Shown here piece by piece: positions 1-64,000 of a stretch of DNA of 64,000 nt. A program made the position numbers and the translations under genes. The notes under the pieces are model-generated. The model did no database searches. It worked only from the letters and a program-made list of their open reading frames with translations, and was not told the DNA's origin. The DNA comes from Acidobacteriota bacterium (GTDB lineage: Bacteria > Acidobacteriota > Thermoanaerobaculia > Multivoradales > JBCCEF01): assembly GCA_039028635.1 (NCBI GenBank), contig JBCCHV010000033.1:1-64000 (forward strand), given 5' to 3'. Position 1 is the stretch's first letter, and each line of letters begins with the position of its first letter.

Positions 1-183
1 CCAGGTGTCGACCATGGTGCCAGCTCCCACGAAGGCGCCGATGTTGACGTAGCCTGGCATGACCACGACCCCGGGTTCGCAATGGGCACCAAAACGGATC
101 GCTCCCGGGGGCACCAGTCGGACCCCTTGCTGCTCAAGGCCTTTCTTGAGCGGGATCTTGTCGAAGTACTCGACCGCCCCGAT
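1..183 (-). pseudogene. dapD: 5'-truncated dapD (tetrahydrodipicolinate N-succinyltransferase) fragment
   Basis: Reading leftward from 183, the frame gives a run typical of the DapD family: YFDKIPLKKGLEQQGVRLVP, then a hexapeptide-repeat stretch with MPGYVNIGAFVGAGTMVDTW at the window edge. DapD makes N-succinyl-2-amino-6-ketopimelate in lysine/diaminopimelate synthesis. Family members are about 270 aa, and this motif lies near residue 95-100, so roughly the first 95 codons are missing. The frame is closed by a TAG at 184-186, and 2 nt further right the last CRISPR repeat begins. No alternative start lies upstream. The 3' part runs off the window, so I cannot tell whether the C-terminal half is intact. 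It could be an inactive remnant created by a rearrangement at the array end, or an assembly join. Confidence 0.75.
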
Positions 184-188
184 CTAAA

Positions 189-893
189 GTTTCAATCCGC
201 GCCCCTGCGCGAGGGGCGAGGGCCAGTGTTTACGTTGACTTCCTGAAAATCACAAGGTTTCAATCCGCGCCCCTGCGCGAGGGGCGAGGGCGATCACCTG
301 CGCCTCGGCAGCCGGCGCAGGCAGTTTCAATCCGCGCCCCTGCGCGAGGGGCGAGGGCGGCGAAGGCGGATAACGCCGAGCAGCTTGCCGAGTTTCAATC
401 CGCGCCCCTGCGCGAGGGGCGAGTCGTCCCACAGCCCGGTTGCCTCGCTAAGCTGCTCGTTTCAATCCGCGCCCCTGCGCGAGGGGCGAGCCGCCACCGG
501 AGCCATCACCATGCTGCAGCTCCAGTTTCAATCCGCGCCCCTGCGCGAGGGGCGAGCCAGGCGGTGCTCGATGTGGCCGCCGCCTGGTGGCGGTTTCAAT
601 CGGCGCCCCTGCGCGAGGGGCGAGCTGGAGGTGCTTGAGGTGTGCCCGGAGCGTCTCCAGTTTCAATCCGCGCCCCTGCGCGAGGGGCGAGGGCCCCATC
701 GCCGACAAGGCCTTCGGAGTCAGCGTGTTTCAATCCGCGCCCCTGCGCGAGGGGCGAGGGACGTCGACTCCAAGATGGGCCCACCGGCAAGCGGGTTTCA
801 ATCCGCGCCCCTGCGCGAGGGGCGAGGTCGCCTTCGCCTATAAGGCGTTCTGAGTCAGGGTGTTTCAATCCGCGCCCCTGCGCGAGGGGCGAG
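189..893 (-). CRISPR. Type I-C CRISPR array, 11 repeats and 10 spacers
   Basis: Eleven 32-nt repeats start at 189, 257, 324, 392, 459, 525, 593, 660, 727, 795 and 862. On the + strand each begins GTTTCAATCCGCGCCCC; the crRNA-sense repeat on the minus strand ends GATTGAAAC, as is usual for type I-C. It contains a short palindrome (GCCCCTCGCGC.GGGGC). All repeats are identical except the one at 593, which has G for C at 602. Spacers are 34-36 nt. The cas genes lie to the right and on the minus strand, so the leader is at the right and the newest spacer should be 827-861. The distal repeat at 189 is perfect rather than degenerate. Spacers 692-726 and 827-861 are related to each other (27 of 35 positions identical). 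Confidence 0.98.
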
Positions 894-1076
894 AGGGTCC
901 TTATAAGTGGCTTCTTTTCAGTGGCTTGCAGGGGCGTTTCCGCGAACCCCTGGTTGCCGTGCCTGACACGAAGGAGCCCAACGATGTCAGTCTAGCGTAA
1001 GTCTTCGGTTTTCAATGAGCTGGAGTGACCGCGAACCTCCCGGGGATTCTGTGGGCACTTCCGGTTCGCGCAAGGG
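894..1076 (-). promoter_or_regulatory. CRISPR leader with inverted repeat
   Basis: This 183-bp stretch lies between the cas2 stop and the first repeat and holds no gene. It is the expected position of the leader that drives pre-crRNA transcription and spacer acquisition. A perfect 8-bp inverted repeat, CGCGAACC at 1030-1037 and GGTTCGCG at 1063-1070, sits just after cas2. The segment next to the first repeat (894-920) is relatively A/T-rich. I could not pick out a confident -35/-10 pair. Confidence 0.7.
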
Positions 1077-1367
1077 TCAGACGATGAGCGGGGCGTCCGG
1101 ATCCCGGGTCGGTTTGGCGCCATGATGCTCGACTCGCCGGCGCCAGTTCGAACCGAGGAAGTAGAAGCGCAGGCTGTCTTCCTTTGTCTCGATTTCGCTG
1201 AGCAAGTGGTGTTTGAGTTGAGCCCATTGGGCGGGATCGACGACGCACTCGAAGACCGAGTTCTGAACCCGCTGGCCGTAGTCGAGGCAACGCTTGGCGA
1301 CGCGACGGAGGCGGCGGCGCCCGGCACGGTCGACGGTTGAGACGTCGTAGCTCACCACCACGAGCAC
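1077..1367 (-). CDS. cas2: CRISPR-associated endoribonuclease/integration subunit Cas2
   Basis: A 96-aa protein starting MLVVVSYDVST, the ferredoxin-like first strand of Cas2 with the conserved Asp at position 8. The length matches type I-C Cas2. Cas2 dimers bridge two Cas1 dimers in the spacer-integration complex. It is the last gene of the cas operon, 9 bp after cas1, and is followed directly by the leader. Nothing in the sequence suggests damage. Confidence 0.97.
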   Translation of the reverse strand: MLVVVSYDVSTVDRAGRRRLRRVAKRCLDYGQRVQNSVFECVVDPAQWAQLKHHLLSEIETKEDSLRFYFLGSNWRRRVEHHGAKPTRDPDAPLIV

Positions 1368-1376
1368 GGCTTCAGC

Positions 1377-2408
1377 TCACTTCCAGATAAAGGGTGGATA
1401 GGCATCAAGATCTCCCCGCAGGTGGCGGGCGAGCAGTCGAGCCTGGAGATGGGGGACGAGGCCTATGGTGGTTCTCTCACCGAGGAATGGATGGGTGACT
1501 GCGGTGTTCTTACGTTCCTGGTAAGCGACGAGAAAGGCCTTGCGGATATCTTCGTCCATGACGACGCGGCCGGTTTCTTCGCGGCGGAAACCGCGTTCGT
1601 TGATCTGACGCCGGTTGATGAGGCTCAGGACAAGTCGATCCGCAACGATGGGGCGAAGCTCTTCAACGAGATCTAGGGCGAGACCGAAACGACCCGGTCG
1701 GTCGCGATGGAGGAAGCCGACGGCTGGGTCGAGGCCGACACCTTCGAGGGCGGCGGCGACGTCGTGGGTGAGGAGAGTGTAGGCGAAGGAGAGCAGCGCG
1801 TTGATCGGATCAAGGGGCGGTCTGCGAGAGCGACTGGAGAATCGGAAAGTGTCTCCACGGCTCAGAACGAGATGGTCTAGAACCGAGAAGTAGAGCCGGG
1901 CGCCCTCTCCCTCGAGGCCTCGTATCTGGTCGAGGTCGTGGGTGTTACTGAGTCGCTTCAGGAGGCTGCCGAGAGTGCCGGCGACCTGCTCGATATCAGC
2001 ATTTCCCGTGGTCTGGGGGCGCTCGCGGAGAGCGCGTCGAAGGACCGTTCGAGCGTTGACTAGTTTGCCACCGATGAAGGTTGCCGCGAGGGCGGCGCAA
2101 TGCTCGGGCTCGTCGGCGCGCCGGTACTGCTCCCGACGCAGAAGTACGTTGCCGGATACAGGTCCTTCGACTCGAGCCAGGAAGCGGCCGTAGGTTGACA
2201 GGAGGGAGAGAGTGACGCCATGGCGGCCGCACAGGCCGGCTAGGGATGGGCTGAATCCGATGCGGCCGAAGAGCACGATCGCGCCGAGCTGCAGAATGGG
2301 GACGCGTAACGGAGGCTGTTCTTCGCGGCGCACGATGACCTGCTCACCTTCACGGCCTACGTAGGCGCCCTCGCTGGTTACGAAGAGGGTATTGAGGTGA
2401 CGTTTCAT
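1377..2408 (-). CDS. cas1: CRISPR integrase Cas1 (type I-C)
   Basis: A 343-aa protein starting MKRHLNTLFVTSEGAYVG, the usual type I-C Cas1 N-terminus. Metal-binding catalytic residues are recognisable: E166 in GLEGEGARLYF, H234 in GFLHRDRPGR, and the acidic D246/E249 in LALDLVEEL. Cas1 catalyses insertion of new spacers at the leader-repeat junction. The open frame extends further upstream, but that part is out-of-frame cas4 sequence. The ATG at 2408 overlaps the cas4 stop as ATGA, which implies translational coupling and decides the start. Confidence 0.97.
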   Translation of the reverse strand: MKRHLNTLFVTSEGAYVGREGEQVIVRREEQPPLRVPILQLGAIVLFGRIGFSPSLAGLCGRHGVTLSLLSTYGRFLARVEGPVSGNVLLRREQYRRADEPEHCAALAATFIGGKLVNARTVLRRALRERPQTTGNADIEQVAGTLGSLLKRLSNTHDLDQIRGLEGEGARLYFSVLDHLVLSRGDTFRFSSRSRRPPLDPINALLSFAYTLLTHDVAAALEGVGLDPAVGFLHRDRPGRFGLALDLVEELRPIVADRLVLSLINRRQINERGFRREETGRVVMDEDIRKAFLVAYQERKNTAVTHPFLGERTTIGLVPHLQARLLARHLRGDLDAYPPFIWK

Positions 2409-3121
2409 GGTGCTTTCGAGGAGTTCTCGGTTCTGAAGGCCGATCGAGCGCTGCCGAAGATCTCGCGTTTCAAATAGTCGGTGGCGGAGCGGTCTGCTGA
2501 TATCGCGTGAGGCATGCAAAGCTCGAATAGCGAGCAGCGGTCGCATTTCGGCTCACGAGCAGCGGTCGGCGTGAGTCCGAGGTCGATCAATTCGTGAAGC
2601 CGGGAAGCTGCGGCCTCGACCTCGATCCGCAAGGGGGAATCGAAATCGACGTGCAGGCGGCGGCGAGTCTTGCCGTAGGTCAGAGCACCGGCCGGAACAG
2701 GGATACCGAAGGTCTCTTCGAGGCACATGCCTTGAGCGCAGAGCTGAACGCGGTCGGCATTGTGCTTCTTCGGGCGTCCGCGCTTGGCTTCGACCGGGAA
2801 AGGTCGCCAAAGACCGGTGGCGCCTGGCAGTTGCACTCCGGCTGAGGGATTGTCCTCGACGGGTAGGAACTCGACCAGATCGGCGCGACCGACGAGCCCT
2901 AACCGAGCCGAGCGTAGCCCAATGCCGCGCGCCAGTCGTGTCCCGTCGCGCACTTCCGTGCGCCGTCCGGTTTCGTCGAGGGATTGATGCATCAGGGTGC
3001 CCTCGACGGTGAGTCGGTTATCCGCCCACAGGCCTTCGATATGGATCAGGGCCGCCTGGCGCTCACAGAAGGCCAGGTGTTGCAAGGCAGATAACGGCAG
3101 CAAGCTGTCTTCGTCATACAC
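2405..3121 (-). CDS. cas4: CRISPR-associated exonuclease Cas4 (type I-C)
   Basis: A 238-aa RecB-family nuclease with an iron-sulfur cluster. The four cluster cysteines are present: C19 (AFCERQ) and C193, C196, C202 (PKCDRCSLFELC). Nuclease residues are H45, D81 (GRADLVE), E111 and K113 (VEAKRG). Cas4 trims prespacers and selects those with the correct PAM for Cas1-Cas2. It starts 15 bp after cas7 and overlaps cas1 by 4 nt, so adaptation genes are co-translated. Confidence 0.96.
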   Translation of the reverse strand: MYDEDSLLPLSALQHLAFCERQAALIHIEGLWADNRLTVEGTLMHQSLDETGRRTEVRDGTRLARGIGLRSARLGLVGRADLVEFLPVEDNPSAGVQLPGATGLWRPFPVEAKRGRPKKHNADRVQLCAQGMCLEETFGIPVPAGALTYGKTRRRLHVDFDSPLRIEVEAAASRLHELIDLGLTPTAAREPKCDRCSLFELCMPHAISADRSATDYLKREIFGSARSAFRTENSSKAP

Positions 3122-3136
3122 CGCCGAATTCTTGGG

Positions 3137-4051
3137 TCAGACCATCTCGTGAAGCGTGACGCCCGAAGGTAGTCCTTCGCGCACGACCTCGATCGAGTAG
3201 TCCTCGAACTGGCGCGCCGGTTTCGACTCGTCGATGCGTTGGGCCTTGATGCGGCGGAAAAGAGCCTGGGCCGGAGCATTACCGAGGTGACTTTCGTGCT
3301 CGAAGACGAACAGTTTGCAAGTGGACATCTCGCCACGAGTGGCGGAACGGTCGTGCTCGAACATCAACGTGAGGGCTTGCCAGAGAAGCTCCATGTCGGA
3401 GTCCGAGAAGCCCGTGTCGCGGGCCAAGCTCGGCGAGTAGAAGCCGTGAGCGACATAGAGGGCGTAAGGCACGATCTCTTTGCGTCCCATGGTGCCGGTG
3501 ACCTGACCATGATTGGTGAGCTGTTTCTCAGCGTCCTTCTCGGTGGTGACCGCCTTGCGCACGATCGATTGCTCGAGGGAGGCGATCGGGTCGACGGAGC
3601 GCGAGAAGGTGAGCTGTACCGGGCCGCGCACCTGGCCGCAGTTGATGCCGGTGGACATCACGGCCCCGAAGGTGCGGACGTCGAAGTACGTTTGGCACAT
3701 CCAGGCGCGGGTGCGGTCGACGTTGCTGGCGTTCTCCTTACCCTTGGCCTTGGGGTCGAGGCCGAGGGCTTCGTAGGCCTGCCGGTGGTAGCGCTCGAGA
3801 ACGCCGCGATGTCGAACGTAGATGTCGTATCCGGATTCCGGTTCGCCGGTTTCAGGATGGGTCTTGGCGAGGGTGACGAAGTCACGGATCTTGCGCTTCA
3901 GTGCGACGTCCGAAACCAGGCCGTGTCCGGTTTCGGGGTCGGTACGCGGGGCATTGCCGGCATCCGGGTCACCGTTGGGGTTGCCATGGGCGACGTCGAA
4001 CAGCAGGACAAAGTCGTGGCGATGGTCGATTTGATTGGGAGTGTGGCTCAT
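3137..4051 (-). CDS. cas7: Type I-C Cascade backbone protein Cas7 (Csd2)
   Basis: A 304-aa protein starting MSHTPNQIDHRHDFVLLFDV and continuing with the GNPNGDPD.GNAPR motif that marks the Csd2/Csh2 family. Cas7 polymerises along the crRNA spacer and forms the backbone of the interference complex. The ribosome-binding site GAGGAGAG lies immediately upstream of the ATG. A 97-bp gap separates it from cas8c; nothing else was recognised there. Confidence 0.96.
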   Translation of the reverse strand: MSHTPNQIDHRHDFVLLFDVAHGNPNGDPDAGNAPRTDPETGHGLVSDVALKRKIRDFVTLAKTHPETGEPESGYDIYVRHRGVLERYHRQAYEALGLDPKAKGKENASNVDRTRAWMCQTYFDVRTFGAVMSTGINCGQVRGPVQLTFSRSVDPIASLEQSIVRKAVTTEKDAEKQLTNHGQVTGTMGRKEIVPYALYVAHGFYSPSLARDTGFSDSDMELLWQALTLMFEHDRSATRGEMSTCKLFVFEHESHLGNAPAQALFRRIKAQRIDESKPARQFEDYSIEVVREGLPSGVTLHEMV

Positions 4052-4148
4052 CTCATCTCTCCTCGTCTCGCAGCTGGTCTGAGAATGCGAGACGGATCAT
4101 GCGATTCAAGGGTCGCAGAAACTCGTGCCTTGGGCGCTCGTTGTTGGG

Positions 4149-5990
4149 TCAGGTAGCTTTGCTGGCGGACGCTTCGAGCGCTTCGCGCTCTGCCTTGGGG
4201 AGGCGCAGCCAGTGGCGCTGCTGGTGGTAACCGAGTACGAAAAGGCCCTGCTGCTCGAGGTCCAAGTGGGCGGGAAAGCCGTTTTGCTTGGGGTCGAAGC
4301 TGGCAACCAGAGTGTCGATTTGGCGGTCGAGCCAAACGGCGAGACCTCCTTTGTCGGCCTCGTCCCGCAGCTTACGAACGTGGTGGCGAGCGCCCTTCAG
4401 GAGGCGTGTAAAGACCGCCTGTGGGGTTGCTGAAGCAGCGCCAAAGTAGCGGTCCACGACGCTGGCGTTGACGTCGCCCAGAGCGGCGGCTTGCAGGTTT
4501 TCGAGGACGGCCATCAAGCGACCGAGGAGGTAGCCGGGTTGGTGGTTGTTGGGATCCATGGCGGGGGTAATCTCCTGGTCGAGGGAAGAATTCTTGGCAC
4601 GGCGTTGGCGGTTGAGAACCGCCTTGATGATGGCGGCGCGGGCGTCGCGGCGGGTGAAGGCGACCCAGTCATCGTCACCGATCTCGGCGCGAGTTCGAAT
4701 CAAGGCGCGCTGCAAGAGAGACAGGGGAAAGGGCGTGCCCTGGAGGGCAGCCACCGCGAGTTGCGCCGCGAGTGGTCCGGGAACTCCTTCTCTTCCCTTG
4801 GGAGCGAGGGCGCTCAGCAGACTGCGTATCCCGAGGGCCGGAGGAAGCTGTCCCTTCTTCGGCGGAGGCGTGACGCGCACCATCTTGAGGTCGGCGAAGT
4901 GACGAGCGACGTTCTTCTGTGCTTGGTTGACGGTCGTTTCGATCCAATCTCGAACGCTCGCTCGCCCTTGGGCGCCGGCGAGAATGAGACCGTAAAATTG
5001 GACTTCGTCGCCGAGAGGGGTTGGGGGTTTTCCGGACCAGATCGAGTGATAGACCTCGGCGACGCCTTCGGGATTGGCATCGAGCACATCGCCGAAGGCG
5101 TCGGCGAAGCCTTGGTCGCCGGCATCGGCCCAGTAGCAGAGCACCGTGTCGTCGGCGAGTCGGCGATTTCGTCGCGCCAGGGTGGAGCCTGGCTCCTTGG
5201 GGTCGGGATAGGCCGGATGCAGGAGGCGATTGAGGGCGACGCCGTAGGTTTCGGCTGCCTCTTGGGAAACCGGGGCATTGTCGTTGCCCTTCCAGCCGTA
5301 AGACTCAAAGGCCGAATTGTTGAAGGACACGAGCGCGACGCCGGAGGTCGAGCCGCCGGGGACGTTCTTGAGTGAGGTGTGCTTCTTGGCCGGTGCCGAC
5401 AGGGTACCGGTGACCAGGCAGCGAATCTGCTCATCCGCTTGGTCCTTGGTACGCAGCTGCCGCCAGTGGGCCTCGATCGCCGGCCGCTGGGTGACCAGAC
5501 GTTCGGCTTCCCCTTGATAGATGAAGGCGAACAGGTCATTGCCGGCGCAGTCCTCGGGGAGCGACACGGCTTGCGAGCCGTCGGCGAGGTTGTCGAGCAG
5601 CTGCAGAACCGCTCGGGCGGCCGCATCGCCGGTGCTCTCGGCACAGGCGGACACTTTGTCGCGAAACAGGCTCGCGCGTTCCGCAAGTTGAGCCGCGGCG
5701 CGTTTCCCTTCGGGGTCGATGCCGAATACGTACTCGGCCTTGTCGTAGAAGAAGAAGGCTCGGGCACCGCTGGTGCGGGTCGGTTCACGCGGAACCGGAA
5801 AGCTCTTGGCGATGGCCTTGCCGGCCCTTTTGCCGGGTGCGGCCGGTGGTGCGGTCTTCGTGCTCACGAGGTTGAGCAGGCGACCTTCGTCGTCGACGAA
5901 AATCAAGTATGTGATCGGCTTGGGCTGAAAATCGAGATCCTGGCTCAGGCCCTCGGTTTGGGCCATCTCGTAAAGAGCTTGCAAGATCAT
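4149..5990 (-). CDS. cas8c: Type I-C Cascade large subunit Cas8c (Csd1)
   Basis: A 613-aa protein from MILQALYEMAQTEGL, the characteristic Csd1 N-terminus, to KAEREALEASASKAT. Its size and its position between cas5 and cas7 match type I-C. Cas8c recognises the PAM and, through an internal start in many systems, also supplies the small subunit Cas11; I could not identify that internal start with confidence. The ATG at 5990 overlaps the cas5 stop (ATGA). The longer open frame upstream is a shadow of cas5. Confidence 0.96.
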   Translation of the reverse strand: MILQALYEMAQTEGLSQDLDFQPKPITYLIFVDDEGRLLNLVSTKTAPPAAPGKRAGKAIAKSFPVPREPTRTSGARAFFFYDKAEYVFGIDPEGKRAAAQLAERASLFRDKVSACAESTGDAAARAVLQLLDNLADGSQAVSLPEDCAGNDLFAFIYQGEAERLVTQRPAIEAHWRQLRTKDQADEQIRCLVTGTLSAPAKKHTSLKNVPGGSTSGVALVSFNNSAFESYGWKGNDNAPVSQEAAETYGVALNRLLHPAYPDPKEPGSTLARRNRRLADDTVLCYWADAGDQGFADAFGDVLDANPEGVAEVYHSIWSGKPPTPLGDEVQFYGLILAGAQGRASVRDWIETTVNQAQKNVARHFADLKMVRVTPPPKKGQLPPALGIRSLLSALAPKGREGVPGPLAAQLAVAALQGTPFPLSLLQRALIRTRAEIGDDDWVAFTRRDARAAIIKAVLNRQRRAKNSSLDQEITPAMDPNNHQPGYLLGRLMAVLENLQAAALGDVNASVVDRYFGAASATPQAVFTRLLKGARHHVRKLRDEADKGGLAVWLDRQIDTLVASFDPKQNGFPAHLDLEQQGLFVLGYHQQRHWLRLPKAEREALEASASKAT

Positions 5991-6667
5991 GCGCTGGCTC
6001 CAAGCATGGCGAGAGTCGACTCCGGATCGTCCGGTACTTCCAGCACGCCGGCCTCGAGCCGAGCGGCGAAGAAACGCGGCCGATTCACTTTGCCGAAGTC
6101 GATGTCCCACAGCATCAGGCCGAGGTCGCGGCTGTCGTCGATGGGCTCGGGGGCGCCTTCCGGCGACAGGATCTCGGCGGCGAATTCGCGGCAGCCGAGG
6201 TATGGTTGCTGGAAGGCCTGCCCTTGCCGGACCCGACGGCGGAACATGTCGAGGAATTTGCCCATGTTGTCGTCCGCTCCCGCTTTGGCGGTGAATGAAA
6301 AGCGTGCCTCGATGACGTAGTCGACGTCCCGTAGAGCGATGGTGTTGCGCTGGGCGCGGTCTTGGTCGGCGTATAGGTGGGGTGCCGTACCGCCCTGGGC
6401 GATCACTTTGGCTGCCGGCGCGACAGCGCGGCTGTTGACCTCGTTGCGGCGGAAAGCGATCGAGCGAATTGGGGCCAGGACGCGGATGCGCTCGATGTGC
6501 CAGCGAATCGCCGGTTTCCAGAGGACGGCTTCGATCAGGCCGCGGGCGGCCGACGGCGTCGGAACGACGTACGAGACTCGCTCGGCTTTGAGCTCAGGCC
6601 TTGTGAAGCAGGCGAACGGTCCGCGAGCGCGCAGGGCGACGATCGGGCTACGGCCATCTCGTGTCAT
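5987..6667 (-). CDS. cas5: Type I-C crRNA endonuclease Cas5 (Cas5c/Cas5d)
   Basis: A 226-aa RAMP protein starting MTRDGRSPIVALRARGPFAC. In type I-C there is no Cas6, and Cas5 itself cleaves the repeat hairpin of the pre-crRNA and stays bound to the handle. The motif SYVVPTPSAARGLIEAVLWK is typical of this subfamily. The start at 6667 is supported by GGGAGGAAAT 4 nt upstream; an ATG farther upstream has no such site. It is separated from cas3 by 95 bp and overlaps cas8c by 4 nt. Confidence 0.95.
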   Translation of the reverse strand: MTRDGRSPIVALRARGPFACFTRPELKAERVSYVVPTPSAARGLIEAVLWKPAIRWHIERIRVLAPIRSIAFRRNEVNSRAVAPAAKVIAQGGTAPHLYADQDRAQRNTIALRDVDYVIEARFSFTAKAGADDNMGKFLDMFRRRVRQGQAFQQPYLGCREFAAEILSPEGAPEPIDDSRDLGLMLWDIDFGKVNRPRFFAARLEAGVLEVPDDPESTLAMLGASA

Positions 6668-6762
6668 GCAATTTCCTCCCGAATGAATGACTCCTATTGG
6701 GGTAGATGCGTTTTCTGGTGAAACGTGCAAGATCGAGGACAAGAATCTTGCTTCTCGTCGCA

Positions 6763-9024
6763 TCAACCGACCAGCGATGATGGATCTGGCTGGGGATTGT
6801 TCTGCGGTTGAAGACCGAAGTCCCTGTGGTATTGGCTGCGGAAGAACGGCTCGCTGAGCACCGGCAGCGTGTCGTGGAGATTGCGCAGGGCGCCGGCGTT
6901 CTCGAGGCGCCGAAAGATCCTGGGGGGCACCTGGACCAGAAAGGGGGCCAGGGCTCGAAAAGCTTTGCGCGAGGGCAAGCCGTACTCAAAGGCGTTGAGC
7001 CGTTGGCGGGCGGTTTCGTCGAAGGGAATCGCCACCGCCTGCATGAATTCGGGAATCATCTGGAACTGCTGGTCGACGGTCTGGAAGTCGAGCTGGCCGC
7101 GGTGGAGGAGGATCTGCCGCGGGTCGAGATCCTCGACCATGTACAGATCACGGAAGAACTGCTCGCAGCTCGCCGGGTCGAAAGGGTCGAATCCTTCGCC
7201 GTGCTGCTGCAAGATTTTCTCGGTGATTTTGAGCCCCTTCCGGGGCGTCCCCGGAGGCGGCTGGGTCGGTGCTCGGAAGACGACGACGCGGCCAACGTCG
7301 CGGCGTCCTTCGCGGTTGGCTCGGCCAGCTGCTTGGATGATGCTGTCCAGCCCGCCGAGGGCGCGGTAGACGACGGGAAAGTCGATGTCGACGCCGGCTT
7401 CGATGAGCTGGGTCGAGACCAGACGGCAGGCCTCGCCGTTCTGGAGCGCCTTGCGCGCTTGGTCGAGGACGGTGAGGCGGTGGGCACCACACATGGCGGC
7501 GGAGAGGTGGTAAGTGCCGTCCTGTGGGAGGAGCGAGGCCAACTCGACGGCGTCCCTGCGAAGATGAGTCACCACCAGGACCTGGTCGAGCTCGGCAACC
7601 TCATCGGCGAGCGCTTCCCAGGTGATTGGAGGCGCCGCGGGGTCGGGCCACTCGATGCGGCAGCGCCGCAAACCGAGAGAGAGGCCGGTTGGATCGGGCA
7701 CGATCTCGCGCACCCCTTCGAGGCCGTGGGGCAGCGCCGGGCGGTGGCGCAGAGCGGGCGGGGTGGCGGTTGACAGGACCACCGAGCAGCCGTAGTGGTC
7801 GACAAGCTCGCGCAGCCCCTCGAGGCAGGCGAGCAGGAGCTCCGGCGGGAGCGCCTGGATCTCGTCCAGGATGATCACGCTCTGGGCGATATTGTGGAGC
7901 TTGCGGCAACGGGACGGTCGGCTAGCGAAGAGAGATTCGAAGAATTGAACGTTGGTCGTCAGCACGACCGGGGCGTCCCAGTTCTCGCAGGCCAGGAGCC
8001 GGCGGCGCTCCGCCTTCTGGGCATCCTCATCATGCTCTTCGGCCGGCTCGACCGCCGAGTGGTGTTCGATGACCTGATCTTCGCCGAGGGCTTGGCGATA
8101 GGCACGGGCGTTTTGATCGAGGATGGTGGTGAAGGGAATGGCAACGATCACTCGTCGCAGGCCGTGCTTCGCGGCGTGCCGAAGAGCGAAGGACATTCCC
8201 GAGAGAGTCTTGCCGCCGCCGGTTGGCACGGTGAGGGAGAAGATTCCGAGTGGTTCCTTGGCGCGCTCGCGGCAGGCGGTGAGGATGGCGGCACGTTGCT
8301 GGTTGACGCGGGTTGCATCGGCCCTGGTGGTGAGCTCGTCGATAGCTTCGTCTAGTCGGCCACCTAGGGCGGGAATGGGCTCGTAGGCGCCGCGCTCCGG
8401 CTGGCCACGGCCCTCCGCCTGGACGTAAAAAGCCTCCGTGTCGAGAAAGTCGGCATCTACGAGCGCAGAGAAGACAAAGCGAATCCACATCTCGAAGGAG
8501 CGGAGGAGCGGCTTGGTGCCTTCAGCTCGTGGCTGCAGGGTGCCATCGAATAGGGCGGTGAAGCGCTCCGGCAGGGGCGGTAGGGGATGATCTTTGAGCC
8601 AGCGAGGAATCGTGCGCTCGGCTTCGCTCAGCAGCGACTGGCGGGTGCGCTCGCGCTCTGTCCACGCGGTTCGACCGTCTCCCGGATTCCTGAGGTTGGG
8701 AAGTCCGCCGTGATGGCCCGCGATCGACAGACTCAAAGCGAAGGCTTGGCGCTCTCCGCGCTTCGCCGCCAACATTGCTCCCACCGTCGAGTGGTCCGAA
8801 GACGGCGCCTCGCCGCGCAGGTACTGCTGGAAGGCCGGCCGGTACTTGCCGACGTCGTGCCACAAGCCGGCGAGGTAGGCCCAATCTTCGGCGCCGAAGG
8901 CCCTTCCGCGCTCGGCGGCGAGAGTGGCGACGCCCTTCAGGTGCTGCTCGAGATCCTGCCAGTCGTCGGTGGGGCGATCTGGCAGGGAGTGGGCGAAGAA
9001 AGTCTTCGGCGTTCGAGGTTCCAT
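6763..9024 (-). CDS. cas3: CRISPR nuclease-helicase Cas3 (HD + SF2 helicase)
   Basis: A 753-aa protein. The N-terminal HD nuclease has H12 and the H56-D57 pair (LWHDVGKYRP), plus AGHHGGLP. The superfamily 2 helicase follows, with Walker A TVPTGGGKTLSG, a DExx box reading DEIQALPPE, motif III STATP and motif VI AAGRANREGRR. Cas3 is recruited by target-bound Cascade and degrades the invading DNA. It is the first gene of the cas operon. No frame damage is visible, so interference should be functional. Confidence 0.97.
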   Translation of the reverse strand: MEPRTPKTFFAHSLPDRPTDDWQDLEQHLKGVATLAAERGRAFGAEDWAYLAGLWHDVGKYRPAFQQYLRGEAPSSDHSTVGAMLAAKRGERQAFALSLSIAGHHGGLPNLRNPGDGRTAWTERERTRQSLLSEAERTIPRWLKDHPLPPLPERFTALFDGTLQPRAEGTKPLLRSFEMWIRFVFSALVDADFLDTEAFYVQAEGRGQPERGAYEPIPALGGRLDEAIDELTTRADATRVNQQRAAILTACRERAKEPLGIFSLTVPTGGGKTLSGMSFALRHAAKHGLRRVIVAIPFTTILDQNARAYRQALGEDQVIEHHSAVEPAEEHDEDAQKAERRRLLACENWDAPVVLTTNVQFFESLFASRPSRCRKLHNIAQSVIILDEIQALPPELLLACLEGLRELVDHYGCSVVLSTATPPALRHRPALPHGLEGVREIVPDPTGLSLGLRRCRIEWPDPAAPPITWEALADEVAELDQVLVVTHLRRDAVELASLLPQDGTYHLSAAMCGAHRLTVLDQARKALQNGEACRLVSTQLIEAGVDIDFPVVYRALGGLDSIIQAAGRANREGRRDVGRVVVFRAPTQPPPGTPRKGLKITEKILQQHGEGFDPFDPASCEQFFRDLYMVEDLDPRQILLHRGQLDFQTVDQQFQMIPEFMQAVAIPFDETARQRLNAFEYGLPSRKAFRALAPFLVQVPPRIFRRLENAGALRNLHDTLPVLSEPFFRSQYHRDFGLQPQNNPQPDPSSLVG

Positions 9025-9160
9025 CGCCCTCCGGATGATTCGATAATTCTCAGATGCTAGAGGGTTCCGGTTTTATCACGAGATATCGAATTGCCGAAGA
9101 TTCTGTCGCCTCGAACTTGTCCCGTCGACGTCGCCAAACTCGAGTCCCCTTCCGCCCTCC
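9025..9160 (-). promoter_or_regulatory. Upstream region of the cas operon
   Basis: A 136-bp gap between the moaA stop and the cas3 start. It is more A/T-rich than its surroundings (9045-9105), as expected for the cas promoter. A weak pair TTCGGC / GATAAA with a 15-bp spacer can be drawn on the minus strand, but the spacing is poor. GGAGGG precedes the cas3 ATG at close range. It contains no N-terminal dapD sequence, which matters for the truncated dapD on the other flank. Confidence 0.35.
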
Positions 9161-10180
9161 TCAGCCGCCGATGTAGGACATTTCGATGCGTTCCCGCGGA
9201 GCGGTGGCTTCGGAGCGTTGTTCGGAGTAGCGGTCGGTGCGGCGGGTCCAGAGGGCGCGCAGGAAGTTGGCGATGTGGTCGTCGCTGGAGCCGTCCCGCA
9301 GCAGGCGCCGGAGGTCGGTGCCTTTGGTGGCGAAGAGGCAGGTGAAGAGCTTGCCTTCGGCGGAGAGGCGGGCGCGGGTGCAGGCGCCGCAGAAGGGTTC
9401 GGTGACGGAGGTGATGACGCCGATCTCACCGCCGCCGTCGCGGTAGCGCCAGCGCCTCGCGACTTCACCGCGGTAGGAGGGTGAGACCGCTTCGAGGGGC
9501 AGCTCGGCGGAGATGCGCTCGACGATCTCGCGGCCCGGCACGACTTCGTCGAGGCGCCAGCCGTTGGTGTTGCCGACGTCCATGAATTCGATGAAGCGCA
9601 GGATGTGCCCGGAGCCGTGGAAGTGGCGCGCCAGCGGCAGGATGGCGTCGGCGTTGACGCTTTTCTGGATGACGGCGTTGATTTTGACCGGGGTGAGGCC
9701 GGCGTCGGCCGCGGCGTCGATGCCGGTGAGCACCCGGGCGACCGGGAAGCCGACGTCGTTGACCGCCTGGAACTGGGCTTCGTCGAGGGCGTCGAGGCTG
9801 ACCGTGACGCGGTCGAGGCCGGCTTGCGCCAAGCTCGGCGCCCAGCGCTCGAGGAGCGCCCCGTTGGTGGTGAGGGTGATCTCGAGATCGTCGATGGTGG
9901 CGAGCTGGCGGATGAGCTGGTCGAGGTCGCGGCGCAGTAGGGGCTCGCCGCCGGTGAGGCGAACTTTGCGCACCCCGAGGCGATGGAAGATCCGCACCAA
10001 TCGCACGATCTCCTCGTAGTCGAGGATCGCCGTGCGGGGCAGGAAGGGAAAGTCCTTGCCGAAAATCTCCTTCGGCATGCAGTAGCTGCAGCGGAAGTTG
10101 CAGCGGTCGGTCACCGAGATGCGCAGGTCTCGGGGAGCACGGCCGAAGCGGTCCCGGGGGCTCTCCACAGCGAAGGTCAT
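9161..10180 (-). CDS. moaA: GTP 3',8-cyclase MoaA (molybdenum cofactor biosynthesis)
   Basis: A 339-aa radical-SAM enzyme that starts molybdopterin synthesis from GTP. The SAM [4Fe-4S] cluster cysteines are C27, C31 and C34 (CNFRCSYC). The second, substrate-binding cluster is C264, C267 and C281 ([19 protein letters not shown]). The C-terminus ends in YIGG, the di-glycine tail characteristic of MoaA. The ATG overlaps the kinase stop by 4 nt, so moaA is translated as the third gene of the sigma-kinase operon. No other Mo-cofactor gene lies in the window. Confidence 0.95.
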
Positions 10181-12747
10181 GGGGAGATGCTAGCAGTCGT
10201 GGGAGTCGCGGCGCCGGCGGAGGGCAAGGTGGCGAGGCGGGCGCGCGCCTCGCGGACCCGCGGCGCTTCGGGGCCGAGTCGGTGCTCCAGGTTTTGAATC
10301 GCCGTCGACAGCCACTGTCGGGCTTGCTCGGTTTCGCCGAGCTCGGCGAGCACCCGGCCGAGATCGTGCTGCATCTCGGCGACGAAGGTCACCTCTTCGG
10401 GCAGGGCACCGGCGGCGAGGCGGAGCCCGGCTTCGAGTCGCTGCCGGGCGGTGGCGAAGTCGCCCCGCTTGGCGGCGACCACCGCCAGTTGGCGCAGCGG
10501 CAGGGCTTGGCTGTGGTGGTCCGGATGGGTGGTGCGCAGGCGTCGCAGGCTGCGGTCGAGAAGTTCCTCGGCGCGGTCGAGGTTGTCGAGGGCGAGCTCG
10601 ATTTGACCCAGGCCGAGAAGGCAGGCGGCGGTGTCGCGATGCTGCGGCCCGCGGGCGACGGTGAGAATCGAGCAGCCTTGCTCGAGGGTTTCCCGGGAAG
10701 TCGTCAGGTCGCCTTCGGCATGCAGCCATCGTGAGTACTCGAGGAGCGTTTCGCCAAGCAAAGGGCTGTGCTCGCCGTAGGCCTCGCGGCGTAGCTTTAG
10801 AGCCTGTTGCAGGCTTTCGCCGGCTTCTCGTCGCGCGCCGCGATCTTCCTGGACGCGGGCGAGGAAGATGAGGGTCTGGGCGAGGGCGGGATGGTCGCCG
10901 CCGAGGGCTTGCTGCTGTGCGGCGAGGGCTTGCCGGTGGAATGGCTCGGCGGCCGGTGCTCCGTCTCGCAGGGAGGCGACCAGGCCGAGCCGATTGAGGG
11001 TGAGGGCCCGGAGCTCGGCTGCCTGCGAATCTCGAGCCAGTAGGTTCAGGGCCCGCTCCAGGGGCAGGGTGGCGGCCTCGAGGTTGCCGGCATAGAGGTG
11101 GGTGACACCCAGTCCGCTGAGGTTCCGGGCGCGCTCGCGCGGCGCCAGTCGTGGGTCGGCGAGAGCGTTGCGATAGAGCTCCTCGGCGCGCCGGTAGTCG
11201 CCGCGCTCGGCGAGTGCCGAGGCCAACCAACCGTCGGTCTGCGGCTCGCGGGGCGAAGCGGTTTCGCGGTAGAGGTCGCGGGCTTCGGTGAGCAGGTCCG
11301 CGGCCAGATCGGGCCGGCCGAGGCGCAGCTGCAGTCGACCGACGGTTGCGAGGAGGTCGGCTCGCTGCAGGGGGTGATCGCGTAGCCGTTGGCGGATCTG
11401 ACGGGTGGCGAAGGCCAGGGTCTCGGGTCCTCCACCACCGGTGCGCGATGGGTCCGTGTTCTCGAGGATGTCGACCAAGAAGGAGACAGTCTCGTTGGCG
11501 CGGCGCGACTCGACCAGGGCACGGTCGCGCTGGCGCGCGATCTCCGTCGCCTGCATGGTGCTTTGACAGAGGGACGCGATAGCGGTGAGCAGAAGCAGGG
11601 CGGCGGCGGCGGTGCGCAGCCGGTGACGCCGGATGTAGAGGCCGACGCGGTAGGCCAGGCGGGCCGGGCGGGCTGACACCGGGCGTCCGGCGAGAAAGGC
11701 CCGCAGGTCGGCGGCGAGGTGCTCGGTCGTGGGGTAGCGCCGTTGGGGATCGGCTGCGATGGCGCGCGTCACGATGGCGTCGAGGTCGCGGCTCGATCGA
11801 CGGGGACCCGCGGCGGTCGCTTCGGCGGCGAGTCTGCTCGGTGCCGGCGGCTCGGCGGCGAAGGCGCGGTCGAGGCCGGCCGGGTCGAAGGCGGTGATGC
11901 GGCGCGGCAGCTCGCCGGTGATCAGGCGATAGAGGAGAACGCCGAGGGAGTAGAGATCGCTCGCCGTCGAGACCGGCTCCCCCTGGAGCTGCTCGGGGCT
12001 GGCGTAGGAGGGCGTCAAGGGGCGCTGGCCCAGCTGGGTCGGTGGCTCGGTGGTGTCGGCGGTGAGAGCCTTGGCGATGCCGAAATCGAGCAGCTTGGGC
12101 TCACCCCGGTGGGTGACCAGTATGTTGGCCGGCTTGAGGTCGCGATGGACGACCAGGGCCCGATGGGCGAAGCCGACGGCATCGCAAACCTCGAGGAACA
12201 GGGCGAGCCGTTGCTCGAGGGAGAGCTGGTGGCGTTGGCTGTAGTCGTCGATCGGCAAGCCATCGACGAACTCCATGGCGAAGTAGGGCACCCCCTGCCA
12301 GGTTCCGCCGTCGTAAAGACGGGCGATGTGAGGGTGCTCGAGGCGGGCCAGGATCTGCCGTTCGCGACGCACCCGCCAGCGCAGCTCGTCGTCCCAGGCC
12401 GCGCGATAGGCGACCTTGATGGCCACTGGCTTGGCGAACTCGCCGTCGCTGCGTTCGGCGAGGTAGACGGCGCCCATTCCACCCTCCCCGAGCTTGCGGA
12501 CCAGGCGGTACCGCCCCAGGGTCTTGCCTTCCCAGGTGGACTCCGCGGGCGAGGGCGGGCTCTCGATCGCTGGATCTTCGAGGAAGCCGTCCGACGACGC
12601 TTCGGCCGCCAGCAGGGCGCGCGCCTCGGCGAGCAGCTCGGGATCGTCCCTCAGGGCTCGGCGCAGGCTGGCTTCTCGCGCCTCTCCGGTGAGCTCGAGG
12701 GCTGCCTCCGCGGCTTGTCGCAGGCGCTGGAAGCGGGTGCGGTTCAC
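10177..12747 (-). CDS. Membrane Ser/Thr protein kinase with C-terminal TPR domain
   Basis: An 856-aa Hanks-type kinase. Residues 78-350 form the kinase domain: glycine loop GEGGMG (87-92), ATP lysine K111, HRDLKPAN (201-208) and DFG (221-223), so it should be active. A transmembrane helix spans about 379-395. From about 400 to 840 there are tetratricopeptide repeats. Such proteins are common in Acidobacteriota and Planctomycetes, next to ECF sigma factors. The start overlaps the sigma gene by 4 nt. Its substrates cannot be read from the sequence; phosphorylation of the co-encoded sigma factor is a reasonable inference only. Confidence 0.93.
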
Positions 12748-13352
12748 GGCTCGGGAACTGCGCCGCCGAGGTCGCGAAAGAGGAATCCGCGGGCGAGTCG
12801 CCAGCGTCGCTGAACGGTGGCCGTCGAAAGTCCCAAGACGGTGGCGATTTCACGGCCGGACATACCGGCGAAGAAGCGGTACTCGACCACCTGGGCGAGC
12901 TCCGGATCGAGCCCCTGCAGCCGCTCGAGGGCGGCGTCGAGGGCGATCAGGTCGTCCGATCGACGGCCGGCGGGATCGGGAACTCGCTCGGCGAGCTCGT
13001 CGAGGGGCTCCGGTCTCAGCCCGTCGCCGCGCCGCTGAGCTCCGGCGCGCCGGGCATGCTCCACCAACAAGCGCCGCACGGTGCGGGCCGCAGCGGCGAA
13101 GAAGTGGGCCCGGTTCTCCCAGGATGCTCCCGGCGAGCCGACCAAGCGCAAGAAGGCCTGGTGGATCAGCTCGGTGGCTTGCAGGGTGTGGTGGGCGCGT
13201 TCGTGGGCCAAGGTGCCGGCCGCGATCTTGCGCAGTTCCGAGTAGATCATCGGCAGCAAGTGCTCGCCGGCCTCCCGGTCACCAGCGGACCAGGCTTGCA
13301 GCAGGCGGGTCACTTCGCCGCGGGGTTCGGGGCTCTGCTGAATCGCTTCCAT
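12744..13352 (-). CDS. ECF-type RNA polymerase sigma factor (SigX6-like subfamily)
   Basis: A 202-aa sigma factor. Region 2 holds MIYSELRKIAAGTLAHERAH and LQATELIHQAFLRL; region 4 holds YRFFAGMSGREIATVLGLS followed by the helix-turn-helix TATVQRRWRLAR. This arrangement is that of the ECF subfamily usually paired with Ser/Thr kinases rather than with anti-sigma factors. AGAGGAGAT lies 6 nt upstream of the ATG. It leads the operon with the kinase and moaA. Confidence 0.92.
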   Translation of the reverse strand: MEAIQQSPEPRGEVTRLLQAWSAGDREAGEHLLPMIYSELRKIAAGTLAHERAHHTLQATELIHQAFLRLVGSPGASWENRAHFFAAAARTVRRLLVEHARRAGAQRRGDGLRPEPLDELAERVPDPAGRRSDDLIALDAALERLQGLDPELAQVVEYRFFAGMSGREIATVLGLSTATVQRRWRLARGFLFRDLGGAVPEP

Positions 13353-13661
13353 GGCTGATCTCCTCTACGCAAGCGGACTGGGCACGGTTGGGCTGCGCGG
13401 GCAATTGATCAAGCTAGGCGCCTTTGTGCGCATGACTGGCAGTCCTCCTCTCCCGGATTTCGGTCGCGGTCTCTCGCGGCCGGGTCCGGGGGTGCTTCTC
13501 GACGATTGACCCGCGCCGGTGTTGGCCGGCGCGAGAAGGGAGACTCCTTGAAGACTAACCTCTCGCGACGGGAGATGGCTGTACCGGATCGCAGTGGCCT
13601 GGTCCGGTTCGATGGCGAAATCCACCGGCATCCCACCAGTCTCGCCGGCAGAGCTTGGACG
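13353..13661. other. Divergent intergenic region between the ECF sigma and retropepsin-PDZ genes
   Basis: A 309-bp region holding the promoters of two divergent operons. A perfect 8-bp hairpin, CGCGCCGG (13512-13519) and CCGGCGCG (13526-13533), lies on the plus-strand side and could structure the 5' leader of the plus-strand operon. The reading frame of the downstream gene stays open from 13506 with other possible starts (for example ATG 13575), so part of this region could be coding. No convincing promoter hexamers were found. Confidence 0.4.
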
Positions 13662-14891
13662 ATGAAGCGATGGGCGCGTGGACTCGTGCTCGTCGCCGTG
13701 ATGGCCTGCGGCGGGCTTGCGCCGGAGCTGGTGGCACAGGACTTGAGCTCGGCGCGAGTGGAGTTCGCGGCCGCCGCGGAGAGCGTTGAGCTGCCGTTCG
13801 AGCTCTACCACGGGTTGCCGGTCGTCGACGTGCAGTTGGTGGGCCGGGAAGAGCCGCTGCGGTTGATCCTGGATTCGGGGGCGGCGGTGATGGTGCTCAC
13901 CGATGGCGCGCTGGTCGACGAGCTCGGCTGGCCGGTGCTGGCCCAGGCCAACGTGCAGGGTCATGGCGACGGCCAGGCGCAGACGGCTCCGCTGGTCGGC
14001 GGGGTGGCGCTGCGCCTGGGGGAGGTCCTCGTCTCCGAGGCCTTTGCGGTCGTCGGCGTGCTCGGCGACGTCATTCCGGGGGTCGACGGTGTGCTCGGGC
14101 GGGCGGTTTTCACGGACCTGGTGGTCGACATCGATTGGGCCGGGCAGCGCCTCGTCCTGCACCCCGCCGAGAGCTTTGCTTACCCCGGTCACGGCACGAT
14201 CCTGCCGATCACCGTCGATTCCGAACGGGGCGCCTATGCGGTGCCGGCCTGTGCTGTGGTCGACGGCGGAGCCGAGAGCTGCTTCGAGCTCGTTCTCGAT
14301 ACTGGGGCGCGGCAGGCGGTGGGTTTTCGTGAGAGCGCTCGTGGCCGGCCGGCGCGGCCGGCCACGGGGCTCGACGACATCATCGTCGGCTGGGGCAGCC
14401 AGGGACCGGCTCGGGGATTCGTCGGTCGCCTCGAAGAGTTGCGTTTCGAGGACATCGCCCTCGAGCGGGCGGTCGCCGGCTTCGTCGCGTCGGACACTTC
14501 GTCCTTCGCCGATGGCTGGTTGGGAGTGCCCGTTCTGCAGCGCTTCCGCACCATTTTCGATCTCCCGAATCGGCGATTGATCCTGGAACCCAACGAGCGC
14601 TTGCGGGAGCCCTTCGAGTTCGACACCACGGGCCTGCAGGTGGCGCCTCCGGGACCCGGCGCGCAGCACCTCGAGGTGGCGCACGTGATTCCAGGCTCGG
14701 CCGCGGCCAGGGCCGGTGTGGAGGTCGGCGACCGAATTGTGGCGATCGACGACCAGGCGGTTGCCGACCTCGACCTCGGTGCCTTGCGGGCGGGGCCGCT
14801 GGTGCCGCGCAGCGGGGTCGAGATCCGGTTGCGTTTGCTGCGTCGGGGCGAAGAGATCGAGCGCTCCTTGCAGACCGAGAGGTTGATCTGA
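13662..14891 (+). CDS. Secreted double retropepsin-like aspartyl protease with PDZ domain
   Basis: A 409-aa protein if the ATG at 13662 is used. That start gives a clean signal peptide (MKRWARGLVLVAVMACGGLA ... VAQ), which is why I prefer it to in-frame starts upstream. Two retropepsin-like halves follow, each with a catalytic-type motif: LILDSGA (D71) and LVLDTGA (D213). Residues about 325-400 form a PDZ domain (HVIPGSAAARAGVEVGDRIV). The family contains periplasmic or secreted proteases and non-enzymatic relatives. One nucleotide separates it from the next gene, so the three genes to 16700 form an operon. Confidence 0.85.
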   Translation: MKRWARGLVLVAVMACGGLAPELVAQDLSSARVEFAAAAESVELPFELYHGLPVVDVQLVGREEPLRLILDSGAAVMVLTDGALVDELGWPVLAQANVQGHGDGQAQTAPLVGGVALRLGEVLVSEAFAVVGVLGDVIPGVDGVLGRAVFTDLVVDIDWAGQRLVLHPAESFAYPGHGTILPITVDSERGAYAVPACAVVDGGAESCFELVLDTGARQAVGFRESARGRPARPATGLDDIIVGWGSQGPARGFVGRLEELRFEDIALERAVAGFVASDTSSFADGWLGVPVLQRFRTIFDLPNRRLILEPNERLREPFEFDTTGLQVAPPGPGAQHLEVAHVIPGSAAARAGVEVGDRIVAIDDQAVADLDLGALRAGPLVPRSGVEIRLRLLRRGEEIERSLQTERLI

Positions 14892-14892
14892 G

Positions 14893-15882
14893 ATGGCTCG
14901 GTGCTTGGGACTCCTGCTGTCGGCCTTGACCCTGCTGGCGGGGGCGGATCCGATCGACAACCTGGTTCACGACGAGGGTTACCAGACGGCTCCCCTCGGC
15001 AGTCTGGGCAAGGTTCTGGAGCTCGGTGAAGGCGAGCGTTCGATCATCTTGGTGTCGGGATTCGGCTTCGGTGCCGAATCCTTGCTGCCCCTGGCCGAGG
15101 AGCTGGCCGAGGACTGGCGGGTGCTCGCGGTGACGCCGGCCGGCTTCGGAGGTACGGCGGCACCGCCGATGCCGCCCGTCGGCACCAGCTACGGTGACCA
15201 GACCTGGACCGGCGGCTTGGTCACCGGCCTCCTCGACCTGATCGCCGAGCGACGGCTCCGCCGCCCGATCCTCGCCGGCCATCTCGGGCCGGCGTCGCAG
15301 GCCGTTCTGCGGCTGGCGCACCGGCATCCGGACCGGGTGGCGGGAGTGGTCTTTCTCGCCGGCGAGGTGGCGCGGCCGTTGGTGCCGGGGCAGGCCGTCG
15401 AACCTGCCGAGCGTCGCCGCGCCGTGGATGGGATGTGGGCGCCAAGCTGGTTTCGTACCGTCTCCCGTGAGACCTGGAACGACGGCATGTGGCCGGCGGA
15501 GGTCTACAGTCGGAGTGTGGTTCGCGGTCGCGAGCTCTGGCAGGAGATGGTGCGGGTGCCGATTGCGGTGATGGTGCGCTATCTCTGTGAGTTTCTGGCC
15601 GGCGACCTGACCGCCGAGCTGGCCGAGCTGCGGGTGCCCGCCCTGGCGGTGGTGCCGGGTTGGAGTGAGGGCTTTGCGGACCATCCCTCCCGGGGCAATG
15701 CCGATCTTTTCTTCGTCGATAGCTGGCGCTCGCCGCCGCTGGGGGTCGAGGTGGAGACGCTGCCCGGAAGCCACCTCTTCCTCGGCGACGATCAGCCGCG
15801 AGGACTGGTCGATCGGCTCGATCGCTTCTGGCGCTCGGTCACCCAGAGTGGCACCGGAGCAGAGTCTCGGGGGGAGCCGTGA
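14893..15882 (+). CDS. Secreted alpha/beta-hydrolase-fold protein lacking the serine nucleophile
   Basis: A 329-aa protein with an N-terminal signal-like segment (LGLLLSALTLLAGA). The fold is that of alpha/beta hydrolases: oxyanion strand IILVSGFGFGAESLLPLAEE, nucleophile-elbow position LAGHLGPASQAVLRLAHRHP, and a C-terminal His in LPGSHLFLGDD. At the elbow, where GHSxG is expected, the sequence reads GHLG, with the serine absent. It may be a non-catalytic or binding member, or a different residue may act. It overlaps the next gene by 4 nt (GTGA). Confidence 0.75.
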   Translation: MARCLGLLLSALTLLAGADPIDNLVHDEGYQTAPLGSLGKVLELGEGERSIILVSGFGFGAESLLPLAEELAEDWRVLAVTPAGFGGTAAPPMPPVGTSYGDQTWTGGLVTGLLDLIAERRLRRPILAGHLGPASQAVLRLAHRHPDRVAGVVFLAGEVARPLVPGQAVEPAERRRAVDGMWAPSWFRTVSRETWNDGMWPAEVYSRSVVRGRELWQEMVRVPIAVMVRYLCEFLAGDLTAELAELRVPALAVVPGWSEGFADHPSRGNADLFFVDSWRSPPLGVEVETLPGSHLFLGDDQPRGLVDRLDRFWRSVTQSGTGAESRGEP

Positions 15883-16700
15883 GCGGTCTGCGCAAGGGGT
15901 GCTCGTGGGTGATCTTCGTCTCTTTGGTCGTCCTGTTCGGGCTCTACGGACTGGGCCGTCTGATCGAGACGGATCGAGGCGGCGGCGAAGCGGTCGAGCT
16001 GACGGCTGCCGAGCGAGCCGAACGGGAGGCCGAGAAGGAGGCTCTGGAACGGGCCAATCGCCAGGATCTGGCGGCGGCGCGGATGGCCATGGCGACGGGA
16101 GATCTGGCGGCGGCCCGGGAGGCCGTCGGCCAGGTGCGGCAGCGAGCTCCGGCCGACAGCGCGGCGATCGCCCTGGAAGCGGAGATCCGTCGAAGCAGCG
16201 CGCAGCGCCGTGAGGTCGATGCCGCCGATCGAGAGCGCGAGCTGCTGGCCGAAGTGGAGGAGGCGAGCTTGGATCGACGCGCCAAGATCTACCGTGAGCT
16301 GGCCGAGCTAAGACCCGAGAACCGCGACTATGGCGAGCAGGCGGAGGCCTTGCGGCGGCAGGCTCGGGTCGATCGACAACGGCAGGCGGAGCGCGGCCGG
16401 GCGGAGCTCGAAATCCTCGATTGGCGGTGGTCGAGTGCCCACGGCTATGCCACCGCGAGCGGGCGGGTGCGCAACCTGACGGAGAAGCCGCTCAAGAACG
16501 TCGAAGCGGTGGTCACCTGGACGACGTCGTCGGGGCAGACGGTCACGATTCGGTCGGCCATCGTGGAGTTCAACCCGATCATGCCGGGTCAGGTGTCGCC
16601 GTTTCGGGTGATGGCGCCCCACAATCCGCAGATGGGTGGTGCCAGCCTGAGCTTCAAGCGGATGTTCGGAGGCACCTTGCGGACTCGCAAGGCGGAGTGA
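15879..16700 (+). CDS. Membrane-anchored coiled-coil protein with FxLYD-like domain
   Basis: A 273-aa protein of unknown function starting with GTG. A single transmembrane helix spans residues about 9-27. A charged, Glu/Arg/Ala-rich helical region with TPR-like periodicity runs from about 45 to 175. The C-terminal part (180-270) reads as an FxLYD-type beta domain (VRNLTEKPLKNVEAVVTW). It is the last gene of the protease / hydrolase operon and probably places its C-terminal domain outside the membrane. Confidence 0.6.
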   Translation: MSGLRKGCSWVIFVSLVVLFGLYGLGRLIETDRGGGEAVELTAAERAEREAEKEALERANRQDLAAARMAMATGDLAAAREAVGQVRQRAPADSAAIALEAEIRRSSAQRREVDAADRERELLAEVEEASLDRRAKIYRELAELRPENRDYGEQAEALRRQARVDRQRQAERGRAELEILDWRWSSAHGYATASGRVRNLTEKPLKNVEAVVTWTTSSGQTVTIRSAIVEFNPIMPGQVSPFRVMAPHNPQMGGASLSFKRMFGGTLRTRKAE

Positions 16701-16712
16701 AGTCGGCCGCGC

Positions 16713-17627
16713 TCAGCCCTCGGCCAGCCAGTCGCGGGGCTTGAGGTAGCGCTCCGTGAGAAGAGCCTCGGGGCTCCCCGGCTCGGCGACGAAGCCGTAC
16801 TGCCAGCGCACCAGCGGCGGCAGCGACATCAGGATCGATTCGGTGCGGCCGTCGGATCGGATGCCGAAGAGGGTGCCGCGGTCCCAGAGTAGGTTGAACT
16901 CGACGTAGCGGCCGCGCCGGTAGAGCTGAAACTGGCGCTCGCGCTCGCCGAAGGAAGTGTTCCGGCGGCGTTCGACGATGGGCTCGTAGGCGGGCAGGAA
17001 GTGATCGCCGACGGAGCGCAGGAAGGCGAAGGAGCGCTCGAAGCCCCAGGCGTTGAGATCGTCGAAGAACAGGCCGCCGACGCCGCGGGTCTCGCCGCGA
17101 TGGCGCAGAAAGAAGTACTCGTCGCAGCGCTCTTTGAAGCGTTCGTAGACGCCGTCGCCGAACGGTTCGCAGGCCTGGCGGGCGGTGCGATGCCAGGCGA
17201 TGGCGTCGACATCGAAGCCGTAGTAGGGGGTGAGGTCGAAGCCGCCCCCGAACCACCAGACGGGCTCGGCGTCGGGCTTCTCGGCGATGAAAAAGCGCAC
17301 GTTGGCGTGGGTGGTGGGGACGTAGGGGTTGTGCGGATGGAGGACCAGAGAGACGCCGAGGGCGCGAAAGCGCCGGCCGGCGAGGTCCGGACGCAGGCGA
17401 GTGGCGGCGGCCGGCATGTGGTCGCCCTGGATGTCCGAGAAGGCGACGCCGGCCTGCTCGAAGAGGGCTCCCTGGGCGAGCACCCGGGTGCGTCCGCCAC
17501 CGCCCTCGGCCCGGCGCCAGTCGTCTTGATGAAAGCTCTGCTCGCCGTCGAGCTCCGCCAGGCGGTCGGTGATGCGGTCCTGCAATCCGCGCAGGTAGTC
17601 GGCGATGGCAGGGATGTCGAGGCTCAT
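16713..17627 (-). CDS. hemF: Oxygen-dependent coproporphyrinogen III oxidase HemF
   Basis: A 304-aa enzyme that decarboxylates coproporphyrinogen III to protoporphyrinogen IX using O2. Family signatures are plain: [31 protein letters not shown], and the C-terminal [19 protein letters not shown]. Length is normal. It lies 32 bp after the DegV-fusion gene on the same strand and is probably co-transcribed. Using the O2-dependent enzyme suggests aerobic or microaerobic growth. Confidence 0.97.
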
Positions 17628-17659
17628 GGGGTGGGCTGGTCTTGTCGCGCGTTGGCCCG

Positions 17660-19441
17660 TTAGGTGTCCCGACTCAGCGGAGCGAGATCGGTCGCTTCGT
17701 CGGCGCTGGGCTGGAAGAGGGTGGCGCCGACGGTGCCGGGGCCGACGTGGGCGCCCACCACCGGTCCCATGTCGCCGATCACGAATTCCTGCACCTCGAG
17801 CTCGCGGTGGATCAGGGAGCGCAGGCGGTCGGCCCAGACCGGCGCCGAGGAATGAGCGATGCCGGCGATCACCGGCCGTGCCGGATCGATGCTCGCGCGC
17901 AGCAGCTCGAGGATCTTGGGGTGTGCTTGGCGGCCGCCACGCACCCGCGCCACCGGCACGATCTGGCCGTCTTCGAGGCCCAGAATGGGTTTGATGTTGA
18001 GCAGGCTGCCGAGCAGGGCCCGGGCCTTGCCGATGCGGCCGCCGCGGGCCAGGTAGTCGAGGGTGTCGACGACGAAGAAGGTGTGGAAACGGGGCGCCAT
18101 GGCGCGCACTCGCCGGACGATCACGTCGCTCTCGAAGCCGCGCAGGGCGAGGCGGGCCGCGAACAGGGTGAGCAGGCCGAGGGGCATGCTGACGAGGCGG
18201 CTGTCGATCACCGCGGCGGAATCACCCGGACGGTCAGCGGAGCGGGCGTTGCGATAGGTCTCGGACAGGGCCGACGAAATGTGCAGCGAGAGGATCTGGC
18301 GCGACTCCGGTTGGGCCGCGAAGCGGCGCGCGAACTCTTGCCTTGGCGGCGGCTCGGTGGTGGGGTGCTCACGAGTCTTCGGCAGCAGCTCGTAGAAGGA
18401 GCCGGGTTGCAGATCGACGCGGTCCTTGAAGCTGCGGCCTCCCAGGTGAACGGTGAGGGGAACGATCTCGATGCCGTGTTCGGCCGCCAGGTCCGGCGGC
18501 AGGTCGCTGGTCGAGTCGGTCATCACGTGGAGGGCCGTCGGCGCCGTCTCGCGAAGCAGGAAACCGGCGTCCTCGAGGCTGATCATTTCGCGCAGGATGG
18601 TGCCGTCGGTCTCGGCGATGCCGTCGAAGGTTTCCTGCACCGTCGCCTGGCGGTGGGCGTAGGCCAGGATGTCGCGCTGCAGGCGATTGAAGGAGGTCTC
18701 GAAGAAGCCATCGCGCACCGAGAGGCTGAGCAGGTCTCCCGGCGGAGGGTAATCGCCGAGGCTGTCTTCGATGGCCAGGACCAGGGCGCTGCTCAGGTCG
18801 CCGGGCAGTGAGCTCTCGCCCGGCGGGGGGTCTTCGAGGGTGACCCGTAGCGGTCCTTCGGTGAGGCGGCCGAGGCGGCAGAAGGCCTTGAGGTCGTCGG
18901 AGTTGCCAGCCCGCGCCGAGTGCAGCTGGCCGCCGTCGAGGCGAATCGCGCCGCGGCCGACGAGCTCGAGGCGAGCGCTCAGGCGCATGCGGCTGAGCAC
19001 CTGGACGAGCTCCAGCAGGGGCACGCGGGTGAGGTCGCCGATCAGGGCTTCGAAGCGAACGTCGCTTTCGATGCCGGCTTCGCGCGCCAAGAGCACCAGC
19101 CGGATCTTGCGGATCAGGTCCTCGCGCGCCAGGCCGTGGGCTGGCAGCAGCAGAGCATGATCCGGGAAGTCCTCCTCTTCGCTGGGATCACCGGATCCGA
19201 GGAGGACGAGGGTCTGGTCGTCGCCAGCCTCGGCAAAGGCCCAACCACCGGCGCTGCGCGCCAGGGAGGCCGGCATCACCACCACCGCGGGGCCGAGGTT
19301 GTGGGCGTAGAGCTGGCCTTCGGCGGCGTCGACCGCCGGCACCACCTCGTAGGAAGTGGCGAGGGCGTGGCTGAGGGTCCGCCGCCGCTCGGTGATCGGG
19401 TCCACCACCAGCAGGGCCGGCCGCTCGCCGCGTCGGCTCAC
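17660..19441 (-). CDS. Pseudoreceiver-PATAN(DUF4388)-DegV fusion protein
   Basis: A 593-aa three-part protein starting with GTG. Residues 1-115 look like a response-regulator receiver but lack the phosphoacceptor Asp (VVVMPAS where a ..LLDxxMP motif is expected). Residues about 125-240 are a PATAN/DUF4388 domain ([19 protein letters not shown]). Residues about 306-590 are a complete DegV domain: [35 protein letters not shown] and [15 protein letters not shown]. DegV proteins bind a fatty acid and act with fatty-acid kinases. It overlaps the PATAN response-regulator gene by 4 nt and precedes hemF by 32 bp. The role of the fusion is unknown to me. Confidence 0.85.
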
Positions 19442-20928
19442 GTCTCGGCCCTCAGCAAGCGCAGGACGGCGAGCAGGCTGCGCGGCGGATGCGGCGTCGA
19501 CCGCCAGTGCCGAGCTCGCACGAGGAGCTTTCGGACCGCGGCCTGGGCTTCGTCGGTGGGTGCGATCACCACGCCCGTGGGTTGCTTGCCGCCGCTTCCG
19601 GAGAGGCGTCGCACGGCGCTGCGGACCGAGTCTTCAGCGTTCCCCTGGGCGAGCCAGATCATGATGCCGGCGCAGGCCGGCGCCACCACCTCGATCTGCG
19701 GTTTGGCGGCCGGTGAGAGGGCCTTGAAGTGGAACGACAGGGTTCCGCTTTCGTGCTCTAGTGTCGTGCTGCCGCTGCGCCGGCTGGCGAGCTGGCGGCC
19801 GAGGCGATGGAAGGCCTGGTTCTCGGGAGTGTCCGGCAGGTTGGTGAAGAGGCCGTCGAGCTGCTCGCCGACCTCCGGCTCGAAGAGCACCAGATAGGGC
19901 ACCGTCTGGGCGTCGAAGCCGCGGTCGCGGGCGGTTGCCAGCAGGTCGGCGACGGCAACCTCCAGCAGCAGCGACGAGCTCAGCGCCTGGGTGGTCGGGA
20001 AGGCCTCTTCGCCGAGGCGGGAATTGGGCTCTTCGAGGCAACCCTCTTCGGCCAGCCAGGCGGTGGCGAGGCGAATCGCGAGGGGGGCGTAGGGCAGCGC
20101 CTTGAGGAAGTCGTAGATGCGGCTTTCGGGGGCTTGGCGGAGGTGTTCCAGGATGGCTTCGGTGGGCAGATCCTGGTGGCTCGCGAGCTCCTCGGGAACC
20201 TCGTCGCGGAGCCGTGACAGCGGGGCTCCGGTGACCGGCAGCCAATGCCGCCGGCGTTCCAGCTCATCCACCATCCAGCGGCTGCGCAGCAACACCTCCT
20301 GGCTGGCGAGGGGCGTCTTGCCGCTGGCGCCTTCACCGGCCACGAAGCGGAAGCGACCCTCGCTGGCGCTGGCGGCGGCGAGCAGCGCCTGCTCGTCCCG
20401 CAGGGCTCCCCAGGTGGCTTCCACGATCTGGCCCTCTTCGAGGGTCAAGCGTCCGCCGTCGGCGGTGCCCTGAATGCGCAGCACGCCGGTGCGTCGTCCG
20501 TAGCGCAGCGATTCGAGGATCTCCCACGGGGCATAGGTCGCCAGATTGCCTTCGAAAATGTCGTCGGGACTGCCGGCCAGCCGGTCGACGCGCAGGGTCA
20601 GCTCCTCGAGGTCGACCGGCTTGGTCATGAACTCGAGGGCCCCGGCCTTGAGGGCGGCGAGGCGGTGCTCGCGGTCTTCGCTGGCCGACAGGGCGATCAA
20701 CGGCAGGCGACCGGCGAACTGGTCGAGGAGCTGCGCCACGGCTTCGGGGCGGGGCTCGTCGCCGCGGTCGATGCCCAGGATGATGGTGCCGACGCTGCCG
20801 GCCGGTGGCTTGGCGGTGAGTTGCTCGGCGGCCTCGCGGAGGTCGATCGAATGGCCGGCGGCGCGCAGACGATCTTCGATCGCCGTCGCCAGCACTCGAT
20901 CCTTCTCGACGATCAGCACATGTGCCAT
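19438..20928 (-). CDS. Response-regulator-like protein with PATAN (DUF4388) domain
   Basis: A 496-aa protein from MAHVLIVEKDRVLATAIEDR; longer in-frame starts upstream give a basic, non-homologous extension. Residues 1-120 form a CheY-like receiver with the switch residues LIALSAS and FMTKPVD (K103). The expected phosphoacceptor position reads G52 (IILGID), with D54 nearby, so phosphorylation is doubtful. Residues about 125-230 are a PATAN domain (FEGNLATYAPWEILESLRYG). The C-terminal 260 residues are not recognised. It heads the operon with the PATAN-DegV fusion and hemF. Confidence 0.8.
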   Translation of the reverse strand: MAHVLIVEKDRVLATAIEDRLRAAGHSIDLREAAEQLTAKPPAGSVGTIILGIDRGDEPRPEAVAQLLDQFAGRLPLIALSASEDREHRLAALKAGALEFMTKPVDLEELTLRVDRLAGSPDDIFEGNLATYAPWEILESLRYGRRTGVLRIQGTADGGRLTLEEGQIVEATWGALRDEQALLAAASASEGRFRFVAGEGASGKTPLASQEVLLRSRWMVDELERRRHWLPVTGAPLSRLRDEVPEELASHQDLPTEAILEHLRQAPESRIYDFLKALPYAPLAIRLATAWLAEEGCLEEPNSRLGEEAFPTTQALSSSLLLEVAVADLLATARDRGFDAQTVPYLVLFEPEVGEQLDGLFTNLPDTPENQAFHRLGRQLASRRSGSTTLEHESGTLSFHFKALSPAAKPQIEVVAPACAGIMIWLAQGNAEDSVRSAVRRLSGSGGKQPTGVVIAPTDEAQAAVRKLLVRARHWRSTPHPPRSLLAVLRLLRAET

Positions 20929-21207
20929 GCCAGGGCCCCTTCTGCCTTCACCATCTCGAAATCTCTTCCGTCGTCCCCGCCTCGTCACGGCGCGGGCGCT
21001 CGTTCGAGGTCTCCAGCGGCTGTCTCAGGGTGTTCCGGTCCCGAGGTCCGCAGGTCCGTCTGCAGCGTTTTTTGCAGGGAGGCCTTGTCGCATCGAGACC
21101 TTGTGCTCTCGCGCCGAGCCCGCCGCTGCGAAGGGCGCGCTGGACTGTCCCTGGATTGGCCCGCGGAAGGCGAATACTAACGTAATTCCGCGAAAGTTGG
21201 TGCGCCC
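20929..21207. other. Intergenic region before the PATAN operon
   Basis: A 279-bp gap with no gene that I can support. It should contain the promoter of the 20928-16713 operon. A slightly A/T-richer patch (21170-21195) is the likeliest promoter site, but I could not identify paired hexamers. No tRNA or strong terminator is visible. Confidence 0.3.
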
Positions 21208-21852
21208 TCACGGCAGCAGGGCGGTACCGGGCCGCGCCGCCTGATCGAGATTCGGCGTGGCATTGACCAGGCGAACGGTGGGTGATTTTCCCCAGTCGAT
21301 GATCTGAACCGAGGCCGGGTCGAGCATCATCCGGCGGGCGTTGGCGAGGGGCGTGCCGAGGGCGGCATAGAGCAGTGCCTTGATGGGGCCGATATGGGTC
21401 ACGAGGGCGATGGACTCACCGCGATGACGCTGGACCAGGTTGTCCGCCAAAGCGGTCAGGCGGCGCTGCACGGCGGCCAGCGACTCACCGCCGGGCGGGG
21501 CGAGCTCCGGGTCCGCCAGCCAGCGGCCGAGCAGATCGCCGTCGTCGCGGGCCCGGATGTCGGCCATGTGGAGGCCTTCCCAGTCACCGAAGGCCATCTC
21601 TTTGAGCTTCGGCTCGGTCTGGACGACCAAACGGCAGGCCTGCCCGAGGGGGGCGGCGGTGCTCTGAGCCCGACGCGCCGGGCTGGCGTAGACGGCGCTC
21701 AGGCCGACGGCTTCGAGCATGCCGGCCAGGCCCGTCGCCTGGCTCTCTCCCTCTCGCGTCAGGGGATCGTCGCGGTCGCCGACGAAACGCATTTCGCGGT
21801 TGGCGGCGGTGATGCCGTGGCGAACCAGGTAAAGGCGGGTGCTGGGAGTCAT
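21208..21852 (-). CDS. Histidine phosphatase family protein (phosphoglycerate mutase-like)
   Basis: A 214-aa member of the RHG phosphatase superfamily. The phosphohistidine motif is LYLVRHGITAANREMRFVGD; the acid/base region is KEMAFGDWEGL and the second His is in LVTHIGP. Members include cobalamin-pathway phosphatases (CobC), phosphoglycerate mutases and broad phosphatases; the substrate cannot be read here. The ATG at 21852 overlaps the stop of the broken HD gene (ATGA), so the two were translated together. Confidence 0.9.
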   Translation of the reverse strand: MTPSTRLYLVRHGITAANREMRFVGDRDDPLTREGESQATGLAGMLEAVGLSAVYASPARRAQSTAAPLGQACRLVVQTEPKLKEMAFGDWEGLHMADIRARDDGDLLGRWLADPELAPPGGESLAAVQRRLTALADNLVQRHRGESIALVTHIGPIKALLYAALGTPLANARRMMLDPASVQIIDWGKSPTVRLVNATPNLDQAARPGTALLP

Positions 21853-23033
21853 GGCCAACGCTCCTCGACGGCCGTCGCCACCGCATCGCGCAGCTCACCG
21901 CGGGCATAGATGCGGTAGCGGTCGATGCGCGCCAGATGGCGCAGGAAGTGGCTGAACTGCTCGACCGGCTCGAGAGCACCGCTCTGGCGGCGCACCAGCA
22001 TGCGGCTGGCGGCCATGCGGTGGGGATCCTTGGCCGAGTGAGAGATCAGCAGGTTGCCCGGCCCGAAGCGGGCCGAGAGCTCCGGGAGCAGGCCTTCGAA
22101 GCGCTGCCGTTCTTCGTTCCGCAGGTGCTCGCGGGTCTCGAAGGCGAGGGGGAAGTGTCCGCCGCGGCGGATCGCGGCGCGGGCGTGGGGATCCGATGAC
22201 GTTCGCATGCGGGTGATGACGGTGACGTCGTCTTGCTCGAGGAAAGCCCGCGGCTCTGCCGGCCATCGCCAGCCCTCGGACTTCAGCCAATGGTTGAGGT
22301 GCAGCTCGAGGGCCTTGCTGACCACCGTGTAGTAGACCTGAGCGAACATGTAGTAGCGCGCCATGATCAGGGCTTCGAGGGCGTGGACGCCGCCCTCTTC
22401 GACCCCCAGGCCCCAGCGCTCTGTCTCCGGATCGCGCACCGGCACGATGGTGTCGAGCAGGCGCTCGAGGTCGAAGTTGCCTTAGCGCACGCCGCAAAAG
22501 AGACTGTCGCGCAGCAGGTAGTCCATCTTGTCGACGTCGAGCTCGCCGCTGATGATCTGTCCCAGCAGCGGGTCTCCGCGGCCGGCGAGGAGCTCGTCGA
22601 CGTCGGCCGCCGTCAAGCCGTCGCCATGGCGCTCGAAGGGCACCTGGAGCTCGTCCAGGCGCAGCAGCCGGCGGGTCATCTCCTCGTGATCGATGCCTTC
22701 CTCGAAGAGCTCTTCGGCGGAATGGCTGAAGGGGGCGTGGCCGATGTCGTGGAGCAGGGCGGCGGCGCGCACCAGGCGGCGCTCCCGGCAGGTTCGGCTC
22801 TCGGGCAGCCGGCCGCCGCTCTTCGCGGCTAGCGAGTCGTAGGCCCGGCCGGCCAGCTCCATGGCGCCCAGGGCATGGCTGAACCGGCTGTGCTCGGCTC
22901 CCGGAAACACCAAATGGGTGAGTCCGAGCTGGCGGATCGAGCGCAGCCGCTGGAGGGGTGCGCTGTCGATCAGCGCCGCTTCGAGGGAGTCGGCACGGAT
23001 GAAGCCATGGACTGGATCTCGCAGGGAGAGCAT
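21849..23033 (-). pseudogene. HD-superfamily phosphohydrolase interrupted by an in-frame stop
   Basis: Two segments in the same frame join into one 393-aa HD hydrolase of the dGTPase-like family. The first (183 codons) starts MLSLRDPVHGFI, has AEHSRFSHALG, the metal-binding LLHDIGHAPFSHS (H95, D96) and DVDKMDYLLRDSLFCGVR. A TAA at 22482-22484 (codon 184) then replaces what should be a Tyr codon; the frame continues GNFDLERLL and on to the normal C-terminus at 21849. No base is gained or lost, so a single C-to-A change would explain it. It is either a true nonsense mutation or a sequencing error. Metal ligands are intact before the stop. Confidence 0.85.
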
Positions 23034-23078
23034 CGGGCGGTATGCTATCGCCCTGCCATCCATGACTGCGGAGGGAGC

Positions 23079-24296
23079 ATGAACGATCGCCACAACACCA
23101 TCATCCTGATCGGCATCGTCGCCGGCATCGTGCTGGCCTTTGTCGGAGTGCAGCTCTTCGGTGAGCGCATGACGATGTTCGACTGGATGGGAACGCTCTT
23201 CCTGCGCGCCCTCAAGATGATCATCGTTCCCCTGATCATGGCCTCGATGATCGTCGGCATCACCGGATTGGGGGACGTTCGCCGGCTCGGCCGAGTCGGC
23301 CTTCGAACGGTCGGTTACTACGCCGCCACCACCGGCATCGCGGTCTTCCTGGGCATCGTGATGGTGAACCTGATCAGGCCCGGCATCGGCGTGCCCTTCA
23401 ACGTCGAGTCGATCCCGGAGCAGGTGGCGGCGAAGCGTGACCTCGGCTTCGCCGACATCATGCTGTCGTTCCTGTCGGACAACATCTTCGGGGCGATGGC
23501 CAACCTGCAGATCCTGCCGGTGATCGTCTTCTCGCTCGTTCTGGGGGGCGTTCTGACCACCATCGGCAAGCCCGGAGCGCCGGTGATCGCCTTTTTCCAC
23601 GGCCTCAACGAGGCGATGATGAAGATCGTCTACCTGGTGATGTGGATGGCTCCCCTGGGCGTCTTCGGGCTGGTGGCCGGGCGTTTCGGCGAGGCCGGCG
23701 ATCTCGGCACCCTGATCGGTGGCTTGGGCAAGTACATGCTGACAGTGATTCTCGGCTTGGCGGTGCACGCCCTGGTGGTGCTGCCGCTGATCCTGTGGCT
23801 GGTCGGCCGGCGGAATCCCTTGCCCTACCTCTACAACATGGCGGCGCCTTTGCTCACCGCTTTCTCCACCGCGTCGTCGTCGGCGACCTTGCCGCTGACC
23901 ATCGAGGCGGTCGAAGACAACAACAAGGTGTCGCGTAAGGCGACCTACTTCGTGCTGCCCCTGGGCGCCACCATCAACATGGACGGCACCGCCCTTTACG
24001 AATCGGTGGCGGCGATCTTCATCGCCCAGGCGGTGGGTATCGATCTGACGGTGGGTCAGCAGGTGATGATCTTCCTCACTGCCACTCTCGCCGCCATCGG
24101 CGCGGCGGGCATTCCCCAGGCCGGCCTGGTGACCATGGTGATCGTGCTGCAGGCGGTGGGCCTGCCGCTCGAGGGAACGGCTCTGATCTTGGCCGTCGAT
24201 TGGTTGCTCGACCGTTTCCGCACCACCGTCAATGTCTGGGGCGATGCCTGCGGTGCGGCGGTGATCGATCGCTACATCGAGCCCGACCCGGCCTAG
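23079..24296 (+). CDS. Dicarboxylate/amino acid:cation symporter (DAACS family)
   Basis: A 405-aa membrane transporter starting MNDRHNTIILIGIVAG with GGAGGGAG just upstream of the ATG. Eight membrane helices, the serine-rich hairpin TAFSTASSSATLPLT, the TM7 motif ATINMDGTALYE and the final helix with DWLLDRFRTTVNVWGDA are those of the glutamate/aspartate/C4-dicarboxylate symporter family. It should import acidic amino acids or dicarboxylates with Na+ or H+. It is divergent from the HD gene, 45 bp away, and followed 1 bp later by an MFS gene. Confidence 0.95.
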   Translation: MNDRHNTIILIGIVAGIVLAFVGVQLFGERMTMFDWMGTLFLRALKMIIVPLIMASMIVGITGLGDVRRLGRVGLRTVGYYAATTGIAVFLGIVMVNLIRPGIGVPFNVESIPEQVAAKRDLGFADIMLSFLSDNIFGAMANLQILPVIVFSLVLGGVLTTIGKPGAPVIAFFHGLNEAMMKIVYLVMWMAPLGVFGLVAGRFGEAGDLGTLIGGLGKYMLTVILGLAVHALVVLPLILWLVGRRNPLPYLYNMAAPLLTAFSTASSSATLPLTIEAVEDNNKVSRKATYFVLPLGATINMDGTALYESVAAIFIAQAVGIDLTVGQQVMIFLTATLAAIGAAGIPQAGLVTMVIVLQAVGLPLEGTALILAVDWLLDRFRTTVNVWGDACGAAVIDRYIEPDPA

Positions 24297-24297
24297 A

Positions 24298-25506
24298 ATG
24301 CCGGCCATGCGCCGGCTCTCCGTTCTCTGGGTTCTGTACTTCGTCCAGGGGCTGCCGTACGGTTTTCAGATCCTGGCGCTGCCGGTCTACCTGCGGGGCG
24401 AGGGGGTCTCCCTCACCGGCATCGGCCTGGCCTCCGCCCTCGGTCTGCCCTGGCTGCTGAAGTTCCTGTGGTCACCGCTGGTCGATCGCTATCGCCATGG
24501 CCCCCTCGGGGCTCGCCGGTCTTGGATCCTGCCGCTCCAGGGAGGCCTCGCCGCCACCTGTTTCCTGGCCGCGACGCTGTCGGCGACGGATGGGCTGACG
24601 GAGCTTCTGTTGCTGGTCTTGGCGATGAACTTTTGCGCCGCCACCCTCGATGTCGCGGTCGACGGCCTGGCGGTGGATCTGCTGCGGCCGGAAGAGCTCG
24701 GCTACGGCAACATCGCTCAGGTGGTGGGCTACAAGATCGGCATTCTCACCGGCGGTGGACTACTCGTCTGGGCGAGCCAGTGGGTGGGCTGGAAGGGACT
24801 GTTCCTGGCGATGGGAGCGCTGGTGTTGATCGCCGGGATCCGGGTTCTCGCCTTCCGCGAGACGCCGCCACCGAGTGCCCTCGATGCGCCTCGTCTGGGA
24901 GCCATTCTGCGCGCTCTCGGAACCTCCTTGAGGGCTCCCGGGGGGCTCTGGCTGTTGCTGGTGGTGCTGACCTACAAGACCGGCGAGTCCTTCGCCGACG
25001 CCATGTTCAAGCCCTTTCTGGTGGACGCCGGCTTCGAACAGGCTCAGATCGGTCTCTGGGTCGGCACCTGGGGAATGGTGTTCTCGATTGCAGGCTCGGT
25101 GCTGGGAGGAGTTGTGGCCTCGCGCCTCGACCCCCTGCGGGCGATTCTGTGGGCCGCGCTGTTCCGCATTCTGCCGCTCGCCGGTCAGTGGCTTCTGGCG
25201 GTCGTGGGCACCTCTGCCGAGGCCGTCATCGTGGTGACCTGCGGTGAGCAGTTCTTCGGGGGTGCTCTCACCACGGCGATGTTTGCTTACATGATGAGCC
25301 GCGTCGACAAGCGCATCGGTGCCACCCATTACACCCTGCTGGCCTCTCTCGAGGTGGTGGGCAAGATGGTCGCGAGCTCGACCTCCGGCCTGCTTGCCGA
25401 TGCCACCTCCTATGCCTTCCTGTTCGCCGTCGCCACCCTGCTCTCGGTGCTCTTCCTCGGCCTGGTGCTGGCGGTCCGTCGTCCTCTGCTGCGACCTCCA
25501 GGCTAG
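24298..25506 (+). CDS. AmpG-like MFS transporter
   Basis: A 402-aa major facilitator with about 12 helices. It starts MPAMRRLSVLWVLYFVQGLP; the second ATG at 24307 is also possible. The segment YFVQGLPYGFQILALPVYLR followed by PWLLKFLWSPLVDRYR is typical of the AmpG / acetyl-CoA-transporter-like group. AmpG brings anhydromuropeptides from the periplasm for cell-wall recycling. The substrate here is inferred from family only. One base separates it from the symporter gene, so they share a transcript. Confidence 0.85.
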   Translation: MPAMRRLSVLWVLYFVQGLPYGFQILALPVYLRGEGVSLTGIGLASALGLPWLLKFLWSPLVDRYRHGPLGARRSWILPLQGGLAATCFLAATLSATDGLTELLLLVLAMNFCAATLDVAVDGLAVDLLRPEELGYGNIAQVVGYKIGILTGGGLLVWASQWVGWKGLFLAMGALVLIAGIRVLAFRETPPPSALDAPRLGAILRALGTSLRAPGGLWLLLVVLTYKTGESFADAMFKPFLVDAGFEQAQIGLWVGTWGMVFSIAGSVLGGVVASRLDPLRAILWAALFRILPLAGQWLLAVVGTSAEAVIVVTCGEQFFGGALTTAMFAYMMSRVDKRIGATHYTLLASLEVVGKMVASSTSGLLADATSYAFLFAVATLLSVLFLGLVLAVRRPLLRPPG

Positions 25507-25569
25507 CCGGACTCGCTCGCCGGTTCTCTGCTGCCAGGCCATACAGCCTCTCGCGGAGAAGGCCGAGGC

Positions 25570-25603
25570 AAAAAAAAGTGGCCGCCTCCTGACGGAGGCG
25601 GCC
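25570..25603 (-). terminator. Rho-independent terminator of the 2261-aa gene
   Basis: On the minus strand a perfect 10-bp stem, GGCCGCCTCC / GGAGGCGGCC, with a 4-nt loop is followed by AC and then eight T (25577-25570). It lies 45 bp past the stop of the giant repeat protein and serves that gene. The T-run is only on the minus strand, so it is not a terminator for the MFS gene. Confidence 0.92.
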
Positions 25604-25647
25604 CAGAGAAGTGCCGTGCCCGATGAGGGGATCGGGCGCCGGCTGCT

Positions 25648-28600
25648 CTAGAGGTCGCTGGCGCGACGGCGGAGGAGCCCGCAGCCGGCAAGCAACAGAA
25701 GAGAGGCCAGGAGGAAGAGGCCGACCTCGCCGACGGTGGGAATCTCGAGCACCGAGATGGTGACCCCGAAGGTCGTCGGCTCATCGTTGTCGCGGGGGTC
25801 GCCGTTGACGTCCGGATCAGATTCCGGACCTTCCTGGCTGACGTCCATCACCTCGGTGCCCTCGGGGCTCGAAGCGGTGCCGATGCTCGAGCAAGCGTAG
25901 GGCCCCGAGTTGTTGCCCGGATCGAGCTCGAAGCTGACCAGCACGCTGCCGCTTTCGCCGACCTCGATGGCATCGCTTCCGGACAGGATCCGCGGATCCC
26001 CGTCGCCATCGAAGGCGCCGTTGACCGTCAGGTCGTCGCTCGACACCTCCAGTACGGTGTAGCCGACGGCCTCGGACAGGCAGTCCGCCAGCTCCGAGTC
26101 CACCTGCACCGTCGTCAGCGGCACGTTGCCGAAGTTGTCGACCTTGATCTCGAAGGTGATCTCGTGCAGCACGCCTTCCGTGCGCTCGAGGGACTTGACC
26201 TCCTGGGCGATGCCGATCACCGGGTCTTCGACGCCGATGGCGATCGGATAGTCCTCGATCTCACCGTCCATCGCCAGACCCGTCGGGGTCAGGCCGCCGG
26301 CGCTCGAGATGCGGAAGCGCGAGCAGGTCTCGCCCATCGGCGATCCCGGCGGCACGGCGAAGGTGAGGTCGAGGGAGGCACCGGCCGCCAGCGCCACGGA
26401 GGTGGCGATCTGCTCGCCCGGATCGCTCCAGTCGCCGTCGGCGTTGAAGTCGATCCAGGCATCCACCAGACCGCCGGTGGCACCGCCGGTCAGGGTGACC
26501 GTGGCGTCCGTTCCCGGCACCACGACGCCCGGGTTCGAAACCCCGTCCTCATCGTCCGTACCGGCGAGGTCGTCGCCCATGTGGCTGGTCGAGGGCACGC
26601 CGTCGGGCTCCGTGTCGACCGCGACACCGAGGGTCGGATTGCCCGTCGCCAACACCACATGGCGCGCTCCGTCGTCGCCGAGGGTGGTCGGATAGGGCGC
26701 CGGGGCATCGCCGAGGTCGATTCCCTTGACGCTGATCCGGTAGTCCTCGATCTCGCCGTCCATCGCCGGGCCTTGGGGGCCGAGGCCACCAACGCTCGAC
26801 AGGCGGAAGCGGGCGTAGGTGTCGCCGACGGTGGCGTCGCAGGGAACGTCGAAGGTCAGCGGCGTGCCGCCGGCGGCCACCGCCTGGTCGCTGAACACCT
26901 GCTCGTCCGGCTGGAAGACGCCGTCCGTATCGAAGTCGATCCAGGCGTCGAGACGGCCGCTGGCGGCGGCGGTGACGGTGAGATCCGCTGAGGCGCAGGT
27001 GATCACCATCGAGTCGAAGACGATGCCGTCCTCGTCGTCGTTGCCGCTGCAGGTGCCGAGGGTCGAGGTGCCGATGCCGAGGTCGTCGCCGTCGGCGCCG
27101 CTCCCCACCGGCTGGCCGTCGCTCTCGGTGTCGACGCAGGCGCCGAGGTAGAGAGCGGTTGCCGGATCGACGGCGTGACGCGGACCGTTGGCGGCCACCG
27201 TGGTGCCGTAGGAATCCGGCGCGTCGCCGAGGTCGAGGCCCTTGGCGGTGACGTCGTAGTCCTCGACCTCGCCGTCCATCGCCACTCCGTCGGGGCCGAG
27301 GCCACCGGCGGAGGAGGCGCGGAAGCGAGCGTAGGTGACCCCCGAAACGACCTCGCAGGGGACGTCGAAGCTCAGCGGTGTCGTACCCGGTGCCAGCGCC
27401 TGGTTGGCGAAAATCTGCTCGTCGCCCTGGAAGGCGCCGTCGCCGTCGAAGTCGAGCCAAGCGTCGAGGAGACCGGCCTGGGAAGCCACGACGGTGAGAT
27501 CCGTCGAGCCGCAGGCGATCACCATCGAGTCGAAGGTGACGCCGTCCTCGTCGTCATTGCCGGCACAGGTGCCGAGCTCCGATAGGCCGGCATTGCTGTC
27601 GTCGCCGTTCGCCGAATCGCCGGCGGTGGCGGCCGGCTGGCCGTCGCTCTCGGTGTCGACGCAGGCGCCGAGGTAAAGCGGCGTCGCCGGATCGACCGCG
27701 TGCTGGGCACCGCCGGCAGCCATCGTGGTGCCGTAGGAGTCCGGCGCGTCGCCGAGGTCGATTCCCTTGGTGGTGACGTCGTAGTCCTCGACCTCACCGT
27801 CCATCGCCGGGCCGGTGGGGCCGAGGCTGCTCGAGTTGGAGATTCGGAAGCGGGCGTAGGTGTTGCCTGATTCCGTCTCGCAGGGCACGCCGAAGCTCAA
27901 GTTGAAGGAGCCGGCGGGCACCGCCTGGTTGTCGAAGATCTGTTCGTCCGCCTGGAAGACGCCGTCGCCGTCGAAATCGAGCCAAGCATGGAGCTGACCC
28001 GACTGCGAGGCGGTGACGGTGATGTCCGCCGAGCCGCAGGCGGCGATCATGGAGTCGAAGGTGACGCCGTCCTCGTCATCGTTGCCGACGCAGGTCCCGA
28101 TCGTCGACAGGCCGGCATTGTTGTCGTCGCCGTCCGCCGGGTCGCCGGCGGTGGCCGGCTGGCCGTCGCTCTCGGTGTCGACGCAGGCGCCGAGGTAGAG
28201 CGGCGTCGCCGGATCGACGGCGTGCTGGGCTCCGCTGGCGCCGAGCGTGGTGCCGTAGGAGTCCGGGGCGTCGCCGAGATCGATTCCCTTGGTGGTGACG
28301 TCGTAGTCCTCGACCTCACCGTCCATCGCCGAGCCGGTGGGGCTGGCGATGCCGCTACTCGATAGCCGGAAGCGGGCATAGGTGGTGCCGGATTCGGCGT
28401 CGCAGGGGACGTTGAAGCTCAGCGCGTTGCTGCCGGCCGCGAGGGCCTGGCCGCTGAAGATTCGCTCGTCCGCCTGGAAGGCGCCATCGGCGTCGAAATC
28501 GAGCCAGCCATCGAGGATGCCGGCGGCGTTGGCGGTGACCGTGAGGTTGCTGGAGGCACAGGCGATCACCATCGAGTCGAAGGTGACGCCGTCCTCGTCG

Positions 28601-31600
28601 TCGTTGGTGACGGCGCAGGTGCCGACGGTGGCGGTGCCGGCACCGCCGTCGTCGCCGCTGGCCGGATCGCCGGCGGTCGCCGGCTGGCCGTCCATCTCCG
28701 TGTCGACGCAGGCGCCGAGGTAGAGCGGGCTGGTGGCATCGACCCCATGGCTCGCTCCGCCGACGCCGGCGGTGGTGCCGTAGGAGTCCGGCGCATCGCC
28801 GAGGTCGACCCCCTTGAGGGTCACCTGGTAGTCCTCGACCTCGCCGTTGTCGGCGCTGCCGGTGGGCGTCAGTCCGCCTTCCGAATCGACCCGGAAGCGG
28901 GCGTAGGTGGCCCCGGCGGTGGCGCTGCAGGGAACCATGAACTGGATCGTGTCGCTACCGGTGAGGGTGCGGTCGTCGACGATCCGTTCGGCCGGGTGGT
29001 CGAACTGGCCGTCACGGTCGAAGTCGATCCAAGCGTTGAGGCTGCCGCCGCCGGCCGAAGCCACCGTCACCTGGGCCATGGCGCAGGCGATGATCATGGT
29101 GTCGAAGGTGACGCCGTCCTCATCGTCGTTGCCGCTGCAGGTACCGAGGACGGCCGCGGGGCTACCGGCGTCGTTGGCATCGTCGCCATCGGCGGCGGTA
29201 CCGGCCGGAGCCGGCTGACCGGCCGACTCGCTGTCGACACAGGCACCGAGGTAGATCCCGGTGGTGCCGTCGAGACGGTGGCTCGGGCTGGCCGTAGTGG
29301 TGTAGGAATCCGGCGCATCGCCGAAGTCCTCCCCCAGATCGAGGGGTGTGTCCGTCGGGTCGGTGCTGCCGGTGGGATCGTCCGGATCGTCCGTCGGTGT
29401 GGTCGGGATGTTGCTGCCGGTCACCGAGCCTTGGCAGGTGGCCTCGGAGGCTCCGGCCGGCAGCGGCGAGTCGACCACCGCATCGAAGGTGATGGTGACG
29501 GAGCTGCCGGCTCCGGCGAGGGTGCCGATGTCGACCGCCACGCTGGTGTCGCCGGCGGTGTTGCCGGTGGTCACCGTGCCCTGGCTGGTGGTCACCGAGC
29601 CGACCACCAGGCTGGTGCTGGCGTCGACCGCGGTGGTGAAGACGGTGGCGAGGGCGCTGGCGTCGCCGTCGTTGCGCACCTCGACGGTGTAGCGGATGGT
29701 GTCGCCGGCATCGGCGCGGCCGTCGAAGTCACCGTCGACCTGTAGTGCGTCGATCTTGCTGGCGCTGACCTCCGGTGCCGCGTCGACGGGGGTGTCCGTC
29801 GAATCCGTGGAGTCCGGGGTGTCGGGGTCATCGGTCGACACCGGGGGATGGTTGGTGGAGGTCAGGGAGCCCTGACAGACCACCTCGGTGACGCCGTCCG
29901 GAATCGGGTTGGCGAGGGTCACTTCGTACATCACCGTGACCGTCGTACCGCCGGCGGCGACATCCCCGAGGTCGATGGCGATGCTGCTGTCGCCGGCGGT
30001 GTTGCCGGTGGTGACGGTGCCCTGGCTGGTCATCACCGATCCCACCACCAGGCTCGTGCTGGCGTCGATCGAGCTGGCGAAGTTGGCGGCGGTGGCGACG
30101 CCATCGCCGTTGTTGGTGATGGTGACGGTGTACTTCAGGGTGTCGCCGCCATCGAGCATGCCGTCGCCATCGCCGTCGCCGCCGACCGGAATGGCGTCGG
30201 TCTTGACCGCCGTCAGGAGCGGCTGCGGCGGGGTGCGGAAGCCGAAGTCGTAGCTGTGATCGTTGGCTCCCGGGCCGCCGACGGTGACCGGAACCTCCAC
30301 CTGCGAGGCCATCGGAACGCCGTCGTTGTCGCGCAGGTCGCTGCCGGGATCACTCGGCGAGCCGACGTTGGCGAAGGCCGGATCGACGCAGCCGCTGGGG
30401 AAGCCCGGCATGGTCGAGGGATCGATCGACAGGGTGCAGATGGCGCCGGGAGGAATCGGGTTGGCGCCCAAAGCGCTGAACAGGTAGTTGCCGTCGCCGC
30501 TGGTCATGGCGGTGGCGCTACCGTCGGCGCCGCAGTCGAGGCGGACAGTGACGCCGTTGATGCCGGCCTCGCCGGGATCCTGGATGCCGTTGCGGTTGAC
30601 GTCGTCACACCACACGCGGTTGCCGACCTGGATCGGCGCCGGCGGGCAGAGCAACTCCATGTCGCCCAGGCCGCCGGCCTTCGAGAAGTCCGTCGAGGTG
30701 GTGTCCAAGAAGACCTCGAGGGAGCGGTCCGAGCTGCCATCGGCGAGGTCGAAGAAGGCCATCGAGCCGGAGAAGGGGCGCACCTGGTCCGAGGAGGTGG
30801 CCGCCACCTCGCCGCTGCCCTTGCGCATCAGCAGACCACCGGCGCCGACGTCGTGGGAGAAGAAGGCGGCTTGATCGCCGGCGACCCAGTCCGGAAGGTC
30901 GTCGAAGAACTCGCGACCGCCGGGACCGAAGGGGTTGGCGCCGGAGCCGCCGACGCCGTTCTCGATCACCCAGTTGGCGCCGGAGCGGGTGGCGCGCAGG
31001 GTGTCGCCGGCGGGCCAGTAGGAGATGTCGATATCGCCGGCACTGGTGTCGTCCGGCTCGGGGGTTTCATAGCCGTACTGCAGGCCGCCGCGATCCATGA
31101 AGCCGAGGGTCATGATGCCGCCGGGCTCGACTTCGAGGTCGGCGAGAATGGCCTGGGGAATGGCGTAGTCGATGTTGGCCGGAGTGGCGCTGGCGTTGGT
31201 GTCGACCTCGCTGCCGGTGTAGGTGAAGGTCCAGGGGCGCCAGAAGTCGGTGGCGTCGGGGGTGCGGTCGCTGAGCTGGCGCTGATAGGTCAGCGGCACC
31301 GGGCTGGCAAAGGCGGTGCTCCAGGCCGTGCCGTCCCAGATGTAGACCTGGAAGGCGAGGGGGGCAGCGTCCGACACCACGCCGACGTAGAGCAGGCCGT
31401 CCTGAACGTCGAGGCCCCAGGCCCGGGCGGTGCCGCCGCCGGGGTTGGTGGCGAGCCAGGGAGCCCCGGGAATGGCGCTGGCGCTCACCGTGCCGGAGGT
31501 GTTGAGGCGGTAGACGGTGCGGTCCGCCAGGTTGGTGACGAATAGCGTGGCACCGTCCTCCGAGAGCTCGAGATCGCCGAAACCGACGGTCGCCGCCTGG

Positions 31601-32433
31601 CCGAAGGTGGAGGGATCGATGTTGTCGCCGAAGCGGTCCGGGGTCGAGCCCGAGCCGGCCGGCATGCTGAAGCGGGTAGCGTTGTCGAGCACGCTGCCAG
31701 CGCTGGCCCCGAAGTCGAAGAAGGGGCTGGCATCGGTCACGCCGGTGGCGAGGTTGGTGCGGTAGATGGCGCCGATGCCGCCGGGGCCGAGGCCGACGTG
31801 ACGCTTGAGCAGGGCGGCGCTGTAGAGGAACTGGCGGTCGCGGTCGTAGGCCAGACCCCAGACCGGTCCGAGGGCCGCTTGGGCGACCTCCGTCTGTTTG
31901 TCGCGGTTGATACTGGTGTCATCTCCTTCGTCGTCATACTCGAAGGAGACGATCACCGGCTCGGCGACGTTCGAGGGGTGCATCGGATCGCCGTTGGTGA
32001 AGCAGCTCACCACGAAGCGAGGATTGGTGGGGCAGAAATCGGCCGGATTGTTGAAACCCACCTCGACCGTGTCTCCGCCGCTGGCGAAGGCGACCGTCGA
32101 CGGACCGGCGGCGCCGGGAGCCAGAAAGTCGAGCCCGCCACCGCTCGGCAGAGTGAACTCGAGGCGCACGCTGCCGCTGACGCCGGTCAGAGTGAAGGAG
32201 CCATCGGCGGCGGTGATGCGCGGGGAATCACCGGCGGCGGCTCCGCTGGCGTCGAAGGCATCGACGCGGACTCCGGCGATGCCGGGCTCGAGGGAGCCAT
32301 CGCAGCTTCCGCCGGTGGAATCGCAGGTGCCGTTGGCGTTGTAGTCGCGGAAGACCGTGCCGTCGATGGTTTGAGCGGCGGCTGCGGTCGGCAGCGCGAG
32401 CGAGACGATCAGGATCGAAATCCAGCGCTTCAT
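25648..32433 (-). CDS. Giant secreted protein with SdrD_B, DUF11, six GEVED repeats and IPTL-CTERM tail
   Basis: A 2261-aa protein. A signal peptide (ISILIVSLALPTAAAAQ) leads into a CNA-B/SdrD-like domain (about 20-125) and a region with propeller-like repeats (about 130-590). Then come a second SdrD-type B domain (about 597-729, VGNRVWCDDVNRNGIQDPGE), two DUF11 domains (about 731-1029) and six GEVED repeats (about 1033-2064, each LGDAPDSY...DDEDGV). A further DUF11-like domain follows. The C-terminus, EIPTVGEVGLFLLAS, a hydrophobic helix and RRR match the IPTL-CTERM sorting signal handled by exosortase-type enzymes. It is probably a surface or matrix protein. It has its own promoter, an AGGAGGG ribosome-binding site and a terminator. 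Confidence 0.9.
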   Translation of the reverse strand: MKRWISILIVSLALPTAAAAQTIDGTVFRDYNANGTCDSTGGSCDGSLEPGIAGVRVDAFDASGAAAGDSPRITAADGSFTLTGVSGSVRLEFTLPSGGGLDFLAPGAAGPSTVAFASGGDTVEVGFNNPADFCPTNPRFVVSCFTNGDPMHPSNVAEPVIVSFEYDDEGDDTSINRDKQTEVAQAALGPVWGLAYDRDRQFLYSAALLKRHVGLGPGGIGAIYRTNLATGVTDASPFFDFGASAGSVLDNATRFSMPAGSGSTPDRFGDNIDPSTFGQAATVGFGDLELSEDGATLFVTNLADRTVYRLNTSGTVSASAIPGAPWLATNPGGGTARAWGLDVQDGLLYVGVVSDAAPLAFQVYIWDGTAWSTAFASPVPLTYQRQLSDRTPDATDFWRPWTFTYTGSEVDTNASATPANIDYAIPQAILADLEVEPGGIMTLGFMDRGGLQYGYETPEPDDTSAGDIDISYWPAGDTLRATRSGANWVIENGVGGSGANPFGPGGREFFDDLPDWVAGDQAAFFSHDVGAGGLLMRKGSGEVAATSSDQVRPFSGSMAFFDLADGSSDRSLEVFLDTTSTDFSKAGGLGDMELLCPPAPIQVGNRVWCDDVNRNGIQDPGEAGINGVTVRLDCGADGSATAMTSGDGNYLFSALGANPIPPGAICTLSIDPSTMPGFPSGCVDPAFANVGSPSDPGSDLRDNDGVPMASQVEVPVTVGGPGANDHSYDFGFRTPPQPLLTAVKTDAIPVGGDGDGDGMLDGGDTLKYTVTITNNGDGVATAANFASSIDASTSLVVGSVMTSQGTVTTGNTAGDSSIAIDLGDVAAGGTTVTVMYEVTLANPIPDGVTEVVCQGSLTSTNHPPVSTDDPDTPDSTDSTDTPVDAAPEVSASKIDALQVDGDFDGRADAGDTIRYTVEVRNDGDASALATVFTTAVDASTSLVVGSVTTSQGTVTTGNTAGDTSVAVDIGTLAGAGSSVTITFDAVVDSPLPAGASEATCQGSVTGSNIPTTPTDDPDDPTGSTDPTDTPLDLGEDFGDAPDSYTTTASPSHRLDGTTGIYLGACVDSESAGQPAPAGTAADGDDANDAGSPAAVLGTCSGNDDEDGVTFDTMIIACAMAQVTVASAGGGSLNAWIDFDRDGQFDHPAERIVDDRTLTGSDTIQFMVPCSATAGATYARFRVDSEGGLTPTGSADNGEVEDYQVTLKGVDLGDAPDSYGTTAGVGGASHGVDATSPLYLGACVDTEMDGQPATAGDPASGDDGGAGTATVGTCAVTNDDEDGVTFDSMVIACASSNLTVTANAAGILDGWLDFDADGAFQADERIFSGQALAAGSNALSFNVPCDAESGTTYARFRLSSSGIASPTGSAMDGEVEDYDVTTKGIDLGDAPDSYGTTLGASGAQHAVDPATPLYLGACVDTESDGQPATAGDPADGDDNNAGLSTIGTCVGNDDEDGVTFDSMIAACGSADITVTASQSGQLHAWLDFDGDGVFQADEQIFDNQAVPAGSFNLSFGVPCETESGNTYARFRISNSSSLGPTGPAMDGEVEDYDVTTKGIDLGDAPDSYGTTMAAGGAQHAVDPATPLYLGACVDTESDGQPAATAGDSANGDDSNAGLSELGTCAGNDDEDGVTFDSMVIACGSTDLTVVASQAGLLDAWLDFDGDGAFQGDEQIFANQALAPGTTPLSFDVPCEVVSGVTYARFRASSAGGLGPDGVAMDGEVEDYDVTAKGLDLGDAPDSYGTTVAANGPRHAVDPATALYLGACVDTESDGQPVGSGADGDDLGIGTSTLGTCSGNDDEDGIVFDSMVITCASADLTVTAAASGRLDAWIDFDTDGVFQPDEQVFSDQAVAAGGTPLTFDVPCDATVGDTYARFRLSSVGGLGPQGPAMDGEIEDYRISVKGIDLGDAPAPYPTTLGDDGARHVVLATGNPTLGVAVDTEPDGVPSTSHMGDDLAGTDDEDGVSNPGVVVPGTDATVTLTGGATGGLVDAWIDFNADGDWSDPGEQIATSVALAAGASLDLTFAVPPGSPMGETCSRFRISSAGGLTPTGLAMDGEIEDYPIAIGVEDPVIGIAQEVKSLERTEGVLHEITFEIKVDNFGNVPLTTVQVDSELADCLSEAVGYTVLEVSSDDLTVNGAFDGDGDPRILSGSDAIEVGESGSVLVSFELDPGNNSGPYACSSIGTASSPEGTEVMDVSQEGPESDPDVNGDPRDNDEPTTFGVTISVLEIPTVGEVGLFLLASLLLLAGCGLLRRRASDL
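26236..29340 (-). repeat. Six tandem GEVED coding repeats, about 520 bp each
   Basis: Inside the giant gene, a unit of about 174 codons is repeated six times. The landmark encoding VEDYDVT recurs near 26741, 27257, 27782, 28304 and 28828, a spacing of 516-525 bp. The middle copies (27.2-28.8 kb) are the most alike, including shared runs such as the one encoding YLGACVDTESDGQP; the outer copies are more diverged. This pattern suggests recent duplication or gene conversion in the centre. Confidence 0.9.
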
Positions 32434-32483
32434 GTGAACCCTCCTCTAGAGCAAAAAAGATCTCTGCCATACAGAGGGTAAGA

Positions 32484-32512
32484 ATTTTAGTGTAAAAAGT
32501 AATTAATGTAAA
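32484..32512 (-). promoter_or_regulatory. Sigma-70-type promoter of the 2261-aa gene
   Basis: In a strongly A/T-rich patch unlike the rest of the window, the minus strand reads TTTACA (32512-32507), a 17-bp spacer, then TAAAAT (32489-32484). Both hexamers are close to the sigma-70 consensus and the spacing is ideal. The ribosome-binding site AGGAGGG and the ATG at 32433 follow about 50 bp downstream. This is the clearest vegetative promoter in the window. Confidence 0.75.
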
Positions 32513-32570
32513 TCTTATATGCGATCGGGAGAAGATCCCGGCGGTTGGGGAGCTCCTTGGGTGGTGATGC

Positions 32571-34925
32571 TCAGACGGCCGTCGGCCGGCCCTTGGGGGC
32601 GCCCAGCCAGGCGGCTGCGATCGCGCTGCCGAGGGCGGCGAGGAGCATGCCGAGGAGGAAGCGCCGCGGGCGATAGAGCAGCTCCAGGGAGTGATCGCCC
32701 GCCGGCAGCCAGGCCGCCAGCAGCGGGCCGTTGGCGAGCTGGGTGGGGTGTCGGCGTCCATCGACCAGCAGGCGCCAGCCGCCGTCCTGGTAGATCGAGC
32801 TGGCCATCAGCCGCTCCTCCGCGAGGTCGATCCGGGCCGTCAGCCGTTGGTCGTCGACGGCTCGGAACTCGAGAGCGGATGCTGCGTGGTGGCTGGCCTG
32901 CCAGGGGGTATCGCGTTCCGGGCCGGCACGGACCAGAGCCGTCCGATGGGGATCGAGGCTGGCCAGGCGCTGAGCCCAAGGCTGGTCGCCGACAAGCTCC
33001 GTCGCCGGTGGCAGGAAGAGCCGGGGCAGGGGATTCGGGCGTTCCCAAATTTGCCCGCTGGCATCGCCGAAGGAGGGCTCGCCGGGGAGATCGGCGTCCG
33101 GTGCGGTGAGCAGCCAGCGCACCCCGAGGAGGTCGAGACGAGGGTCGTCGAGGTCGACCTCGGGTGCCGATAGAAAGCCGGCGAGGCGCGCGTAGATCTC
33201 GGGCTGGAGTCGACCCGGGCGCACGTCGCCGAGGCCGTAGATGCTGGCCATGCGCGGTAACAGGACGCGGTGGGTGGCGGCGAGGCGGCTGCCGGGCTCC
33301 TGTTGGCGGGCCTGCTGCAGGAACTCGATCGTCGGCGGCGTCGGGAAGTAGAGGTGTCGCGGCATGGCCGGATTGGCGCCGCCATGGAGCAGCAGGAGCT
33401 CCGCCGTGAGCAGGATGCCGAGGGCGAGGGCGCGGTAGCGTCGCGGGCAGCCGAGGAGCAGCGCCCAGGCCAGGATCAGGACTGCCAGCGCTGGCCACAT
33501 CGCCTCGCCGGCCGGAGTACCCCACCAGATCGCCAGCCCGAGACCACCCGCCACCAGCGTCGCCCGGCCGCGGGACCGGTCGAGGCGATCGAGGGCGTGG
33601 GCGGCGAGGGCTGCCGTCGCCAGCGCCAAGAACAGGGCGAGGCGGCGATGGAAGCTCGCCGACGGGCCGAAGGGCCAAAGTCCGTCGAGCAGTTGGGGCA
33701 GCGGTGGCAGCCCCAGGATGGCGCAGAACGCCAGGGCGCCGGAAGCGATCCAGAAGCCGTTGCCGCGCCGCGCTCCGCCGGTCACGACTACCAGCAGAGC
33801 GAGCAACAGGCTGGTCGTGCCGACGAAGGCGGCGGCATCCTCGTTGCGGTTGACGGGGCCGGGATAGAGGGCCTGGCGGTGCTCCTGATAGGCCCCGGCC
33901 GCGACCAGCGGCTTGAGGCGGGCGGTGGCCTCTTGGAAGGCCTGGCGACGCTTTTCCGCGGTGCCGAGGGTGGTGAGCCCGAGAGGATCCTGCTGCTGGG
34001 CGTTGCGGCTGCGTTCTCGCACCACGTGGGCTTCGGTGGTCTCCGAGGTCCAGTGGGACTGCGGGAGCAAGAGCGGAGCGGTGATGGTGGCCGCCAGGAG
34101 TCCGGCGAAGAGGGCTCGCCGGCCGATCGCTGGGCGCGCCGCCGGAGCCGAGTGGGCGAGGCGGAAGATCAACCAGCCGATGGCGGCGACGAGGGCGTAG
34201 CCGGCGACCTCCGGGTCGCCGGCGCCCAGAATGCCGAGCACCGTCACGATCAGCAGGGCGTGGTCGCGGCGACTGCCACGATCGCAGATTCGCAGCACGG
34301 CGTAGAGCACGGCCGGGAGGAGGGCGCCGACGGCGCCCCGGGGCCAGCCGAGCCAGAGCTGAATGAAGCCGCCGAGGCCAAAGGCGAGGGCCGCGAAGGT
34401 GGCGGCGGACGGAGAGCTGCCGAGGCGGCGGAAGAACAGGAAAGCGAAGCTCAGGGCGGTGAGTACCTGGAGGCTGGCGACGACGCCGGCGGCCCGCTCG
34501 AGGGGCAGCGGCAGGGCGATCAGCCGGAAGGGGTGGAAGAGCTGGGTCTCGGGGATCGCCAGCAGCGGCAGGCCAGCACCGCTGTCGGCATCCCACAGCG
34601 GCCAGCGTCCTGCCGCCAGGGCCCGGCGCGCGCTCGCCGCCAGTGGAGTGAAGAGGGCGATCTGGTCGCCTTGGAGGTGATTTCCGGGAGGATCCGCGGG
34701 GGTGAGCTGGCGAAAGGGGTGGAAGCCGCGCAGGTTGTCCACCGGCAAGAGGATCTGGCCGCCGAAGAGTTCTTGTCCGAAGAGCGCCAGCACCAGGGCG
34801 AGAAAGAGTCCGGTGGTGGCTTTGGGAAGGGCGTCGAACCAGCGCTTCAAAGCCCACAGGCCGGCAGCGGCACAGGCCGCGAAGTAGAGGCCCGGAACGA
34901 GATCGAGAAGCGACCAGGGTGGCAT
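32571..34925 (-). CDS. YfhO-like polytopic membrane protein
   Basis: A 784-aa integral membrane protein with about 12-14 hydrophobic helices in the first 540 residues. A soluble C-terminal part has a final helix near residue 765. The N-terminal region contains DNLRGFHPFRQLTPAD and GDQIALFTPLAAS, and the C-terminal region YQDGGWRLLVDGR and AAWLPAGDHSLELLYRPR. These are typical of the YfhO family, which is related to GT-C glycosyltransferases and implicated in sugar addition to surface polymers. The donor and acceptor are unknown. It starts MPPWSLLDLVPG with no strong ribosome-binding site. Confidence 0.75.
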   Translation of the reverse strand: MPPWSLLDLVPGLYFAACAAAGLWALKRWFDALPKATTGLFLALVLALFGQELFGGQILLPVDNLRGFHPFRQLTPADPPGNHLQGDQIALFTPLAASARRALAAGRWPLWDADSGAGLPLLAIPETQLFHPFRLIALPLPLERAAGVVASLQVLTALSFAFLFFRRLGSSPSAATFAALAFGLGGFIQLWLGWPRGAVGALLPAVLYAVLRICDRGSRRDHALLIVTVLGILGAGDPEVAGYALVAAIGWLIFRLAHSAPAARPAIGRRALFAGLLAATITAPLLLPQSHWTSETTEAHVVRERSRNAQQQDPLGLTTLGTAEKRRQAFQEATARLKPLVAAGAYQEHRQALYPGPVNRNEDAAAFVGTTSLLLALLVVVTGGARRGNGFWIASGALAFCAILGLPPLPQLLDGLWPFGPSASFHRRLALFLALATAALAAHALDRLDRSRGRATLVAGGLGLAIWWGTPAGEAMWPALAVLILAWALLLGCPRRYRALALGILLTAELLLLHGGANPAMPRHLYFPTPPTIEFLQQARQQEPGSRLAATHRVLLPRMASIYGLGDVRPGRLQPEIYARLAGFLSAPEVDLDDPRLDLLGVRWLLTAPDADLPGEPSFGDASGQIWERPNPLPRLFLPPATELVGDQPWAQRLASLDPHRTALVRAGPERDTPWQASHHAASALEFRAVDDQRLTARIDLAEERLMASSIYQDGGWRLLVDGRRHPTQLANGPLLAAWLPAGDHSLELLYRPRRFLLGMLLAALGSAIAAAWLGAPKGRPTAV

Positions 34926-34937
34926 CGGTGACCGAGT

Positions 34938-34980
34938 CTAGCCCGACCTTCTCAGACCAGGTGGTGGAAGGCCGGGCTGG
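34938..34980. repeat. Short palindromic element with CTAGCCCG ends
   Basis: A 43-bp imperfect inverted repeat. The left arm starts CTAGCCCGACCTTCTCA at 34938; the right arm ends GGAAGGCCGGGCTGG at 34980. Fifteen of 21 arm positions pair exactly. The left arm matches the ends of the larger palindromes at 35021 and 59703, so it looks like a short member of the same family. It sits just upstream of the YfhO gene start. Confidence 0.65.
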
Positions 34981-35020
34981 CCCTCGGCGGTGCTATCGTC
35001 GCGGGGTGTCGGCTTTTTCT

Positions 35021-35204
35021 CTAGCCCGCCCTTCTCACGAGCTTTCCGCTGCGCGTCCGTATGTCCGTGAATCTGCTGCGTTTTCCGTCGCCTGCTCTCC
35101 TCGCAGTACGTCGAGTACGGCTGCGTCGTGGCAGCGACGGAAGCCTTGCATCTTCAAGAACCTACGGTCTCTCGCGAGGAAACCTCGTGAGAAGGGCGGG
35201 CTAG
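35021..35204. repeat. 184-bp palindromic element with perfect 21-bp terminal inverted repeats
   Basis: The ends are exact inverted copies of 21 bp: 35021-35041 (begins CTAGCCCGCCCTTCTCACGA) and 35184-35204 (ends GAGAAGGGCGGGCTAG). Between them the two halves remain roughly complementary, with blocks such as CCGTCGC at 35085 and GCGACGG at 35134 pairing. The whole element could form one long hairpin in RNA or single-stranded DNA. It encodes nothing recognisable. It resembles a MITE or long REP-type element and is related to those at 34938, 44805 and 59703. Confidence 0.85.
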
Positions 35205-35227
35205 CGCAGCCTCGACGGCGACGAGTT

Positions 35228-37018
35228 TTGGGACGGATTCCGATCCTGGTGCTCGCCGTTCTCTGTTGGACGACTGCGGCCTTCGCGCAGCCGGTCTCAC
35301 CCGCCGCTGACCTCGACTGGCAGTCAGTGCCCCTCTTCGGGGCCGATGTGCGCAGCCTCGCCCTCCATCCGGAGGAGCCGGAGACGCTGTGGGCGGGTAC
35401 CTCTTCGGGGCAGATCTACCGCTCCCCGGACGGCGGCGACTCGTGGCGTGAGCTGGGCGTCGCGACGCCGTTGGGCGGCTGGGTGGTCGGCGACCTCGTC
35501 GTCGAGACGTCGGATCGCCTGTGGGCCGCTCTGTGGGGCGTCTGGGGCGGTGGCTCGGTGGTGCTGTCGGACGATGGCGGTCACACCTGGCGCAGCCGCA
35601 GCGAAGGACTGCCGGGAGAGCAGATCTACACCCTCGCCCGGGCTGCAGGCCGCCTCTATGCCGGCACTCGCAGCGGTGTCTACGGGTCGCGCGACGACGG
35701 CGCGAGCTGGCAGCCTCTGACCGGCCAGGTGCCCGAGATCCAGAAGGTCACCAGCCTGTGGATCGATCCGGCGGACCCGGAGCGGGTGATCGCCGGTACC
35801 TGGCGGCGCGCCTATCGCAGCCTCGATGGCGGCCGTAGCTGGCAGGGAGTGTTCGAAGGCATGGCTCTCGACAGCGAGGTCTTCCGCCTGGTGCCGGTGC
35901 CGGAGCAGCCGGGCACCCTGTGGGCCTCGACCTGCGGCTGGGTCTATCGCAGCCGCAACGGCGGCACTAGCTGGACCCGCTTCCGCGAGGGGCTGGCCTG
36001 GCGTCGCACGCCTTCTTTCGCGGCCCTCGCCGGCGGCGATCTTCTCGCCGGGACGGTGGGTGGCCTCTACCGCAGTCGTGATGGTGGCGAGAGCTGGCAG
36101 CGGCGCACCAGTGCGCAGCTCGCCGTTCTCGACATCGCGCACCGGGGCGAGAGAGTCTGGCTGGCGACGGAAGGCTCGGGAGTCTGGCGCTCGGACGACG
36201 GCGGGGCGTCCTTCGAGCGCTCGGCCCGCGGCATGACCAACGTCCGCATTGCGGCACTGGCGGTTTCCGGAGAGCAGGTTCTGGCGGCGGTGAACCACGC
36301 CGGGCCGGCCTCCGGGATTTACTCGAGCAAGGACGGATTCCAACGGCCCCAGCGAGGCCTGCCGTCGGTGCTCGATCTGGCGGTGGCGGGCCCGCGTTTG
36401 CTCGCTGCCACCGAAGATGGGCTCTACGAGCGGATCGGCGCCGATTGGCGTGTGGTGCGGGAGGTCGGGGAAGGTCGCTTCGAGGAGCTGGCGACGGTGG
36501 GCGAACGGGCCGTGGTGCGAAGTCGCAACGGCCTCTTCGAATCCGCCGGAGGCGTCTTCCGGCCGCTGCCGGAAGCTCTCGCCGAGGGCCAGGGCCTGGC
36601 CTTGACGCCGAGTGGCCTGTGGCTGAGCGCCGGAGCTCGGCTCCTGCGCTGGTCGAATGGCGAGGTGACCTCCGTGGCGGCACCGGCCAGCAGCGGCCGG
36701 GTCGCCGCCGGCGGCAGCCTGCTCTACGCCAGCGAGGACGGACTTTGGCACCGCGCAACGGGCGACGAGCCCTGGCGGCGGCTTCTCGACCAGCCGGCGC
36801 GGGCCTTGGCCACCGGCCATCGCCGCTATGGCTCACTGATCCTCGGCGAAAAATCCGCCCGTCTGTGGGACCGCACCGCCGCCCGCTTGATCGAGGTCAC
36901 CCTGCCGGTGGCGGCGTCGCGGGTCTCGGCCGTCCGCACGGTCGGCGATCGGCTCTATCTCGGCACCATCGACCGCGGCCTGTGGTCGAGCGATCTCCCG
37001 GCAGCTTCTTCGCCTTGA
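35228..37018 (+). CDS. Secreted BNR / sialidase-like beta-propeller protein
   Basis: A protein of about 596 aa if the TTG at 35228 is the start; this gives a signal peptide (RIPILVLAVLCWTTAAFA). The frame is open much further upstream, but that part runs through the palindromic element and has no coding character. At least six BNR/Asp-box-type repeats are visible: YRSPDGGDSW, LSDDGGHTW, YGSRDDGASW, YRSLDGGRSW, YRSRNGGTSW, YRSRDGGESW and WRSDDGGASF. They form a propeller as in photosystem II stability-factor-like and sialidase-like proteins. No catalytic residues are evident, so binding is likelier than hydrolysis. The start is the least certain point. Confidence 0.78.
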   Translation: MGRIPILVLAVLCWTTAAFAQPVSPAADLDWQSVPLFGADVRSLALHPEEPETLWAGTSSGQIYRSPDGGDSWRELGVATPLGGWVVGDLVVETSDRLWAALWGVWGGGSVVLSDDGGHTWRSRSEGLPGEQIYTLARAAGRLYAGTRSGVYGSRDDGASWQPLTGQVPEIQKVTSLWIDPADPERVIAGTWRRAYRSLDGGRSWQGVFEGMALDSEVFRLVPVPEQPGTLWASTCGWVYRSRNGGTSWTRFREGLAWRRTPSFAALAGGDLLAGTVGGLYRSRDGGESWQRRTSAQLAVLDIAHRGERVWLATEGSGVWRSDDGGASFERSARGMTNVRIAALAVSGEQVLAAVNHAGPASGIYSSKDGFQRPQRGLPSVLDLAVAGPRLLAATEDGLYERIGADWRVVREVGEGRFEELATVGERAVVRSRNGLFESAGGVFRPLPEALAEGQGLALTPSGLWLSAGARLLRWSNGEVTSVAAPASSGRVAAGGSLLYASEDGLWHRATGDEPWRRLLDQPARALATGHRRYGSLILGEKSARLWDRTAARLIEVTLPVAASRVSAVRTVGDRLYLGTIDRGLWSSDLPAASSP

Positions 37019-37035
37019 GCTGAAGTCCCCCTAGC

Positions 37036-37084
37036 AGGCTGCTGAAAAGCTCATCGGCAACCTGTTTCCGGGCCGAAGCAGCCT
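37036..37084. terminator. Weak hairpin between convergent genes
   Basis: AGGCTGCT at 37036-37043 pairs with AGCAGCCT at 37077-37084, separated by 33 nt, and is followed by TTTCTC on the plus strand. It lies between the propeller gene and the convergent pilR gene, where a terminator is expected. The long loop and the lack of a T-run make this tentative. Confidence 0.35.
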
Positions 37085-37091
37085 TTCTCAG

Positions 37092-38467
<1,376 letters not shown>

Positions 38468-38471
<4 letters not shown>

Positions 38472-40228
38472 GGAGCGCTCCCTACGCTGATCGGTTGACT
38501 GCCGGTGCCGCCGAGGGGCAGCTCGACGGTGATGGTGGTGCCGCGCTGCGGTTCCGATTCCACCAACAGGTGGCCGCCGTGCTCCTGCACGATGCGGTAG
38601 ACGATGGCCATGCCGATGCCGGTGCCGCTGCCGAAGAAGGACTTGAAGGGATGGAAGAGGTTGGCCTTCTCCTCGGCGGTCATGCCGTGGCCGGCGTCGG
38701 CGAAGCCCATCCGGTAGCGGTCGTTCTCGATCTTGCCGAAGACGCGCAGCAACCCCCCTTCGGGCATCGCCTTGAGAGCGTTGCGCGCCAGGTTCCAGAA
38801 GATCTGGCTGATCAGGTCGGGGTCGGCCACCACCATCGCCTGGGGTGGGTCGAGCTCGAGCTCGAGCTGGTGCGTCGGCAGCAGCTCCGGGCTGTTGCGC
38901 AGCAGCTCGACGTTCTCGGTCAGCAGGCGACCCATGTCGAAATGGATGCTGCTGCGCTCCTTCGGCCGGGCGAAGCGCAGGAACCCTTTGATGGTGCGGT
39001 CGAGGCGCTGGCTCTCCTTGAGCAGGATCTCGAGCAGCTTGCTCTCGGAGGACCCCGCTTCGACCTTCTGGCCGAGCATCTGCACCGAGCCGGAGATCGC
39101 CGCCAGCGGGTTGCCGACCTCGTGCGCCAGGCCCGCCGCCAGCTCGCCGACGGCGGCCATGCGGTCCTTGAGACGAACTTCGTCCTGCAAGCGGCGCCAG
39201 CGGGTGAGGTCCTGAAAGATCACGATATAGCCGCGCAGCGTTTCGTCGGCGTCGGACAGGGGCGAGAGGGAGAACCCGACCACCGCCTCGACGCCATCGC
39301 GCTCGAGCTTGGCCTCGACCCGCAGCTTGTTGCCGGTGCCGGGTTCGGCGAGGGCTTGCTCCCACTGCACCGTCGACAGCAGACCGACGTCGTGCACCGG
39401 TCGGCGCAGCAGCTCCCCCTCGCGCTTGCCGAGGATCTCTTCGCCGGCGCGGTTGATGCTGGTGATCAGGCCCTCGAGGTCGGTGGTGATGAGGCCGCTG
39501 CTGATCGATTGGATGACGTCGCGGTGAACGACCCGCAGATCGGCGAGGTCCTCGCGCTTTTCTTCGAGCTCGAGCTCGGTGCGGGTCACTCGGCTGCGCA
39601 AGGCCAGGTAGCTGGTCAGCAGCGCCACCGAGTAGAAGGCCACCAGGTTGACGGTGAGGTTGTAGGCCAGGCGGCTGCCGGAGGCGCGTTCGTCGGTCAT
39701 GGTCCCCGAGGGCGACGGGAACCAGCCGAAGAAGAGGCCCAGCAGCAGAGTGCCGTAGAGCAAGTAGGCGAAGACCGCGATGGCGAAGCGGTTGCGGCGG
39801 CCGAGGAGGAACGAGGCGACGGCGATCACCAGCAGGTAGATGATCGAGAAGGGGCTGTTGACGCCGCCGGTGTAGTAGACCACCGCGGTGACCAGCAGCA
39901 AGTCGCCGCAGAGCTGGAGGAAGGCCTGACGCGGATAGCGTCGCCCGGTGCCGAGCAGCACGATGTAGAGCAAGCTGGCGAGGTAGACCGCCCCGGCGAG
40001 GGTGAGCAGCTTGCGCTGGGTGAAGCCGGGCGCGATCAGGCCGCCATCGAGCTCGAGGCCCTCCGAGGGCAGGGCGGTGGTCGGAATCTCCGGCCCCATC
40101 ACCTCCGGCGGCGGATCCACCGGCGCCTGGGGCACCAGGTTGAGCAGGCCGAAGGTCACCAGGATGCTGGTGACCACCACCAAACGGAGGCCGATCAGCC
40201 AGCGGAGCTGGCGCGCCAGGCTATTCAT
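38468..40228 (-). CDS. pilS: Membrane sensor histidine kinase PilS
   Basis: A 586-aa kinase starting MNSLARQLRWLIGLRLVVVT. About six membrane helices lie within residues 10-210, then a PAS domain (about 235-345), the H-box AAGLAHEVGNPLAAI with H369, the N-box QIFWNLARNALKAM and the G-box SGTGIGMAIVYRI. The multi-helix sensor plus PAS fits PilS, which phosphorylates PilR. It follows pilC after 139 bp that contain a strong hairpin, and overlaps pilR by 4 nt. Confidence 0.92.
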
Positions 40229-40320
40229 GGGAACGGCGTCTCGGGCCCAGGCAGGACCGCGGAACCGGCTGCTGCCGGGAGCTCGGGTCGGGTGTTGGGT
40301 GCAAGCGGAACGAAACGCTG

Positions 40321-40341
40321 CCACCGCCGGAGCGGCGGTGG
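40321..40341 (-). other. Strong hairpin between pilC and pilS
   Basis: CCACCGCCG and CGGCGGTGG form a perfect 9-bp stem with a 3-nt loop in the gap between the pilC stop and the pilS start. No T-run follows on the minus strand, so it is not a classical terminator. It could stabilise the upstream pilT-pilC message or reduce read-through into pilS-pilR. Confidence 0.55.
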
Positions 40342-40367
40342 CCAGTCGATCTCGAGCTCAAGTGTTG

Positions 40368-41573
40368 CTAGCCGATCTGCGACAGCACCGAGTAGAGGGG
40401 CAGATACATGGCGGTCACGATGGTACCGATGATCGCGCCCAGGATGGTGATCAGCAGCGGCTCGATGAGCTTCATCAGGCCGTTGACGGCGGTATCGACC
40501 TCTTCTTCGTAGAACTCGGCGATCTTGGAGAGCATCTGATCGAGGGCACCGGTCTGTTCACCGACGTTGATCATCTGCACCACCATCGGCGGGAAGACCT
40601 TGGTCTCCGCCAGCGGCTCGCTCAAGGTCTTACCTTCCTCGACGCTCTTGCGCACCGCCATGATGGCGTCTTCGATGATGGCGTTGCCGGAGGTCTTGGC
40701 GGTGATTTCGAGGCCATCGAGGATCGGCACGCCGGAGGAGGTCAGAGTCGCCAGGGTCTGACAGAAGCGGGCGACGGCGATCTTGCGCAGCAGCATGCCG
40801 ATGATCGGCGTCTTGAGGAGAAGCCCGTCGAGCACCCGGCGACCACGATAGGTCTTGTGGTAGCGATTGATCGCCACGCCGAGCAGGATGAAGGCCGGAA
40901 TGATGAAGATCGAGTATCGCCCGACGGCGTTGCTCGCCCCGATCACCACCTTGGTGATGAAGGGCATTTCGCCGCCGACGCCGGCGAAGAGCTGCTGGAA
41001 GACCGGAATGACCTTCCACAGGATGATGTAGACCACGAAGGCGGCGATCAGGATTACCGCGACCGGGTAGATGAGGGCCGACTTGACCTGGTTGCGCAGC
41101 TTGACGATCTTTTCGATGTAGGTCGCCAGCCGCTGCAGGATGACGTCGAGAATACCGCCCGCCTCACCGGCGGCGATCATGTTGACGAAAAGGTCGTCGA
41201 AGGCCTTGGGATGCTTGCCCATGGCGTCCGCCAGGGAGGCACCGGACTCGACGTCGGTGCGCACCTTGTCGATGATCTCGGCGAAGGTCTTGTTCTCTTC
41301 CTGCTCGCCGAGGATCTCGAGGCACTGCACCAGCGGCAGGCCGGCGTCGAGCATCACCGAGAACTGCCGGGTGAACACCGCCAGGCGCTTGGTGCCGACC
41401 TTCTGGGGCAGCCGCGGCAGGAGCGGGATCTCGCGCCCCTTCTGGCGAATGTTGGTGACCTGGATCTGCTGGCGCTTGAGGGTGGCGACGGCGGCATCGC
41501 GGCTGTCCGCCAGCAAAACCCCCTCTTGAACTCCACCGGTGCGGTTGCGGCCTCTCCAAGCGAACTGGGGCAT
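40368..41573 (-). CDS. pilC: Type IV pilus inner-membrane platform protein PilC
   Basis: A 401-aa protein with two GspF/PilC domains. Family landmarks include FTRQFSVMLDAGLPLVQCLE near residue 68 and the second-domain equivalent FCQTLATLTSSGVPILDGLE. Three membrane segments are visible: about 165-195, 215-235 and 370-395. It anchors the assembly and retraction ATPases under the pilus. It lies 3 bp after pilT. The assembly ATPase PilB and the pilins are not in this window. Confidence 0.96.
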   Translation of the reverse strand: MPQFAWRGRNRTGGVQEGVLLADSRDAAVATLKRQQIQVTNIRQKGREIPLLPRLPQKVGTKRLAVFTRQFSVMLDAGLPLVQCLEILGEQEENKTFAEIIDKVRTDVESGASLADAMGKHPKAFDDLFVNMIAAGEAGGILDVILQRLATYIEKIVKLRNQVKSALIYPVAVILIAAFVVYIILWKVIPVFQQLFAGVGGEMPFITKVVIGASNAVGRYSIFIIPAFILLGVAINRYHKTYRGRRVLDGLLLKTPIIGMLLRKIAVARFCQTLATLTSSGVPILDGLEITAKTSGNAIIEDAIMAVRKSVEEGKTLSEPLAETKVFPPMVVQMINVGEQTGALDQMLSKIAEFYEEEVDTAVNGLMKLIEPLLITILGAIIGTIVTAMYLPLYSVLSQIG

Positions 41574-41576
41574 GGT

Positions 41577-42698
41577 CTAGCTCCTCGCGGCCTGCTGCCT
41601 GGGCTGAAGGGATGGATTCAACGCCGAGGGCCCACGGTTGATGATGTCCTGCAGCTCATCCGGATAGGAGGAGCGCGCCATCGCCGTGGGCAGGTTGATC
41701 ATGCGGCGGAAGTAGAGGGCCGCCAGCGACTGGTTGAAGGTCTGCATGCCGTGGCGGGCCTGGCCGGCCTGCATCATGCCGTAGATCTGGTGGATCTTGT
41801 CTTCCCGGATGAGGTTGCGGATCGCCGAGTTGGGCACCAGCACCTCCATCGCCAGGGCGCGACCCTTGCCTCCGGCTCGCGGCAGTAGGGATTGACACAT
41901 GATGCCTTCGAGGACGAAGGAGAGCTGCACCCGAATCTGGCCCTGCTGGTGGGCCGGGAAGATGTCGATGATGCGGTTGATGGTCTGCGCCGCCGAGTTG
42001 GTGTGCAGGGTGGCGAAGGTGAGATGGCCGGTTTCGGCGATACGCAGCGCCGCTTCCACCGTCTCGAAGTCGCGCATCTCGCCGATCAGGACGACGTCCG
42101 GGTCTTGCCGCAGGGCCGAGCGCAGGGCATTCGAGAAGCTGTGCGTGTCGGCGTGCAGCTCGCGCTGGTTGACGATGCACTTCTTGTGAGTGTGCAGGTA
42201 CTCGACCGGATCTTCGATGGTGACGATGTGCTCGCTGCGCTCGCGATTCACCTTGTCGAGCATCGCCGCCAGGGTGGTCGATTTGCCGGAGCCGGTGGGC
42301 CCCGTCACCAGCACCAGCCCACGCGGCTTTTCACACAGCTTCTCGGCGACCTGCGGCAATCCGAGCTCGCGGAAGGTGCGAATCTCGTAGGGGATGCGGC
42401 GGAAAGCCGCCGCGATGGCGCCGCGCTGATGGAAGACGTTGGCGCGGAAGCGGGCCAACCCCTTGATGCCGAAAGAGAAGTCGATCTCGAGGTCTTCCTC
42501 CAGACGGTGCTTTTGGTTGTCCGTCAGGATGGAGTAGGCCATCTTTTTGGTTTCGGTGGGGGAGAGGGGCGGTGCGTTGAGCGACTTGAGCACGCCGTCG
42601 ACGCGAATTTGCGGCCCGATGTTGGTCGTCACGTGGAGGTCCGAGCCTCCTTGGTCGACCATCGCTTTGAGAAGCTGGTTCAGGGTCGGTGCAGCCAT
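41577..42698 (-). CDS. pilT: Type IV pilus retraction ATPase PilT
   Basis: A 373-aa hexameric ATPase. Walker A is GPTGSGKST (133-141), the Asp box is IVTIEDPVEYLH, Walker B is DPDVVLIGEMRDFETVEAAL and the His box is TGHLTFATLHTNSA. The C-terminal AIRNLIREDKIHQIYGMMQ is the PilT-specific AIRNLIRE motif needed for retraction, which separates it from PilB. GGAGGGAGT lies upstream of the ATG. It heads the pilT-pilC-pilS-pilR run and indicates twitching motility or DNA uptake. Confidence 0.96.
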   Translation of the reverse strand: MAAPTLNQLLKAMVDQGGSDLHVTTNIGPQIRVDGVLKSLNAPPLSPTETKKMAYSILTDNQKHRLEEDLEIDFSFGIKGLARFRANVFHQRGAIAAAFRRIPYEIRTFRELGLPQVAEKLCEKPRGLVLVTGPTGSGKSTTLAAMLDKVNRERSEHIVTIEDPVEYLHTHKKCIVNQRELHADTHSFSNALRSALRQDPDVVLIGEMRDFETVEAALRIAETGHLTFATLHTNSAAQTINRIIDIFPAHQQGQIRVQLSFVLEGIMCQSLLPRAGGKGRALAMEVLVPNSAIRNLIREDKIHQIYGMMQAGQARHGMQTFNQSLAALYFRRMINLPTAMARSSYPDELQDIINRGPSALNPSLQPRQQAARS

Positions 42699-42909
42699 GT
42701 CGAATCACTCCCTCCAGGAAACGAGAGTTTGAGTGTACACCATGCAGGAGATAGATGAAAAGCGATGGGTCGCACCGGGGTGGTGGGCGCCGGGCCACCA
42801 ATGACGGGCGATTTCGCCTCCCGGCAGGGGCTCGCGGGGGACCCCTGCGGGAGGGTCGGCGGTGCCCGCAAGGGGCCCTTCGAGGCTTCCCGAGGCGGGT
42901 GACTGGGGT

Positions 42910-44808
42910 ATGGTTGCGGCCGTGAGCGAAGCCCACGAAGAAGAGGTCCTCGGCAAGGCCTACGACGCTCGCCTGATGGCGCGCTTGATGGCCTACGTGC
43001 GGCCCTATTGGGGGCGTGCCCTGGGAGCCGTCGGGCTGATCATCCTGTCGTCCTTCCTGCAGCTCATCGGACCGTTGGCGACGGCCACCGCCATCGACCT
43101 CTATATCCGTCCCGCCGAGGGTGCTTCCGCCGACGAGGTGTCGACGGCGGCGCGTTGGGTCGAGGAGCGTCTCACCGCCTGGGGACTGGAGCTCTCGCCG
43201 GCCGAGGGCATCGCCGCCATGGCGGCGATCTATCTGTCGGCTCTGCTGCTGGCCTTCGTCGTTCTCTACGCCCAAGGCCGAGTCATGTTGATGATGGGCC
43301 AGCTCATCATGCGCGATCTGCGCAACCAGGTGTTTCGACGCCTGCAAGAGCTGCCGGTCTCCTACTTCGACCGCAATCCCATCGGTCGCCTGGTGACCCG
43401 GGTGACCACCGACATCGATGCCCTCAATGAGCTCTTCACCTCCGGTCTGGTGTCGATCTTCGGCGACCTCTTTCTCCTCGCCGGCATCGTCGGGGTGCTG
43501 TTCTGGCTCAACTGGCAGCTCGCCCTGGTGACCTTCTGCATCTTGCCGCTGCTGCTCTTGCTGACCTTCTGGTTTCGCGTCCGGGCGCGGCAGAGCTATC
43601 GCGAGGTGCGGGTCAAGATCGCGCGCATCAACGCCTTCCTCCAGGAGCACGTCACCGGCATGTCGGTGCTGCAGCTCTTCAACGGCGAGCGCCGCGCCTT
43701 CGACGACTTTTCGGAGATCAACGAGGATCACCGGGTGGCCAACGTGCGGGCGATCTTTTTCTATGCCGTCTACTACCCGACGGTGGAGCTGATCACCGCC
43801 ATCGGCATCGGCCTGATCATCGGCTACGGCGGCAACCGGGTGGTTGCCGGGGTCGTCTCCCTGGGTGCTCTGGTGGCCTTCGTGCAGTACGCCCAGCGCT
43901 TTTATCAGCCACTGTCGGACCTGTCCGAGAAGTACAACATCCTGCAGGCGGCGATGGCGAGCTCGGAGCGCGTCTTCGCCTTGGTCGACCGTCCGGTCGA
44001 GATCGCCTCGCCGGTCGATCCCTGGCGGCCGCTGGAGGAGGCCGGCGAGCGCCCTCCGGGGGCGGCCGTCGCCTTCGAGCAGGTCGATTTCTCTTATCTC
44101 CCGGACGAGCCCGTTCTCAAGAACGTCTCTTTCACCATCAACCCCGGCGAAACGGTGGCGGTGGTCGGCCACACCGGGGCCGGCAAGTCGACCCTCACCA
44201 ATCTGCTGCTGCGCTTCTACGACGTCGATGCCGGACAGGTCACCGTCGACGGCGTCGACGTGCGCTCGTGGGACCTCGCCGCCCTGCGCTCGGCGACGGC
44301 GATGGTGCTCCAAGACGTCTTTCTGTTCTCCGGCACCCTGGGCCACAACATCCGCCTGGGCTCCGACCGGATCGACGACGAGGCGCTGCGCCAGGCGGCG
44401 CGCGAAGTCCACGCCCTGCCCTTCATCGAGCGCAGCGAGAAAGGCTTCGAGACCGAGGTCAAAGAGCGCGGTGCCGGCTTGTCGGTGGGGCAGAAACAGC
44501 TCGTCGCCTTCGCCCGCGCCCTGGCCTTCGATCCCCGCATGCTGATCCTCGACGAGGCCACCTCGTCGATCGACACGGAGACCGAGCAGCTCATCCAGCG
44601 CGCCCTCGAGCGTCTGCTCGAGGGACGCACCAGCCTGGTCATCGCCCATCGCCTGTCGACCATCCAGAAGGCCGACCGCATCCTGGTGCTGCACAAGGGC
44701 TGCCTACGCGAGCAGGGCACCCACCAGGAGCTCCTCGCCCAGCGCGGGATCTACTACCGCCTCTATCAGCTGCAGTACAAAGACCAGGAGGTCGCCCGGG
44801 CGGGTTAG
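42910..44808 (+). CDS. ABC exporter, fused permease-ATPase (MsbA/MdlB type)
   Basis: A 632-aa half-transporter. Six membrane helices (about 30-330) are followed by an ATPase domain with Walker A GHTGAGKST, the Q-loop VLQDVFLFSGTL, signature LSVGQKQ, Walker B MLILDEATSSID and the H-loop VIAHRLSTI. The signature has LSVGQ rather than LSGGQ, common in this branch. The start at 42910 is my choice; GTG at 42922 is also possible and neither has a strong ribosome-binding site. The substrate, lipid or drug, cannot be read. The stop codon lies in a palindromic element. Confidence 0.93.
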   Translation: MVAAVSEAHEEEVLGKAYDARLMARLMAYVRPYWGRALGAVGLIILSSFLQLIGPLATATAIDLYIRPAEGASADEVSTAARWVEERLTAWGLELSPAEGIAAMAAIYLSALLLAFVVLYAQGRVMLMMGQLIMRDLRNQVFRRLQELPVSYFDRNPIGRLVTRVTTDIDALNELFTSGLVSIFGDLFLLAGIVGVLFWLNWQLALVTFCILPLLLLLTFWFRVRARQSYREVRVKIARINAFLQEHVTGMSVLQLFNGERRAFDDFSEINEDHRVANVRAIFFYAVYYPTVELITAIGIGLIIGYGGNRVVAGVVSLGALVAFVQYAQRFYQPLSDLSEKYNILQAAMASSERVFALVDRPVEIASPVDPWRPLEEAGERPPGAAVAFEQVDFSYLPDEPVLKNVSFTINPGETVAVVGHTGAGKSTLTNLLLRFYDVDAGQVTVDGVDVRSWDLAALRSATAMVLQDVFLFSGTLGHNIRLGSDRIDDEALRQAAREVHALPFIERSEKGFETEVKERGAGLSVGQKQLVAFARALAFDPRMLILDEATSSIDTETEQLIQRALERLLEGRTSLVIAHRLSTIQKADRILVLHKGCLREQGTHQELLAQRGIYYRLYQLQYKDQEVARAG

Positions 44809-44845
44809 GGACCTTCGTCGAGAGCCGGCGAGAAGGCCGGACTAG
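44805..44845. repeat. Short palindromic element between convergent genes
   Basis: The 41 bp between the stop codons of the ABC exporter and the facing hypothetical gene form an imperfect palindrome. Its right end, GGCGAGAAGGCCGGACTAG, matches the right terminal repeat of the 35021-35204 element at 15 of 19 positions. The left end starts TTAGGGACCTTCG. Both flanking stop codons lie in its ends. It may act as a bidirectional transcript end; no T-run is present. Confidence 0.55.
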
Positions 44846-45426
44846 GGGGTCGAGGGGTTTGGTTCGTTAGCGGCGGACTCGACTCGCCGCGGAAATCCCT
44901 GATCCCAGCGGTGCCACCAAGCGGTGCCTTGGGAGTCGCGGGCGACGAAGTGGGGCGACAGCCCGAGCTCGAAGTGACCGCGATAGCAGTGGCCGCGGCT
45001 GTTGTAGATGACGAAGCCGTTGATGTATGGCACCACGCCTTCGGCCCAGGTGGGGTAGGTGTCGGGCCGCCGGTAGGGCTGGGCCGCGTCGATGATGATC
45101 GAGTCGAGCCACTGGCGCACTCTGGCGGTGGCCGCCTCGGGGGTGGCGGCGTCCGCCGTAAAGCCCGGAGAAATTTCCGTGATCGTGACCTTCTCGATCG
45201 GCCCGAGCAACTCGGCGACGGTCATGGTGCCCTGAGGATCGATGCGGGCTTCGAGGTTCGCCTTGGCCTGCTCATGGGAGGGCGGCTGGCAGGAGTCGAA
45301 GCCCCAGCCGAAGGGTCGGGACCAGCTCTCCAGGACCTCGATCGGAGGAGATTCGGGCTCGCTGGCCAGAGCTCCCGGGCAGAGCGCCAGGAGGCTGATC
45401 AGCAGGATCGGGGAGAAGCGCTTCAT
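44842..45426 (-). CDS. Secreted protein of unknown function
   Basis: A 194-aa protein with a clear signal peptide (MKRFSPILLISLLALCPGALA). The mature part has the features of a small globular exported protein: EVLESWSRPFGWGFDSC, TITEISPGFTADAA and NSRGHCYRGHFELGL. Two cysteines (in FDSCQPP and GHCYRG) could form a disulfide. I do not recognise the family. The TAG stop lies in a palindromic element shared with the convergent ABC exporter. Confidence 0.7.
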   Translation of the reverse strand: MKRFSPILLISLLALCPGALASEPESPPIEVLESWSRPFGWGFDSCQPPSHEQAKANLEARIDPQGTMTVAELLGPIEKVTITEISPGFTADAATPEAATARVRQWLDSIIIDAAQPYRRPDTYPTWAEGVVPYINGFVIYNSRGHCYRGHFELGLSPHFVARDSQGTAWWHRWDQGFPRRVESAANEPNPSTP

Positions 45427-45493
45427 GCGTTCAAGATACGGTCCCGGCCCAGAAAAAGGTTGATTTCGCTGACGCCCTTCGGCGCGCCGGTCG

Positions 45494-45826
45494 TCAACCG
45501 GCCGGCTCGAGCTCGGAGAGCACCACGGCGGTGCCGCAGCACAGCAGCTCGGCCGCTCCCGACATCACCATCGAGGTCGAGAAGCGCACGCACACGATGC
45601 CGTTGGCGCCGAGGGTCAGTGCTTCGGCCACCATGCGGTCGAGGGCTTGCTCGCGGGTTTCGGCGAACAGCTTGGTGTACTCGCTGACCTCACCGCCCAC
45701 CAGGCCGCGCAGCACGGCCATGATGTCGGTTCCGATGTGGCGCGCCCGGATGGCGTTGCCTCGCACCAGCCCGAGGGTGCGCTCGATTCTTCGCGGCGGT
45801 GCCGCGTCGGCGGTGATGACGATCAT
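45494..45826 (-). CDS. YbjQ-family (heavy-metal-binding-type) protein
   Basis: A 110-aa protein of the YbjQ/DUF74 family. The pattern TLGLVRGNAIRARHIGTDIM, YTKLFAETREQALDRMVAEA and GANGIVCVRFSTSMV is the full-length family signature. Members form pentamers of uncertain role. The ATG at 45826 overlaps the anti-sigma stop by 4 nt, making this the third gene of a sigma / anti-sigma operon, an unusual partner. Confidence 0.9.
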   Translation of the reverse strand: MIVITADAAPPRRIERTLGLVRGNAIRARHIGTDIMAVLRGLVGGEVSEYTKLFAETREQALDRMVAEALTLGANGIVCVRFSTSMVMSGAAELLCCGTAVVLSELEPAG

Positions 45827-46278
45827 TTCTGGACCCTCCGATAGCGGTCGCCCGGAAGGGTGCGGAGACGATCGAGCAAGACCGAGAGAAAAAGAAACAG
45901 GCCTCCGGCGAGGGCGCCGAAGACCAGGAGTTTTTGCCACAAAGTCTCGTGTCCTGTGGCGAGCTGCCAACCCAAGAAGGCGGTCACGGCAACGGCCCAA
46001 GCGATCAGCATGGTCCAGCCGCCGGTGCGGAGCCAGCGGCTTCCGGAGCTCTTCGGGAGCTCGTTCCACTGGCCGTCATCGGGAACCAGGAAAGCGGTGT
46101 TGGCGGCGGTGGCGCGCAGGGCATTCATGCCCTCGACCAGGCCACGACAGTGGGCGCAGTCTTCGAGATGAAGGCGCACTTGCTGTCGATCAGCCTGGGT
46201 CAATACGCCGTCGAGGTAGCCCGAGAGCATTTCCTCGGCGAAGGGCCGGCCGCACCCCTGGGGCTCATCAGTCGGCAT
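45823..46278 (-). CDS. Zinc-finger anti-sigma factor, membrane-anchored
   Basis: A 151-aa protein. The N-terminal anti-sigma zinc finger has the pattern His-x3-Cys-x2-Cys in RLHLEDCAHCRGL. Two hydrophobic segments (about 91-107 and 118-138) follow, so the protein is membrane-bound with the finger in the cytoplasm. It should sequester the ECF sigma factor encoded directly upstream, with which it shares one base (TGATG). The longer open frame upstream is a shadow of the sigma gene. Confidence 0.88.
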   Translation of the reverse strand: MPTDEPQGCGRPFAEEMLSGYLDGVLTQADRQQVRLHLEDCAHCRGLVEGMNALRATAANTAFLVPDDGQWNELPKSSGSRWLRTGGWTMLIAWAVAVTAFLGWQLATGHETLWQKLLVFGALAGGLFLFLSVLLDRLRTLPGDRYRRVQK

Positions 46279-46925
46279 CACATTCCTCCGGACATCGAAA
46301 TCTCCCCGGCTTCGTCCAGGTCGCTCAAGGTGCTGCGCAGAGCTTTCCGGGCTCGGTGCAGCCGCGACATCACCGTGCCTTGGGGAATCGAGAGAACCCG
46401 CGCAATCTCCTGATAGGAGAGATCTTGGTAGTCCCGCAGGATCAAGATCTCGCGCTGACCGTCGGTCAATTGGTTGACGGCCTGCCACAAACGGGCCTGC
46501 AATTGGCGCTGCTCGGCGGTGCCTTCGGGGCCCGGCGAAAGGTCGACGATTTCGGGCCGATCCTCTCCGGTGAGCCCGTCGAGGGGCTCGTGAAGGCGCA
46601 CCCGCCGCCAGCGCTTGAGGTCGCGGACGCGATTGCGGACGATGGCGAACAACCAGGGCTTGACCGCCCGGCCGGGTTCGAAACGGTGCAAATTGGAGAA
46701 GAAGCGCAGGGCCGAGTCCTGAGCCACGTCGAGCGCATCCTCCGGGTCACGCAGGAGCTGCAAGGCGAGAAGATATGCCGCACGCCGGCACCACGTAGCG
46801 AGCTCCTCCCGGGCGATCTGATCGCCCCGGCGGGCCCGCTCCACCCTCTCGCTCAATGGGTCGCCAGCAGCGATGGGGAGCCGAGCTGCCGCGCTCGGTT
46901 GCCGTAAAGTCATTTCCGTGTTCAC
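46278..46925 (-). CDS. ECF RNA polymerase sigma factor (RpoE-like)
   Basis: A sigma factor of 215 aa from the GTG at 46925, or 211 aa from the ATG at 46913; neither start has a good ribosome-binding site. Region 2 includes DPEDALDVAQDSALRFFSNL and KPWLFAIVRNRVRD; region 4 includes LRDYQDLSYQEIARVLSIPQGTVMSRLHRARKAL. The adjacent anti-sigma factor fits an envelope- or redox-stress type switch. The regulon is not visible here. Confidence 0.92.
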   Translation of the reverse strand: MNTEMTLRQPSAAARLPIAAGDPLSERVERARRGDQIAREELATWCRRAAYLLALQLLRDPEDALDVAQDSALRFFSNLHRFEPGRAVKPWLFAIVRNRVRDLKRWRRVRLHEPLDGLTGEDRPEIVDLSPGPEGTAEQRQLQARLWQAVNQLTDGQREILILRDYQDLSYQEIARVLSIPQGTVMSRLHRARKALRSTLSDLDEAGEISMSGGM

Positions 46926-47117
46926 GCCCCTGGGTACGAACTGCGACCGTATCTATTCCCCGACCCCCAGAAAATCCCACCCGAATTCCCGTCATGTCCC
47001 GTGCCGAAGGGGTGCCCAGAGGCTACCGCATCGTTTTCCGCCGCCGGATTCGGCCCCTCCGTCGAGGTGGGGAGGATGCCGTAGGGGGGCGGTCCCATTC
47101 CGGGATAGGCTCCGGCC

Positions 47118-48053
47118 ATGAGCGTCGAGCTGTCGGTGGTGATTCCCACCTACAACCGCATGGACACCCTGCCGGAGGTGCTGGCGGCGGTCGAGGGTCA
47201 GAGGGCCGACTTCGAGTTCGAAGTCGTGGTGGTCGATGATGGCTCGACCGATGGCACCGCCGAATGGCTCGCAGAGCGCGCCTTTCGGCGTTCGGCGCAG
47301 GTGCTGCGGCAGGACAATGCCGGACCGGCGAGGGCGCGCAACCGCGGCGTCGAGGCGGCGCGCGGTCGCTGGGTGGCCTTTTTGGGGGACGACACCGTCC
47401 CTGAGGCAGGATGGTTGCAGAACCATCGCCGGGCCCATCGCGAGCGCGGTGACGCTCGCGAGCTGGCGGTCATCGGCTATACCGGCTGGCACCGGCGCAT
47501 GCGCCTCAACCCGTTCCTGCGCTACATCAACGACTACGGTCTGCAGTTCGGATACCGGTTGATCGACGATCCGGAGAAGGTGCCGTTCAACTTCTTCTAC
47601 ACCTCCAATCTGTCGCTGCAGCGCGAGCTGCTAGTGGCGGAACCCTTCGACCTGCGGTTCCCCTATGCTGCCTGGGAGGACATCGAAACCAGCTACCGGC
47701 TGCACCAGCGTCAGGGCCTGCGCCTGATCTACGAGCCGCGGGCCGAAGTCGCCCACGACCATCCCACCAGCCTGGCTCGCTTCGCCGAGCGGCAGGAGAA
47801 GTCCGGCTACTCGGCGGTGGTCTTCTACCGTTTGCACCCGGAGCTCGGCGCCTTCCTCGGGGTCGGCCCGGAAGGACCACCGCCGCTACCGCCGGCGGCG
47901 CCGCAGCGATTCTGGGAACGCCTGGCCCGCGCCTTGCAGGGATTACCTCTGAAACTACCCGGCCTCTGGGAGAGGACATTGAGGTTCCACTACATCCGGG
48001 GCCTTCACCGCGCCTGGCAGGATCAGCAGGCCGTGATAAAGGAGGGTGCCTAA
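47118..48053 (+). CDS. Glycosyltransferase family 2
   Basis: A 311-aa GT-A-fold transferase starting MSVELSVVIPTYNRMDTLPE. The nucleotide-sugar site VVVDDGSTDGTAEW and the DxD-like FLGDDTVPEAGW are present, as is the acceptor-side acidic residue in YAAWEDIETSYRL. It lacks membrane helices and is probably cytoplasmic. Sugar and acceptor are unknown. Its stop shares a base with the start of the PEGA gene (TAATG), so the two are coupled. Confidence 0.9.
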   Translation: MSVELSVVIPTYNRMDTLPEVLAAVEGQRADFEFEVVVVDDGSTDGTAEWLAERAFRRSAQVLRQDNAGPARARNRGVEAARGRWVAFLGDDTVPEAGWLQNHRRAHRERGDARELAVIGYTGWHRRMRLNPFLRYINDYGLQFGYRLIDDPEKVPFNFFYTSNLSLQRELLVAEPFDLRFPYAAWEDIETSYRLHQRQGLRLIYEPRAEVAHDHPTSLARFAERQEKSGYSAVVFYRLHPELGAFLGVGPEGPPPLPPAAPQRFWERLARALQGLPLKLPGLWERTLRFHYIRGLHRAWQDQQAVIKEGA

Positions 48054-49138
48054 TGGTTAGGCAAATTTTTCGACGTGGGGGGATCGCCGCCCTTGGGGCG
48101 GGCGCTCTCTATCTCGCTTTGATGGCGCTGATGGCGGCGCCGGCGGAGGCCCAGGCGGCTCGCACCCGTCCCGGCGGTTCGTCGGGCGGCTCCGTGAGCG
48201 GCGGTTCGTCCGGTGGCTCGAGCTCTTCCGGTGGCTCGTCATCGGTGCGCAGCACGCGACCCTCAGGGGTGAGCAGCGGCTCTCCGACCGTGATCGAGCG
48301 CCGTCGCCCCTACACGCGCAGCCGCGACCGCTTCCGCTACTACGGCAACCACGGCTACAACGATTACTACTTCTACGGTGGCCGCTACTACCCGAGCTAC
48401 TACTGGAGTCCCTTCGGCCTCGGTTGGTGGTTCGGCTACTCGAGCTACTACCCCTACAGCTACGCCCGTCGGCCCGGGGTGGCGGTCTACGGCGGCCGCT
48501 TGACGGAGGAGATGGGTGCTTTGGACACCGACGTCTGGCCCGGCCGGGCGGAGGTCTTCGTCAACGGTCAGCGGGTGGGCACGGTCGACAATTACGACGG
48601 TTTCCCGCGCTATCTGTGGCTCGAAAAGGGGGTCTACGACGTCGTCTTCTACCTCGACGGCTTCAAGACCATCGCCCGGCAGTACACCATCGATCCGGGA
48701 GTGGTGGTCGATGTCGAAGACCGCATGCAGCGCGGTGAGTCGGTGCGGCCGGAGGATCTGGCCTCGAAGTCGACGGCGGTGCGCGATGCCCGCCTGGCGG
48801 CTCGCCGCGAGCAGCAGCCGGCACCCACCGAGTGGCGTCAGCGGGTGCGCGCTCAGCGCGCCGAGCGGCGCCAAGCGGTGGAAGAGTCGGACTCGGTCGA
48901 AGACTTGCGTGGTGAGCCGGCCCGGCTGGTGCTCTCGATCGAGCCCGCCGACGCCGCGGTCTATCTCGACGGGGAGTTCCTCGGCATCGGCAACGAAGTG
49001 GCCCGCGAGCTGATCGTCGATCCCGGCCGCCATCGCCTCTCGATCGTGCGACCGGGCCACGAGTCCCGCAACGTCGAGGTCGAAGTCGCCGCCGGCGATG
49101 AGACCGAGGTCGACGTCACCCTGACCAAGCTCGAGTAG
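48053..49138 (+). CDS. Secreted PEGA-domain protein with Ser/Gly-rich and Tyr-rich segments
   Basis: A 361-aa protein. A signal peptide (to about residue 34) is followed by a Ser/Gly-rich linker (40-75) and a Tyr/Gly/Ser-rich segment (about 90-142, with repeated YYxYGGRYYP-like runs). Two PEGA domains then occur, about 155-220 (GRAEVFVNGQRVGTVDNYDG) and about 285-355 (DAAVYLDGEFLGIGNEVARE). PEGA domains are found in surface-layer and other envelope proteins. The Ser-rich part could be a glycosylation target for the coupled GT2; that is inference. Confidence 0.82.
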   Translation: MVRQIFRRGGIAALGAGALYLALMALMAAPAEAQAARTRPGGSSGGSVSGGSSGGSSSSGGSSSVRSTRPSGVSSGSPTVIERRRPYTRSRDRFRYYGNHGYNDYYFYGGRYYPSYYWSPFGLGWWFGYSSYYPYSYARRPGVAVYGGRLTEEMGALDTDVWPGRAEVFVNGQRVGTVDNYDGFPRYLWLEKGVYDVVFYLDGFKTIARQYTIDPGVVVDVEDRMQRGESVRPEDLASKSTAVRDARLAARREQQPAPTEWRQRVRAQRAERRQAVEESDSVEDLRGEPARLVLSIEPADAAVYLDGEFLGIGNEVARELIVDPGRHRLSIVRPGHESRNVEVEVAAGDETEVDVTLTKLE

Positions 49139-49165
49139 GGCTGCGGCAGGACGCCGAGTGAATCG

Positions 49166-49197
49166 AAGGCTCCGATCCCTCGCGGGTCGGAGCCTTT
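49166..49197 (+). terminator. Terminator hairpin after the PEGA gene
   Basis: AAGGCTCCGA (49166-49175) pairs exactly with TCGGAGCCTT (49187-49196) across an 11-nt loop, 27 bp after the PEGA stop. Only a short T-run follows, so it is a moderate candidate. Further hairpin-prone G/C-rich sequence occurs at 49303-49354 in the same gap. Confidence 0.65.
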
Positions 49198-49372
49198 GCC
49201 ATCAAGGTGCTCAGGACCTTGGGCAAGAAGATTCGCGGCTCTTGTTGGGACTCCGAGCCCGATCAGGGCGAGGCGGCGGCAAAAGCCGCCGAGGATAGGG
49301 GTGAGCCCGCGCGACATGCGCGTGCGGGCGAGGGGGGCGCCTTTAGCCCCCCCTGGAACAGACAGCAGGCTG

Positions 49373-49924
49373 CTAGCGTCCCTGTTCGCGGCGCTTGAGG
49401 GCTTCCTTCTCCATATCGATCAGCCAGCGCTTGCGCTCCTGGCCGCCGATATAGCTGCCAATGCCGGATTTGTTGGTCACCACCCGGTGGCACGGGATGA
49501 CGATCGGCATCGGGTTTTCCACCAGCGTCGCCAGCACCAGGCGGTAGGCGTCCGGTTTGCCGGCGCCTTTGGCGATCATGCGGTAGGTGCGGGTCTTGCC
49601 GAAGGGAATTTTGCTGGTCTCGCGCAGGACACGGCGCGCGAAGCCGGTGATCGCCGAGGGCCCGAAGTCCCAGGCCAGGCGAAGATTGAGGCGGGCGCCT
49701 GCAAAGTACTCCGAGAGACTGCCGAAGAGCTCTTCGAAGTACTCCGAGTCGGGAAGATCCATGAACGAATCGAACCCTGCCGACTCCTCTTCCGAGGGGT
49801 CGATCAAGACCCGGGTCACCACTCCCTTACGCAACTCCATTCCGATCTGACCGATCGGCGACGGCATTAGAAAGCGGACCAACTCGGGCGCGCCCTCGGG
49901 AGCTACCGAGGAGCTAGTCTGCAT
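49373..49924 (-). CDS. ogt: Methylated-DNA--[protein]-cysteine S-methyltransferase-like protein
   Basis: A 183-aa protein starting MQTSSSVAPEGAPELV. The suicide-repair motif is IVIPCHRVV with C145, followed by the family segment GSYIGGQERKRWL. The usual winged-helix part (RETSKIPFGKTRTYRMIAKG) is present. It removes alkyl groups from O6-alkylguanine by transfer to its own cysteine. Length is normal for Ogt-type proteins without the AdaA domain. It is convergent with the PEGA gene. Confidence 0.92.
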   Translation of the reverse strand: MQTSSSVAPEGAPELVRFLMPSPIGQIGMELRKGVVTRVLIDPSEEESAGFDSFMDLPDSEYFEELFGSLSEYFAGARLNLRLAWDFGPSAITGFARRVLRETSKIPFGKTRTYRMIAKGAGKPDAYRLVLATLVENPMPIVIPCHRVVTNKSGIGSYIGGQERKRWLIDMEKEALKRREQGR

Positions 49925-50008
49925 GGGCCGAGCGTAACACGTTGGCGGCGCCCTCGGGGGTTGTTCGATGCGCTTTCGAAGGTGATGGAGCACTCGCCTC
50001 CGGCCCGG

Positions 50009-50758
50009 TCAGGGCTCGGTGGCGGCGCCTTCGAGGACTTCGGCTCCGGCCCAGGGCGCAACCCGTACCTTGAGCTCTTGCCAGCGGGCCGCCGCCAGCT
50101 CGCCTCCGAGATCGGCGTCGCCCTCGTAGCGGCGCTGCGGAATTCGCCGCACCGGGATGTCGAAGGTGGTGGCGCCGGCGAGGGGAAAGGGGTGGAGATA
50201 GACGGCGTTGATCTCGGGATCGAACCGTCCGCGCAGGCCGTGGCGCTCGAAAGGATCGGTCCAGCGGTTGCAGACCGTCAGCGAAACCAGATCCGTGAGG
50301 TCCACCAGCCGGTAGTCCTGCTCCGCCTCGTCGCCATCGAGAGCCACCGTTTCTTGCAGTCGCTGGCGGCGTTCGGAGAGCTCCGTCAGCAGCTCTTGCC
50401 AGCTTTCGTCGTCGCAGCGATGGTCGATCAGGTTCTGGGCGTGGAGGGTGATCAGCAGCGCCGGGTAGGGGCGCTTGTCCTCGAAGCGCGCGGTGCCGCG
50501 GCGCCAGATCTCGCGGCGCTCGCCCTCCGGCAGGGTGAGGAAGTCATGGGGTTTACCAGTCTCCCGGTCACAGCTCGGCGCTGCGTCCGCCTCGCGCCAG
50601 CCGTTGTCGTGCTCGCGGACGGCGAAGATCAGGTCGGCGCGTCGGGGATGGTCGGGCACGTCGTGGCCCTTCCACAAGGAGAGCAGCTCTCCGGCGAAGC
50701 GAGCGTGGTCGGTCTGGGTGAAGACCAGGAGCTCGCGGTATTCCTCGGCGACGATCAT
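50009..50758 (-). CDS. DUF3891 family protein
   Basis: A 249-aa protein of unknown function starting MIVAEEYRELLVFTQTDHAR. The conserved histidine and acidic clusters, TDHARFAGELLSLW, AVREHDNGWREAD and LHAQNLIDH, give an HD-hydrolase-like appearance, but I would not assign an activity. It has no signal peptide or membrane segment. It is divergent from maeB, 103 bp away, which leaves room for two promoters. Confidence 0.8.
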   Translation of the reverse strand: MIVAEEYRELLVFTQTDHARFAGELLSLWKGHDVPDHPRRADLIFAVREHDNGWREADAAPSCDRETGKPHDFLTLPEGERREIWRRGTARFEDKRPYPALLITLHAQNLIDHRCDDESWQELLTELSERRQRLQETVALDGDEAEQDYRLVDLTDLVSLTVCNRWTDPFERHGLRGRFDPEINAVYLHPFPLAGATTFDIPVRRIPQRRYEGDADLGGELAAARWQELKVRVAPWAGAEVLEGAATEP

Positions 50759-50861
50759 GGCGCAAGACTACCAGGGGCATGGCGGCCGCGGGGCGAAAAC
50801 TCGGGTCTGCCGGGGGTGCGGGGTAACATTCCCCGAACCCTCTCTCCAAAACCGAGGAGCC

Positions 50862-53150
50862 ATGAAGACGCCTCTACCGGAAGACGCCCTCGAGTACCAC
50901 GCGCGCGAACCCAAGGGAAAGCTGAAGGTCGTTCCGACCAAGCCCACCAGCACCCAGCGGGATCTTTCTCTCGCCTACTCCCCGGGGGTGGCGGAACCCT
51001 GCTTGAAAATCCAGCAGGATCCGCTGCTGGCGTACGAGTACACCGCCCGCGGCAATCTGGTGGCGGTGATCAGCAACGGCTCGGCGGTGCTCGGCCTCGG
51101 CAATATCGGAGCCCTCGCCGGCAAGCCGGTGATGGAAGGCAAAGCGGTTCTGTTCAAGCGTTTTGCCGAGATCGACGTGTTCGATCTCGAGGTCGATACG
51201 GCCGATCCCGAGGAGCTGATCCGAACCGTCGAGCTGCTCGAGCCCACCTTCGGCGGCGTCAATCTGGAAGACATCAAGGCGCCGGAGTGCTTCGAGGTCG
51301 AGCGCCGGCTGCGGGAGTCGCTGCGCATACCCGTGTTCCACGACGACCAGCACGGCACGGCGATCATTTCAGCGGCCGCCCTGCTCAATGCCCTCGAGCT
51401 GGTGGGCAAGGACATTTCCGAGGTCAAGCTGGTGTTCTCCGGTGCCGGCGCAGCGGCCTTCGGCTGTCTCTGGCTCTATCTCGAGATCGGGGTGCGGCGC
51501 GAGAACATCGTGCTGTGCGATAGCAAAGGGGTGGTCTATCGCGGCCGCGAGCAGGGCATGACGGCGCAGAAGGCCGAGTTCGCCGCCGCTACGGAGGCTC
51601 GGACGCTGGCCGAAGCGATGGCCGGAGCCGATGTCTTCGTCGGCCTCTCGGTGGCCGGAATCGTGTCGGCGGAGATGGTGCGATCGATGGCCGATCGCCC
51701 GATCGTGTTCGCCCTCGCCAATCCCGATCCGGAGATTTCCTGGGACGAAGCCAAGGCCGCCCGCGACGACGTCATCATGGCCACCGGTCGCAGCGATTTC
51801 CCGAACCAGGTCAACAACGTCCTCGGCTTCCCCTTCATCTTCCGCGGCGCCCTCGATGTGCGCGCCACGGACATCAACGTCGCCATGAAGCTGGCCGCCG
51901 TTCAGGCCCTGGCGGAGCTCGCCAAGGAAGACGTTCCCGACTCGGTGCTGCGCGCCTACGGCTTGCAGGAGCTGCGTTTCGGTGGCGACTACTTGATCCC
52001 CAAGCCGTTCGATCCGCGAATCTTGCTGCGCGTCCCGCCGGCGATCGCCCAGGCGGCGATGGAGAGCGGCGTCGCGCAGCGTCCGATCGACGATTTCGAG
52101 GGCTACCGACGGCGCCTGGAGACTCTGATGTCGCGTCGCCGGGAGGTGATGTTCGGGGTGATCGATCGCGCCAAGCGCGATCCCAAGCGCATCGTCTTTC
52201 CGGAAGGCGAGCACGAGAAGATCCTGCGGGCTTCGAAGGAGCTGGTCGAGGAGGGCATCGCCCACCCGGTGCTGTTGGCTCGGCGAGAAAAAGTCGCCGC
52301 CCATCTCGAGCGACTGGGTTTGGGGCCGGAGCAGGTAACGATTGTTCATCCCGATTCGTCTCCTCTTCTCGAGACCTATGCGGATTCCCTGCACCGGCTG
52401 CGGCGGCGGGATGGCGTGACGCCGCGGGACGCGTTGCAGCTGGTGCGCTCGCGCAACTACTTTGGGACCCTGATGGTGGAACACGGCGATGCGGACGGTT
52501 TGATCTCGGGTTTGACCCACCACTACCCGGAGACCATCCGGCCGGCGCTGCAGGTGTTCGATACCCGGCCCGGGGTGAGGCGCGTCTCCGGCACCTACAT
52601 CCTGGCCCTCGAGGAGCGCCTGTTCTTTTTCGCCGACACCACCGTCAACATCGATCCCACCGCCGAGGAGCTCGCCGAGATCGCCCTGCTGACGGCCGAC
52701 TGTGCCCGTCGCTTCGGAGTGGTGCCGCGGGTGGCGATGATCTCGTTCTCCGACTTCGGCTCCAACGACCATCCCGCGGCTCGCAAGGTGCGGCGGGCCG
52801 TCGAGCTGGTCCAGGAGCAGGCGCCGGAGCTCGAGATCGATGGCGAGATGCAGGCCGACACCGCCGTGCTGGAGTCGATCCTGCGCGAGGCCTATCCCTG
52901 GAGTCGGCTGCGGGAGCCGGCCAACATCCTGATCTTTCCGGAGCTGCAGTCGGCGAACATCGCCTATAAGCTGGTCTGGCGCCTGGCCCGGGCCGAGGCC
53001 ATCGGTCCGATCTTGCTCGGCCTCGCCAAGCCGGCCCACGTCCTGCAGCGCGGTGTGGAAGTCACCGACATCGTCAACATGGCGGCCCTCTGCGTGGTGG
53101 ACGCGCAGGAGGCCGAAGACCGCCGTCGCCAAACCGGAGCGGGAATTTGA
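50862..53150 (+). CDS. maeB: NADP-dependent malic enzyme with phosphotransacetylase-like domain
   Basis: A 762-aa MaeB-type enzyme that converts malate to pyruvate with CO2 and NAD(P)H. The N-terminal malic domain has [15 protein letters not shown] and the metal-site stretch [12 protein letters not shown]; the NAD-binding fold has [13 protein letters not shown]. Residues from about 430 form a PTA-like domain ([16 protein letters not shown]). That domain is usually regulatory, sensing acetyl-CoA, rather than catalytic. ACCGAGGAGCC before the ATG at 50862 decides the start. Longer in-frame sequence upstream overlaps the divergent gene. Confidence 0.96.
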
Positions 53151-53262
53151 TCGCTTGCCGCTCTTGTTCTTGGAGACGTACAATCAGAAGTGTTCGTACG
53201 TACGATCCGAGGCCGCAAGGCCCTTGGAAAATATTCGCTGATGCGTGAAGGAGGATCTCCCC

Positions 53263-53877
53263 ATGAAGAAACTCACCATCCTGTCCCTCTGCCTGGCTCT
53301 CTTCGCCCTCGCCCTGGCGCCGGCGGCGTTCGCCGACAAGCCGCGGATCGCCGTGCTCGAGTTCCAGAACAAGGCCGATAACCAGTACTGGTACCACGGC
53401 GGTGCCGAAGCCGCTCAGGACGTTTTCGTCACCGAGCTGGTCAAGAGCCGCAAGTTCCGCGTCATCGAGCGCGAGCAGATCAACGCCATCATGAAAGAGA
53501 AGGGCTTGGCTCTCTCCGGTGACGTCAGCGCCGCCACCGCGATGAAGATCGGCAAGCTCCTCGGCGTCGAGTACATGCTCGCCGGTGCCGTCACCGAGTA
53601 CGGCATCACCGATACCGGGGCCCACGGCCGGCGCGTTGGCCGCGTGCCCGGCTTCCGTGCCGGCAAGCGCAACTTCGTGGCCGCCATGAACGCCCGCATC
53701 TTCAGCGTCAACACCGGCGAGATCCTGTGGGCCGACGAGGCCCGGGCCGAGGAGTCGAGCGTCAAGGTCTCCGTCGGCGGCTTCGGCGGCGGTGCCGACG
53801 ACAAGCGCATGTTCGACAAGGTGATGAAGCCGGTCATCCAGGAGCTCACCGCCAGCATCAAGGCTTCCGACCTCTAG
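53263..53877 (+). CDS. CsgG-like secreted lipoprotein-assembly family protein
   Basis: A 204-aa protein with AAGGAGG 9 nt before the ATG and a signal peptide ending ALAPAAFA. There is no lipobox cysteine, unlike classical CsgG. The mature part follows the CsgG-type pattern: RIAVLEFQNKADNQYWYHGG, VTELVKSRKFRVIEREQINA, LLGVEYMLAGAVTEYG and FSVNTGEILWADEA. CsgG relatives form or assist outer-membrane secretion pores or act as periplasmic proteins. It is a single-gene unit bounded by a strong terminator. Confidence 0.85.
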   Translation: MKKLTILSLCLALFALALAPAAFADKPRIAVLEFQNKADNQYWYHGGAEAAQDVFVTELVKSRKFRVIEREQINAIMKEKGLALSGDVSAATAMKIGKLLGVEYMLAGAVTEYGITDTGAHGRRVGRVPGFRAGKRNFVAAMNARIFSVNTGEILWADEARAEESSVKVSVGGFGGGADDKRMFDKVMKPVIQELTASIKASDL

Positions 53878-53900
53878 GCGTCGGTTCTCTCGGAAGTTCC

Positions 53901-53931
53901 AAAAGGCCCGGGAGAGATCCCGGGCCTTTTT
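53901..53931 (+). terminator. Rho-independent terminator after the CsgG-like gene
   Basis: A perfect 13-bp stem, AAAAGGCCCGGGA (53901-53913) with TCCCGGGCCTTTT (53918-53930), has a GAGA tetraloop and ends in five T. It lies 23 bp after the stop codon. The matching A-run on the other side means it could also work in reverse. Confidence 0.95.
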
Positions 53932-54045
53932 CGTGTTGGAGCGTCGCCGGGGCCGGAACTTCCCGCGGTGATTCGCGTTCTAGGAAGAGGCTCGCAGGCC
54001 GAGCTCGCTGGGATCATCGATCAATTCACGAGGAGGAAGGCACCG

Positions 54046-55596
54046 ATGGCTCACTCCAATATCAACCGCCGCTTCGCCGCGGGCCCCGCCGGGGCGGGGA
54101 CCAGGCTCCTCGCTGCGCTCGCCGTCAGTGGTCTGCTGCTGGCCGCTTGCTCCACCTCGCCGGCGCCCGAGACGCCCGCCGACGAGGGCTTTCGAAGCTG
54201 GCTCGAGGGTGCCGTTCCGGAGCTCCTCGATCAGGCCTTGACGCCCGGTGTCGGGGTCGCCTTGATCGAGAAGGGAGAGCTCGCCTGGGTCCAGGGCTGG
54301 GGCCACGCCGACGTCGCCGCCGATCGTCCGGTGGAGGCCGATACCGGCTTCAACATCGGCTCGATCTCGAAGACGGTGGCGGCCTGGGGGGTGATGAAGC
54401 TGGTCGAGGAAGGGCGCCTCGATCTCGATACGCCGGTGTCGCAGTACCTCACCCGTTGGCAGCTACCGCCGTCCGAGGAGTTCGATGCCGACGGCGTGAC
54501 CATTCGCCGGCTGCTCAGCCACACCGCCGGTCTTTCCCTCCATGGCTATCCGGGCTTCGGCCCGGACGCCGAGCTGCCGAGCGTCGAAGAGTCTCTGTCC
54601 GGGGCCACCAACGGTTCCGGAGACGTGCATCTGATGTTGGCGCCGGGGACCGAGTTCGACTATTCCGGCGGTGGCTACACCCTCTGCCAGCTACTGGTCG
54701 AGGAGGTCACCGGGGAGAGCTTTCAGGACTACCTGCGAGCCACCGTGCTGCGCCCCCTCGGCATGGAGCGCAGCGACTACGAGCTGACCTCCGAAATTCT
54801 CGCCGGATCGGCCACCGCCTACGACAACTGGGGCGACATCACCCCCAATCCCCGCTTCACGGCCCAGGCGGCGGCCGGGCTCCACACCACCACCCGCGAT
54901 CTCGCCACCTTCGCTCTCGCCGCCCTGGCGGGGCCCGCCGGCGAGGTTCCGGGGCGCGGCATCCTCGCGCCCGAGACCATCGCCGAGATGATCGTTCCGG
55001 CGCCAGCATCCGGCGACAACTACGGATTGGGCTACAGCGTCGCCGAGGGTCCCGGAGGGCGCCAGGTGGTCGGCCATGGCGGGGCCAACCGTGGCTGGCA
55101 GTCGGTGTTCTGGATCGAGCCCGAGAGCGGCGACGGCTTGGTGGTGGTGACCAACGGCTCGAACGGGCGCTGGGTGGTTTCGCAGATCGAGAACGCCTGG
55201 TTCAGTCATCCCTCCGGTGACGCTGCGCCCCCGAAGCTGTCGTCGCAGCTGGCGGTGATTCGCGCCTTCAAGGGCGGCACCGGCGCCGAGGCCGTGGCCC
55301 GCTACCGTGAGCTGCGCGAAAACGCTGCGGATGAGGTCGACTTCGCCGAGTTCCACCTCAACAACGTCGGCTACGCCCTGCTCGGCCGCGATCGCCTCGA
55401 CGACGCCATCGAGATCTTCAAGCTCAATGTCGAGATGTACCCGGAGGCCGCCAACCCCTACGACAGCCTCGGCGAGGCCTACTTCGAGCAGGGCGACCTC
55501 GACCTCTCCGAGGTCAACTACCGCAAGTCCCTGGAGCTCGACCCGGAGAACACCAACGCCGAGGAGTTCCTGGCTCGCATCGCCGAGCGACGGTAG
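54046..55596 (+). CDS. Beta-lactamase-fold (class C / D-aminopeptidase-like) lipoprotein with TPR tail
   Basis: A 516-aa protein with GAGGAGGAAGG before the ATG and a lipobox LLLAAC (C35), so it is anchored to a membrane. The serine-hydrolase domain (about 45-395) has the SxxK motif as SISK (S106-K109), the tyrosine motif in FDYSGGGYTL and the KTG-equivalent VVGHGGANRGW. The C-terminal 110 residues contain tetratricopeptide repeats (NNVGYALLGRDRLDDAIEIF). Family members include peptidases and esterases as well as beta-lactamases, so antibiotic resistance should not be assumed. A frame extension upstream lacks coding features. Confidence 0.87.
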   Translation: MAHSNINRRFAAGPAGAGTRLLAALAVSGLLLAACSTSPAPETPADEGFRSWLEGAVPELLDQALTPGVGVALIEKGELAWVQGWGHADVAADRPVEADTGFNIGSISKTVAAWGVMKLVEEGRLDLDTPVSQYLTRWQLPPSEEFDADGVTIRRLLSHTAGLSLHGYPGFGPDAELPSVEESLSGATNGSGDVHLMLAPGTEFDYSGGGYTLCQLLVEEVTGESFQDYLRATVLRPLGMERSDYELTSEILAGSATAYDNWGDITPNPRFTAQAAAGLHTTTRDLATFALAALAGPAGEVPGRGILAPETIAEMIVPAPASGDNYGLGYSVAEGPGGRQVVGHGGANRGWQSVFWIEPESGDGLVVVTNGSNGRWVVSQIENAWFSHPSGDAAPPKLSSQLAVIRAFKGGTGAEAVARYRELRENAADEVDFAEFHLNNVGYALLGRDRLDDAIEIFKLNVEMYPEAANPYDSLGEAYFEQGDLDLSEVNYRKSLELDPENTNAEEFLARIAERR

Positions 55597-55657
55597 TGAG
55601 GTGATGCCCTTCGCGGCGCGAGGGCGGCAGATCTCGTCAGGCTGTTGCTCGCGCCCG

Positions 55658-56974
55658 TCAGGGCGCCGACAGGGATTGCGTGAAGAACTGCTCGAGGGCT
55701 CGCCAGCTTTGCTCGCGGGCGGCCGCGTTGCCAGCGGCTGATCCACCGAGGCGCGCCGCGACGTCGGTCGTCGGCTCACCGGGCGGTGCGGCGATGCCGT
55801 GACCCGCTTCCGGGAAGGCGAGATGCTGGACGCGGTGCTCGAACTCGGCGAGGTAGAGGCGCGCGACGATCTGTTCGGCCATCGCGGTCGCTGGCCAGAT
55901 GCGGTCGTCGACGCCGCTCACCAAGAGGATGTCGCCGGCGATCTCCTCAACCGGGATGGCGGCTTCTTCCACCGCCTCATGCTGGGCCAGGGTGCGGTAC
56001 CAGAGGTACATGCCGTCGAAGGTCTCGAAGAACTTCTGGTCGTAGGCGTTGGGAACGAAGGGCAGGTCGACACCATCGATCGTCCACGAGGAGAGGGTCG
56101 GGAACTTGGGAGGCTTGAATCCCTGGAACACCGAGGAGCCGGGAGCGATCGCCGCCACTGCCTTGATTTCGGGGCGCCGCGAGGCCACCAAGAGGGCGAG
56201 CTCGGCGCCCTTCGAGTAGCCCATCAAGGCGAGCCGCTGGTCGTCGATGCGAGGGTCTTTTTGCAGGCCATCGATGGCGGAGAAGACGGTTTCGACGGGA
56301 ACCTGAGCGAGGTGCTCGGGGAGGCCTTCCGAGCGAAAGTAGGCGACCGCGAGGGCGGCGTATCCGCGCTGGGCGAAGAGGCCCGCCATGCGCGTTGCCC
56401 AGCCCCGACCACCGCCGGAGCCGCCGAGAAAGACGATTGCTGGAAGCGGTGTCGCCGGCCGCTGCTGGGGCAGGAACAGCTCGGCCGAGGAGCTCTCGCC
56501 CCACCCTTCGCTGTGGATTCCGGGAGGGCGGATCCACTGCCGGACGGTGCACGCAGCGGCCTCTTGTCGATCCGCCGTTTCGACTCGTAGGTGAATTTCA
56601 CTGAAGTCTCGCGGTGGCGGCGGTTGCCAGTCGTCGGGTGTCGGCTCGGCGAGGCTGGCGGACCACAGCAGCCCGAGTCCGTCGAAGTCTCGATAGGCTC
56701 CTTCGGCGGGGCGCTGCCGTGCGGGCTCGATCATGCCGGTGGCGTCGGCCTCGAAAGTCGCCCGGGAAAGCCATCGACGGCCCAAGCTGTCCTCCCTGTC
56801 GGCGACGATGGTGTAGGCGCCGCCAGGCATCATTCCACGGGCTCGTACCGCCAAGGGTTCGCCGAGCACCATGGCCTCGGGGCAGTCGAGCTGGATGTTC
56901 TCCTCGCCGGCGGTGCAGGCGAGGAGAGCGACGACCGGGACTCCGAAGGCTCGCAGCAGGTTGGTTCGCAACAA
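55658..56974 (-). CDS. BAAT-type acyl-CoA thioester hydrolase-like lipoprotein
   Basis: A 438-aa protein with an N-terminal lipobox (VVALLAC, C20). Residues about 25-140 match the BAAT / acyl-CoA thioester hydrolase N-terminal beta domain. The C-terminal alpha/beta-hydrolase domain has nucleophile S254 in MGYSKGAELA, the acid in LVSGVDDRIWP (D356/357) and H392 in EAGHGIA. The triad is Ser rather than the Cys of bile-acid amino-acid transferases, so it is a hydrolase. Its surface location makes acyl-CoA an unlikely substrate; the real ester is unknown. Confidence 0.85.
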   Translation of the reverse strand: MLRTNLLRAFGVPVVALLACTAGEENIQLDCPEAMVLGEPLAVRARGMMPGGAYTIVADREDSLGRRWLSRATFEADATGMIEPARQRPAEGAYRDFDGLGLLWSASLAEPTPDDWQPPPPRDFSEIHLRVETADRQEAAACTVRQWIRPPGIHSEGWGESSSAELFLPQQRPATPLPAIVFLGGSGGGRGWATRMAGLFAQRGYAALAVAYFRSEGLPEHLAQVPVETVFSAIDGLQKDPRIDDQRLALMGYSKGAELALLVASRRPEIKAVAAIAPGSSVFQGFKPPKFPTLSSWTIDGVDLPFVPNAYDQKFFETFDGMYLWYRTLAQHEAVEEAAIPVEEIAGDILLVSGVDDRIWPATAMAEQIVARLYLAEFEHRVQHLAFPEAGHGIAAPPGEPTTDVAARLGGSAAGNAAAREQSWRALEQFFTQSLSAP

Positions 56975-57060
56975 AACGGCGCTCCTGGCAGTTCGAGGAT
57001 GAGCTGCTGACTATCTTCGCCGCCAGGCACGGCTTCGGATGCGATCCGAGGGTTGCCGCC

Positions 57061-59691
57061 TCAATCGCGGCGGAGGGCGACGACCGGGTCCACCCGGGTC
57101 GCGCGTCGCGCCGGCAGCCAGTTTGCCGCCAGCACGATGACCAACAGAAGGGTCGTGCCGGCGAGGAAGGTCAACGGGTCGAAGGGCGTCACCTTGTGGA
57201 GCGATCCGGCGAGCAGGCGAGTCGCCAGGAGCGCCCCGGCCAGCCCCAGGGCGATGCCGATGGCCGCCAGCCAGGTTCCGGAGCGCAACATCATGGCGAG
57301 GACGTCTCGTTGCTGGGCTCCAAAGGCCATCCGCACGCCGATCTCCCGCGTGCGGTCGCTGGCGGCGAAGCTGGTGAGGCCGAAGATGCCGACGGCGGCG
57401 AGGCCGACGGCACCAAGGGCGAAGGCGACCAACAGCGCCAAGAGCAAGCTACGCTCCTGGACCGAAGCACCGGCGAGCTCGGCGAGGGTCCGCTCGCTGT
57501 ACACCGGGATCGCCGGGTTGACGTTCCAGAGCTCTTGGCGAATCGCCGCCTGCAGCTCCTCGACGGGTCGATCGCTCCAGGTGACGAAGGCGTTGGCGCC
57601 GGTCGGCTGTTGGGCGTGGGGTAGATAGACCGCCGGCGGTGCGCTGTCCTGAAGCGCTCCGTGACGCACGTCGCCGACGATGCCGACGATCTTGCAGCTC
57701 GGGGTCCGCCTTCCCAGATCGAGCGTGATGGTGCGGCCGATCGGGTCGGTCTCGGGCCAGTAGCGGCGCGCCAGCGCCTGATTGATCAGCACTACCGATG
57801 GTGCGTCGGCGTGGTCTCGAAGGTCGAACAGGCGACCGCGCCGGAGCGGAATCGCCAGGGTCTCGAAGAAGCTCTCGGAAACCCGCGAGAAGTGCGCTTC
57901 CGGTGCCATCTCGCCGGCGGCCAGGGGCTGGTCTTCGATCACGAAGGAGGCGCGATCGGCACCGATGCTCTCCATCAGCGGCACCGACGAGGTCATGGCG
58001 GCGGCATGGACCCCCGGAAGCTGCTGCAGGGCGGCGAGGACGCGCTCGACGAAGGCGGCCCGATCGCTGGTTTCGGGGTAGTAGTCCCAGCTCTGAACGG
58101 TGGTCACCGTCACGCCCTCGATGCGGTATCCGGGATCCTCCGCCAGCACCGCGAGGAAGCTGCGCAGCAGCAGACCGGCGCTGACCAGCAGGACCAGGGA
58201 AATGCCGATCTGGAAGACGATCAGGCCGCGCTGAACGCGGCCGACGAGCGGGCCGCGGCTGATGCGGTCGCCCTGCAGGGGACGGGGTGAGGGCCGGCGA
58301 TTCGCCAGCAGCAGCGGCACCGAGCTGCTGACCAAGACCACCAGCAGGCTGGTGACGGCCGTGAAGACGAGGAAATCGCTGTCGACTCGAAGCTCTTCGA
58401 GCCGTGGAAAGCCTGCCGGCAGCGCGTTGCGCAGCAAGCCCAGCAGGCCGGCACCGACGGCGAAGCCAAAGAGGGCTCCGGCGCCGGCGAGGCAGAGGCT
58501 CTCGGTCAGCACCTGGCGGGCGATGCGGCCGCGGTTGGCTCCCAAAGCGGTGCGCACGCCAAACTCCGGCAGGCGACCGATGGCGCGGGTCAGCTGCAGG
58601 CTGGTGAGGTTGGCCGCCGCGATCAGCAGGACCAAGGAGACGGCGGCTAAGAGCAGCCACAAGGGGCGCCGAAGGTTGCCCAGCATGTGCTCGGCGAGGG
58701 GCACGAGGGCGATTCGGCTTTCGGCGTTCGAGGTCGGATGCTCAGCCGCGAGCTGCTGCGCAATGGCCGCCATCTCGGTTTCGGCCTCCTGGCGCGAGAC
58801 TGCCGGCGCCAGACGTCCGAAAACCGAGTAGAAACCGCCACGGCGTGCTCTCGACTCCCAGCCTTCCCAGACCTTGGGCGCCCACAGGGCATCGTCGCTG
58901 GGGAAGGCGAATCCTTCGGGCATGACGCCGACCACCGAGTAGGGCTGGCCATCGAGAATCAGCGCCTTGCCGAGAATGTCGGGATCGCCGTTCAGCCGAT
59001 CCTGCCAGAGGCGGTGCCCCAACACCACGACGCCGGCGGTTCCCGATTGGTGCTCCGAGCTTTCGAAGGTCCGGCCGAGATTCGGCTGGGTACCGATGAC
59101 TTCGAAAAAGCCCTCACTGACCAGCCAGGTGTGCAGGTGCCGCGGCCCCTCGGGCCCCTGCCAGGCGAAGCCATAGGGTTCGAGGGCGGCGAGCTGCTCG
59201 AAGGATTCGCTGCGCTCGCGCCAGTCGAGGAAGTTGGCGGGCGAAGCATTTTCTCGGCCGGAACCGTCGATCTGAGTTTGCCACAGGGTCATCACCCGTT
59301 CGACTTCGGGAAACGGCAGGGGGGTGAGCAAAACGCCCTGGACGGTGCCGAAGATGGCGCTGGTTCCGCCGACGGCGAGGGCCAGGATGAGGACCACCAG
59401 CAGCGAGTGACCGGGGCGCCGGCGCAGGCTGCGCAGACCGAGCCGCAGGTCGCGCAGAAGATCCTCGATCGGTCGCGTGCCGCGGGCTTCGCGGCATTCC
59501 TCACGGAAGCGCTCTTCGGCCCCGAAGCCGATGGCGGCGCGTCGCCTGGCTTCGGCTTCGTCGAGGCCCTGCTCCCGCAGCTTGGCGGCCTCCATGTCGA
59601 GGTGGAACTGCAGCTCTTCGTCGAGCTCCCGTTCGAGCCGCTGCGGCGAGATCAAGTGGCGGAGTCGATGCCCCAGACGTTTCAGTATCAC
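57061..59691 (-). CDS. ADOP-type ABC permease (FtsX/MacB family, duplicated)
   Basis: An 876-aa protein starting with GTG, preceded by AGGAGGTG. The cytoplasmic N-terminal segment (RLERELDEELQFHLDMEAAK ... ARRRAAIGFG) is the signature of acidobacterial duplicated orphan permeases. Then come a first helix (about 98-118), a MacB-type periplasmic domain, three helices near 345-450, a second periplasmic domain and three final helices (about 755-860). No ATPase gene is adjacent, which is typical ('orphan'). It lies downstream of a PadR gene, the usual pairing. Confidence 0.92.
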   Translation of the reverse strand: MILKRLGHRLRHLISPQRLERELDEELQFHLDMEAAKLREQGLDEAEARRRAAIGFGAEERFREECREARGTRPIEDLLRDLRLGLRSLRRRPGHSLLVVLILALAVGGTSAIFGTVQGVLLTPLPFPEVERVMTLWQTQIDGSGRENASPANFLDWRERSESFEQLAALEPYGFAWQGPEGPRHLHTWLVSEGFFEVIGTQPNLGRTFESSEHQSGTAGVVVLGHRLWQDRLNGDPDILGKALILDGQPYSVVGVMPEGFAFPSDDALWAPKVWEGWESRARRGGFYSVFGRLAPAVSRQEAETEMAAIAQQLAAEHPTSNAESRIALVPLAEHMLGNLRRPLWLLLAAVSLVLLIAAANLTSLQLTRAIGRLPEFGVRTALGANRGRIARQVLTESLCLAGAGALFGFAVGAGLLGLLRNALPAGFPRLEELRVDSDFLVFTAVTSLLVVLVSSSVPLLLANRRPSPRPLQGDRISRGPLVGRVQRGLIVFQIGISLVLLVSAGLLLRSFLAVLAEDPGYRIEGVTVTTVQSWDYYPETSDRAAFVERVLAALQQLPGVHAAAMTSSVPLMESIGADRASFVIEDQPLAAGEMAPEAHFSRVSESFFETLAIPLRRGRLFDLRDHADAPSVVLINQALARRYWPETDPIGRTITLDLGRRTPSCKIVGIVGDVRHGALQDSAPPAVYLPHAQQPTGANAFVTWSDRPVEELQAAIRQELWNVNPAIPVYSERTLAELAGASVQERSLLLALLVAFALGAVGLAAVGIFGLTSFAASDRTREIGVRMAFGAQQRDVLAMMLRSGTWLAAIGIALGLAGALLATRLLAGSLHKVTPFDPLTFLAGTTLLLVIVLAANWLPARRATRVDPVVALRRD

Positions 59692-59702
59692 TCGCGCACC
59701 TC

Positions 59703-59875
59703 CTGGCCCGCCCTTCTCACCGGATTCTCGGCGAGAGGACGTCGGTGGTTGACGATGGAAGGTATCCAGTCACAGCGCGACAGTGCCGTACCTGCGAGCA
59801 GCAGAAAGGTCGGATGACGCAGCAGATTCGGAAACATAGGTTCTCGTCGCTGAACTGGTGAGAAGGTCTGGCTAG
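59703..59875. repeat. 173-bp element with terminal inverted repeats, between padR and the ADOP gene
   Basis: The left end CTGGCCCGCCCTTCTCACC (59703-59721) and the right end GGTGAGAAGGTCTGGCTAG (59857-59875) are inverted copies at 16 of 19 positions. They match the ends of the perfect 35021-35204 element. The interior is not obviously related. The padR stop codon lies in its right end, and the ribosome-binding site of the ADOP gene touches its left end. It therefore sits in the padR-ADOP intergenic space and could affect the downstream message. Confidence 0.75.
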
Positions 59876-60195
59876 GCCTCTCGCAGCACCCGTCCGACGG
59901 CGGCGGAGAACTTTTCCCAGCTCGCCACTTCGCGTTCGAGCTGGCGTCGGCCGGTGCGGGATAGGCGGTAGAACTTGGCTCGGCGCCCGGCTTCCGAAAT
60001 CCCCCATTCGGCCTCCAGCCAGCCGGCTTCCTGCAGGCGGTGGAGGGCGGGATAGAGGGAGCCCTGGCCAATCTTCAGGAGGTCATCGGAGAGCTCCTGC
60101 AGTCGCTGGGCGATCGCCCAGCCATGCATCGGCCCGGAGCGCACGGTGCGCAGGATGAGGAGGTCGAGGGAGCCTTGGAGTCGTTCGTTGTGCAT
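59872..60195 (-). CDS. PadR-family transcriptional repressor
   Basis: A 107-aa winged-helix regulator starting MHNERLQGSLDLLILRTVRS. The family core is GPMHGWAIAQRLQELSDDLL and QGSLYPALHRLQEAGWLEAEW, with the C-terminal dimerisation helix RQLEREVASWEKFSAAV. This short form is the one found beside ADOP permeases. It should repress its own promoter and the ADOP gene, and two likely operator half-sites lie upstream. Longer in-frame sequence upstream covers the promoter and is not coding. Confidence 0.93.
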   Translation of the reverse strand: MHNERLQGSLDLLILRTVRSGPMHGWAIAQRLQELSDDLLKIGQGSLYPALHRLQEAGWLEAEWGISEAGRRAKFYRLSRTGRRQLEREVASWEKFSAAVGRVLREA

Positions 60196-60206
60196 GGCGG
60201 TCGCTT

Positions 60207-60265
60207 CTTGTTGTTGATCGTCGACAACAAGGGTAGCGAACATGTTGTCGACGGTCAACAACAAG
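60207..60265 (-). promoter_or_regulatory. padR promoter with paired PadR operators
   Basis: Two 23-bp sequences are inverted copies of each other with one mismatch: 60207-60229 (CTTGTTGTTGATCGTCGACA...) and 60243-60265 (TGTTGTCGACGGTCAACAAC...). On the minus strand a promoter fits between and within them: TTGACC at 60258-60253, a 17-bp spacer and TACCCT at 60235-60230. The upstream copy covers the -35 and the downstream copy lies just past the -10. This is the layout expected for PadR autorepression. Confidence 0.75.
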
Positions 60266-60348
60266 TCATGAGGCTCCGAGGGCTGCATCGCTGCCTTGGC
60301 TGCTCCGCGATACAGCCCTCGAGCTCGGTTCAGAGGCAAGCTCTCGGA

Positions 60349-63300
60349 CTAGAAGTCGTCCACCGTTCCTCCGCCGCAGAAGGCGCTGGAGCTATAGGTC
60401 CGACGCGTTCCGGTGGTCGTGTCGGTGACCTCGATCTCGTAGGGCAGCTCCGAGGCCGAGCCGTAGTAGACCCACCAGTGTCCGTTCACCGAGGTGCCGT
60501 CGAGAACCTTGACTCCCAGCTCGACGTTCTCGGGACCGAAGAACGAGAAGGTTCCCGCAGAGCCACTGAAGGACCGGGCTCGGGCCTGCAGGCTCTGACC
60601 CTGGAAGGAGAAGGTTGCGGACACCGAGAAACGCCCGTTCTGCAGGCAGAGGGTCGAGCTCGACGGGACGCAGGTCCCGTTGGGAGAAGGACTTCCGGCC
60701 GTCCTGGTCGCGCCTCCAAGGAACCCTCCTCGCTCCGCTGGGTCGACCGCCAGCGTGTTGGTCGGGAAGGCTCCCGTACTCCCGCCGCCACAGTGGCTAC
60801 CGGTGGGTTTCGAGAACTCCTCCGTGCGGTTTTCCCACAGATCGGTGACCCGGAGAGTGAATTGGCGGTCGGTCAGAGTTCCGTAGTAGAGCCAAAAGCT
60901 GCCGCCGGTCGCGGAGGTGCCGTCGAGGACCTTGACCAGTGCCTCGGGATTCGACGGGTCCGAGAACCAGAAGGCTCCCGAAACATCCGACAGGCTCGAG
61001 GCTTTGGCCGGAGAGCTCCCGGAGTGCAATAGGTTGACCTGAAACCGCCCTTCCTGGAGGCAGAGCGTGGTGGTGTTCGGCTGACAGGTCGGCCGTTCGT
61101 GGACGACGACCTCTCGCGGAAGAGACCAGGTGGTGTTGCCGCAGACGTCTTGAACCCCCACTCGGAGGATGTGTGAGCCCACCGTGGGCTCCCAATCCCA
61201 TGAGTAGTCGGCAGGGTTGCCCGAGACGACGGTGAAGCCTGCCGGCACCGTGCCATCGATCTCGAGGCTGCCGGCGAGCAAGGTGGTGTCGTCGCCGACG
61301 TCCGCCATGACGACCTGCGGTCCGACGATCATGGGAACTCCCGCGGCGGGCAAGGTGATGCGCGACCACGGGGCACCGCCATCGAGCTCGCAGACGGAGG
61401 CGTTCTGGCTGACGTTCACGGTCACGGTGCGGGTGGTCGATCGCTGACAGGCGTCGAAGGCTCGGGCTTCGAGCACGACCGGTCCCTCACTCGTCAGGTA
61501 GTAACCGCTCGAGCGGTAGGGCGCGACGCTATCGGTTTCGGGGTTGAAGGTTCCGACACGGAACTCGACGCGGTCGATGCCAAGGCCCGAATGGTCGGCG
61601 ACGCTCGTCTCGACCTGGTAGAGCCCCGGCTCGATCCAAGAGCCGTCCGAGAAGTTGGTGATCGAGAGGGACGGCGCCGGCGCATCGGAGCAGGAGTCGA
61701 CGACGGAAACGGTGTGGATCGCCTCCGCGGTGTTCCCGCAGTGGTCCTCGGCGACGGCCCGCAGGGCATATCCGCCTTCGGCGGGATACCAGTTGCTCCA
61801 GGTGAACGGTCGGGTCGAGTCGGTGTGCCGGCGCACGCCGTTGACGAAGAACTCGACGTCCTTGACTCCGGTCCCTCCGTGGTCCGTCGCCGAGGCGAAG
61901 AACTGGGTCCGTCCGGGGGGCAGCTCGGCGCCGTCGTCCGGTCGGGTGATCGCAATGGTTGGTGCCGCGTCGTCTGCCGCGCAGGGATCACCGCTGTGGG
62001 AGACCAGGAAGTCGACCTTCGCCAGGTTGGGAATGCCTTCTGCGTTGAGGGCCATGAGCTCGAGGGTATGAGCCCCCTCCGGCAGCTCGCTGGTATCGAT
62101 CTCCAGTCCCTGGAAGCTGTCGTGGGTTCCCGAGGCCGTCAATTCCCTCTCGAAGTAACCGTCGATCCCGAAGAGGAAGCGCTGCAATCCGGCATCGTCC
62201 GTCGCGTTCCCCGAGATGCGCAGGGTGTCGTCGGCGATCAATGGATCGCTGGGATTCACCCCGCCCGAGACGGAGTAGTACATGCGGGGAACTCTGCGCC
62301 CTCCACCGCCGCCATAGTTGCATCGCAGAAGGCACGGGGAGCTTTCGATGGTGATTTCCGTGCAGAAGCACTCGCCTTCGGGCACGTCGTCCTCGCAATC
62401 ATCACAGGGCACGATGCGGACGGTGTATCCCGATTGGCCGGCTTCGCAGAAGAGGGACGGCAGGCAGAGGTCCCACTCGCCGGTGTCCGGGAAGGTGGTC
62501 TGTGGAGGCCTGGGACGAAGCCGTCGCGCTTGGGTTCGTCCCCAGTTGGCGCAGATGATTCGGCCGAGACGAACCGGGCCATCGCTTGCCGGAACGGTGG
62601 TGCCGGCCTCGTTCTGATAGGTGCAGTGGTTGATGCTGGCGCTGCCGAAGGACACGACCGGATTCTCGATGGTGACCCGGTAGGCATCTCCCGGTGCCGC
62701 CTGCCCGAGGGCGAGGGTTCCCGGGCCGTCGGCGCTGGCGCTTGTGACGACATCGCCGTTGAGGTCGAGGGTGACCGAGAGGCCTTCCGGCCGGAGTCCG
62801 ATTCCAACCCCCTGAACCGCGACGTTCACCGGTACCTGATCGCTGCACTGACTGCCTTCACAGCCACAAGAGACGGTCGTGGCTCGGTAGGCTCCGGCCG
62901 AGTCGGGGACATCGGAGTGGTCTGGGTTGGGGCCGCAGCGAGCGTTCGAGGACTCTGCGACGATGGTGTGCTCCAGACGATCGCCGGGCCTGGCGACGAG
63001 GTTCTCTGGCAGGGAGACCGGGAACAGCCTTCCGGTTCCGATGCCGGGGTCGTCCCAGGAGATGGTGATCTCCCCCTCGGCGCGCTGCTCGTTCGAGCAC
63101 CCGTCGATGACGGTCGTCCTGAGCTTGAACCACGAGCTTTCCGGCATGCGATCGACTTCGAGCATGGGAGCCACCGTCGGGCCGCTGTCGCACTCGTCAC
63201 CGGAGCACTCGCAGTCGAACTCGACCGCAACGTTGCCGCTGGTCAGGGGCAGTCCCGAGCGTTGGCTTGGTTGACAAGAGCGCAGGATCTCGCCCGTGGT

Positions 63301-64000
63301 CGCATTTTTGACGGCGCCGATGCGTGCCGACCACCGCTCGCTCGACTTGCAGTACTGAGGTGCCAGGTAGGTCGAGTCGAAGGACCAGAGGGGAAACTCG
63401 CCTGGGACCGAGTCGTCGCCACATTCGACGGCAACGCTGGCGACCTCACCGCAGCGCAGTCCGCTGGCGGAGATCTCAAGACCGTAGCGGTTGGGACACT
63501 CGTTGCCCGGGATTCCGCAGTTGTCGCACTCGCAGGTGTCGTTGGCGAGTCGCAGGTTCCGGGAGGCTTCGCTCTGACAATCGGAGTATTGAGACATTCC
63601 CGTCAGATGATCAGAACAGATGTAAAGGCAAGCGCCGAATCGTAGTGGGTGGGGAGGCCAAGCCATCGCGGCAACGCAGCGGTGGCAGGCTGTGAAGGTA
63701 CCCAGGCCTTGCATCAACAAGGCGGTGCAGGCTTGGGACTCGATTTCACACTGTCGGACATCCGCCGCCAGACAGGAAAGGTAATCGCTCGTCCCACAGG
63801 CGATGTCAGAACCGTCGAGCTGGCAGGCGAAGTACTCGCTGTCGAGATCGTCGATCAGTCCCGAGCCCGTCGAAGAGCTTCCGGAATGTTGAAAGGCGCG
63901 CTCGAAAGCGACATAGGAGAAGCTCTCGCTGGGATGGATCCGCTCCGGATCTTGGAGCTGATCCTCTTCGACGAAGCCTTCGAATCCCGCCGGCGTCACC
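60349..64000 (-). CDS. Giant secreted Cys-rich protein with Ig-like domains, N-terminus beyond the window
   Basis: At least 1216 residues; the frame is open to the right edge, so the true start and any signal peptide lie outside. The part nearest the edge is rich in cysteine (ECDNCGIPGNEC, SCGCEGSQC). The middle holds several Ig-like beta domains with motifs such as ISGNATDDAGLQRFLFGIDG and VKDVEFFVNGVRRH. The C-terminus carries two copies of a module: CLQEGRFQVNLLHSG ... VKVLDGTSATGGSFWLYYG and CLQNGRFSVSATFSF ... VKVLDGTSVNGHWWVYYG. It is likely an extracellular or cell-surface protein. No enzyme domain was recognised. Confidence 0.8.
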   Translation of the reverse strand, partial: VTPAGFEGFVEEDQLQDPERIHPSESFSYVAFERAFQHSGSSSTGSGLIDDLDSEYFACQLDGSDIACGTSDYLSCLAADVRQCEIESQACTALLMQGLGTFTACHRCVAAMAWPPHPLRFGACLYICSDHLTGMSQYSDCQSEASRNLRLANDTCECDNCGIPGNECPNRYGLEISASGLRCGEVASVAVECGDDSVPGEFPLWSFDSTYLAPQYCKSSERWSARIGAVKNATTGEILRSCQPSQRSGLPLTSGNVAVEFDCECSGDECDSGPTVAPMLEVDRMPESSWFKLRTTVIDGCSNEQRAEGEITISWDDPGIGTGRLFPVSLPENLVARPGDRLEHTIVAESSNARCGPNPDHSDVPDSAGAYRATTVSCGCEGSQCSDQVPVNVAVQGVGIGLRPEGLSVTLDLNGDVVTSASADGPGTLALGQAAPGDAYRVTIENPVVSFGSASINHCTYQNEAGTTVPASDGPVRLGRIICANWGRTQARRLRPRPPQTTFPDTGEWDLCLPSLFCEAGQSGYTVRIVPCDDCEDDVPEGECFCTEITIESSPCLLRCNYGGGGGRRVPRMYYSVSGGVNPSDPLIADDTLRISGNATDDAGLQRFLFGIDGYFERELTASGTHDSFQGLEIDTSELPEGAHTLELMALNAEGIPNLAKVDFLVSHSGDPCAADDAAPTIAITRPDDGAELPPGRTQFFASATDHGGTGVKDVEFFVNGVRRHTDSTRPFTWSNWYPAEGGYALRAVAEDHCGNTAEAIHTVSVVDSCSDAPAPSLSITNFSDGSWIEPGLYQVETSVADHSGLGIDRVEFRVGTFNPETDSVAPYRSSGYYLTSEGPVVLEARAFDACQRSTTRTVTVNVSQNASVCELDGGAPWSRITLPAAGVPMIVGPQVVMADVGDDTTLLAGSLEIDGTVPAGFTVVSGNPADYSWDWEPTVGSHILRVGVQDVCGNTTWSLPREVVVHERPTCQPNTTTLCLQEGRFQVNLLHSGSSPAKASSLSDVSGAFWFSDPSNPEALVKVLDGTSATGGSFWLYYGTLTDRQFTLRVTDLWENRTEEFSKPTGSHCGGGSTGAFPTNTLAVDPAERGGFLGGATRTAGSPSPNGTCVPSSSTLCLQNGRFSVSATFSFQGQSLQARARSFSGSAGTFSFFGPENVELGVKVLDGTSVNGHWWVYYGSASELPYEIEVTDTTTGTRRTYSSSAFCGGGTVDDF

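What the first reader, a model, noticed from the sequence alone, without database searches (positions are those of the whole stretch)
692..861. Two CRISPR spacers are diverged versions of one another
Spacers 692-726 and 827-861 are both 35 nt and align without gaps at 27 of 35 positions. Read on the minus strand in one frame they encode PDSERLIGEGD and ADSEGLVGDGA, and half of the nucleotide differences fall in third codon positions. They are the third and first spacers from the leader, so both are recent. The simplest reading is two acquisitions from the same coding site in two related invaders, or from a duplicated gene family.
Basis: partly seen in the sequence, partly recalled or inferred. 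Interest (0 to 1): 0.5.

Follow-up and report, generated by a model that had tools for sequence, protein, structure and literature searches.

The report
Two spacers from one diverged target
A bacterial immune memory bank holds two snippets that are 77% alike and in exact register, most simply because it sampled the same spot in two related invaders; this is real but is an ordinary, already described behaviour of such systems.

Summary
In a type I-C CRISPR array (189-893), spacers 692-726 (S3, third from the leader) and 827-861 (S1, leader-proximal) match without gaps at 27 of 35 positions, far above chance. The array targets phages: S4 and S7 match a prophage on another contig of the same genome at 35/35 and 34/35, both beside a 5'-TTC PAM. 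No protospacer for S1 or S3 was found in the own genome or 195 relatives (within 3 mismatches), in phage or plasmid records, or by exact degenerate patterns in IMG/VR. That absence says little: a 21-base core of S4, whose target is known, also has no IMG/VR hit. The best explanation is two PAM-directed acquisitions at one homologous site in two related invaders. In-array mutation is effectively excluded: repeats differ by 1 base in 352, the spacers by 8 in 35. Diverged same-register pairs occur in 4 of 40 other arrays examined, and re-acquisition at overlapping sites is published for Legionella type I-C. Ordinary; low interest.

The parts
189..893 (-). CRISPR array, 11 repeats of 32 nt and 10 spacers of 34-36 nt, crRNA strand minus (repeat ends ATTGAAAC)
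827..861 (-). spacer S1, leader-proximal (newest)
692..726 (-). spacer S3, third from leader; 27/35 identical to S1 at zero offset
759..794 (-). spacer S2 between them, not similar to either (best score 4 against S3, opposite strand)
625..659 (-). spacer S4: 35/35 match on own contig C7:55937-55971 (prophage), 5' flank TTC
424..458 (-). spacer S7: 34/35 match on C7:58862-58896 (same prophage), 5' flank TTC
289..323 (-). spacer S9: 30/35 match on C7:34882-34916, 5' flank TCC (not TTC)
894..1076 (-). leader side, partly conserved with the flank of the second array on contig C13
1077..1367 (-). cas2 (best model Cas2c)
   Evidence: 4.8e-43
1377..2408 (-). cas1 (best model Cas1c)
   Evidence: 7.8e-144
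2405..3121 (-). cas4 (best model Cas4c)
   Evidence: 1e-73
3137..4051 (-). cas7 (best model Cas7c/Csd2)
   Evidence: 5.6e-109
4149..6017 (-). cas8c (Csd1); start chosen by me, approximate
   Evidence: 4.4e-118
5987..6766 (-). cas5 (best model Cas5c); start approximate
   Evidence: 5.2e-63
6763..9024 (-). cas3 (best model Cas3c)
   Evidence: 4e-203

Best explanation
[quoted passage not shown] Type I-C adaptation takes protospacers at a fixed distance from a 5'-TTC PAM, so a PAM conserved between the relatives gives spacers in exact register. The older crRNA (S3) has 8 mismatches to the S1 sequence, one at position 3 next to the PAM side, so it should not protect against the second invader; acquiring S1 extended immunity to it. 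Shown: array, subtype, order, similarity, and phage targeting at TTC by sister spacers. Inferred: that S1 and S3 themselves come from phages and from the same gene, that their sites have a TTC PAM, and that S3 fails against the S1 target.
For: Similarity far above chance and in exact register. Complete type I-C cas set. S4 (35/35) and S7 (34/35) match a prophage in the same genome with TTC immediately 5', and the leader-proximal spacer of the second array matches that prophage's terminase gene at 32/37 with TTC. That contig carries terminase, portal, head protease, major head protein and integrase. In-array mutation is rejected: 1 difference in 352 repeat bases against 8 in 35 spacer bases, Fisher P=1.7e-8. 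Same-register diverged pairs recur: 8 pairs with at least 4 mismatches at offset 0, in 4 of 40 other arrays, against 0 of 58,496 sampled cross-array pairs. One of them (L098 15/16, in an array with an I-C-like repeat) is also 27/35, with 7 of 8 changes at third positions of one frame. Re-acquisition at overlapping sites is published for Legionella type I-C (PMC5071653).
Against: No protospacer for either spacer was found. The differences show no significant codon periodicity and 7 of 8 are transversions, unlike L098 15/16 with 5 transitions of 8. The C7 prophage contig has no convincing homologous site: the best summed match to S1 and S3 at any of 1,700 TTC sites in C7:1-63115 is 38 of 70. The S9 match has TCC, not TTC. 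Some survey pairs are weak: one is T-rich, one differs by an indel, three belong to one cluster, and 7 of the 15 diverged pairs are not in register.
Confidence: 0.75

Rival explanations
1. The two spacers come from two paralogous or repeated copies within one invader genome or one mobile-element family, captured together or in sequence.
For: Equally consistent with similarity and register; the spacers lie close together in the array (first and third).
Against: No positive evidence; no source sequence found. The own genome holds no further copy within 3 mismatches of the pooled pattern.
Confidence: 0.14
2. As the best explanation, but with the second acquisition primed by S3: partial pairing of the S3 crRNA with a diverged phage triggered primed adaptation, which recaptured the priming site itself.
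For: Type I-C priming, and older/newer spacer pairs on overlapping sites with the older carrying a PAM or seed mismatch, are reported for Legionella (PMC5071653). By uniform chance, at least one pair among 10 spacers would share one of 1,700 TTC sites with probability 0.026, so some site preference is plausible.
Against: Not testable from one array; 2.6% is not very small, and acquisition hot spots would do the same without priming. With 8 mismatches, one at position 3, priming may also fail (inference).
Confidence: 0.08
3. One spacer is a mutated duplicate of the other within the array.
For: Same length and register.
Against: The repeats next to them are identical; 1 in 352 repeat bases against 8 in 35 spacer bases, P=1.7e-8; spacer S2, not similar to either, lies between them.
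Confidence: 0.01
4. Chance similarity of unrelated GC-rich spacers.
For: 7 of 8 differences are transversions and there is no significant codon periodicity.
Against: About 5e-7 per comparison; 0 of 58,496 sampled cross-array pairs reach 68% over at least 26 nt.
Confidence: 0.01

Closest known systems
Spacer pairs against overlapping LME-1 sites in Legionella pneumophila Toronto-2005, type I-C (PMC5071653; section 12 read in full, other passages seen)
   Same: Type I-C; two spacers of different age on overlapping sequence; the older predicted to protect less because of a PAM or seed mismatch; interpreted as primed acquisition after challenge by escape mutants.
   Different: There the target element is known; here no protospacer was found, the two spacers differ at 8 of 35, and register is exact.
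Array of genome G477 (L098), spacers 15/16 (27/35) and 19/20 (30/34)
   Same: I-C-like repeat, similar divergence, exact register.
   Different: In L098 each pair is adjacent, and pair 15/16 changes almost only at third positions with an identical 11-residue peptide, so coding homology is much better supported there. Its protospacers were not found either; its cas genes were not examined.

Membership tests
[quoted passage not shown]
   All seven proteins have a subtype-c PADLOC model as best hit
[quoted passage not shown]
   compare the Legionella I-C repeat printed in PMC5071653
[quoted passage not shown]
   S4, S7 and one array-2 spacer have TTC; S9 (30/35) has TCC: 3 of 4. TTC as the I-C consensus: PMC7913775 passage. 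Not testable for S1 and S3
Re-acquisition of one homologous protospacer from related invaders | Two spacers clearly homologous and in the same register | tested here: met
Re-acquisition of one homologous protospacer from related invaders | Protospacers at homologous positions in related elements | tested here: inconclusive
   None found for S1 or S3; a 21-base core of S4, whose target is known, also finds nothing in IMG/VR
Re-acquisition of one homologous protospacer from related invaders | Not explained by mutation inside the array | tested here: met
   P=1.7e-8
Primed adaptation | Older crRNA stimulates acquisition from the partly matched target | not testable with these tools
   Needs an adaptation assay

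The most novel reading that the evidence does not exclude
The system updates its memory at the priming site itself: a crRNA that no longer matches a diverged phage recruits adaptation back to its own protospacer, so arrays tend to collect successive versions of one site in exact register.
Probability: 0.08. Interest if true: 0.5.

Novelty: new member of a known kind. Interest (0 to 1): 0.2.

Why it matters
It adds one clean example, and a small survey, of arrays holding successive versions of one target. That records repeated exposure to related invaders and bears on how strictly the PAM sets spacer boundaries. It does not change current understanding.

Tried and rejected
Protospacer searches that led nowhere. 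Phages with S3 alone (23 records) and S1 alone (1 record): none covered 80% of the spacer. The whole spacer region against phages: 32 records, nothing convincing for S1 or S3. The same against plasmids: 99 records, 40 seen; the three that cover most of the query match across repeats and spacers alike, which I take to be other CRISPR arrays without having checked. Own genome with the pooled S1/S3 pattern, up to 3 mismatches: only the array. 195 other genomes: none. One search repeated that pattern on 147 class genomes that were all already, so it adds nothing. IMG/VR with a pattern free at third positions: 0; half-spacer patterns: 0 and 0. A looser protein-motif pattern gave 13 stretches, four of them one and the same sequence; none has TTC beside it, and the best is 24/35 to S3, so I judged them chance (the listing of these loci was off by one base and was redone).

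Considered and dropped: that the motif is the GDG region of HK97-type major capsid proteins (recalled resemblance; the 13 stretches were judged by eye only, without a family search). Weak own-genome matches to S3 on contigs C116, C76 and C34 (24, 25 and 24 of 35, no TTC) were judged chance. Relatives of the C7 prophage: none in IMG/VR by major head protein, three partial ones by terminase (52, 54 and 27% identity), and one distant one among 77 other genomes by terminase (32%). The L098 control pair: IMG/VR pattern 0; in 61 genomes (G477 and relatives) only its own array. Anti-CRISPR genes in the prophage were not searched for, and its left end was not found.

Survey limits: one search was given 43 loci and kept 40 arrays, dropping runs of fewer than four repeats and spacers outside 28-48 nt; one of the 40 is the host's own second array, and 13 of the 40 have I-C-like repeats. 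In one search the window's array was split in two by a repeat variant and S1/S3 appear there as 26/33; one search left the window out.

Full report
What is there. The window is the first 64,000 bases of a 69,253-base contig (C33) of a 6.28-Mb, 117-contig genome. At 189-893 lies a CRISPR array with 11 repeats of 32 nt and 10 spacers of 34-36 nt. Its crRNA strand is minus. The cas genes lie on the same strand: cas2, cas1, cas4, cas7, cas8c, cas5 and cas3 each have a subtype I-C model as best hit. A second array with a near-identical repeat lies on contig C13:14331-15104 (12 repeats; a further degenerate repeat follows, and one search counted 12 spacers). The flank beyond window position 893 shares two conserved blocks, at equal distance from the first repeat, with the corresponding flank of the C13 array.

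The observation. Spacers 692-726 (S3) and 827-861 (S1) agree at 27 of 35 positions with no gap and no offset. No other of the 45 spacer pairs comes near. Random 35-mers from the window reached 27 matches once in about two million comparisons. Chance is excluded for practical purposes.

Not mutation in the array. The 11 repeats differ by a single base in 352, while the spacers differ by 8 in 35 (Fisher P=1.7e-8), and spacer S2, not similar to either, lies between them. Hence two acquisitions.

What the array targets. A search of the array against its own genome showed that S4 matches contig C7 at 35 of 35 and S7 at 34 of 35. Each has TTC directly 5' of the protospacer. S9 matches the same contig at 30 of 35 but beside TCC. 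The leader-proximal spacer of the second array matches the C7 terminase gene at 32 of 37 beside TTC. C7 carries a prophage: terminase large subunit, portal, head maturation protease, major head protein, two DNA methyltransferases and an integrase (9 of 10 proteins tried have a PHROG match), a minor-tail/tape-measure domain and an ERF domain, and a tRNA-Ala at the integrase end. So this host's arrays sample this phage family, mostly at TTC sites, and the four matches span 0 to 14% divergence. That is a setting in which two versions of one site are expected.

The missing step. No protospacer for S1 or S3 was found: not in the own genome or 195 other relatives within 3 mismatches of a pooled pattern, not in phages or plasmids (40 of 99 records seen), and not in IMG/VR by exact degenerate patterns. 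only repeated genomes. This absence is weak evidence, because a 21-base core of S4, whose target is known, also has no IMG/VR match. At the 1,700 TTC sites of C7:1-63115 there is no convincing homologue of S1/S3.

The coding claim. But 4 of 8 differences at third positions has P=0.26, plus-strand frame 2 shares those same third positions and is also open (seen directly), and 7 of 8 differences are transversions. I would not name a protein family from this.

How common is it? In 40 other arrays (1,101 spacers, 53,020 pairs), drawn from genomes of the same phylum, other type I-C cas1 loci and the host's second array, 15 pairs have at least 4 mismatches and at least 68% identity. Of the 15, 8 are at exactly zero offset, out of 17 offsets tried, and 7 are not. 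The zero-offset pairs fall in 4 of 40 arrays, from three genomes; some are weak (one T-rich, one an indel, three in one cluster). Sampled cross-array pairs gave 0 of 58,496. Among the 13 arrays with I-C-like repeats (196 spacers), one, L098, has two such pairs, 27/35 and 30/34. L098 15/16 has 7 of 8 changes in third positions of one frame and an identical 11-residue peptide, a clearer case of two acquisitions from one gene, though its protospacers were not found either.

Known precedent. For Legionella pneumophila type I-C, two pairs of spacers of different age on overlapping sites of one element are described, the older with a PAM or seed mismatch; one interpretation given is primed acquisition after challenge by escape mutants. 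[quoted passage not shown] section 12 read in full, passages). Literature searches were made; I do not claim that nothing further is in print.

Verdict. A true observation, correctly read in outline; the mechanism is ordinary for CRISPR adaptation. Confidence 0.75 for two acquisitions from homologous sites in related invaders without further claim, 0.08 for the same with priming at that very site, 0.14 for two copies in one invader or element family.

Noticed in passing
window 625-659 and 424-458; contig C7:55937-55971 and 58862-58896 (L023): Self-targeting: spacers S4 (35/35) and S7 (34/35) match a resident prophage beside TTC although the type I-C cas genes look complete. Either the prophage carries an anti-CRISPR, the system is silent, or the assembled genome mixes strains.
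   Followed up: partly
L025, contig C13:14331-15104: Second array with a close variant of the same repeat; its leader-proximal spacer matches the C7 prophage terminase gene at 32/37 beside TTC.
   Followed up: partly
window 1-188: The leader-distal end of the array abuts an open 60-aa frame that runs off the contig end and has no other copy in the held genome; it reads to me like a tetrahydrodipicolinate N-succinyltransferase fragment (recalled; Pfam gave no family). Possible insertion into a gene or assembly break.
   Followed up: partly
L098 (G477 contig C26), array spacers 15/16 and 19/20: Array with an I-C-like repeat and two adjacent pairs of diverged same-register spacers; pair 15/16 differs almost only at third codon positions. 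A better example than the one in the window.
   Followed up: partly
window 593-624: The only one of the 11 repeats with a substitution (C to G at position 10, plus strand).
   Followed up: no
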